Assembly (NCBI GenBank): GCA_948466735.1
Contig: CAOKBR010000007.1
Coordinates: forward strand, 1-35,590
Source of the DNA: an uncultured Mycoplasmatota bacterium
GTDB taxonomy: Bacteria; Bacillota_I; Bacilli_A; RF39; UBA660
DNA length: 35,590 bases
Direction: 5' to 3'
Of the stretch, positions 1-35,590 are shown piece after piece; within the stretch, counting starts at the first letter, position 1; each line of letters starts with the position of its first letter. Below the pieces are notes generated by a model. The model was not told the origin of the DNA and ran no database searches. It saw nothing but the letters and a program-made list of their open reading frames with translations. The translations under genes were made by a program, and so were the position numbers.

Positions 1-53
1 TTTTATTTTATCATGGAAAGATTTTCTATTTACACAATTTTATTTACAGACTC

Positions 54-87
54 GTATCCACTTATTTTTTATAGGTGGATACTTTTT
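54..87 (+). terminator. Rho-independent terminator of a gene left of the window
   Basis: An 8-bp perfect stem (GTATCCAC at 54-61 with GTGGATAC at 75-82) encloses a 13-nt loop and is followed by five T. It faces rightwards, so it should end a plus-strand transcript that enters from the left and converges on the minus-strand gene rnhC. I see no gene in the rest of bases 1-164 and no convincing terminator for rnhC there. Confidence 0.75.
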
Positions 88-164
88 ATTTAGTAATTTT
101 CCTTTTTTAAGATAAAGTTATATTCATTTTATCAATCACAATTTACTACTTTGATCACATTTTT

Positions 165-1076
165 TTAATAAATAATAGTTTTTAAAATCCTTTCGGTGTT
201 TTTAAAATTTAATTTAGCAATCTTTGATAGAATATCTTCACCATATTTTTCTACTAACTCTTTTCCAACTTCATCTACTAAAGGACCTGCTCCTTTAGGT
301 AGAGGAGTGTGTACTTCATCAGATAACTTATCAAATTCCTTTAAAAATAAATAACGACTAATAATCGATGCACATGCTACGGCTGGATTTTTATCTTCAG
401 CCTTCATCATAAAAGTAATTCCTCGCTGAATTGGACCAGTTCCCTCAATATATTGATAATACCTATTTTCCTTAGCAAATTCATCCACAATAATATAATC
501 AATTTCAGGTTTTTCCTCTTCCATAATTTGATACAATACCTTATTGTGCATAATGGCCTTAATCTTGTTCATATTTAAATCTTTATCATATTTTTGATTG
601 TACTCTTCATTATATAAAATCGTACTTCGATATTTTATTCGTTTAGCAATTTGGGGTGCTATTTTTAAAATAATCTCATCAGTAATTTTCTTAGAATCCT
701 TAATTCCTAAATTTTTTAAAAAGTCAATATCTTCTTTTTTTACATAACAACTAGTAACTACAATGGGACCAAAGTAATCTCCTGTTCCAACCTCATCACT
801 ACCAACGGAATTACAATAAGCATATTTACTTTCTTTTTTTTCCTTGGCTACTACTTCATCACTTTTTTGTCCGTCCATTTCTTTCCACATTGTCGCATCA
901 ACATCAGCACTAACGCCTTGAAACATTACTTTACCAGATTCATACATTGTAATTACCGTATCCATATCTTCTGCTTGAAAAACAACATAAGGAATGATTT
1001 TGTCTCTTTTTTTCTCTTTATAGTATTCGATCATCTTTTTCTTGGTTTCATCGCTTACTTTTATTACCACGTTCAT
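165..1076 (-). CDS. rnhC: Ribonuclease HIII
   Basis: This 303-residue protein is RNase HIII, which cleaves the RNA strand of RNA/DNA hybrids in the cytoplasm during replication and repair. Residues 1-70 look like the TBP-like substrate-binding domain typical of type HIII, followed by a short linker and the RNase H fold from about residue 85. The signature GSDEVGTGDYFGP is present. D94, E95, D198 and D228 match the DEDD catalytic set of the Geobacillus enzyme by spacing. Full length fits the family. The start is supported by an AGGTG ribosome binding site about 8 nt upstream on the minus strand. In B. subtilis rnhC precedes zapA, cvpA (yshB), polX and mutS2, then trxA and uvrC further on. Here cvpA, trxA and uvrC follow after a 6-kb island, and polX and mutS2 are absent. 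Confidence 0.96.
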   Translation of the reverse strand: MNVVIKVSDETKKKMIEYYKEKKRDKIIPYVVFQAEDMDTVITMYESGKVMFQGVSADVDATMWKEMDGQKSDEVVAKEKKESKYAYCNSVGSDEVGTGDYFGPIVVTSCYVKKEDIDFLKNLGIKDSKKITDEIILKIAPQIAKRIKYRSTILYNEEYNQKYDKDLNMNKIKAIMHNKVLYQIMEEEKPEIDYIIVDEFAKENRYYQYIEGTGPIQRGITFMMKAEDKNPAVACASIISRYLFLKEFDKLSDEVHTPLPKGAGPLVDEVGKELVEKYGEDILSKIAKLNFKNTERILKTIIY

Positions 1077-1097
1077 TTTTTTTCACCTCGCAAATTA

Positions 1098-1126
1098 ATT
1101 GTATCACCTTGCTTTTATAAAGTCTA
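1098..1126 (-). promoter_or_regulatory. Probable sigma-A promoter of rnhC
   Basis: Read on the minus strand: -35 TAGACT (1121-1126), 17-nt spacer, -10 TACAAT (1098-1103), about 20 nt before the rnhC start codon. The -35 matches consensus at only four positions. The assignment rests on spacing and position. Confidence 0.4.
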
Positions 1127-1181
1127 TAAAGGAATAGGAAAGGATAGATGAATTATTTTTATTTTCATAGTGAAAACATAA

Positions 1182-1210
1182 TTGGTAGTTTTTAAATTTG
1201 TTCATATATT
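1182..1210 (+). promoter_or_regulatory. Possible promoter of the phage-like island
   Basis: TTGGTA (1182-1187), exactly 17 nt, then TATATT (1205-1210), upstream of the phage-tail-like gene. Both boxes are imperfect, and in such AT-rich DNA chance matches are common. Confidence 0.35.
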
Positions 1211-1286
1211 AAGGTGGATATGGAATAAAAATTCATATCAAAAATCATTGCAATGAGTAATTTAATGAAAGAAAAAGGTGGAAAAA

Positions 1287-3047
1287 TTGGCAAGTATACA
1301 AGGAGAGTTTACCAATAGTAGATGGATGGGAACAAGAATAGACTATAGTGAACAAAATATTAATCAAGAAGCAAATACCAGTGAAGTAAAGGTGGATTTT
1401 TATTTACTTTCTTTAAATGGAGGAGGAGGCTCGTATTCCGAGGTTAGAAATGCGGTAATTCGTGTGGATAATCAAGAAAAAATTATTTCTGTTAGCTCTT
1501 GGAACATACAAAAGAATGAAATAGGGTACTTTGGAAGTGTAGTATTTACCATTCCTCACAATGCTGATGGAACAAAGACAGTAAATATTTCATCAAGTTA
1601 TGATACTTATTATGATTCAATTGGAGCAAGTTATTTATCTACTAGTTTTGAATTAACACAAATAAGACGAGCTTCAAAAATCACTTGTGATAATGGAAAT
1701 ATACTAGATGAAGTTAATCTTTATTTAGAACGATACAATGATTATTTTACACATACGATTACTTATTCTTTTAAAGAAAGAACCGGAACTATTGCAACAA
1801 ACTTTAATCAAGATTCTCATAAATGGGTAATTCCTGAATCATTTTATTTAGATATGCCTAATGAAGCTAGTTCTAATTGTCAAATACATTGCACTACATA
1901 TCAAAATGATACCATTATCGGTAGTAGTGATTGTGTTATGCAAATTGGAATTAATCTAGAAGAAAATCGTCCAAAAGTAGAAGTTGATTTAGTAGATACT
2001 AATCAAAAGACAATTCTTTTAACAGGAAGTAATCAAAAATTAGTCAAATATTTTAGTAATGTAGAATATGAAATTCATGCAACGGCTAAAAATCATACAA
2101 CGATTAAGTCTTACCAAATCGATAATGGAGTAAAAAATGCAAATATAAAAAATGGGGTAATTGAAGGGATAGAAAGTAATAATTTTATGATTAAGGTAGT
2201 TGATAATAGAGATTTAGTTACTATTATAGAGAAGACTTTACCAATGATAAATTATGAAAAAGTAACTTTAGATGAAGTAAAAATTACACGTATTGATAAA
2301 ACATCAGAAACAGTATCAATTAAATGTCAGGGAACATTTTATCAAGGGGATTTTGGAAATAGTGAAAATGTTTTACAATTAAAGTATCGTTATAGAACAT
2401 CAAAAGGAGAATGGTCTAATTTAGTTGATTTAGTACCAACGATAGAAAATGGTGTATTTACTTTAGATACAACAAATTTAGATGTTATCTTTGATAAAGA
2501 TAAGCAATATGAAGTAGAGTTAGTAGCAATAGATAAGTTATGTGATATGAGCAGTGAAGATACTACAATACATGTGGTAAAAATGATACCAAGGGGTAAT
2601 CCTATTTATAGCGAAGGAGAAGAGAAAGCTGTATTTCCTTGTAATGTATATTTTGAAAACAAGGACTTATTAGACTTAATTTATCCGATTAATCATCCAT
2701 TTTTATCTTATAGTAGTCAAAATCCAAAGGAATATTTAGGATTTGGTGAATGGGAACTGTCTTCGAAAGGAAGAGCTTTAGTTGGGGTTGATCCTGATAA
2801 TTCAAAATATAATCAAGCAGGACTACATCTTGGAAGTGAAGAAGTATCTTTAATTCCTGAAGAAACACCAAATCATAATCATCTTGTAAGACTTCATAGT
2901 GTACAAGTTCAACAAGGAAACAGCACATGGGTAACTCAATTTAGTGAAGATGTTCCTGATATTTGGACTTATGAAACGGGTGGTAGTGCTCCCCATGATA
3001 ATCTTTCTCCATGTGAGACAATTTATGTATGGAATAGAATTGCTTAA
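1287..3047 (+). CDS. Phage tail/receptor-binding-type protein (DUF859-like, collar-like C-terminus)
   Basis: This looks like a structural or adhesion protein of a Firmicutes siphophage. I chose a TTG start at 1287 because AAAGGTGG lies 5 nt upstream and the product then begins MASIQGEF, as in this family. A GTG at 1278 would add three residues but overlaps the binding site. The first ~250 residues resemble DUF859 siphovirus proteins: Gly/Ser beta-rich start, a TIPHNADGTKT-like segment, an RRASKIT segment, then FTHTITYSF. The middle is beta-rich repeats. The last ~110 residues resemble collar/short-tail-fibre tips, with PNHNH and a terminal GGSAPHDNLSPCETIYVWNRI, where paired His in related tips bind a metal in a trimer. 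There is no signal peptide or membrane segment. No capsid, portal, terminase or integrase gene is nearby, so it is a remnant or a domesticated protein. The family call is from memory of the sequence pattern. Confidence 0.7.
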   Translation: MASIQGEFTNSRWMGTRIDYSEQNINQEANTSEVKVDFYLLSLNGGGGSYSEVRNAVIRVDNQEKIISVSSWNIQKNEIGYFGSVVFTIPHNADGTKTVNISSSYDTYYDSIGASYLSTSFELTQIRRASKITCDNGNILDEVNLYLERYNDYFTHTITYSFKERTGTIATNFNQDSHKWVIPESFYLDMPNEASSNCQIHCTTYQNDTIIGSSDCVMQIGINLEENRPKVEVDLVDTNQKTILLTGSNQKLVKYFSNVEYEIHATAKNHTTIKSYQIDNGVKNANIKNGVIEGIESNNFMIKVVDNRDLVTIIEKTLPMINYEKVTLDEVKITRIDKTSETVSIKCQGTFYQGDFGNSENVLQLKYRYRTSKGEWSNLVDLVPTIENGVFTLDTTNLDVIFDKDKQYEVELVAIDKLCDMSSEDTTIHVVKMIPRGNPIYSEGEEKAVFPCNVYFENKDLLDLIYPINHPFLSYSSQNPKEYLGFGEWELSSKGRALVGVDPDNSKYNQAGLHLGSEEVSLIPEETPNHNHLVRLHSVQVQQGNSTWVTQFSEDVPDIWTYETGGSAPHDNLSPCETIYVWNRIA

Positions 3048-3056
3048 GTTAAAATT

Positions 3057-3294
3057 ATGCAAGTAGAAATTATCTTTTTATGTACGTTAATTAGTGTAGC
3101 TACGTTTTATATTGCAAGACGACAAGATGTTAAAGCAATCTAAAGAGGATACAAAGAGAATTGTTAGAATAGAAGAGAAATTAGATAGTATTAAGCAAAG
3201 TATTGAACAAACGCAACTAGATAATAAAGATTTTTCTAAAAGTTTACAAAAATTAGAAAATTTTATCACCATACTAGAGCAGCCGATAAAATAA
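3057..3294 (+). pseudogene. Frameshifted small phage holin-associated-type (XhlA-like) gene
   Basis: Two pieces in adjacent frames add up to one familiar architecture. An ATG at 3057 opens 28 codons encoding one membrane helix (MQVEIIFLCTLISVATFYIA, then RR) and stops at 3141. The +1 frame from about 3112 to 3294 encodes a charged coiled coil rich in K/E/I/L (KEDTKRIVRIEEKLDSIKQS). Membrane helix, FYIxR, then coiled coil is the usual layout of small phage proteins between tail and lysis genes. The second piece has no ribosome binding site of its own, and I see no slippery heptamer in the overlap. A lost or gained base, or a sequencing error, is the simplest reading. The gene lies 9 nt after the tail-like gene, in the order expected of a phage late operon. 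Confidence 0.6.
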
Positions 3295-3416
3295 GAAAAC
3301 TTTATTTATAATAAAACGGAAAAGAGAAAGTTAATATAATAAAATGATTTCTCTTTTTTAGTTACTAATTTGAAAGAGAAAAAATTGAAAAATTCAACAA
3401 ATATCAATTGTAAATT

Positions 3417-3445
3417 TTGACAATTCATGTATAATTAAATATAAG
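3417..3445 (+). promoter_or_regulatory. Probable promoter of the paralogous membrane-protein pair
   Basis: TTGACA (3417-3422), a 17-nt spacer and TATAAG (3440-3445) lie just before the ribosome binding site at 3455-3461. A second, overlapping option is TTGTAA (3408-3413), 16 nt, TATAAT (3430-3435). An imperfect inverted repeat, AATTGT...ACAATT, spans the same region and could be an operator. Confidence 0.5.
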
Positions 3446-3466
3446 AATATGACAAGTGAGGTACTA

Positions 3467-4300
3467 ATGAAAAAGAAAGTATGGATATTAATAGGAGTAA
3501 TAGGAATTATTTTGTTTACTAGTGGTGGTGTTTTATTTTTTAAATCTAATCAAAAAGAAAAGGAACCTAATGTTCCAGCAGGAAAACCTGATAATCCTAT
3601 TGCTCCTCCAGTAGAAGAGATAAAAGAAGAACCTGTTTCTTTAGAACTAGCAGAAAATTTGTATCAAATGTTAGATGGATATGCAATAACTGATATGTTT
3701 TTTAATGATTATTATCAATATGATTTAGTTACTCCTGATATAATTACTAATGAAGATAAAAATAAAATGGTAATTCGAAATTTATTGCATTATCAAGATG
3801 TTTTGAAAGATGACGAAAATCAATTTGGAAATCCTTTGTTTACAAAGGAAAAAATTTATAAAATAAAAAATCAAATTTTGGGAGAAAATACTTCTTTTGA
3901 ATTAAATATAGGACGCTTATGTATGGAAAAATTCGAAGAAGTAGAAGAAAATAAATATACTTTTGAATATGAATGTGGTCATGTAATGTTTACTCCTAAT
4001 ATAGCGACTAAAGTCAGTAAAGCAATAAAAAAAGAGGATAAAATTTATCTAGATATGTTAGTGATTTTTATCGATTATAGCACGGATAATATGAATGATT
4101 GGACGGCTTATTATTATCAAGATTATAATCGTACTATCTCCCTTGGGCAACAAGAGTTTTTATATGATGCTGATTATTTTAAGGATTCTTCTCGTATAGA
4201 TTGGAACTCTTACCAAGATAGGGCAGGACAATATCATTTTACTTATCAAATAAATGAAGATGGAACATACACATTTTTACAAATGGAAAGGATAAAATAG
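3467..4300 (+). CDS. Membrane-anchored extracellular protein, first tandem paralogue
   Basis: I do not recognise the family. The product has 277 residues. I chose ATG 3467, not the in-frame ATG at 3449, because the GTGAGGT ribosome binding site lies between them and the product then begins MKKKVWI like its neighbour. Residues 4-26 form one membrane helix, followed by a Pro/Glu linker (about 30-50) and an extracellular domain with short conserved blocks shared with the next gene (ENTSFELNIGRLCMEKFE, YYYQDYNRT, GQYHFTYQINEDGTYTF). No lipobox is seen. It lies between the broken holin-type gene and the endolysin-like gene, so it may be phage cargo (a moron), but nothing in the protein says what it does. 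Confidence 0.8.
   Translation: MKKKVWILIGVIGIILFTSGGVLFFKSNQKEKEPNVPAGKPDNPIAPPVEEIKEEPVSLELAENLYQMLDGYAITDMFFNDYYQYDLVTPDIITNEDKNKMVIRNLLHYQDVLKDDENQFGNPLFTKEKIYKIKNQILGENTSFELNIGRLCMEKFEEVEENKYTFEYECGHVMFTPNIATKVSKAIKKEDKIYLDMLVIFIDYSTDNMNDWTAYYYQDYNRTISLGQQEFLYDADYFKDSSRIDWNSYQDRAGQYHFTYQINEDGTYTFLQMERIK
4238..4300 (+). repeat. 63-bp exact direct repeat (copy 1; copy 2 at 5085-5147)
   Basis: The 3' ends of the two paralogous genes are identical over 63 bases, with an offset of 847, although much of the coding region has diverged. A second well-conserved block covers the codons for ENTSFELNIGRLCMEKF. This pattern suggests gene conversion or strong local constraint after tandem duplication. 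Confidence 0.85.
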
Positions 4301-4307
4301 TGTTTAA

Positions 4308-5147
4308 ATGAAAAAGAAAGTATGGATAATTATAGGAATAGTAGGAATTATTTTATTTACTTGTGGAGGAGTAATGTTATTTCAGTCAAATCATAAAGAA
4401 AAGGAAATTGATACACCAGTTACCAAACCAGATCCTTCAATTGAAAATCCTTCAGTAGAAGAAGAAAAAGAAGAGTCTATTTCTTTAGAATTAGCAGAAG
4501 AATTATATAAAATGTTACATGGTGATTTTTTTTGTGGAGCTGTTTATATGCCTTATTATCAATATGATATAGTTACACCAAATATTATCTCAAATAATGA
4601 TAAAAACAAGATAGTAATTAGAAATTTATTTAGAAATAGAGAAAAACTTCAAGTTGGAACAACGCAAGGCGATGGTAATCCTATTTTCACAAGAGAACAA
4701 ATATGGAATATGAAAAATCAGATTTTTGGAGAAAATACCTCTTTTGAATTAAATATAGGACGCTTATGTATGGAAAAATTTGAAGTGTTAGAAGATGATA
4801 AATATTCTTTTGAAACTCATTGCGGAGGGATTTGCTTTCCTAGTATGGCTACGAAATTTGTTAAAACAGTAAAAAAGGGGGATAAGATTTATTTAGATCA
4901 ATTAGTTGTTTTTGTAAAAAGTGGCGAGTATCAAACGGAAGAGGCTAACACAGCTTATTATTATCAAGATTATAATCGCACTATCTTACTTGGACAAAAA
5001 GAGTTTTTAGATGAAACAGATTATTTTCAAAATTCTTATCGAATTGATTGGAATGATTATCAAGATAAAGCAGGACAATATCAGTTTACTTATCAAATAA
5101 ATGAAGATGGAACATACACATTTTTACAAATGGAAAGGATAAAATAA
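4308..5147 (+). CDS. Membrane-anchored extracellular protein, second tandem paralogue
   Basis: This 279-residue protein is a clear paralogue of the preceding gene, with the same N-terminal anchor (MKKKVWIIIGIVGIILF), Pro/Glu linker and extracellular blocks. The two diverge most at residues 60-130 (an FFCGAVYMPYYQYD segment here). The last 63 bases are identical in the two copies. The start lies 7 nt after the previous stop and has no clear ribosome binding site of its own, so translation probably depends on coupling to the first copy. A TCGG after the hydrophobic stretch is not a good lipobox, since Thr at -1 is disfavoured. The transcript ends at the hairpin just downstream. Function unknown. 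Confidence 0.8.
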   Translation: MKKKVWIIIGIVGIILFTCGGVMLFQSNHKEKEIDTPVTKPDPSIENPSVEEEKEESISLELAEELYKMLHGDFFCGAVYMPYYQYDIVTPNIISNNDKNKIVIRNLFRNREKLQVGTTQGDGNPIFTREQIWNMKNQIFGENTSFELNIGRLCMEKFEVLEDDKYSFETHCGGICFPSMATKFVKTVKKGDKIYLDQLVVFVKSGEYQTEEANTAYYYQDYNRTILLGQKEFLDETDYFQNSYRIDWNDYQDKAGQYQFTYQINEDGTYTFLQMERIK

Positions 5148-5174
5148 AAATTTAGGTATTTTCATTTTTCTAGG

Positions 5175-5197
5175 GAAACAGCATTGTTTCTTTTTTT
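5175..5197 (+). terminator. Rho-independent terminator after the paralogue pair
   Basis: A 6-bp stem GAAACA/TGTTTC with a GCAT loop is followed by seven T. A possible promoter for the next gene overlaps it: TTGTTT (5184-5189), 17 nt, TATAAT (5207-5212). I see nothing else in the gap to 5301 except the ribosome binding site AAAGGAAG of the next gene. Confidence 0.75.
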
Positions 5198-5301
5198 CTT
5201 GGTTCATATAATACTTTGAATATAGAAAGAAAATATAAGTTTTATTATAATTCTATATTTATAAAGTATCATAAAAAATAAAATAGAAAGGAAGTATTTT
5301 T

Positions 5302-6057
5302 ATGCAAAAAGCAATGTATCTATCACGGTATATGAAAATAACAGGAGGGTATGATATAGAATCTCACCAAAGAACGTTTGCACTAGATGAAGGTGGAAGT
5401 GATACAGGAATAGATTTCATGATAGCACCTTTTGATTGTGTAGTAAAAAGAATTTGGGAAGATGATGCTAATGAAGTATGGTTTGAATCTAAGGAAAAAG
5501 TAAAATATGCTGATGGAACAGAAGATTATATGGTAATTATGTTAGTGCATGATAATGATGTTTCAGATTTATGGATAGGAAAAGAATTTAAACAAGGTGA
5601 CAAAATTTACGATGAAGGTACTAAAGGAAATGCCGATGGTAATCATGTGCACATTGAATGCGGTGTTGGACAATTTTATGGTGATGGCTGGTATCACAAT
5701 TGGTATACTCCTAGTAGTATGACCATTAACAATGCCAAAAGAATAGAAGAATGTCTATGGATTGATGATAGCTATGTCATCATTAATGATGGTGGACTAA
5801 ACTGGAGAAATGTTAAAGATGACCATCAATATGATGAATTAATTCAACAACTACAACAAAGAGTAAATGAGTTAAAAGAAATAAAAAAAGGATTAGAAGA
5901 AGAGTACGAAGAGTCTAAAAAAGAATATGAAGCATTAAAAGAAGAACTAGCAAATATGGAACCACTACCAGAAGTACCTTTAGAAGATAGAGGAAAAATA
6001 AAATTTCGAATTTTCTTAAACGAAGGTGAATCAAGCGAAGAAGAGAAGTTATCATAA
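5302..6057 (+). CDS. M23-type peptidoglycan endopeptidase, endolysin-like
   Basis: This 251-residue protein resembles lysostaphin-type (M23) cell-wall endopeptidases found as endolysins in Firmicutes phages. It keeps the family pattern: YMKITGGYD near the start, SHQRTFALDEGG (probable ligands H22 and D29), DTGIDFMIAPFDCVVKR, LVHDNDVS (H83), and GNADGNHVHIECG with the HxH pair H115/H117. Residues ~184-218 form a coiled coil rich in Glu/Lys/Leu, and the tail is acidic. There is no signal peptide, as expected for a lysin released through a holin, and the only holin-type gene nearby is frameshifted. A good AAAGGAAG binding site precedes the ATG. Assignment of the first His/Asp pair is inference, because the classical HxxxD spacing is not exact here. 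Confidence 0.75.
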   Translation: MQKAMYLSRYMKITGGYDIESHQRTFALDEGGSDTGIDFMIAPFDCVVKRIWEDDANEVWFESKEKVKYADGTEDYMVIMLVHDNDVSDLWIGKEFKQGDKIYDEGTKGNADGNHVHIECGVGQFYGDGWYHNWYTPSSMTINNAKRIEECLWIDDSYVIINDGGLNWRNVKDDHQYDELIQQLQQRVNELKEIKKGLEEEYEESKKEYEALKEELANMEPLPEVPLEDRGKIKFRIFLNEGESSEEEKLS

Positions 6058-6086
6058 GATAAATTCTTTTTATGTATGTAAAATTT

Positions 6087-6123
6087 TGACAAATATATAT
6101 AAATTTGTCACTATATATGTGAC
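6087..6123. promoter_or_regulatory. Two overlapping inverted repeats, putative operator
   Basis: TGACAAAT (6087-6094) and ATTTGTCA (6103-6110) form a perfect 8-bp inverted repeat around an 8-bp AT spacer. GTCAC (6107-6111) and GTGAC (6119-6123) form a second one that shares bases with the first. Both lie immediately upstream of and into the -35 region of the next gene. No T-run follows either, so a dimeric repressor site is likelier than a terminator. Confidence 0.55.
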
Positions 6124-6147
6124 GTTGACGAAAAAATAGGTTATAAT
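6119..6147 (+). promoter_or_regulatory. Probable promoter of the orphan membrane protein
   Basis: GTGACG (6119-6124), 17 nt, TATAAT (6142-6147). The -10 is perfect. The -35 lies inside the second inverted repeat, so a protein bound there would block it. Confidence 0.5.
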
Positions 6148-6176
6148 ACAATATATAAAGAATAATAGGAGAAGTT

Positions 6177-6914
6177 ATGAATAGTAATTTAGAAAATAGA
6201 AAGAAAAAAGGAACAATCTATGGCTACCTTGGATTAATCATTATTATATTAGGAATGGGTTTATATATTTTATATGATAAAAACTTAATTTTGTCATTCG
6301 CAAAAAAAGAATTTGATTCCTCGTTAAAAGAATGCGACTCTTGTATTTGTGATAATGAAAATAAACAAAATCAAAAAATAGAAGTAGATTTATCTAAAAG
6401 TTTAAATCCATATGATGGATACTTTAAATATGAGATAGATGATTATATACACAACAGTTATGGCTTATCAATGAAAATTAATGATGATAAAAAAAGTGTA
6501 TCACTAAAAATAGATTTTAATAAAGTAAAAAAAGAACTAGGAAGTAGTGAAGAAACATCATCCTTTATTGAACAATATGAAATAACAGGTTTTAATCAAA
6601 AAATTGAAAAAATATATTTTGGAGAAATGGCTCATACTTCTTTGGGCGATGTACTTCTTTATTTAATGGAAGATAAAACCATAATGTATACAAGATTATT
6701 TGATAATAAAACATCTTGTAAATATCATCCTTTTATTTGTACTAGTGATGATATCAAACAACTAGATTTTACCCCACACTTAATAGAAAAAGTAAGTAAT
6801 GTAGTAGATATTTATAATACTAGAGTATTTTTTACCACCGGGGGTTCTAGAAGTCCAATTGCCGTAACTAGCGATGGAAGTTTTTATGATTTAAGTAAAT
6901 TTATCGATTTATAG
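6177..6914 (+). CDS. Single-pass membrane protein with extracellular domain, unknown function
   Basis: I do not recognise this 245-residue protein. A basic N-terminus (RKKKG) is followed by one membrane helix at about 14-34, which places the rest outside. A small Cys cluster (C53, C56, C58) follows the membrane, and a second Cys pair (TSCKYHPFIC) lies near residue 182. The extracellular part looks beta-rich (YLMEDKTIMYTRLF, then SPIAVTSDGSFYDLSKFI), reminiscent of short beta-propeller or WG-like strands, but too weakly to name. The AGGAG binding site is 4 nt from the ATG. It is a single-gene unit behind the palindromic control region and may be the last gene of the accessory island. Confidence 0.75.
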   Translation: MNSNLENRKKKGTIYGYLGLIIIILGMGLYILYDKNLILSFAKKEFDSSLKECDSCICDNENKQNQKIEVDLSKSLNPYDGYFKYEIDDYIHNSYGLSMKINDDKKSVSLKIDFNKVKKELGSSEETSSFIEQYEITGFNQKIEKIYFGEMAHTSLGDVLLYLMEDKTIMYTRLFDNKTSCKYHPFICTSDDIKQLDFTPHLIEKVSNVVDIYNTRVFFTTGGSRSPIAVTSDGSFYDLSKFIDL

Positions 6915-6967
6915 GTAAACATCGCTATCATCTTTTTTCCTTTAACATATGCTAAAATGGATATGAA

Positions 6968-6983
6968 AGATATGATCATATCT
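6968..6983. promoter_or_regulatory. Perfect 16-bp palindrome in a 5' leader
   Basis: AGATATGATCATATCT is a perfect palindrome ending 3 nt before the AAGAGGAG binding site of the next gene. A TAAAAT (6953-6958) just upstream could be its -10. As DNA it could be an operator; as RNA it has no loop to form a normal hairpin. Confidence 0.45.
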
Positions 6984-7003
6984 AATAAGAGGAGTTATTG
7001 TTT

Positions 7004-7201
7004 ATGGAAGAAGTAGAACGATTAACAAAAGAAACTAGTGAATTAGATGCATTAATTACATCACTACAAAATCAAATAAGATTATTAACGTTTGATAAAC
7101 TTGATGTCAAGCGATTAATAAAACTTCATCAAAAAGAGTTAAAAACACTAAAAATATCCAATTTTGTAACAGGAAAATACGAGGTTCATGTAACAGAGTA
7201 A
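7004..7201 (+). CDS. Small coiled-coil protein, unknown function
   Basis: A 65-residue, highly charged protein that is mostly one predicted helix: heptad-like LTKETSELDALITSLQNQIRL, then a second helical stretch, ending in GKYEVHVTE. I chose ATG 7004, 9 nt after AAGAGGAG; a TTG at 6998 is too close. It occupies the place of zapA in the Bacillus order rnhC-zapA-cvpA. Its length and coiled coil would suit a ZapA-like division protein, but I see none of ZapA's N-terminal sequence, so I leave it unnamed. A terminator overlaps its stop codon. Confidence 0.65.
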   Translation: MEEVERLTKETSELDALITSLQNQIRLLTFDKLDVKRLIKLHQKELKTLKISNFVTGKYEVHVTE

Positions 7202-7230
7202 AAGAGATTTTAATGTCTCTTTTCTTTTTT
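7200..7230 (+). terminator. Rho-independent terminator after the coiled-coil gene
   Basis: An 8-bp stem AAAAGAGA/TCTCTTTT with an 8-nt loop overlaps the stop codon and continues into a T-rich tail. Confidence 0.7.
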
Positions 7231-7301
7231 CTATCATTTAATGTGGCATAAATTCTAAAAAAAGGTTATACTATTATTATAAGAAATAGGAGTTGATGTA
7301 T

Positions 7302-8015
7302 TTGAATGTTATTGATGTAGTCATTCTATTAGGAATTGCCATAGGTGCGGTGACTGGATTTAAACGTGGTGTTTTTAAACAATTAGTCATGACCGTTGGA
7401 ACTCTTTTTGTATTTTACTTGGCTTTTAAGTTAAAAGATCCTGTTGCTGACTTTCTATGCTTAAACTTACCATTTTTCGATTTTCCAGGAAGTTTTCAAG
7501 GAATTAGTGTCATCAACATTATCATGTATCAATTTATCGCCTTTTTAATCCTTTTAGTCATTTTACTAACCCTTTTAAATGTGGTTATCAAAATCACAGG
7601 AATATTTGAAAAAATCTTAAAGTTTACCATTATCTTAGGACTTCCATCAAAACTTCTTGGTTTAGTAGTAGGAGCTATTGAAGGATTCGTGGTTATCTTT
7701 ATCATTTTATTCTTCCTTAGCCAACCTGCAGTAAACTTACCTTTAATTAACGAGTCTAAATTAACCCCTAAGATATTAAATCATACCCCGTTATTATCTA
7801 ACGTTGTAAAAGATACTTATAAGGGAATCATGGATATTTATTCGTTAAAAGATAAATTTGATAAAGGAGAGAATAAAAATGAATTTAACTTAGCTACACT
7901 TGATGTTTTATTAAATAAAAAGTTAGTCAAGGTAGAGTCCATTGATAAATTAGTTGAAAAAAATAAATTAAAAAATATGGAAAATATCGATAGCGTATTA
8001 TCCCGTTATCGTTAG
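7302..8015 (+). CDS. CvpA family integral membrane protein
   Basis: The product has about 238 residues. The N-terminal motif IDVVILLGIAIGAVTGFKRG and four hydrophobic segments (about 5-22, 26-43, 75-100, 110-140) are typical of the CvpA/YshB family, named after an E. coli protein needed for colicin V production; its biochemical role is still unclear. The C-terminal ~90 residues are charged and presumably soluble. I prefer a TTG start at 7302: the extended binding site AGGAGTTGAT then has normal spacing and the family's MN(x)xD start is restored. ATG 7296 would be only 3 nt from AGGAG. It keeps its Bacillus place between rnhC and trxA-uvrC. Confidence 0.85.
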   Translation: MNVIDVVILLGIAIGAVTGFKRGVFKQLVMTVGTLFVFYLAFKLKDPVADFLCLNLPFFDFPGSFQGISVINIIMYQFIAFLILLVILLTLLNVVIKITGIFEKILKFTIILGLPSKLLGLVVGAIEGFVVIFIILFFLSQPAVNLPLINESKLTPKILNHTPLLSNVVKDTYKGIMDIYSLKDKFDKGENKNEFNLATLDVLLNKKLVKVESIDKLVEKNKLKNMENIDSVLSRYR

Positions 8016-8025
8016 GAGGAAAATT

Positions 8026-8325
8026 ATGTTAAAACATTATGAAAATGAAAATTTTAAAGAATTAATAAGTAAAGATATCATCTTAGTAGATTTTTTTGCT
8101 ACTTGGTGTGGACCTTGTAAAATGTTAAGTCCTATTTTAGAAGAATTGGCAAGTGAAGTAAATATTGATATTGTTAAAGTGGACGTTGATAAAAGTGAAG
8201 ATTTAGCTAGAGAATTTGGAATTATGAGTGTTCCTACTTTGATTTTATTTAAAAATGGTGAAGTGATTAAACGGCAAAGTGGATTTGTTCCAAAAGAAGC
8301 ATTAAAAGAATGGATTGAGGCATAA
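8026..8325 (+). CDS. trxA: Thioredoxin
   Basis: A 99-residue classical thioredoxin that reduces cytoplasmic disulfides with electrons from thioredoxin reductase. The active site is WCGPC with C28 and C31, the cis-proline is P70 in the motif SVPT, and VDFFATW and TLILFKNGE strands are in place. There is no signal peptide, so it acts in the cytoplasm. It starts 10 nt after cvpA behind AGGAGGA and is probably co-transcribed with it. It directly precedes uvrC, as in B. subtilis. Confidence 0.95.
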   Translation: MLKHYENENFKELISKDIILVDFFATWCGPCKMLSPILEELASEVNIDIVKVDVDKSEDLAREFGIMSVPTLILFKNGEVIKRQSGFVPKEALKEWIEA

Positions 8326-8340
8326 GCCTTTTTTCTTTTT
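8318..8340 (+). terminator. Short terminator-like hairpin after trxA
   Basis: AGGC-ATAA-GCCT overlaps the trxA stop codon and is followed by TTTTTTCTTTTT. The stem is only 4 bp but GC-rich for this genome. It probably allows partial readthrough to uvrC. Confidence 0.45.
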
Positions 8341-8365
8341 CAAAATGAAAACTTTATGATACAAT
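8337..8365 (+). promoter_or_regulatory. Promoter of the uvrC-pilin-mutL-miaA operon
   Basis: TTTTCA (8337-8342), 17 nt, TACAAT (8360-8365), with an extended -10 TG at 8357-8358. It lies just upstream of the GTGGTGAT binding site of uvrC. Confidence 0.55.
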
Positions 8366-8380
8366 GATAGTGGTGATTTT

Positions 8381-10186
8381 ATGTTTAAAGAAAAATTAGC
8401 CTTAGTACCGAATAAACCTGGTAGCTATCAGATGAAAAATAAAGATGGCATCATTATTTATGTCGGAAAAGCCAAAAACTTAAAAAATCGATTAAAAAGC
8501 TATTTTAATGGACGACATTCTGGAAAAACAGCGATGTTAGTTGCAGATATTGCTGATTTTGAGTATATTGTAACCAGTAGCGAATTAGAGTCTTTAATCC
8601 TAGAAATCACATTAATTAAAAAATACAATCCTAAATATAACATCTTATTAAAAGACGACAAAAGCTATCCTTATATCGAACTAACTAAAGATACCTATCC
8701 AAGGTTAAAAATTGTAAGAAATGTAAATCGTAAAAAGCATAAAAGTCATCTCTTTGGACCTTTTCCTAATGTCACTGCAGCAAGAAAAACCGTAAATATC
8801 ATCAATCGTATGTATCCGTTAAGAAAATGTGATAACTTAAAAAAAGATGTGTGTTTATATTATCACTTAGGAGAGTGTCTAGGTTATTGTAGTAAAAAAG
8901 TCGATAAAGAAAAAATTGATGAAATGACAAATGAGATTGTAACCTTTTTAAAAGGGGATGATTCCATTGTTACTAATCGACTAAAAAAAGAAATGGAAAG
9001 AGCAAGTGAACAGTTAAACTTTGAAAAAGCCTTAGAGTTAAAGCAGATGCTAGAAGATATTTCGATTACCTTACGAAAACAAAAGATTGACTTAAATAAA
9101 AATTACAACTTTGACCTTTTTGCATATTTTTATGAAAACAACTACTTATCCCTTCAAGTATTCTTTATTAGAGAAGGTCTCCTTTTTGGAAGACACTTTG
9201 ATATTTTAAGCATTTCTGATTTAGGAAGTGATGAGTTAATTGAATACATTATTCAGTTTTATCAACGTCAAGGCTTAATGGTAAAAGAATTAATTGTTCC
9301 AGAAATCGTTGATAGTGAATTGTTATCTTCTTATTTAAATGTCAAGGTTTCTATTCCCAAACGAGGAGATTTGAAAAAATTAATGGATATGGCAACAGAG
9401 AATTGTCAAATTGCTTTACACGAAAGAAGTGAAGAATTAAATAAAGACGAACTAGCTAGAAAAAGTGCTTTAAAGGAATTAGCGACGCTACTTAACCTAC
9501 CAAAAGTATCTAGGATGGAAGCTTTTGATAACTCGCATTTATTTGGAAGTTTCTATGTCGGTGGAATGGTTGTTTTTGAAGATTTTTTGCCACTTAAAGA
9601 TGAATATCGCAAATTTAAGTTAGATCTTAGTGTAAAAGATGATTTATCAGCGATGAGGGAAGTGATTTATCGAAGGTATTATCGAGTATTGATGGATAAG
9701 TTAGTTTTTCCTGATTTAATTGTGATTGATGGAGGAATGTTACAAATAGAAGCCGTTAAAGAAGTCCTTGATAGCTTAGGTCTAGCTATTCCCCTAGTTG
9801 GTTTAGTGAAAGATGATAAGCACCGAACGAATCAATTAATTAACAGTAATGGCGAAATGCTTAAAGTGGATGCTAAAAGTCATTTGTTCTTATTCTTAAC
9901 TAGAATTCAAGATGAAGTGCATCGTTTTGCGATATCTTATCATCGTACTTTAAAAAATAAAGGAACCTTAGCAAGCCTACTAGATATGGTTAGTGGAATT
10001 GGCGAAAAAAGACGTAAGCAACTTCTTAGAACTTTTGGTTCAATGAAAAAAATGAAAGAAGCATCACTTGAAGAATTAGAGACGATTTTATCTCATGATA
10101 TTGCTGTATCACTAAAAGAATATTTAAGTGAATTAGAGAAAAAAGATAGGAAAAAGGAGAATTTAAGTTCCAATGAAGAAGAATAA
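8381..10186 (+). CDS. uvrC: Excinuclease ABC subunit C
   Basis: UvrC makes both incisions in nucleotide excision repair with UvrA and UvrB. The 601 residues show the full architecture. There is a GIY-YIG nuclease domain (GSYQ...IIYVGKAKNLKNRL, Y27 and R37). A cysteine set C150, C158, C166, C170 matches the Fe-S-binding spacing of UvrC. A UVR/UvrB-binding helix pair lies near 198-230. The RNase H-like second nuclease has D383, D450 (VIDGG) and H514, and tandem helix-hairpin-helix motifs follow near 525-565 (VSGIGEKRRKQLL). The start is supported by GGTGAT upstream. The 3' end overlaps the next gene by 14 nt in another frame, so the two are translated as a coupled pair. Confidence 0.97.
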   Translation: MFKEKLALVPNKPGSYQMKNKDGIIIYVGKAKNLKNRLKSYFNGRHSGKTAMLVADIADFEYIVTSSELESLILEITLIKKYNPKYNILLKDDKSYPYIELTKDTYPRLKIVRNVNRKKHKSHLFGPFPNVTAARKTVNIINRMYPLRKCDNLKKDVCLYYHLGECLGYCSKKVDKEKIDEMTNEIVTFLKGDDSIVTNRLKKEMERASEQLNFEKALELKQMLEDISITLRKQKIDLNKNYNFDLFAYFYENNYLSLQVFFIREGLLFGRHFDILSISDLGSDELIEYIIQFYQRQGLMVKELIVPEIVDSELLSSYLNVKVSIPKRGDLKKLMDMATENCQIALHERSEELNKDELARKSALKELATLLNLPKVSRMEAFDNSHLFGSFYVGGMVVFEDFLPLKDEYRKFKLDLSVKDDLSAMREVIYRRYYRVLMDKLVFPDLIVIDGGMLQIEAVKEVLDSLGLAIPLVGLVKDDKHRTNQLINSNGEMLKVDAKSHLFLFLTRIQDEVHRFAISYHRTLKNKGTLASLLDMVSGIGEKRRKQLLRTFGSMKKMKEASLEELETILSHDIAVSLKEYLSELEKKDRKKENLSSNEEE

Positions 10187-10616
10187 AAAAGGATTTACCT
10201 TAGTAGAATTATTAGCCGTTATTACCATTTTAGGAATTATTGCAACGATTGCTGTGACTAGTTTATCAAAAACAGGAAAACGAGCTAAGATGGAAACTTT
10301 TCGTGATTTAGAGAAAAATATGATTACATCAGCTAAAAATTATTTAGTAGAAAACCCTAGAATGATTCCTGATCAAGGAGGAAATGTAGGAATTTCATTG
10401 AAAACTTTGATTAAAGAAGAATATTCTTATCCAATTAGTGATCCTGATTTATCAGGTGCTGTTTGTAATGGAGAAGGGGATAAGGCAAGTTATGTGTATG
10501 TAAGACGTGTGGATACTGCTGGTGTGAACATAAAATTAGAGTATGATGTTTGCTTAAAATGTAGCAAATATAAAAGTGATACTTGTCAAAGTAGCGTCCC
10601 AACTAACTTAAAATAA
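10173..10616 (+). CDS. Type IV pilin-like (pseudopilin) protein
   Basis: The 147-residue product begins with a textbook class III/type IV prepilin leader: K6-G7 cut site, then FTLVELLAVITILGIIATIAV with the conserved Glu at position 5 of the mature chain. Prepilin peptidase would cut after G7 and methylate F8. The globular part is small, with three Cys near the end (CLKC, then DTC), which may form disulfides outside. No prepilin peptidase, assembly ATPase or other com/pil gene is in the window, so it is an orphan pilin here. It overlaps the end of uvrC by 14 nt and lies 17 nt before mutL, an unexpected place within a DNA-repair operon. ComGC-like or surface-pilus subunits are both possible. 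Confidence 0.85.
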   Translation: MKKNKKGFTLVELLAVITILGIIATIAVTSLSKTGKRAKMETFRDLEKNMITSAKNYLVENPRMIPDQGGNVGISLKTLIKEEYSYPISDPDLSGAVCNGEGDKASYVYVRRVDTAGVNIKLEYDVCLKCSKYKSDTCQSSVPTNLK

Positions 10617-10633
10617 AAAATGGAGTAGTAAAA

Positions 10634-12406
10634 ATGAGTAAGATACAAGTAATGGATGAAATTTTAGCCAATAAGATTGCAGCAGGAGAAGTTGTTGAGA
10701 AAACGATGAATGTTGTAAAAGAATTGGTAGAAAATAGTATTGATGCTTCTAGTAGCGAAATAAAAATTGAACTATTAGATTCAGGTATTAAAGAAGTAAA
10801 AGTTATTGATAATGGAAATGGTATGGATAGGGAAGATGCGGTTTTAGCCTTTTCTCGTCATGCAACAAGCAAACTTCGCTCACTAGAAGATTTATTTTCA
10901 ATAGATACCTTAGGTTTTCGTGGTGAAGCACTGCCATCTATTGCTTCTGTTAGTGATTTTACAGTAAAAACGAGTAATGGAATAGAAGGAACTATTATTC
11001 ATTTAAGCGGAGGAAAAATACAAGATATTAATCCAACGGATGTAAGACAAGGAACGACAATGACGGTAAGTCATTTGTTTTATAATACACCTGTTCGTCT
11101 AAAATATTTAAAAAATTTATATGTAGAGCTTGCTAATATTATTGAGTACGTCAATAAAATGGCTCTATCTTATCCAAGTATTCAATTTACCTTAACCAAT
11201 AATGGAAAAGAATTACTTCATACTGATGGAAGCGGTTCCTTGCTTAAAGTGATTCATGCGATATATGGACTTGAAGTAAGCAAAAAAATGATGGAAATTG
11301 ATGAAGAAAATGAAGACTATCATATTTATGGATACTTAGGATACCCAGAGGTTGCTAGAAGTAACCGTAGTCACATGACAACATTAGTTAATGGGCGTTA
11401 CATTAGAAATAATGAATTAAACCGTATCATTAGTGATTCTTATCACACCTATATTCCTGTTGATAAGTATCCTATTTTAGTATTAAATATCGAAGTGGAT
11501 CCATTACTAGTAGATATTAATATTCATCCAACAAAGATGGATATTAAGTTTTCTAAAATGGACTCATTAAAAGAATTAGTTACCAAACTTATTAGTGAAG
11601 AGTTGAAAAAACATACTTTAATTCCCACTATTAAAGAGTATCATCCGTCTAATCAAGAATTTTTAGTAAAAGATTCTATTCAAAATATAGTATGGCCTAG
11701 TTTTCCTAAGGGTGAAAATAACGAAAAAGAGGAGAAAGTAAAACTAGAAGAAGTAAAACTTGATTTTAATGAAGAGATTGTAACTACTACAGTAAGTGAT
11801 GAAAGTTCATTAGATAAGGGAAAAATTAAAAAAATGTATCCCATTGGTTTAGTACATGGAACCTATATTATTGCAGAAAATGAAGATGGTATGTTTATGA
11901 TTGATCAACATGCTGCAGCAGAACGCATTAATTATGAAAAATATTTTAAAGCTATGAGTGAAAAGTCATCTAATACCATTGGTGTTTTGTTTCCTATTAC
12001 AATAGAACTACCTAACCATGATTATATTATTGTTAAGGAACACTTAGATTTACTAAGAGATATTGGTTTTGAAGTAGAAGAATTTGGAATTAATACCTTA
12101 TTATTCCGCTCGCATCCTGTATGGTTAAAAAAAGGATACGAAGAAGCATCTCTTAGAAAAATTATTGATATCATCATTAGTAAAGAGACTTTCGATTACC
12201 CTAAGTTTATTGAAAAAACAGCGATTACCCTAGCTTGCAAGATGTCAATTAAAGCAAATGATCATATTAGCTTAGAAGATATGGAACACTTATTAAATAC
12301 CTTAAGAGAATGTGATAATCCTTTTACTTGTCCTCATGGTAGACCAACGGTGATTACTTATACTAAATATGATTTAGAAAAGCTTTTCAAGCGAGCGATG
12401 AATTAG
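10634..12406 (+). CDS. mutL: DNA mismatch repair protein MutL (endonuclease type)
   Basis: MutL couples mismatch recognition by MutS to strand incision. The N-terminal ~330 residues are a GHKL ATPase: KELVENSIDA with catalytic E30 and N34, DNGNGM, GFRGEAL (94-100). After a short acidic linker the C-terminal domain carries the nicking-endonuclease motifs: DQHAAAERINYE, ACKMSIKA and CPHGRPT. This marks the nicking form used by bacteria without MutH. Length (590) is normal, and the GGAG binding site is well placed. mutS is not adjacent, as it is in most Firmicutes, but 16 kb away across the surface-protein cluster. The next gene is miaA, as in the mutL-miaA pair of enterobacteria. Confidence 0.97.
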   Translation: MSKIQVMDEILANKIAAGEVVEKTMNVVKELVENSIDASSSEIKIELLDSGIKEVKVIDNGNGMDREDAVLAFSRHATSKLRSLEDLFSIDTLGFRGEALPSIASVSDFTVKTSNGIEGTIIHLSGGKIQDINPTDVRQGTTMTVSHLFYNTPVRLKYLKNLYVELANIIEYVNKMALSYPSIQFTLTNNGKELLHTDGSGSLLKVIHAIYGLEVSKKMMEIDEENEDYHIYGYLGYPEVARSNRSHMTTLVNGRYIRNNELNRIISDSYHTYIPVDKYPILVLNIEVDPLLVDINIHPTKMDIKFSKMDSLKELVTKLISEELKKHTLIPTIKEYHPSNQEFLVKDSIQNIVWPSFPKGENNEKEEKVKLEEVKLDFNEEIVTTTVSDESSLDKGKIKKMYPIGLVHGTYIIAENEDGMFMIDQHAAAERINYEKYFKAMSEKSSNTIGVLFPITIELPNHDYIIVKEHLDLLRDIGFEVEEFGINTLLFRSHPVWLKKGYEEASLRKIIDIIISKETFDYPKFIEKTAITLACKMSIKANDHISLEDMEHLLNTLRECDNPFTCPHGRPTVITYTKYDLEKLFKRAMN

Positions 12407-12421
12407 AAAGAAGATGAAAAC

Positions 12422-13315
12422 ATGTTACCCATTATTGCTATTGTAGGACCAACGGGAGTAGGGAAAACAGCCCTTTCAATTGGTTTAGCAAAACATTATG
12501 ACGCTGAAATTATCAATGCCGATAGTATGCAAGTATATAAAGGGCTAAATGTTGCAACAGCAAAGATTACTGAAGAAGAAAAAGAAGGCATTGTTCACCA
12601 TTTACTTGATATTTGTGATGTTCATGATAATTATACAGTATATCATTATCAAAAAGATTGTAGGGAAAAAATTAAAGAAATTACTGATCGTGGGAAAAAT
12701 GTAATTATTGTAGGAGGAACAGGACTTTATTTAAAAGCGGCGCTTTATGACTATCATTTTTTAGAAAAGCAAGAGAAAAAAGACTACTTAGAACTTAGCA
12801 ATTTAGAACTTTATCAAAAAGTAAGACAATTAGATCCTACCTATCACGAACACATCAATAATCGTCAACGTCTAGTTAGTACCCTAAATCGTTTAGAAGA
12901 AGAAAAAAAACGTTCCGTTAAAGAAAAAGCAGTAGCTAAAGAATTGTTGTATCCTACTTATTTTATCGGTCTAACAACAAATCGTAAAGAACTTTATCAA
13001 AAAATAGATAATCGCGTTGATGAAATGATAAAAAAGGGACTAAAAGAGGAAGTGCTTCCTTATTATCAAGAAGAAATTATTCCTAGACCTATTTTAAGCG
13101 GTATTGGATATAAAGAATGGAAATTTTTAGTTTTAGGAATGATTGATGAGAAAAATATTATTGAACAAATTAAAAAAAATTCAAGAAACTATGCAAAACG
13201 TCAATACACTTTTTATAATCATCAACTTCCTGTTACTTGGTTTAATACAAATTATAATGATTTTAGAAAAACCATTGATGAAGTGATTCAGTTTATCGAT
13301 AATAAAAAACAGTAG
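12422..13315 (+). CDS. miaA: tRNA dimethylallyltransferase
   Basis: MiaA transfers a dimethylallyl group to the N6 of A37 in tRNAs that read UNN codons. The 297-residue protein has the P-loop GPTGVGKT (9-16), the INADSMQVYKGL substrate motif, VGGTGLYLKAALY, and a C-terminal KNSRNYAKRQYTFY segment typical of the family. It starts 16 nt after mutL and is the last gene of the uvrC operon. Its 3' end converges on a minus-strand gene, and the hairpin between them has its T-run only on the minus strand. Confidence 0.96.
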   Translation: MLPIIAIVGPTGVGKTALSIGLAKHYDAEIINADSMQVYKGLNVATAKITEEEKEGIVHHLLDICDVHDNYTVYHYQKDCREKIKEITDRGKNVIIVGGTGLYLKAALYDYHFLEKQEKKDYLELSNLELYQKVRQLDPTYHEHINNRQRLVSTLNRLEEEKKRSVKEKAVAKELLYPTYFIGLTTNRKELYQKIDNRVDEMIKKGLKEEVLPYYQEEIIPRPILSGIGYKEWKFLVLGMIDEKNIIEQIKKNSRNYAKRQYTFYNHQLPVTWFNTNYNDFRKTIDEVIQFIDNKKQ

Positions 13316-13331
13316 GAAATCATTCTTACTG
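13304..13331 (-). terminator. Terminator of the transglutaminase-like gene
   Basis: CAGTAGGAA-ATCA-TTCTTACTG (13310-13331) makes a 9-bp stem with one G-U pair. Read on the minus strand it is followed by six T (13309-13304). It overlaps the stop codons of both convergent genes. Confidence 0.8.
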
Positions 13332-14234
13332 CTTTAACTCTTGATACACCTCTTCATTAAAACGATGTTGCGTAGAATCTAATTCCATTAACTCATCAGT
13401 AGTAATTAAATAAAAGTTATATTCAATAATGTCTGTCCCATCTGTCGTAATAGGATCATCCCAAGTTAAATCTAAGTGATACCACGTATTATCAATATAT
13501 AGAGCATTCCAAACGTGATTTTCACTAGCAATTTTATAATTTTCTACCCCTAAGTGATCTAAAAATAAGGCCATACTATCTGTATATCCTCCACATAAAG
13601 CATACCCTTCAATCAATGCACCATATGCAGTATCTGACTGATAAGTAACCAATGAACTATCACTACGATTACTATCATATTTTGTATGTTTAATAATATA
13701 ATCATGAAAAAACTTAATCTTATCTAAAAGAGGACTCTCCTCATCTATTCCATTTGCAATTTCTAAAACCTTATTCGTTAAAGTTGCTTTATCACTTTCT
13801 TGATACACTGGATAATAAGTAATAGTTACTTTATTAAAAGAGTCATATTCTGTTTCAATATTTTTAAAACTATTAAACGGATGGACAAAATTATTAAGGT
13901 TAGATAGAACAATTTGATCATTGGCAAGAGTTTTAACATCATCTATACAAGAAGTATATTCTCTAGGACAATAAAAAGAGTATGATTTTTCACCAGAATT
14001 TAAAATAGAATAATAAATATTTTTTAAATCATTCATGTTCATTGGAATGATTTGATTTACTTGTTTGATGTAGTTCACATGATTTTCCTTAGTATAGTCA
14101 TTTTTACTACTTAAGATAAATATCTCTTCATTTTTAATCACGTGTGTAGCTAGCCATTTAATGATATCTTCCTTAGTAACATAAAGTATTCCTATTAAAG
14201 TTAACACAAGTAAAGCTTTATAGATAAATTTCAT
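13326..14234 (-). CDS. Membrane-anchored transglutaminase-like cysteine protein
   Basis: A 302-residue protein with one N-terminal membrane helix (about 5-20) and a C-terminal transglutaminase/protease-like core outside the cell. The triad is visible: C214 in YALCGGYTDSM, H240 in ENHVWNAL, D255 in WYHLDLTWDDP. Such proteins may crosslink or cut surface proteins; the substrate is unknown. I chose ATG 14234, behind GGGTG, over an upstream in-frame ATG at 14276 that would add 14 residues before the membrane anchor and has no binding site. It faces away from the surface-protein cluster 0.6 kb away, so a role in processing or linking those proteins is possible but only inference. Confidence 0.85.
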   Translation of the reverse strand: MKFIYKALLVLTLIGILYVTKEDIIKWLATHVIKNEEIFILSSKNDYTKENHVNYIKQVNQIIPMNMNDLKNIYYSILNSGEKSYSFYCPREYTSCIDDVKTLANDQIVLSNLNNFVHPFNSFKNIETEYDSFNKVTITYYPVYQESDKATLTNKVLEIANGIDEESPLLDKIKFFHDYIIKHTKYDSNRSDSSLVTYQSDTAYGALIEGYALCGGYTDSMALFLDHLGVENYKIASENHVWNALYIDNTWYHLDLTWDDPITTDGTDIIEYNFYLITTDELMELDSTQHRFNEEVYQELKQ

Positions 14235-14300
14235 TTTTTTCACCCTTATTATCATTATACGATAAAAATTAGACAATTACTATTTCTTTTAAAAAAAATA

Positions 14301-14309
14301 TGTTATAAT
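14301..14309 (+). promoter_or_regulatory. Extended -10 promoter of the FHA-like gene
   Basis: TGTTATAAT is an exact TGn-TATAAT extended -10 with no good -35. It lies about 40 nt before the TTG start. Confidence 0.5.
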
Positions 14310-14349
14310 ATTTTTGGCCTATAAAAGATAATGAAAGGATGAAGTTGAT

Positions 14350-14661
14350 TTGAATTTATTTTTAAGAGTATATGCAAAAAATAGTTTTCTAGATTATCCA
14401 TTAAATGATAGAAGTATATTTACTATAGGAAGTGGAAAGGAAGATGATTCCGTTTTAAATTTAGATAATATAAAAGAAAAGCAAGTTGTATTAAAGAAAA
14501 TGATGGGGGTATGGTATATTGAATCAAGTTATCCTATGGTGTATCAGAAAACGATGATAAAGAAGAAAAAAGTAGAAGTTAATGATATATTTTATCTTTC
14601 ATCTAAAGATAAAATATATTTGTACTTTTATGATTTAAATCAAGGATTACCAATAAAATAG
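14350..14661 (+). CDS. Small FHA-like domain protein
   Basis: A 103-residue protein resembling the N-terminal forkhead-associated (FHA) domain of EssC/YukB-type proteins: YPLNDRSIFTIGSGKEDDSV followed by KEKQVVLKKMMGVWYIES and a C-terminal strand pair. FHA domains usually bind phosphothreonine peptides. Here the canonical GR-S-H-N residues are not clear, as in the EssC versions, so phosphopeptide binding is doubtful. There is no membrane segment. The TTG start is the first possible codon after an in-frame stop and follows AAAGGATGAAGTTGAT with usual spacing. No ESX/type VII gene is seen in the window, so this may be a detached domain or an adaptor for the following surface cluster. Confidence 0.55.
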   Translation: MNLFLRVYAKNSFLDYPLNDRSIFTIGSGKEDDSVLNLDNIKEKQVVLKKMMGVWYIESSYPMVYQKTMIKKKKVEVNDIFYLSSKDKIYLYFYDLNQGLPIK

Positions 14662-14665
14662 ACAT

Positions 14666-14719
14666 AAATTCTCTTCTTCATGATTATAATGAATACATAA
14701 GTTGATGAAAGGAGAATTT
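14666..14719. other. Long inverted repeat in the leader region
   Basis: AAATTCTC (14666-14673) pairs with GAGAATTT (14712-14719), with an inner TTCAT/ATGAA pair. No T-run follows on either side, so it is not a clear terminator. It lies between the FHA-like gene and the first promoter of the surface cluster. Confidence 0.35.
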
Positions 14720-14724
14720 ACTTG

Positions 14725-14753
14725 TTGACAAAATAATAAGGTTGTAGTATAAT
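14725..14753 (+). promoter_or_regulatory. Consensus sigma-A promoter P1 of the surface cluster
   Basis: TTGACA (14725-14730), exactly 17 nt, TATAAT (14748-14753): a perfect vegetative promoter. Its transcript would start near 14760 and read through P2. Confidence 0.85.
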
Positions 14754-14822
14754 TAGTAGCACATAAGAAAGGATGCTTGAAGACACAATAGACAAATAAA
14801 AAATGTCGATAGAAAAAAAGAG

Positions 14823-14851
14823 TTGACATTTTGAAAAATTTGTAGTATAAT
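14823..14851 (+). promoter_or_regulatory. Consensus sigma-A promoter P2 of the surface cluster
   Basis: TTGACA (14823-14828), 17 nt, TATAAT (14846-14851), 98 bp after P1. It shares with P1 the 12-mer TTGTAGTATAAT. Its leader of about 53 nt holds a five-codon reading frame (ATG 14875, stop 14890-14892) behind GAGGG, then the AGGGGTG site of the first gene. Confidence 0.9.
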
Positions 14852-14910
14852 GTGTATACCAAATGAGGGATAGCATGAAGATGAAAAAATAAAAAAATAG
14901 GGGTGTTAAT

Positions 14911-17412
14911 ATGTTGAAAAAAGGATTAGAAAAAATTAAAAATTTATCAATTAAGAAAAAAGTTGCTGTAGTTATGGCAACAGTACTTGGAGTAGGTGGA
15001 GGATTCGCTATTCAAAAAGCAGTAAAAAATTTATCTGAACAAGAATCTATTACATCTAGTACAATTGAAGAGTATACAAGCAGTAACATTACTTCTAGTG
15101 ATGTTTACAATAATATGATTGAAGATGATAAGGAACAAAATACAATTTATGGACCTATTATTAATGAGATTGAAATCATTGGAGACGAGGAAGATAATAA
15201 GGTTGAAGCTAATGAGACTATAGAAAAAGTTGAAATTGATTTTTATGATACTATTGACTTATCTGACTACAAAGGAGACCTTCTAATGCAAGGTTTAACA
15301 AATGGCGGATATGATGCATCTTATGCATTTAGATCAGAATTAGCTAAACATTATGGAATTAATGATTATGTTGGTACAATTGAGCAAAATATTAAATTAT
15401 TAGAAATCTTAAAGCAAGAGAAAAATATTCCTGATAATGCTGTAATTATTATGCCTGATGGTACTAAAGTAGAAATTGGTACACCTAGTGTGGGTTCAAT
15501 AGAAGATGAAAAAGTAAATACATTAAAACCATCTACACCATCAAATAATAACAATAATACTAATAACAATCAAAATAATAATTTGGTAAATAATAATAAT
15601 CAAAATACTAATATATCAAAACCATCAACACCAGTAAAAGATGAAAATAAAAAGCCAAATAAACCTGTTATTGATAATAGTAATAATAAAGAAGAAAATA
15701 ACAATAATAGCAACACTGGTAGTGATAACAATAATAATGATAATAACAATAGTTATGAAGATGCTCACAAACATCAATATAAAACAGTAAAAACTTATTA
15801 TGTAAATAATGGGGATACTCATACTTATGTTGTTGAGAAAGAATGTTCTTGTGGTAAAATAGAAAAAGAAGAAATTACTAACCCTCATAGCCATAATACA
15901 TGGAAAGCTTTAAATGATGAGTTAGAACAAAGTACTTGTGCTTGTGGTGCTGTAAAACAACAAAAACATAATTATCGTAATGATTCTACTATTTATGTTA
16001 TCAATGAAGATGGAACTCATACAAAAACGACAGTAGAAACTTGTCCTAATTGTAATCATACCAAGAAAACGGAAGTAACTGATAGCCATAAATTTAATGA
16101 TTGGCATCAAGTTGGTGATAAACAACATCAACATGAATGTGAATGTCAAGAAGTTGAAGTAAAAAATCATAATTTTGATAAAACTTTAACGACAGTTACT
16201 TATGAAAATAAGGAAGGTGCTACTCATACTAAAGTAGTAACTGATACTTGTAAAGATTGTAACCACAAAGTAGTAACCAAGACAACCGTTAACCATACGA
16301 TGAGTGAATGGGTTTCTGTTGATGATACAAAAGAACAAAGAACTTGTGAATGTGGTAGAGTAGAAGAAAGAAAACATGAATGGTTAACTGATTGGACTTA
16401 TAACAAAGAAACTGGAAAAGAAGAGAGAATTTGTGGTAATTGTAACCATAAAGTAGAAAGAGAACATACTAACCATAAGTTTAGTGAATGGAATCATATT
16501 GGAAACAACCATTATAATGAGAGAACTTGTCAAGATTGTGAAACAAAAGAAACTGTTGAGTTAGACCATAATTGGACTGCTTGGGCTAAATATGATGATA
16601 ATAATGAAGCTAGAACTTGTACATATGATAATTGTAAAGTACAAATGGAAACTAAAAGCCATGCTTGGTTAACTGATTGGACTTATAACAAAGAAACTGG
16701 AAAAGAAGAGAAAACCTGTGGTAATGATTATTGTAACCATAAAGTAGAAAAAGACCATACTGAACATAAGTTTAGTGAATGGAATCATGTTGGAAACAAC
16801 CATTATAATGAGAGAACTTGTGAAATTTGTGAAACTGTAGAAAAAGAAGAATTACCATGTAACTTTAGTGATTGGGAAAAAGTGGATGATACTCAAGAAT
16901 CAAGACATTGTACATATGATGGATGTGATAAAACTGAAGCACAAGATCACCCATATGTAGTTGAAAGTTATGATGAAGATGATATTAACGGAAAAGAACA
17001 TAAAGTATGTCCTAACTGTGATAACCATGTTGATGGTGATCATACATTAAAAACAACTAAAAATGATGATTATTCTATTACTTATGAATGTTTGAATGAT
17101 GGATGTGACTTTACTTATACAATTGAACACGTACATACTACAACTGGTTCAAAATTACCATTCTCAATTGGTAAAAGGGATGTATGTCATTATACAGCTT
17201 ATGTATGCGATGGTTGTGAAGACCATTATGATAAAGTATATGACTATGATCATGATATGAAGTTCGTTAAAGATAACGGAAGTAAGACAAAATATAAATG
17301 TTATGATTGTGATTATACTTATATCAAAGACAACGAAACTGGAGAAATCATTCAAGAAATTGAGCAAGAAGTTAGTCAAGAAAAAACATTAGTTCTTAGT
17401 CTATTTAGATAA
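14911..17412 (+). CDS. Large membrane-anchored surface protein with Cys/His repeats
   Basis: An 833-residue surface protein of unknown function. A basic N-terminus and one hydrophobic segment (about 18-38) could be an uncleaved anchor. Residues ~122-173 (GGYDASYAFRSELAKHYGI...GTIEQNIKLLEILKQ) resemble a small unit I recall from phage and bacterial lysins; wall binding is a guess. Residues ~205-280 are an Asn-rich, Pro-containing linker. The rest is a string of ~35-50-residue units, each with CxC or CxxC and regularly placed His and Trp (H-x-FxxW...C-x-x-C...H), like knuckles that could bind metal or form disulfides. Two units of about 95 residues are almost identical (DNA from 16381 and 16666). 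The C-terminus has no LPxTG and no second membrane helix. It is the first gene of the cluster, 24 nt before a SipW-type peptidase. Confidence 0.8.
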   Translation: MLKKGLEKIKNLSIKKKVAVVMATVLGVGGGFAIQKAVKNLSEQESITSSTIEEYTSSNITSSDVYNNMIEDDKEQNTIYGPIINEIEIIGDEEDNKVEANETIEKVEIDFYDTIDLSDYKGDLLMQGLTNGGYDASYAFRSELAKHYGINDYVGTIEQNIKLLEILKQEKNIPDNAVIIMPDGTKVEIGTPSVGSIEDEKVNTLKPSTPSNNNNNTNNNQNNNLVNNNNQNTNISKPSTPVKDENKKPNKPVIDNSNNKEENNNNSNTGSDNNNNDNNNSYEDAHKHQYKTVKTYYVNNGDTHTYVVEKECSCGKIEKEEITNPHSHNTWKALNDELEQSTCACGAVKQQKHNYRNDSTIYVINEDGTHTKTTVETCPNCNHTKKTEVTDSHKFNDWHQVGDKQHQHECECQEVEVKNHNFDKTLTTVTYENKEGATHTKVVTDTCKDCNHKVVTKTTVNHTMSEWVSVDDTKEQRTCECGRVEERKHEWLTDWTYNKETGKEERICGNCNHKVEREHTNHKFSEWNHIGNNHYNERTCQDCETKETVELDHNWTAWAKYDDNNEARTCTYDNCKVQMETKSHAWLTDWTYNKETGKEEKTCGNDYCNHKVEKDHTEHKFSEWNHVGNNHYNERTCEICETVEKEELPCNFSDWEKVDDTQESRHCTYDGCDKTEAQDHPYVVESYDEDDINGKEHKVCPNCDNHVDGDHTLKTTKNDDYSITYECLNDGCDFTYTIEHVHTTTGSKLPFSIGKRDVCHYTAYVCDGCEDHYDKVYDYDHDMKFVKDNGSKTKYKCYDCDYTYIKDNETGEIIQEIEQEVSQEKTLVLSLFR
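16381..16823 (+). repeat. Tandem ~95-codon internal repeats
   Basis: Bases from 16381 and from 16666 are identical for more than 40 positions (offset 285). The second half of each unit (AAGTTTAGTGAATGGAATCA and onward) repeats with offset 291, owing to a two-codon insertion in the second unit. The near-identity at synonymous sites points to recent duplication or conversion within the gene. Confidence 0.85.
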
Positions 17413-17436
17413 AAATAAGAAGTGGAGAAATAAATT

Positions 17437-18108
17437 ATGAAGGAAAAAACGAAATGGTATAAATCGTGGAGTAATTGGGGAGTTATTATTGCTTGCATTA
17501 TTCTCGTACCTGTGTTAATATTAAACTTGTATGTGATGTTTCAAGCAAAAACAAATGAGGATAAAGTACCTAGCGTATTCGGATATAAACCATTTATCGT
17601 TCTTTCCGGATCCATGGAAACTAAGATTCATAAGGGAGATTTGATTCTCACTAAAATAGTTAATCCTGAAACTTTGAAGGTTGATGACATCATCGCCTTC
17701 AGAGATTCAGAAAATACGGTAACGACTCATAGAATTGTCGATATCGTAGTAGAAGACGGTATAACTTATTTCATCACCAAAGGAGATCAAAATAATACAC
17801 AAGATAGAAATTTAGTTGAATTTGATGATGTAGAAGGTATATATATAGCAAGAATTCCAAGTCTTGGAGCGATAATGGATAAATTATCAGAGCCAGGTAC
17901 CATTGTTGTGGTAATTGTTGGAATTACAGCAATATTTGTCATTGGGTTCTTAATTTCTAGTAAAAAACAGCAAGATTTAGAACGTAGGGAATTATTAGAA
18001 TTTCGTAAACAATTTGTTAGTCAAAAAGAGGAAAAAGAAGTAAGTAAAAAGACTAGTGAAGAAAAAAATGACGAAGACAATGAAAAAAAGTCCGATGAGG
18101 ACGAATAA
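17437..18108 (+). CDS. SipW/ER-type signal peptidase I (first copy)
   Basis: A 223-residue membrane protease of the S26 family, ER/SipW branch, which removes signal peptides from exported proteins on the outer face of the membrane. One membrane helix lies at about 13-35 and a second at about 150-172, with the catalytic domain between. S59 in VLSGSMETKI is the nucleophile and H98 in VTTHRI replaces the Lys of the P-type enzymes; GDQNN (D117) supplies the third residue. In B. subtilis the homologue SipW processes TasA and TapA. The cytoplasmic tail (about 175-223) is highly charged and ends acidic (DNEKKSDEDE). It lies between the Cys/His-repeat gene and the TasA-like gene, its probable substrate. 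Confidence 0.92.
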   Translation: MKEKTKWYKSWSNWGVIIACIILVPVLILNLYVMFQAKTNEDKVPSVFGYKPFIVLSGSMETKIHKGDLILTKIVNPETLKVDDIIAFRDSENTVTTHRIVDIVVEDGITYFITKGDQNNTQDRNLVEFDDVEGIYIARIPSLGAIMDKLSEPGTIVVVIVGITAIFVIGFLISSKKQQDLERRELLEFRKQFVSQKEEKEVSKKTSEEKNDEDNEKKSDEDE

Positions 18109-18114
18109 ACTCCG

Positions 18115-18175
18115 GTAAACGGTCCGTAAGGATGTTTACATAAATATGATAACTCGTTGTAGATGACTACAATGA
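18115..18175 (+). promoter_or_regulatory. Two hairpins in the leader of the TasA-like gene
   Basis: GTAAAC/GTTTAC (18115-18120 with 18134-18139) holds an inner TCC-GTAA-GGA capped by a GNRA-type loop. TCGTTGTAG-ATGA-CTACAATGA (18154-18175) makes a 9-bp stem with one G-U pair. Neither has a T-run. I found no convincing promoter between 18109 and 18197. They may protect or mark the 5' end of a processed mRNA. Confidence 0.5.
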
Positions 18176-18197
18176 TATATGAAAAGGAGGTGAAAAA

Positions 18198-19325
18198 ATG
18201 AAAAAAATGAATAAGAAAGTGATGGTACTAGGCGGATTAGTAATGGCAGTTGTTTTAACTGGATACTCAGTTGTTGGAACATACGCTAAGTATACAGAAA
18301 AAGCAAGCGTTTCTGATCAAGCTACAGTGGCTAAGTGGGATGTTAGTTTCAATACAAGTGTAAAATCTTTATTTGATACTACTAAAAATAACGCTACTGT
18401 TAGTAATCGTGTAGCACCAGGTGGCTCTGATTCAGCTGTTTGGACATTAACTGGTAATAACGGTGCATCTGAAGTTAAAGTTGTATACACTGTTTCTATG
18501 ACAGCTAAAAATACTGTATCTTTAGAAATTACTGAAGAACAATATAATACATTAGTAAACGCTGGTTTAGATGAAGTTGTATATACTGATGCTGACAAAT
18601 ATTACTATTCTCCAATTGTGTTCACTGTTAATAACGAAAAATACAACGCATTGAGTGCTGTTGAAACTAAAGTTGTTAGTGGTTCAAGCTTAAGCATTGA
18701 TTGGAAATGGGCTTATGAAGCTAAAGATATCACTGTTAAAGAAGGTACAACTGCTACTGATGACCAAAAAGCTGCTGCTGCTATTTTAATTGATGAACTT
18801 GATACAATTTTAGGTAGAAAAGCAGATCCAGCGCAAACAGTTGAAGTTGAAGCTACTATAACTGCTGTTCAAGATGTTTTAGGAGAAAATAGTGCAGCAA
18901 TTACACCTGCTACTGAAGCAGAAATCCAAGCTATTTCTACAGCATATGGATATGATGCTGAATATACTAAAGACGTAGTTTTCTCTGGTAATAAATTAAC
19001 TGGAACTATCAGAAATAATACAAATTCAGCTGATAAGTTAGAAAGTATCTTCCCAGAAGAAACTGCTGATGGTATTAAAGGATATTATTATCCAGTAGTA
19101 CTTAAAGGTGTTAAGGTTGGTGCCACTGTTACAACTATAAATGTTGCAACTGGTGTTGAAAAAACACATACGTTTGCAGATGATAAGTCATTAGAAATGC
19201 TATTTATTTTAAATGCAAATGCTGATGATGCAGATAAGAAAATTATCATCAAAACTACAGCAGATGATGGTGAAACAGAAACTACAACAACAATTGATTA
19301 CTCAGAATTAAATTTTGCTGAATAA
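18198..19325 (+). CDS. TasA/camelysin-like SipW-dependent secreted protein
   Basis: A 375-residue exported protein with the SipW-type signal peptide: MKKMNKKVMVLGGLVMAVVL, then GYSVVGTYAKYTEKAS and, about 15 residues on, VAKWDVSF. TasA, CalY and related proteins have the same order and form matrix fibres in Bacillus. VAPGGSDSAVWTLTGNN matches their common PGxxGxxxxxVxN-type first strand. The rest is a beta-rich body with an Ala-rich helical stretch near 190-235. It has no wall anchor. The ribosome binding site AAAGGAGGTGA is the best in the window, and codon choice is more uniform (GCT, GTT, ACT) than in neighbours, both suggesting high expression. It would be the major subunit if this cluster builds a fibre. 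The family call is by motif; the body is too divergent to align by eye. Confidence 0.82.
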   Translation: MKKMNKKVMVLGGLVMAVVLTGYSVVGTYAKYTEKASVSDQATVAKWDVSFNTSVKSLFDTTKNNATVSNRVAPGGSDSAVWTLTGNNGASEVKVVYTVSMTAKNTVSLEITEEQYNTLVNAGLDEVVYTDADKYYYSPIVFTVNNEKYNALSAVETKVVSGSSLSIDWKWAYEAKDITVKEGTTATDDQKAAAAILIDELDTILGRKADPAQTVEVEATITAVQDVLGENSAAITPATEAEIQAISTAYGYDAEYTKDVVFSGNKLTGTIRNNTNSADKLESIFPEETADGIKGYYYPVVLKGVKVGATVTTINVATGVEKTHTFADDKSLEMLFILNANADDADKKIIIKTTADDGETETTTTIDYSELNFAE

Positions 19326-19345
19326 TTAATAGTTGATTAATTTAC

Positions 19346-19417
19346 GAAGTTAAATGTAACATTTAACTTCCAAATAAGTCCAAGAGGAGAGAAATCTTAT
19401 CTTGGATTTATTTGGAA
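19346..19417 (+). promoter_or_regulatory. Paired strong hairpins between two surface genes
   Basis: Hairpin 1 (19346-19370) is an 11-bp perfect stem, GAAGTTAAATG/CATTTAACTTC, with a TAA loop. Hairpin 2 (19368-19417) is a 17-bp stem with one G-U pair and a 16-nt loop, TTCCAAATAAGTCCAAG pairing with CTTGGATTTATTTGGAA. They share three bases, so both cannot fully form together. No T-run follows. The second arm covers a GGAAAG in front of an ATG at 19423 but leaves the AAGGAAGG/ATG 19447 site free. Confidence 0.75.
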
Positions 19418-19446
19418 AGTAAATGAAAATAAAGGAAGGTATAGAT

Positions 19447-22400
19447 ATGCGGGATTATTCTAAAAACGACGAAGAAAAGCAAAAAAAGAGAAAAATTATT
19501 ATTCGTATTATTATCATTATCTTACTTCTTTTGTTAATAACATGTTGTACATCTAAATTTTGGGGAACAATTGGTGACTTATTCAAAAATCATGGTCATT
19601 GGACAGTTGATCCTGATACGAATGATAAAACAATTATTACAAATGAAGAATTAAAATTTGACACAACATTACTACAAATTAGTTTGAGTGATACTAAACC
19701 GAAACTTAGTTTTACCTATACGAAAATTATCCCTGAAGGATTTACTTGTACAACATCTGATGCTGAAATTGCTACTTGTTATGTAGCCGATGGATATGTA
19801 GTGATTAATCCAAAGAAAACAGGAAGTGTTACAGTAACTTTACAAACGGAGACAAATGGTAAAATTTATAGGGCTACAGCAAATGTTCAAATAACTGATG
19901 CCACTAAGGGAATTCATTTAGCTTCAAAATTTGGAACAATGAATTTAATTCATAATAATCGAATGAATATTTCTTATACTTTAAGTGGTTTACCTGATGA
20001 TGTAAAAGTAAGTTCTAGCGATGATTCGATTGCTGTAGTATCTAAGAAAGCTAATGGTTTAATTGAAGTAGTTGGGTTAAAAACAGGTAAAGTAACCATT
20101 ACTTTAGAAGTAACGTATAACGGAAAAACTTATCAAGAAAGTTATACGCTTACTATTACTAAAGAACAAACAACTAATCCAGAAAATCCTGATCAACCAA
20201 ATGTTCCTACACCACCGATAGTAGAACCTGAAAAAGATAGCAATACGACTTTAAAAGAAATAACAGTTAATGGTAATTTAATTAACGGATTTAATTCTTC
20301 TAATTACGATTATTCTATTGGGGTAGATGAAAATACAAATTTAATTAATATTGATGCAATTGCTGCAAGCTCTAAAGCAAGAAATATTAAATATACTTAC
20401 TGTTATCAAGATAAGTGTAAAGAAGTATCTTCTTTGAAAGATTTAAAATTAGAAAAGGGAGATAACGTTATTACAGTTACTGTAACAGCAGAAGATGGTA
20501 CCATTGGTAAACCTTATACTATTACCATTAATAAAGCATCTTCTAAGAATAATCAATTGTCTGATATCAAGATTCTATCTCCTGATGGATTATCGCTAAA
20601 TAAACCTTTTAGTCCTGAAGATACAAATTATACAATTACTGTACCTGCCACAGTAGATAAAATTACTCTGCAAGAAGAAGTAAGCGATTCTCGTTCTAAA
20701 GTAAAATACTTTGTTAACGGAAAAGAAGCCGATTTAACGGATATTGGACTAATTTCTGGAGAAACGACCAAAGTTGAAATTCAAGTTACTAGTGAAGATG
20801 GTATAACTAGAACTTATACTGTAAATGTTTATAGAGAATCTAGTGACAATAATTTCTTAAGTAATATTACTTCATCATTTGGACACACTTTAAACGAAAC
20901 ATTTGATAAAACGAAAAATGATTATACAATGACAGTAGATTATAATACTCCAGTTGTTTCGTTAGATGCTATTAAAGAAGATAGTACAAGTAGTATTACT
21001 TGTAAATTAAATGGAAAAGATGCTGATTTATCTAATTTAATACTAGATGGAACAGATAATAAAGTAGAAATTATTGTTACCTCAGAAAGTGGTAAAGTAA
21101 ATACTTATGTGGTTGATATTCATCGACCATTAAGAACAATTCACTTTGAGAAAGATTCTTATATGGCAAATATTGAAGATAAAACAATAAGTATTCCATA
21201 TAAAGTATATGAAGATGGTAATTTAATTACTGAATATCCATTAGACGATATTACGATTGAATGTGGTAGTGCTACTTGCGATAAGCAACAAGGATACATT
21301 AATGTTCCATTAACACCTGATATGATTAATCAAAATAATAAGATTAGTGCTTCTTATTTAGACGAGAAAGCAGAAACTACCCTTAATGTTGGAATGGGTA
21401 CTTACCATATTTCATCTGTCTATAAAGGACCATATGACATTGATTATATCGATGGAGTAGGTGGAGAGAAAACGATTTCTATTGATACTAATTTAAATAC
21501 TTTTGATATGAATCCAGTAAAAATAGATAATGGTGTAAGAATTTATTTACAAAATTCTACACATACTTATATTGATATAACCTCTGATAATGGAATAGTT
21601 GATATCTTTATTCCTGATGATAGTGAAACATCTGGTATTCCAGTTAAGATTGTTGCTAAACAAGCGGGAAATACTACTATTCATGTAACAGGAACAGCTT
21701 ATAATCAGCCATTAAAAGATACTTTAAATATTGAAATAAGATTTAATGGTAAATACATATTTACTATTGATGCTAACGGTGGTTTCTTCGATGCTTTTAC
21801 AATAAAACATCAAGAAACAGTTGATAAGGGTTCTAGTGTATCTTTAGCGGATTATAATCCATATAAAGTAAACATCGAAGCAAATTGCGAATATTATAAA
21901 TTAGCTAGCTATAATACTAGTATGGATGGAAATGGAACATCTTATGCAAAAGATTATCAATTTGAAAATATTGATCAATCTATTACAGTATATGCAATAT
22001 ATGAAAATACGTCAGAGTATATCGAATTGCCAGAAATACATAAACTATATTTAACAGATGTTGACCTATTCCATAATGATGAATACTTTAAGGTATATGG
22101 AAAAGATAAAATTATTTATCCAGGAGCAATGGGATCATACAAAATGACGATTGAAAATAATCAAGCAGATACTATTACCATTAAAGGTATTACTTTAGAA
22201 GAAGATACGATATGCGTTCCTTATAAAGGTGGTAAAGGATGCTTAAATATGGGTTATTTCATTCGATATTCTGCGCGTGAAGCAAAAGACTTTACCTACT
22301 TCTATGGTGATAGTGATAAATATGCAATTTTAAATAAGGATAGCCTAACGACATTCAATAATTTACATACTAAACGTATTATTCCATTCACTGGCAATGA

Positions 22401-22599
22401 AATTACCATTCCAAAAGGCGATGGAGTAGACATTTATCTATTCTGGCGTTGGGAAGAAGTAAATGATGAATTAGATACCTTAATCGGAAAGGAAGCAACA
22501 AAGTTTAAAGAAGATGGCAAGACATTAAACGATAAGTATTCGTTAACGGTTAGTATCGATTTTGATTCAACCAATAAATATTGTAAACCAAAAGGATGA
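19447..22599 (+). CDS. Giant membrane-anchored Ig/cadherin-like surface protein
   Basis: A 1050-residue extracellular scaffold. A short charged N-terminus (KKRKIIIR) leads into one membrane helix (about 18-33, ending CC). Then come two Ig-like Big_2-type domains (about 65-240: GYVVINPKKTGSVTVTLQ, and IEVVGLKTGKVTITLEVTY), a Pro/Asn linker, and three cadherin-like beta-sandwich units from residues ~268, 368 and 467, each of the form L-x-x-I...F-x-x-x-x-x-Y...V-x-x-E-D-G-x-x-x-x-Y-x-I-x-I. A middle beta domain follows, then a Listeria-Bacteroides-type repeat near 770 (YIFTIDANGGFFDAF...ITVYAIYE), and a last ~170-residue domain. No sorting signal is seen. I chose ATG 19447 because AAGGAAGG lies 7 nt upstream; ATG 19423 is possible but its binding site lies in a hairpin. 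Ends in TGA, 6 nt before the next start. Confidence 0.85.
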   Translation: MRDYSKNDEEKQKKRKIIIRIIIIILLLLLITCCTSKFWGTIGDLFKNHGHWTVDPDTNDKTIITNEELKFDTTLLQISLSDTKPKLSFTYTKIIPEGFTCTTSDAEIATCYVADGYVVINPKKTGSVTVTLQTETNGKIYRATANVQITDATKGIHLASKFGTMNLIHNNRMNISYTLSGLPDDVKVSSSDDSIAVVSKKANGLIEVVGLKTGKVTITLEVTYNGKTYQESYTLTITKEQTTNPENPDQPNVPTPPIVEPEKDSNTTLKEITVNGNLINGFNSSNYDYSIGVDENTNLINIDAIAASSKARNIKYTYCYQDKCKEVSSLKDLKLEKGDNVITVTVTAEDGTIGKPYTITINKASSKNNQLSDIKILSPDGLSLNKPFSPEDTNYTITVPATVDKITLQEEVSDSRSKVKYFVNGKEADLTDIGLISGETTKVEIQVTSEDGITRTYTVNVYRESSDNNFLSNITSSFGHTLNETFDKTKNDYTMTVDYNTPVVSLDAIKEDSTSSITCKLNGKDADLSNLILDGTDNKVEIIVTSESGKVNTYVVDIHRPLRTIHFEKDSYMANIEDKTISIPYKVYEDGNLITEYPLDDITIECGSATCDKQQGYINVPLTPDMINQNNKISASYLDEKAETTLNVGMGTYHISSVYKGPYDIDYIDGVGGEKTISIDTNLNTFDMNPVKIDNGVRIYLQNSTHTYIDITSDNGIVDIFIPDDSETSGIPVKIVAKQAGNTTIHVTGTAYNQPLKDTLNIEIRFNGKYIFTIDANGGFFDAFTIKHQETVDKGSSVSLADYNPYKVNIEANCEYYKLASYNTSMDGNGTSYAKDYQFENIDQSITVYAIYENTSEYIELPEIHKLYLTDVDLFHNDEYFKVYGKDKIIYPGAMGSYKMTIENNQADTITIKGITLEEDTICVPYKGGKGCLNMGYFIRYSAREAKDFTYFYGDSDKYAILNKDSLTTFNNLHTKRIIPFTGNEITIPKGDGVDIYLFWRWEEVNDELDTLIGKEATKFKEDGKTLNDKYSLTVSIDFDSTNKYCKPKG

Positions 22600-22605
22600 T
22601 GAGTG

Positions 22606-23436
22606 ATGAAGATTGTTAAAAGAATACTTTTAATATTCGTCACTTCTATCCTTGGAGCAATGTTTGTTTTCAATCTATACAACATGATTTGCTTAAATAT
22701 TTTAAAACAAGATTTGACTTCTATCTTAGGATATGGTATTTTAGAAGTAGCATCAGGTTCAATGGAACCTACAATTCATACTGGTGATATTATTGTTATT
22801 GACACCAATGAAGAACACTTTAACATTGATGATATTATTACGTTTTATGATAAAGAAGGTTCCTTTGTAACACATAGAATTATTTCGAAAGATGAAGATG
22901 GTAGTTTTATTACTAAAGGTGATATGAACAATACGGATGATGGCATTGTTAAACCAAATCAAATTGTTGGAAAATGTATTTATCGCTTAGGTAGTGTTGG
23001 TAATTTGATTAAAACACTTAAAAGTCCAATAGTAATGGTTATGATCTTCATTGTAGGTGTACTCATATGTATCTATCTCAGTATGGACAAAGAAGGAAAC
23101 TTCCTTGACGAAGAAATAGAAGAAAAGAAAGTAGAGACAATACCTCAAGTACATGAGGAAAAACTAGAATTTGGAACAACAAGAAATGTAGAAATCAAAG
23201 AAGTTGTAATTGAAAAAATTACGAAGGAACAACTTAGGAATACTCAACCAAAGAGAAAGCCGATTAATAAATCAACTGGAAAAGTTGTAAGTAAACAAGC
23301 TAAGAAAAAAACAACGAAAGATAATACGAATAATAATAAAAAGAAGAATGCAAATAATAAAAGAAAAGTACAGGCATATAAAGTAAATTCTTCGAATAAG
23401 AAAAAAACAACAAGTAAAAAACATAAGAAAAAATAA
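22606..23436 (+). CDS. SipW/ER-type signal peptidase I (second copy) with basic tail
   Basis: A second S26B-type peptidase, 276 residues. Catalytic residues are S52 in EVASGSMEPTI, H90 in FVTHRI and D106 in KGDMNN. Membrane helices lie at about 5-29 and 138-158. It differs from the first copy in its C-terminal ~70 residues, which are almost only Lys, Asn, Thr and Ser (QAKKKTTKDNTNNNKKKN) and would face the cytoplasm. The first copy ends in an acidic tail. ATG 22606 lies 5 nt after AAAGGATGAT; GTG 22603 is a less likely start. It directly precedes two genes whose products have related signal peptides, so each peptidase seems paired with its own substrates. Confidence 0.92.
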   Translation: MKIVKRILLIFVTSILGAMFVFNLYNMICLNILKQDLTSILGYGILEVASGSMEPTIHTGDIIVIDTNEEHFNIDDIITFYDKEGSFVTHRIISKDEDGSFITKGDMNNTDDGIVKPNQIVGKCIYRLGSVGNLIKTLKSPIVMVMIFIVGVLICIYLSMDKEGNFLDEEIEEKKVETIPQVHEEKLEFGTTRNVEIKEVVIEKITKEQLRNTQPKRKPINKSTGKVVSKQAKKKTTKDNTNNNKKKNANNKRKVQAYKVNSSNKKKTTSKKHKKK

Positions 23437-23462
23437 AATAAAGGAAGATTGTGGTGATTTAT

Positions 23463-24128
23463 ATGAAAGGGTTAATGCATAGTAAGAAATTTAGAGCAAA
23501 TTTGCGTAAATGGTTGTGTATGTACATCAGTGTACTTATACTTCTTACTGTGGTTGTTACTTATTCTAAATATTTAGCTAGTCTTCCGCCAATTTCTGAA
23601 AACGCTAGTATTGCTAAATTTAATGTAGATATTGATATTATTGGATGTACTAGTCCTTTAGTACCAATTGAAGTATGTGAAAATGGTACTGAAGAAGAAG
23701 ACTGTGAAAAACAAACATCTTATATTTGTAGCGATACAGAAGAACAAAGACCTACAAAAGAGATGAATTATCGATTTAGTGTAGATACTAGACAATTAGA
23801 TGTTAAAACAAAAGTTTTAGTAAAAGTAAAAGTAGATTCACATTTTACCATTAAAGATATAAAAAATGTTACTGATCCACTTGCTCCAGTTCCAGTAGAA
23901 CTTAAGGATGCATCAGGAGAAAACGTTATTTCACTTGGAGATATTAAAGATGGTATACTGTATATTTGGGATGTTATTCCAGCAGGAGGAGCTCTTCCTA
24001 AAGAATATAATTTAACTATCATTTATGATAATAAACAAGTAGAAAACGATAATTATAGCTTAACAGACGGTTATGATTACGAGAAAATTGTAACCATTGG
24101 TTATAGCGCAAAACAAGTAATAGAATAA
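23463..24128 (+). CDS. SipW-dependent-type exported protein
   Basis: A 221-residue exported protein. The N-terminus is very basic (KKFRANLRKW), followed by a helix (YISVLILLTVVVTY) and the SipW-type exit VTYSKYLAS, with ASIAKFNVDIDI 16 residues on. This repeats the pattern of the TasA-like protein (GTYAKYTEK...TVAKWDVSF). A Cys-rich loop follows (five Cys at about 60-90: IGC, VCENG, DCEKQ, YIC), then a beta-rich domain (YRFSVDTRQLDVKTKVLVKV). I chose ATG 23463 behind GTGGTGAT, the arrangement also used by uvrC. A GTG at 23451 would add four residues. It is probably a minor subunit or anchor partner like TapA, but I see no sequence match to TapA. Confidence 0.75.
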   Translation: MKGLMHSKKFRANLRKWLCMYISVLILLTVVVTYSKYLASLPPISENASIAKFNVDIDIIGCTSPLVPIEVCENGTEEEDCEKQTSYICSDTEEQRPTKEMNYRFSVDTRQLDVKTKVLVKVKVDSHFTIKDIKNVTDPLAPVPVELKDASGENVISLGDIKDGILYIWDVIPAGGALPKEYNLTIIYDNKQVENDNYSLTDGYDYEKIVTIGYSAKQVIE

Positions 24129-24144
24129 TAGGTGAGGAAAGGGG

Positions 24145-25905
24145 ATGAAAATAATGAAAAAAAATCGTAAAGTTAGTAAAGTAGGTTTATATACTATCTT
24201 AGTCGTATTTGCCATTGGATTGACAATCTATCCTCAAACTAGTTCTAGATATGATTATAAGGAATGGGACAAATTAATTTATAATTCTAAATTATCTGAA
24301 TTATATGTTAAGGGTGCCGTCACTGCTCAGTGGAGTGCTGATAACTTTTCAGAAAACGTAGTATATTTTGATGTAAAGTTTGATCGTAACCCAAATATGT
24401 TAAACAAAGAAAAAGACGTTTATACTAATCTTTCATTTACGAAAAAATTGTCTGATGGTACAGTAAAAAAAGATGCTGAATTGTGTGAAGTTATTTGGGT
24501 AAAAAAAGCATCCACTGGGGAAGAACAATTTAATTTTCCGATTGAATACACTACTAATGAAACAGAAAGTTTTACTGCTAGAATTAAATGTAGAATTGAT
24601 GCTATTACTGATGTAGCAGCAGATAACACCACATGGTATGCCTTTAACATTGCTATAAAAGAAAAAATCGATGATGATGAATATTCATTTGTTTATTCTT
24701 CTTATGATTTAAGCAGACAATACGATAGTAATCCAATTCCAAAACATCCAGAAGTATTTACTATTTCTAAAAATAGTACAACTAAATTAGCAGATTTTAT
24801 TAAAAAGATGGAAGATTATGCAACTTATACACCATGGGAATCCGTTGATGAATATTTTACTGGTAAATTAATTAATTACTTTAAAAAGTCATATACGAAA
24901 GAAGAGAGCATATGTACTTCTATTCCAGGATTAAATATTGAATGTACTGAACTTACGGAAACTGACGAAATTCAATTTACTTTAACAGCGAAACCAACTT
25001 TACGCGGTTATGCTAGAACAAGATATGCAGTTGATCAGAATGATGCGGAATATATGTTTATTACCAGTTTTACTGAAGAGGATTTAGAAGAAGCTTTCCA
25101 TTATTATTTGACTACATATACTTATCCTGAAAGTAGTCAAGCAGTAGAATTAATTCACAATTATTTACATCGTTTTGGAGCAACATTTAAACTTGAGGAT
25201 CAACCTGTTGTTGCCGGTGGAACAAGATATAGAGTTATTGCTGTTGATGAAATAACAAAAAAAGAAGTTATTTTATACGGAGTATTATATAGTCCAACCA
25301 ATCGTTTGATTGTTACTGACTCTATGTTATTAAATTATGCATATAATGTAAAAAATCATAAAATTGTTATGCCAGTACTTGATGAATTTGACTTAGAGGA
25401 TTTGTTCAATAAAGGTTTAATTTTAGTATATAGTGATTGGATGACTGACAAAATGGTTACAGCATTAAAAGCAGATACTAGAATTTATAATTCATATACA
25501 AAGAATAATAGTGATAAACAAACTCTTGTAGATTTTGATGATTACTTTATTACAGCAGTAACCAATGAAGATAATACAACACAATATATTATGACTCACA
25601 TCTATTCTAACGATACAACAATTACAGATAAGGGCGAGAAATATTCAGTTGCTGAATTATCTATCATTGATCCAAATAACATTACCTCTGCAACTTTCCC
25701 TACAGTACCGACGAATATTTATTTATCTGCATTAAATGCCGATTACCAAACAGATAATACAATTTTTGCTAGTATTGTTACAAGCCTAAATACATACTTT
25801 GCTCAAGAGATGACAGTTTCATTTACCACTGGAAGTAAAGCCACAACTGGAGTATATACAGTGCCAAGTACATATACACAATCTCAAGAAGAGACAAATG
25901 AATAA
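24145..25905 (+). CDS. Large exported protein, last gene of the surface cluster
   Basis: A 586-residue exported protein of unknown family. The signal segment (KVGLYTILVVFAIGLTIY) ends in PQTSSRYDYKEW, which fits the T-x-[A/S]-[K/R]-Y exit of the other two substrates, and VTAQWSADNF follows at about the place of AKWDVSF. The body is mixed alpha/beta with many Tyr and Thr, few Cys (ICTSIPGLNIECTEL) and no clear repeats, and the tail is Thr/Ser/Gln-rich. No anchor is seen. ATG 24145 is used here; ATG 24154 (MKKNRKV) has AAAGGGGAT in front and may be the true start. It lies 16 nt after the previous gene and is followed by a terminator. Confidence 0.75.
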   Translation: MKIMKKNRKVSKVGLYTILVVFAIGLTIYPQTSSRYDYKEWDKLIYNSKLSELYVKGAVTAQWSADNFSENVVYFDVKFDRNPNMLNKEKDVYTNLSFTKKLSDGTVKKDAELCEVIWVKKASTGEEQFNFPIEYTTNETESFTARIKCRIDAITDVAADNTTWYAFNIAIKEKIDDDEYSFVYSSYDLSRQYDSNPIPKHPEVFTISKNSTTKLADFIKKMEDYATYTPWESVDEYFTGKLINYFKKSYTKEESICTSIPGLNIECTELTETDEIQFTLTAKPTLRGYARTRYAVDQNDAEYMFITSFTEEDLEEAFHYYLTTYTYPESSQAVELIHNYLHRFGATFKLEDQPVVAGGTRYRVIAVDEITKKEVILYGVLYSPTNRLIVTDSMLLNYAYNVKNHKIVMPVLDEFDLEDLFNKGLILVYSDWMTDKMVTALKADTRIYNSYTKNNSDKQTLVDFDDYFITAVTNEDNTTQYIMTHIYSNDTTITDKGEKYSVAELSIIDPNNITSATFPTVPTNIYLSALNADYQTDNTIFASIVTSLNTYFAQEMTVSFTTGSKATTGVYTVPSTYTQSQEETNE

Positions 25906-25935
25906 AGAGCTGATAATAATCAACTCTTTTTCTTT
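25904..25935 (+). terminator. Terminator of the surface cluster
   Basis: AAAGAG (25904-25909) pairs with CTCTTT (25924-25929), with an inner TGAT/ATCA pair across one mismatch and an AATA loop. It runs into TTCTTT. It closes the 11-kb transcription unit. Confidence 0.7.
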
Positions 25936-25944
25936 ATATTTACT

Positions 25945-25977
25945 AAAAAAAACATCTTACTCAAATTGAGTAAAATG
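25945..25977 (-). terminator. Terminator of rpsT
   Basis: On the minus strand CATTTTACTC-AATTT-GAGTAAGATG forms a 10-bp stem with one G-U pair and is followed by eight T (25952-25945). Confidence 0.85.
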
Positions 25978-25982
25978 CTTTC

Positions 25983-26246
25983 TTATTTCATTTCGTTTTT
26001 CAATTTTGTTAAACGAGACTTTTCACGAGCAGCTTTATTTTTATGTACTAAACCTTTTGATTTAGCTTTATCAATAGCTTTAATCGCAGTATTTAGCTTC
26101 TTGCTTGCTTCTTCCTTATTACCAGCTTTAATCTCTTTTTCAGTTTTTTTGATGGCATTTTTCATTGTTGAATTTACTAATACATTCATTTCTTCTTTTT
26201 TAGCACTAACTTTAACACGTTTTTTAGCACTTTTAATATTTGGCAT
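25983..26246 (-). CDS. rpsT: 30S ribosomal protein S20
   Basis: An 87-residue, Lys/Ala-rich, all-helical protein that binds 16S rRNA in the body of the small subunit. It begins MPNIKSAKKRVK and has the KKLNTAIKAIDKAKSKGLVHKN segment typical of S20. An AGGTG binding site precedes the ATG. It is divergent from gpr, the same arrangement as rpsT-gpr-spoIIP in B. subtilis. Confidence 0.96.
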   Translation of the reverse strand: MPNIKSAKKRVKVSAKKEEMNVLVNSTMKNAIKKTEKEIKAGNKEEASKKLNTAIKAIDKAKSKGLVHKNKAAREKSRLTKLKNEMK

Positions 26247-26275
26247 CCTTTTTCACCTCACTTTAAACATACCTT

Positions 26276-26304
26276 ATTTTAACAAAAAAAGCAATAAAAA
26301 GCAA
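26276..26304 (-). promoter_or_regulatory. Probable promoter of rpsT
   Basis: On the minus strand TTGCTT (26304-26299), 17 nt, TAAAAT (26281-26276), about 30 nt before the rpsT start. Confidence 0.5.
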
Positions 26305-26346
26305 ATAAAATCACAAAATTTGTAGATAATATCACTAGGTGATAAA

Positions 26347-27387
26347 ATGGAACATGAAATAGACTTAAGTAAATATCAAATTAGAACCGATTTAATTATT
26401 GAATCTATCGGTAAAAACTTGCAAGAAGATGGAATTTTTCATCAAGAAGAGACTATTGGTGACATTAAAGTCGACCATATTGAAATAAAAGAGGAATATT
26501 CAAATAAATTTAATAAACAAAAAGGAATTTACAAAACAATACGTTTCACAGATGTTACAGACACCATGAACCGAAAAAAAGTCGAGGACGTGTTCGTAGA
26601 TCAACTTAAGGATTTATTGGAAAAAGAAAAAATTAAAGAAGATGCATCTTGCTTGGTGATTGGATTAGGTAATAGTATGTCAACACCAGATGCCTTGGGT
26701 CCTAAAATTATTGATCACATTTTAGTCACTAGACATTTATATTTATTAGAAGGCGCTAATATAGAAGAGGGTTACCGAAACGTATCAGCAGTAGCACCTG
26801 GAGTTACTGGAGTTACTGGAATTGAGACTAGTGATATTATTTTAGGAATTAAAGAAAAAATTAATCCTGACTTTTTAATTGTAGTAGACGCTTTATCTTC
26901 ATCTAGTCTAGAACGATTAAATAAAACCATTCAATTAACCAATACAGGAATTTCCCCAGGAAGTGGAATTGGTAATTATCGAAGAGAAATTAGTAGAGAA
27001 ACTATCGGTATACCCGTTATTGCCATAGGTGTACCCACAGTAGTAGACGCTGCTACCATTGTTTTTGATACTTTCCATTACCTATTAAAAAAAATTAGTT
27101 ACCATAAAGAAAATATTAACCGTCATAAGGATAAGTTTGTCCCTAGTCATCAACTGGATTATTCAAGTCAAGAAGAGACCCTAAAAAGCGATGAAAAAAA
27201 GGATTTAATGGGTCTACTTGGAACGCTAGAAGATAACGAAATGAAAAACTTAATCATGGAGGTTTTAACACCAATAGGATATAATTTCATGGTTACTCCT
27301 AAAGAAGTAGACTTCTTAATCGATAAATTAGCCCTATTAATTGGAAAAGGGATTAATAAAAGTATCCATAAAGCGATAAAAAATTAA
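26347..27387 (+). CDS. gpr: Germination protease (spore endopeptidase)
   Basis: Gpr degrades the small acid-soluble spore proteins when a spore germinates. It is made in the forespore as a zymogen and trims its own N-terminus. The 346-residue protein has the family's blocks: SKYQIRTDLIIE near the start (region of the propeptide cut), VIGLGNSMSTPDALGP, APGVTGVTGIETSDII, VVDALSSSS, SPGSGIGNYRREIS and IGVPTVVDAAT. AGGTGAT precedes the ATG. In the ~100-bp gap before it, GCAAATA (26301-26307) and AGATAATA (26324-26331) faintly resemble a forespore sigma-F/G promoter, but I would not insist on it. Adjacency to spoIIP is conserved. Confidence 0.96.
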   Translation: MEHEIDLSKYQIRTDLIIESIGKNLQEDGIFHQEETIGDIKVDHIEIKEEYSNKFNKQKGIYKTIRFTDVTDTMNRKKVEDVFVDQLKDLLEKEKIKEDASCLVIGLGNSMSTPDALGPKIIDHILVTRHLYLLEGANIEEGYRNVSAVAPGVTGVTGIETSDIILGIKEKINPDFLIVVDALSSSSLERLNKTIQLTNTGISPGSGIGNYRREISRETIGIPVIAIGVPTVVDAATIVFDTFHYLLKKISYHKENINRHKDKFVPSHQLDYSSQEETLKSDEKKDLMGLLGTLEDNEMKNLIMEVLTPIGYNFMVTPKEVDFLIDKLALLIGKGINKSIHKAIKN

Positions 27388-27459
27388 AAAAGCACATCAA
27401 AACGACATTTTCATTGCCTAAGATAGCATATAATCATCTTTAGAAGGATAGGTGATAAG

Positions 27460-28461
27460 ATGTCTCAAAAATTTCATGCCAAAAATAATACGAAAAGAAA
27501 AAAAATTAAAAAAATTCTCTTTATCTTAATTTTTCTTTTTGCGTGTCTTTACTACTTAATTACCGTAAGTAAATTAATGATTCCAAATAGCAATGAAGAA
27601 TTTCTTCGCCATTTATTAGAAGGGTCAAATCCTTATATGATAAATAGCGAAAACAAAAGTTTTAAAACCAATGTCTTAAAATTCTTATCTTCCATTGATT
27701 TTAATCAACCAACGAGTATTTTAAAAAATAATTACCTTGGTTTAGTAAGTAGTAGTTTAGATGAAGAAAGCGATGAGACCCTAGATTATTTAAAAAATCA
27801 AAGTACTTATATTAAAGACCCATATCCAAGTAACCAAATTATTACTCCTAAAGTATACATTTATAATACCCATCAATTAGAAAACTATAGTGCTTCTAAC
27901 TTAGAATCTTATAGCATTACCCCAAATGTAATGATGGCTAGCTATATCCTAAGAGAAAAATTAAATGGCCTAGGAATTCCATCGATGGTTGAAGTAAATG
28001 ACGTCACAAAAGTATTACAAGCCAATAATTGGAATTATGCGACTAGTTATAAGGTAACACGAATGTTTATGGAAAGTGCTAAAAAAGAAAATAATAGCTT
28101 AGAATATTTTATTGATGTTCATAGGGATTCGGCATCTAGAAATGTAACATATAAGGAAATTAATGGTACTAAATACGCTAGAATAATGTTTTTAATTGGA
28201 TTAGAACACGATAATTACCAACCTAATTTAGCCTTAGCAGAAGCACTAAACAAAAAAATGGAAGAAAAAGCGAAAGGGATTAGTCGAGGCATTTATAAAA
28301 AAGAAGGACCTGGAGTAAATGGAATTTATAATCAAGACTTTTCTCCTAAAGCAATGCTAATTGAAGTAGGAGGAGTAGATAATACCATTGATGAAGTATT
28401 AAATACCTTGGATTTATTTAGCCAAGTCTTTGCCGAATACCTAGGTGAAATTAATGGATAA
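27460..28461 (+). CDS. spoIIP: Stage II sporulation protein P
   Basis: SpoIIP is a membrane-anchored amidase/endopeptidase that, with SpoIID and SpoIIM, thins septal peptidoglycan and drives engulfment of the forespore. The 333 residues comprise a basic N-terminus, one membrane helix (about 18-37) and an extracellular catalytic domain. H138 (YIYNTHQLENY), H221 (FIDVHRDS) and E302 (LIEVGG) are the expected metal-binding and catalytic residues. AGGTGAT lies in front of the ATG. A CATATAAT at 27427-27434, with CATTTT about 15 nt upstream, loosely resembles a sigma-E promoter, which would fit mother-cell expression, but this is weak. Confidence 0.95.
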   Translation: MSQKFHAKNNTKRKKIKKILFILIFLFACLYYLITVSKLMIPNSNEEFLRHLLEGSNPYMINSENKSFKTNVLKFLSSIDFNQPTSILKNNYLGLVSSSLDEESDETLDYLKNQSTYIKDPYPSNQIITPKVYIYNTHQLENYSASNLESYSITPNVMMASYILREKLNGLGIPSMVEVNDVTKVLQANNWNYATSYKVTRMFMESAKKENNSLEYFIDVHRDSASRNVTYKEINGTKYARIMFLIGLEHDNYQPNLALAEALNKKMEEKAKGISRGIYKKEGPGVNGIYNQDFSPKAMLIEVGGVDNTIDEVLNTLDLFSQVFAEYLGEING

Positions 28462-28780
28462 AACGATAAAAACTTTAAAAGTTACAGGAGTTATTTTAAT
28501 CTTTTTATTCCTTGGATTATATTATACGAAAGGAAGCGGGTATTACGAATTTGAACAACATAAAAAGATGACTTTAACCGAAGAGAAGATTCGTCAGTTT
28601 GAACAAGATGTCAAAGAGGGTATCCCTATTGATTCTAGTAAATATTTAGAAAATGATACGACTAATTATCAAAATAAAATTTCTAAAATTAGTCTTAAAT
28701 TTTCAGAAACCATAGAGAAAACTTTTAAAAAAGGAATGGAGAGCTTATTTCGTTTTATTAGTAAAACCATTGAAGAGTAA
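28454..28780 (+). CDS. Small membrane protein co-translated with spoIIP
   Basis: A 108-residue protein with one N-terminal membrane helix (about 10-28: GVILIFLFLGLYYTKGSG) and a charged, mostly helical extracellular part ending FRFISKTIEE. ATG 28454 lies 5 nt after AGGTGA and overlaps the end of spoIIP by 8 nt, so the two are translationally coupled. B. subtilis has yqxA, a small membrane gene, in this same place after spoIIP. The position matches, but I cannot confirm sequence homology. A sporulation role is likely from context only. Confidence 0.75.
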   Translation: MDKTIKTLKVTGVILIFLFLGLYYTKGSGYYEFEQHKKMTLTEEKIRQFEQDVKEGIPIDSSKYLENDTTNYQNKISKISLKFSETIEKTFKKGMESLFRFISKTIEE

Positions 28781-28800
28781 CTCTTTCCTTTTTCTTTTTT
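28772..28800 (+). terminator. Terminator of the gpr-spoIIP unit
   Basis: AAGAG-TAA-CTCTT overlaps the stop codon of the small gene and is followed by a long T-rich tail. The stem is short. Confidence 0.6.
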
Positions 28801-28820
28801 CTAAACTTTTGTCAAATCAC

Positions 28821-28849
28821 TTTGCAAAAAAAACAAAATACCGTATAAT
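28821..28849 (+). promoter_or_regulatory. Promoter of mutS
   Basis: TTTGCA (28821-28826), 17 nt, TATAAT (28844-28849), about 20 nt before the mutS start. The perfect -10 outside any coding frame also argues that mutS starts downstream of it. Confidence 0.6.
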
Positions 28850-28868
28850 TAAATTGCAGGTGAGTAGT

Positions 28869-31415
28869 ATGAAACGATGTGAAGTAGATCGAAATAAAAT
28901 TAGTCCAATGATGAAGCAATATATGGACATTAAAGATAAATACGATGATAGTATTCTTTTTTTCCGTTTAGGGGATTTTTATGAAATGTTTTTTGAGGAT
29001 GCTATGGTATGCACTAAAGAGTTGGAACTTGCCCTAACAGGAAAGCAAGCGGGATTAGATGAGAGAATTCCCATGTGTGGTATACCGTATCATTCTTATC
29101 AAGGATATTTAGAAAAACTAATTGATAAAGGGTATAAAGTTGCTATTTGTGAACAAATAAGTGATCCTAAGTTAACTAAAGGCATGGTTGATAGAGAAGT
29201 AACTCAAGTAATTACTAAGGGTACCATTCTTGATAATACCTTAGACTCTAAAAATAGTAATTACATTGGAAATATTTATGATTTTGAATATTGTTATGGA
29301 ATTAGTTATACCGATATTTCGACAGGATACTTCTATTGTTTCATTTTAGAACACCAAAAAGAACAATTAATCAAAGAAGTGGTTAACCGTGGACTTTGTG
29401 AGATTATTGTTAATTTTAATATTGACCGAGAGATAGTTAATGTTTTAAGAGAAAGTTATCATTTACCTGTTACTATTAGTGATGATATTTATCAAGATGA
29501 AGTGTATGAATATTTGTATCAGTCGATTAGTGATATTCGCCTAGTAACAACCATTAAGCATTTACTAGCATATTTGATTGAAACCAAAAAGGGAAATCTT
29601 GAGCATTTACAAAGTGTCGAAGTAATTGATATTCATCAGTATTTATTATTTGATATTCACACCAAAAGAAACTTAGAATTAGTGGAGACACTTCGCCTAA
29701 AAGAGCGAACCTATTCTCTATTATGGTTACTAGATAAAAATAAAACGGCAATGGGAAGTAGACTTCTTCGTTATAATATTGAAAACCCATTAACTAAAAA
29801 AGAAGAGCTAGAACGTCGTTATAATTTTATTGAAGTGTTAAGAACTGAGTTTATTTTAAAAGAAGAGTTAAAACAAGCCCTAGATGCAATTTATGATTTA
29901 GAGCGAATTATTGCGCGTGTTAGCTATGGAAATGTTAATGCCAGGGATTTATTGCAGTTAAAAAATTCTTTAAGTATTTTGCCTGAGATAAAAAGAATAT
30001 TAAATGAACTTCACTTTGATAGAGAAATAGAACCTTTAGATGAGTTATATGATTTACTAAATCGATCAATTAGTGAAGATGCTCCTTTAGGTTTAAAAGA
30101 TGGTGGATTAATTAAGCCTTTATATAATGATGAGTTAGATGAATTAAAAAAATTAAGCAAAGGAAGTAAAAATTTTATTGTTGAATTAGAGCAACAAGAA
30201 AAAGATAGAACAGGAATTAAGAATTTAAAGGTAGGTTTTAATAAAGTTTTTGGCTATTACATTGAAGTTAGTAAATCTAGTATTCCCTTAGTGAAGGAAG
30301 AGTTTGGGTATGAAAGGAAGCAAACTTTAGCGAATTGTGAGCGGTTTATTACGCCTTTATTAAAAGAGAAAGAAGATATTATTTTAGGGGCAGAAGAGAA
30401 AATCATTAATTTAGAATATCAATTGTTTATGAAAATTCGTGAAGTGGTAAAACGCTATATTGGTAAGATTCAACTAAATTCTAAAGTGATCGCTGAAATT
30501 GATATGTTGCAATCTTTTGCTACTGTTGCAGAAGAGAATAACTACGTTCGTCCTAAATTAACCAAAGATAATTCAATACGTATTTTAGAAAGTCGTCATC
30601 CTGTTGTTGAGAAAGTGTTAAAAAAAGATTATGTTCCTAATGATATTATTATGGGAAAAGATACCGATATTTTATTAATTACTGGACCTAATATGGCAGG
30701 AAAATCGACTTATATGAGACAATTTGCGATTATTGTCATCATGGCGCAAATTGGGTGTTTTGTTCCTTGTAAGAGTTGTACAATTCCTATATTTGATCAA
30801 ATTTTTACAAGAATTGGGGCAAGTGATGATTTAGTTAGTGGAGAAAGTACGTTTATGGTGGAGATGAAGGAAGCTAATGTCGCCATTGCTAATGCCACTA
30901 AAAACAGTTTAATTTTGTTTGATGAATTAGGTAGAGGAACAGCAACGTATGATGGAATGAGTTTAGCGCAAGCTATTTTAGAGCATATTCACGATAAAAT
31001 TTCTGCTAAAACGCTATTTTCTACCCATTATCATGAGTTAACGAGTTTAGCAGCAGATTTGCCACGCTTAAGAAATGTTCATGTGTCCGCTGTTGAAGAA
31101 GACGGAACGATCACTTTTTTACATAAAGTAAAAGCAGGGGCAGTAGATAAGAGTTATGGAATCCATGTAGCTAGTTTAGCAAATCTTCCTGAAAGTTTAA
31201 TCAAAAGAGCAGAGGAAATTTTAAATATTTATGAAAATCAAGGGGAAAATAAACAAAAGTTTACGCAGACATCATTATTTTTAGGACTAGAAGAGAAAAA
31301 AGATGAAAAGAATGTGATTGAAGAGAAGTTAAAAGAGATCAATCCATTAGAAATTACACCAATTGAAGCCTTAAATTTACTTTATCAATTGAAAAAAATG
31401 ATAGAAGATAAATAG
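28869..31415 (+). CDS. mutS: DNA mismatch repair protein MutS
   Basis: MutS finds mismatches and small loops and recruits MutL. I chose ATG 28869 (848 residues), behind AGGTGAG. A longer in-frame reading from 28770 would run through the terminator and promoter just upstream. Features in order: the mismatch-reading motif GDFYEMF with F37 and E39, connector and lever domains, clamp (to ~540), and the ABC-type ATPase with Walker A GPNMAGKST (~605-613), Walker B DELGRGTATYDGMS (~684) and STHYHELT. The C-terminal ~40 residues keep a short dimer helix. It is separated from mutL by about 16 kb. Confidence 0.97.
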   Translation: MKRCEVDRNKISPMMKQYMDIKDKYDDSILFFRLGDFYEMFFEDAMVCTKELELALTGKQAGLDERIPMCGIPYHSYQGYLEKLIDKGYKVAICEQISDPKLTKGMVDREVTQVITKGTILDNTLDSKNSNYIGNIYDFEYCYGISYTDISTGYFYCFILEHQKEQLIKEVVNRGLCEIIVNFNIDREIVNVLRESYHLPVTISDDIYQDEVYEYLYQSISDIRLVTTIKHLLAYLIETKKGNLEHLQSVEVIDIHQYLLFDIHTKRNLELVETLRLKERTYSLLWLLDKNKTAMGSRLLRYNIENPLTKKEELERRYNFIEVLRTEFILKEELKQALDAIYDLERIIARVSYGNVNARDLLQLKNSLSILPEIKRILNELHFDREIEPLDELYDLLNRSISEDAPLGLKDGGLIKPLYNDELDELKKLSKGSKNFIVELEQQEKDRTGIKNLKVGFNKVFGYYIEVSKSSIPLVKEEFGYERKQTLANCERFITPLLKEKEDIILGAEEKIINLEYQLFMKIREVVKRYIGKIQLNSKVIAEIDMLQSFATVAEENNYVRPKLTKDNSIRILESRHPVVEKVLKKDYVPNDIIMGKDTDILLITGPNMAGKSTYMRQFAIIVIMAQIGCFVPCKSCTIPIFDQIFTRIGASDDLVSGESTFMVEMKEANVAIANATKNSLILFDELGRGTATYDGMSLAQAILEHIHDKISAKTLFSTHYHELTSLAADLPRLRNVHVSAVEEDGTITFLHKVKAGAVDKSYGIHVASLANLPESLIKRAEEILNIYENQGENKQKFTQTSLFLGLEEKKDEKNVIEEKLKEINPLEITPIEALNLLYQLKKMIEDK

Positions 31416-31464
31416 ACTTTTACTTCTTTACGTGATAAAATGAGAAAAGAAAAAGGGTGATATG

Positions 31465-31872
31465 ATGAAAAACCGCAGTGAGTTAAGAGAAATTATTATG
31501 AAAGTTCTTTATCAAGTAGATATTTTAAAAGATAGTAAGGTCGATTATGATATTGATTCTTTAATTAAGGAGCAACTAGAAGTACAAAATGATTTTGTTA
31601 TGGATACTTTAGAATCGATATCAAAAAAAGAACAAGAAATTGAAGCATTAGCAAATAAGCATTTGATTGATTGGCAAGTAAGTCGTTTAAATAAAGTAGA
31701 TAAGGCCATTTTATTTCTTGGCATTTATGAACTAGTGTATACCAATACACCAAGTGTTGTTGCCATTAATGAAGCGTTAGAGTTATCTAAAAAGTATTGT
31801 GATGAAAAGTTTACTAAACTCTTAAATGGAGTACTTGATAATATTTATCATAGTGAGGATGTTCATGAATGA
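31465..31872 (+). CDS. nusB: Transcription antitermination factor NusB
   Basis: A 135-residue all-helical RNA-binding protein that, with NusE (S10), promotes antitermination at rRNA operons. Typical blocks: RSELREIIMKVLYQVD at the start, then LIDWQVSRLNKVDKAILFLGIYEL and VVAINEALELSKKYCDEK near the end. ATG 31465 has the GGTGAT spacing used elsewhere here; ATG 31462 is directly before it. It ends in TGA and overlaps xseA by 8 nt. Confidence 0.93.
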   Translation: MKNRSELREIIMKVLYQVDILKDSKVDYDIDSLIKEQLEVQNDFVMDTLESISKKEQEIEALANKHLIDWQVSRLNKVDKAILFLGIYELVYTNTPSVVAINEALELSKKYCDEKFTKLLNGVLDNIYHSEDVHE

Positions 31873-33184
31873 TAAGTATATTACGATTACCCAGTTAACG
31901 AGGTATTTAAAGTATAAATTTGATCAAGATAGTAATTTGCAAGAAATTTTTATTAAAGGAGAAATTTCTAATTTTAAAGCCCATACTAGGGGACATTTCT
32001 ATTTTACTTTAAAGGATGAAAATTCTAGAATTAATGCTGTTATGTTTTCTACTGCAGCAAGTAAGATTAAGTTTAGTCCAGTGGATGGAATGAAGGTTTT
32101 AGTAACAGGAAAGATAAGCGTGTACGAAGTTACTGGAGGATACCAAATTTATGTATCGAATATGCTTGAAGATGGCGTAGGAAACCTTTATGTTGCGTTT
32201 GAACAGTTAAAGAAAAAATTAGAGCAGGAAGGATTATTTAATCTAAGTATTAAGAAAAAGATTCCAAGAATTCCTAAGACGATTGGAATTATTACAGCAC
32301 CAACAGGAGCAGCGATAAGAGATATTTTATCAACAATTAAAAGAAGATGGCCACTAGCTAAGACGATTTTATTTCCTAGTTTAGTGCAAGGAGCGGAAGC
32401 AGCAAGCGATATTGTTAAAAACATTCAAAGAGCAAGTGGATATCCAATAGATGTGTTAATTGTAGGTAGAGGCGGAGGAAGTATCGAAGACATGTGGTGC
32501 TTTAACGAAGAGATAGTAGCAAGGGCAATATTTAATTGCAAAATTCCTATTATTAGTGCCGTAGGACATGAGATAGATTTTACGATTGCCGATTTTGTTG
32601 CTGATTTACGTGCACCTACTCCTACTGGAGCAGCTGAGTTAGCTGTACCGAACAAGGAAGATGTAAAAAATTATCTTTACCAATTAATGTCACGCTTAAC
32701 GAAAGCCATTATCCACAAAATAGAAGTGGGAAGAAAAGAGTTAAGCCAGTGGAAGGATAGGTACTGTTTTAAAAATCCGATGAGTATTTATCAAGAAAAA
32801 GAACAAAGTCTAGATTTTTTCTTAGATAAAATGGAACAAGTAATCAAAAAGTTACTCGAAAAAAACCAAAGTAGATTAGATCATTTAGCTACTAATTATA
32901 TTTTTACTCATCCAGGGATACTTTATCAAAAACAAACTGAGAAATATCATATCATTACTAAAAGTTTAGTGGGCAATTATCAAATTTTGATCAAAGATAA
33001 AGAACAAGCCTTAAGCAGGCATTTGGGAAAATTAGAAGCAGTAAGTCCAGTTGCTACGATGAAGCGAGGATACTCAATCACTAAGAAGAAAAATAAGATT
33101 ATTAAAAGTATCAAAGATGTAAAACCAAAGGATAAGTTGATTATTCAACTAGTTGATGGCATCATTGAAAGTGAAGTAATATAA
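31865..33184 (+). CDS. xseA: Exodeoxyribonuclease VII large subunit
   Basis: The catalytic subunit of ExoVII, which digests single-stranded DNA from both ends. It has 439 residues from ATG 31865, behind GTGAGG within nusB. The N-terminal OB fold (FIKGEISNFKAHTRGHFYFT) binds ssDNA, and the catalytic core has TAPTGAAIRDIL, VGRGGGSIEDMW, SAVGHEIDFTIADFVAD and RAPTPTGAAE. A coiled coil (about 280-400) for XseB and a small C-terminal domain (RGYSITKKKNKIIKSI) follow. The order nusB-xseA-xseB follows Bacillus, where folD lies between nusB and xseA. Confidence 0.97.
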   Translation: MNDKYITITQLTRYLKYKFDQDSNLQEIFIKGEISNFKAHTRGHFYFTLKDENSRINAVMFSTAASKIKFSPVDGMKVLVTGKISVYEVTGGYQIYVSNMLEDGVGNLYVAFEQLKKKLEQEGLFNLSIKKKIPRIPKTIGIITAPTGAAIRDILSTIKRRWPLAKTILFPSLVQGAEAASDIVKNIQRASGYPIDVLIVGRGGGSIEDMWCFNEEIVARAIFNCKIPIISAVGHEIDFTIADFVADLRAPTPTGAAELAVPNKEDVKNYLYQLMSRLTKAIIHKIEVGRKELSQWKDRYCFKNPMSIYQEKEQSLDFFLDKMEQVIKKLLEKNQSRLDHLATNYIFTHPGILYQKQTEKYHIITKSLVGNYQILIKDKEQALSRHLGKLEAVSPVATMKRGYSITKKKNKIIKSIKDVKPKDKLIIQLVDGIIESEVI

Positions 33185-33193
33185 GGAGAGTTT

Positions 33194-33430
33194 ATGGAAG
33201 AGAAAAAAGTTAATTTTGAAGAAAATTTAGCAAAATTAGAAGAAATCGTTAAAAATTTAGAAAGTGGAAATGTTCCTTTAGATGATGCTATCAATCAATT
33301 TACAGAAGGAATGAAGCTAGCGAGGTCTTGTGATGAGTCATTAAAAAATGCAACGAAAGCTGTTAATAAGATTTTAAATGAAAACGGAGAATTAAAAGAT
33401 TTTAGTATAGAAGAAAATAACGAGAACTAG
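33194..33430 (+). CDS. xseB: Exodeoxyribonuclease VII small subunit
   Basis: The 78-residue helical subunit that wraps the coiled coil of XseA. It shows the family pattern FEENLAKLEEIVKNLESGNV, PLDDAINQFTEGMKL and a final helix before an acidic tail. It lies 9 nt after xseA behind AAGGAGAG. A weak AGAA/TTCT hairpin with a T8 tail just after its stop may end the operon. Confidence 0.95.
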   Translation: MEEKKVNFEENLAKLEEIVKNLESGNVPLDDAINQFTEGMKLARSCDESLKNATKAVNKILNENGELKDFSIEENNEN

Positions 33431-33473
33431 ATTCTTTTTTTCTTTTATTAGAAATTAAAAAGGAAATGTTAAA

Positions 33474-33500
33474 GCAAAAACCACCTTAAATAAGATGGTT
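33474..33500 (-). terminator. Terminator of spoIVB
   Basis: On the minus strand AACCATCTT-ATTT-AAGGTGGTT makes a 9-bp stem with one G-U pair, then TTTGCTTT. It lies just after the spoIVB stop. Confidence 0.75.
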
Positions 33501-33506
33501 TACTTC

Positions 33507-34484
33507 CTAGTTTTCTCCTTCTTCTAGCATTGTCGTGATAAAAATACCATAGCCTTTTTTACTATCATTTACGATAACGTGAGTAACCGCACCGATTAGT
33601 TTGTTATCTTGTAAAATAGGGCTTCCACTCATTCCTTGGACTACTCCTCCAGTTTTTTCTAGTAAGGCCTGATCTGTGATTTCAAATAAAATATTTTTTA
33701 CATCACTTTTATGGTCTACTTTTAAAATGTTAATGTGAAATTGTTGAATGGTGTTATCTTCTAGTACTGTTTGAATAATCGCATCTCCTGTTTTTACTTC
33801 TTTAGGGGAAGCTACTTTTACTAGTTCCTTACTTGGTAAAATACTATTATATGTACCAAAGATACCACTAGATTCATTTTCTTTAATGTTTCCATATGTT
33901 TCACTACTATAGAATCTAGCATTTTTCTCACCTGGTGTTCCTCGTTCACTTTTCACAATTCCCGTAACTTCCGATTTAAAGATTTTACCATCTTTGATCT
34001 CAAACCTTTGCAGTGTAGATTTTTCAATGATTTCATGACCTAATGCACCATAAATTTTCGTGTTGGGATCAATGTAAGTCAAAGTACCAATTCCTGTGAT
34101 TTGATCTTTTACATACAATCCTGTTTTAAATGTTTGCTCTTCTTCTTTTAGTGATAGACTTAATTCTTCATTTTTTCCATTACGAATAAAACCAATTTTA
34201 ACGTCTATCTTATTTGTCTTATTGATTTCGTTAATCATTTCCTCGATCGTGTCTACTTTTACTCCATTAATCATGGTAACTCGGTCACCAATTTCAAAAC
34301 CCGCTTCTTTACCAATGTAGACATGATTTACTGGATAGAATCCTACAATTAATACACCATCAGATTGAATAGAAATACCAATGTTTTCTCCACCTGGAAT
34401 GACATATTCTGAATAAGCAAGAGCATTTATGGGCAAAATAAGAAGAAAGAAGAAAAAGGTTAGTAGCTTGTTTTTAAAATTCAT
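33507..34484 (-). CDS. spoIVB: SpoIVB sporulation signalling serine protease
   Basis: SpoIVB (S55 family) is secreted from the forespore into the intermembrane space, where it activates SpoIVFB and so pro-sigma-K in the mother cell. Features of the 325 residues: a signal/anchor segment (5-23); the EYVIPGGENIGISIQSDGVLIVG strand pair; a PDZ domain at about 35-112; and the protease domain with H150 in GALGHEI, D271 in FEITDQ and S286 in GMSGSP. The 15-residue spacing from D271 to S286 equals that of D363/S378 in B. subtilis. At 325 residues it is shorter than the ~425 of B. subtilis, mainly at the N-terminus. GGAGATG precedes the start. Confidence 0.95.
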   Translation of the reverse strand: MNFKNKLLTFFFFLLILPINALAYSEYVIPGGENIGISIQSDGVLIVGFYPVNHVYIGKEAGFEIGDRVTMINGVKVDTIEEMINEINKTNKIDVKIGFIRNGKNEELSLSLKEEEQTFKTGLYVKDQITGIGTLTYIDPNTKIYGALGHEIIEKSTLQRFEIKDGKIFKSEVTGIVKSERGTPGEKNARFYSSETYGNIKENESSGIFGTYNSILPSKELVKVASPKEVKTGDAIIQTVLEDNTIQQFHINILKVDHKSDVKNILFEITDQALLEKTGGVVQGMSGSPILQDNKLIGAVTHVIVNDSKKGYGIFITTMLEEGEN

Positions 34485-34652
34485 GAATTCATCTCCTTTT
34501 AAAAAAAGACTACAATATTAATATAACCGTTTTTTCTTATTTTAAAGGAAGTAAAATCTACCAATTTTAAAAGTGGTGTTTGACATAAATTTACGATATT
34601 TACAATTTTTATAAAGTATGATAAAGTAATAATATGGAAGGAAGGATTTATG

Positions 34653-35006
34653 ATGGAAAAAGATCAAGAAATTAAAGAGGAAGAAATTAAAGAAGAAAAA
34701 GAAGAAGAAATGGTACAATTTGAACCAAAGAAAAAGAAAAAACGTTCACCATTTCGTCTTATTGTTAGTATCATTACTTGGATTTTGGTCATCATTATTG
34801 CATTAAGCGCTGCGTTAGGATTTATTAACATCGGTAGAGTAAATAATGGTGATAAACCATATGCTGTGTTAAAAGAAGAAAATTATCAAGAGGATGATAA
34901 TAAAGTTCAAGTATATCATTTTGGATTATATAAAATTGTAAAAGTAGAAGAACCTACAAAAACATCTATTTCGCTAAAACCATTTTTCTTAAAAAATACA
35001 AAATAA
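34653..35006 (+). CDS. Small membrane protein with acidic N-terminus
   Basis: I do not recognise this 117-residue protein. An acidic Glu/Lys helix (about 1-22) and a basic stop (KKKKKR) are followed by one membrane helix (about 35-58) and a ~55-residue extracellular part (GDKPYAVLKEENYQ...HFGLYKIVKVEE). ATG 34653 has better spacing to AAGGAAGGA than the adjacent ATG 34650. It lies 12 nt before mscL and is probably co-transcribed with it. A TTGACA at 34580 may belong to its promoter, but no -10 at proper spacing is convincing. Confidence 0.7.
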   Translation: MEKDQEIKEEEIKEEKEEEMVQFEPKKKKKRSPFRLIVSIITWILVIIIALSAALGFINIGRVNNGDKPYAVLKEENYQEDDNKVQVYHFGLYKIVKVEEPTKTSISLKPFFLKNTK

Positions 35007-35018
35007 TGTGGGGTCAAT

Positions 35019-35510
35019 ATGAAAAAAGAAGTAGATGTAAGAAATGAAGTGAAAAAAGAGGTTAAAAAAGTTCAAAAGTTTGTAGATGAATTTAAAACCT
35101 TTATTATGAGGGGCAATGTACTTGATTTAGCAGTAGGTGTCATTGTCGGAGGCGCTTTTGGTAAAATTGTAACTTCGCTAGTTAATGATATTTTAATGCC
35201 ATTAATTGGTACTCTACTTGGGGGACTTGATTTTTCTAATTTATCTTGGAAGATTAATGATGCAACAATACATTATGGAATGTTTATTCAAAATGTTGTT
35301 GACTTCTTAATTATTGCGATTTGTATTTTTAGTATAGTGAAATTAGTAAATCGTCTAACAAGGAAGAAAGAAAAAGAAGAAGAAAAGAAAGTAGAACCGC
35401 CAAAGAAAGAAGAGTATGTTATACTTTTAGAGGAAATCCGTGATTTGTTAAAAGAAAAAGGCAATCAGGAAAAACCAAAGAAAAAAGGAAATAAAACGAT
35501 AAAAGAGTAG
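35019..35510 (+). CDS. mscL: Large-conductance mechanosensitive channel
   Basis: MscL opens under membrane tension and releases solutes during osmotic downshock. The 163 residues have the conserved first helix [22 protein letters not shown], the pore-lining GxxxG-type pattern, the PLIGTLLGG loop and the second helix ([22 protein letters not shown]). An N-terminal extension of ~25 residues (Lys/Val/Glu-rich) and a Lys/Glu-rich tail make it longer than the usual 120-150. The terminator overlaps its stop codon. Confidence 0.95.
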
Positions 35511-35528
35511 AGAAATCTATTCTTTTTT
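35502..35528 (+). terminator. Terminator of mscL
   Basis: GAGTAGA-GAAA-TCTATTC is a 7-bp stem with one G-U pair and a GNRA loop; flanking A and T runs extend it, and six T follow. It includes the mscL stop codon. I see no feature in 35529-35590. Confidence 0.8.
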
Positions 35529-35590
35529 AATTGATAAAAAAATAAAAAAGTATAGAAATACCTCTTTGATGAAGAAAAAGACTTAGATTG

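Follow-up and report, generated by a model that had tools for sequence, protein, structure and literature searches.

How many signal peptidases does a cell-surface polymer need, and what would an operon that encodes two of them build? In the few bacilli and clostridia for which surface polymers exported by SipW-type peptidases have been described, each operon has a single peptidase. The window (the whole stretch of DNA analysed here, 35 590 nucleotides) makes up contig 7 of a draft genome of 1.06 Mb and 92.8% completeness, and it contains seven same-strand ORFs, in the order C-1-T-I-2-t-X, spanning 14911–25905, among which genes 1 and 2 both encode SipW-type peptidases. The intergenic gaps from C to X are 24, 89, 97, 3, 14 and 16 nt, and the gap between T and I becomes 121 nt if I begins at ATG 19447, the start used by its relatives. 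The features of the region are as follows.

14725–14753, plus strand: promoter 1, a perfect sigma-70-type TTGACA-17-TATAAT sequence, kept in the same-genus locus L019
14823–14851, plus strand: promoter 2, perfect sigma-70-type, 98 nt downstream of promoter 1 and also kept in L019
14911–17412, plus strand: gene C, an ORF of 833 aa with an N-terminal hydrophobic segment, an Asn-rich linker and Cys/His repeats
17437–18108, plus strand: gene 1, SipW-type signal peptidase 1 (Sip1), 223 aa, S59/H98, TIGR02228 at 86.6 bits
18109–18147, plus strand: RNA element R2, a hairpin with a bulge, GTAAAC...GTTTACATA, in the 1-T gap, supported by covariation
18198–19325, plus strand: gene T, putative major subunit (TasL family), 375 aa, SipW-type signal GTYA/KY (the slash marks the predicted cut)
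19345–19423, plus strand: RNA element R1, hairpin 1 (19346–19370) and hairpin 2 (19370–19415) between T and I, supported by covariation
19423–22599, plus strand: gene I, 1058 aa (1050 from 19447), identified by PF12733 (E 2.2e-36) and profile comparisons
22603–23436, plus strand: gene 2, SipW-type signal peptidase 2 (Sip2), 277 aa, probable start 22606, TIGR02228 at 76.2 bits
23451–24128, plus strand: gene t, putative minor subunit, 221 aa from ATG 23463, SipW-type signal VTYS/KY
24145–25905, plus strand: gene X, fast-evolving putative secreted protein, 586 aa, SipW-type signal TSS/RY
25904–25929, no strand assigned: stem-loop between X and the convergent rpsT, putative bidirectional terminator

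The seven genes, two perfect promoters and terminator listed by an earlier, sequence-only reading of this DNA are all in place, as judged by ORF calls, shuffles and conservation in L019. TTGACA-17-TATAAT occurs twice in the window, and none of 100 shuffles gave two; perfect sites are rare in the genome, with 19 in 1.06 Mb against one for the reversed control pattern. The stem-loop behind X probably acts as a bidirectional terminator. It is one of four terminator-like matches where 3.4 are expected by chance, and its position is therefore stronger evidence than its score. On its other side lies rpsT (ribosomal protein S20; 25983–26246, minus strand), convergent with X; a plus-strand ORF overlying it (25966–26325) is spurious. 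Upstream of the promoters are genes for a transglutaminase-core protein (13326–14276, minus strand) and a small FHA-like protein (14350–14661, plus strand; a weak match, E 0.13), both kept in the same-genus genome; in other genomes they do not belong to the cluster.

Downstream of the cluster lie gpr and spoIIP, and TasA was originally described as a spore-coat protein. The small genome and the presence of gpr and spoIIP agree with RF39, the suspected order here, whose genomes are small and predicted to include spore-formers (PMC10868615), so a spore-related structure comes into question as the product. We consider this very improbable, since the cluster would be driven by perfect sigma-70-type promoters, the putative terminator and the convergent rpsT separate it from gpr, and the genes flanking it vary among genomes.

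When 147 relatives were searched with X and T, only a minority had homologues. The regions fetched around these matches and 80 named loci from a scan with a Sip1 alignment were then scored, using for each of the seven families a profile made from about eight members of this same collection. About 50 MAGs of uncultured gut Bacilli share the order C-1-T-I-2-t-X, which bears out the expectation that the genes co-occur in relatives; the nearest named contigs belong to MAGs of uncultured Bacilli or 'Tenericutes', many with isolate names that indicate gut metagenomes. Because the scan was seeded with Sip1 and the profiles came from the same set, the junction counts, taken over non-redundant family loci with a next ORF on the contig, measure synteny given Sip1, not natural frequency: 1-T is kept in 50/50, T-I in 47/49, I-2 in 41/42, 2-t in 41/43 and t-X in 39/41. 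The exceptions are two tandem T copies (L023 and L077) and five unlabelled ORFs that scored no match. Upstream of Sip1, a Cys/His-rich protein is encoded in most loci not ended by a contig edge. T was found in about 11 of the roughly 87 genomes from the same family; the cluster is patchy, and therefore not essential. A shorter version, 1-T-I'-2-t-X', exists in other Bacilli and Clostridia, and in its clearest examples the two peptidases are again divided between the two sides of the peptidase tree. Genome G026 has two variant clusters (L030 and L031), each with an R1 element, a short anchored I' and a T-like t, in which the last gene encodes a large protein carrying repeats of the FDxNGGxGxM type.

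Sip1 and Sip2 both score above the TIGR02228 cut-off of 51.85 bits and have a catalytic His where bacterial-type SPase I has Lys, with Ser/His pairs that are invariant in the family alignments, so that the claim of two ER/SipW-type enzymes holds. Both fall below the cut-off of 190 for the Bacillus SipW equivalog NF046067 (Sip1 96.6, Sip2 78.8). The active-site residues first assigned to Sip1 (S59/H98) are correct, and those assigned to Sip2 (S52/H90) become S53/H91, the earlier numbering having started at the second Met. A maximum-likelihood tree built from 137 SipW-type sequences unites the 54 family members of Sip1 in a clade (support 100/98) apart from Sip2. The peptidase pairs of L028 and L087 divide in the same manner: Sip1 of L028, L087 and L090 groups with the Sip1 clade (99/86 and 99/94), and the Sip2 sequences of L028, L031 and L087 fall on the side of Sip2 (with 100/97 support for the trio). 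The bootstrap of this tree is incompletely settled, some of its rows are long and Sip2 forms no single clean clade; the conclusion, to which exact branching does not belong, is that, judging from the tree, the SipW pair is older than the C-1-T-I-2-t-X family. The earlier reading called the system doubled and enlarged; the doubling is no local enlargement, as paired and separately evolving SipWs predate the family and are found also in Clostridia. Our literature search, which covered little of the subscription literature, yielded no relevant paper on paired SipWs, and such an absence is weak evidence.

Several other SipW-type arrangements were seen. Ruminococcus-type loci L109, L111 and L114 have two SipW-type peptidases, grouping with neither Sip1 nor Sip2, around proteins of 524 and 720 aa. 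A SipW-type peptidase that begins with a helix-turn-helix (HTH) DNA-binding domain (HTH_3 E 3.5e-17), and behind which lies another HTH-like ORF, is encoded at G000:C1:32641-33078 (L003:1186-1983) and at L122:1022-1816 (G001); this membrane peptidase may also regulate transcription. In genome G000, a second SipW locus (G000:C10, L034:8611-12128) has two small proteins with SipW-type-looking signals upstream of the peptidase and two exported proteins downstream, and the two proteins tested had no Pfam match. A distinct long form of SipW-type peptidase, about 390 aa in length and extended at the N-terminus by several helices (L119:307-1491, L120:353-1534 and L121:556-1743), is met repeatedly in the family, with many open frames of 380–400 aa.

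What do the two enzymes cut? In T, t and X alike, a hydrophobic stretch is followed by a motif of the type [TS]-x-[AS]-[KR]-Y, in agreement with the three SipW-type substrates originally named. The cut site of T reads GT[YF]A[KR][YF] in 51 of 52 T proteins and NTYAKY in the remaining one. The residue before the predicted cut is Ala in all 52 T proteins and Ser in all 41 t proteins with a legible site, a difference that fits two peptidase specificities, with one peptidase per substrate set. One t start was wrongly placed by the ORF caller. In X, for which a few sites were chosen by a loose pattern, this residue is mostly Ser and otherwise Ala, so the split would not be absolute. Should the peptidases instead be interchangeable, the second copy serving as dosage or backup, the variable residue in X, the identical catalytic layout of the two enzymes and the presence of other SipW substrates and peptidases in the genome would all be accommodated. 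What such redundancy leaves unexplained is that separate lineages stand side by side throughout the family and are split also in L028 and L087, that each peptidase is fixed directly upstream of its own substrate, and that Ala marks T where Ser marks t; we therefore regard it as distinctly unlikely.

The mature N-terminus predicted by these sites is itself conserved. In the TasL alignment, the first 20 residues of mature T have a conservation of 0.61, compared with 0.20 for the rest; in t the values are 0.56 and 0.31, another stretch of t being equally conserved. A profile comparison matches t to T around the signal and the mature N-terminus (92.5%). The pattern is suggestive, and in T it is compatible with polymerisation through an N-terminal donor strand.

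T had been called TasA-like. The description is correct for the export signal and cut site, and the signal aligns with those of Bacillus TasA-type proteins; it does not extend to the TasA/camelysin sequence family. Profile comparison of T with the Bacillus TasA family aligned the signal peptide only (69%), and the Pfam and NCBIfam models for TasA or camelysin matched none of 49 family members, so membership of T in the TasA sequence family was rejected. An AlphaFold2 model of T from the family alignment is beta-rich with helical inserts (mean pLDDT 75.3), and a Foldseek search with this model, whose pLDDT is about 75, gave no match at E <= 0.001 and did not place TasA among the 50 best listed. 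The corresponding model of X (mean pLDDT 72.3) shows a beta domain at its N-terminus and mixed alpha/beta structure in the rest, and its Foldseek matches are low-scoring beta sandwiches only, including pilin and adhesin domains. Sequence searches for solved relatives of X, t and the C-terminus of I returned weak, unrelated matches only.

T also has a relative within its own operon. Protein I consists of an N-terminal hydrophobic anchor, a Big_2-like domain, three Cadherin-like domains and a C-terminal domain homologous to T, which is common to T, to I and to I' (the short anchored proteins that occupy the position of I in other genomes) and includes APG and WxW...DTxG motifs. Profile comparison links T with I' (98.2%, E 6e-14), I' with the C-terminus of I (98.8%, E 1e-16) and T with the C-terminus of I (95.1%, E 3e-8). 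All alignments of T with I or I' begin past the KY...AKW segment that opens mature T; I has neither the signal peptide of T nor its mature N-terminal segment, and a SipW-type site is absent from all 46 I homologues examined. Because I ends in a T-homologous domain and has no such signal or segment, it looks like a membrane-held base, as had been proposed. A lipobox-like ITSC follows the hydrophobic stretch in 40 of the 46 I proteins; in the I of the window this place reads LITCC, which is not a standard lipobox, and the anchor could be either a lipid or a transmembrane segment. The two giant proteins of the earlier description thus need rewording: I is better described as a C-terminal TasL domain on Ig/cadherin spacers, and C, with no match to any Pfam or NCBIfam family, belongs to no recognised one.

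Gene T is also set apart at the RNA level. Across the family, the median gaps flanking T are 100.5 and 101 nt, and the later gaps are 8–14 nt. In 38 loci, standard pairs fill 97.7% of the cells of hairpin 2 of R1, 9 of its 16 pairs show compensatory changes, and the whole R1 structure beats all 500 shuffles and all slid controls. R2 shows compensatory changes at 6 of 10 pairs in 43 loci. A covariance model of R1 finds a sole site in its own genome (on both strands, at the same palindrome-like place) and sites in 9 of the 147 relatives, at one place per genome except in G026 with its two clusters. R1 stands right after T in L030, L031, L087, L028 and L117, all of which were left out of model building. 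The best site for R2 in its own genome has an E of 2.5e-5, the next 0.12, and L028, L087 and L090 give weak matches at the corresponding position. Rfam 15 gave no match at the gathering score anywhere in the window, R1 and R2 included, and a known riboswitch or other Rfam family in the 5' region or the gaps was discarded on this basis. Judging from their alignments, R1 and R2 are newly recognised covarying RNA hairpins that frame T, and their presence on both flanks agrees with the earlier view of T as the likely major subunit. A simple scan for a stem with a T-run behind it gave a signal in 18 of 47 gaps, where 3 were expected; R1 as an intrinsic terminator is not favoured, because its second stem precedes AAA and not a T-run. 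The 3' arm of hairpin 1 also pairs with sequence past hairpin 2 (82.5% of cells, with little covariation), and a switch based on alternative pairing is possible.

From these data we propose, with a confidence a little above even, that the operon makes and assembles a sortase-independent cell-surface protein polymer, in which T would be the repeating subunit, I the base, and t and X minor parts. The signal of T would be cut at GTYA/KY, probably by peptidase 1, freeing the conserved N-terminal segment KY...ARVAKW, which might be donated as a strand to the adjacent subunit, like the N-terminus of TasA. I would retain its membrane anchor and, having no donor segment, present the T-homologous domain at the tip of a long Ig/cadherin stalk, where it would accept the first T. 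t and X would be processed, probably by peptidase 2, as minor, possibly junction or tip, parts, and C may also have a role. The hairpins flanking T probably protect or separate its message, so that T would be in excess.

The same genes might instead produce a non-fibrous surface coat or set of adhesins, with T, t and X exported, held by I and C, and left unpolymerised. Large proteins of the Ig/cadherin and Cys/His-repeat kinds are typical surface adhesins, the Foldseek search with the T model (mean pLDDT 75) did not find a TasA fold, and the weak matches of X to pilin and adhesin beta-sandwich domains would suit a coat as well. We think this rather unlikely, since it leaves unexplained the conserved mature N-terminus of T and t that is absent from I, the tandem T copies in L023 and L077, and the RNA elements framing T alone. 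A more specific form of the polymer proposal, to be taken as tentative, is a Gram-positive fibre that works like a type V pilus: two dedicated peptidases would free shaft and tip subunits, whose fresh N-termini would exchange strands, the base would be an unreleased homologue carried on a cadherin stalk, and a paired RNA element flanking the shaft gene would set stoichiometry.

New here are a gene order kept in relatives together with two peptidase lineages of old standing, the T-homologous C-terminus of I, the constant Ala in T and Ser in t before the predicted cut, and the two RNA elements around T. The carriers are some members of a small-genome gut lineage, and cultured members are absent among the matches. 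If the proposed polymer is real, it is a concrete candidate for attachment or aggregation of such gut cells and a natural experiment on one operon needing two signal peptidases. The RNA elements lend themselves to study in a laboratory host, with no need to grow the organism they come from.

Among the closest known systems is tapA-sipW-tasA of Bacillus subtilis, in which TasA polymerises through an N-terminal strand handed to the next subunit and TapA may supply the first (PMC9674648). It resembles the seven-gene operon in having a SipW-type peptidase beside its substrates, a signal ending in GT[YW]A, sortase-independent export, and an operon of peptidase with major and minor subunits (PMC9674648). 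In contrast, it has one peptidase, no anchored subunit homologue and no Ig/cadherin or Cys/His giants, and the TasA jelly-roll was undetected in the T model (mean pLDDT 75). The sipW-tasA, calY and capP genes of B. cereus provide, from one region, two different subunits and an assembly factor for sortase-independent export, with one peptidase and with a chaperone-like CapP rather than an anchored subunit homologue (PMC13082335).

In sipW-bsaABCRSD of Clostridium perfringens, SipW directly precedes the subunit, minor secreted proteins follow and an RNA signal lies after the subunit gene; an abundant short transcript of sipW and the polymer gene bsaA, readthrough into the minor genes and SDS-resistant ladders of BsaA have been reported (PMC7395162). 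Unlike the seven-gene operon, it has one peptidase and its own two-component system, and its RNA signal is predicted to be a terminator, while R1 lacks a T-run; the likeness drawn here concerns gene order and the RNA signal. The cip-cel cellulosome operon of C. cellulolyticum encodes unrelated proteins and has intergenic stem-loops by the abundant gene of a multi-subunit complex that set subunit ratios (PMC4423207), through RNA processing that is demonstrated there and may take place here.

The anchor of Mfa1 fimbriae is a subunit homologue that is not proteolytically released (PMC5789003), a trait that I, as a membrane-held and unreleased homologue, reproduces by analogy only. The likeness to Porphyromonas type V (Mfa1/FimA) fimbriae is in logic: protease-released subunits, an uncleaved membrane-held homologue and minor tip proteins. 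These fimbriae are Gram-negative, with gingipain processing and another fold and export route, and no homology is claimed; T, t and X, which have no conserved Cys and carry SipW-type sites instead, do not match the lipoprotein precursor and Arg-gingipain processing of Mfa1. The precedents of TasA, Mfa1, C. perfringens and C. cellulolyticum together make a polymer of T on a base of I the most economical reading of this operon.
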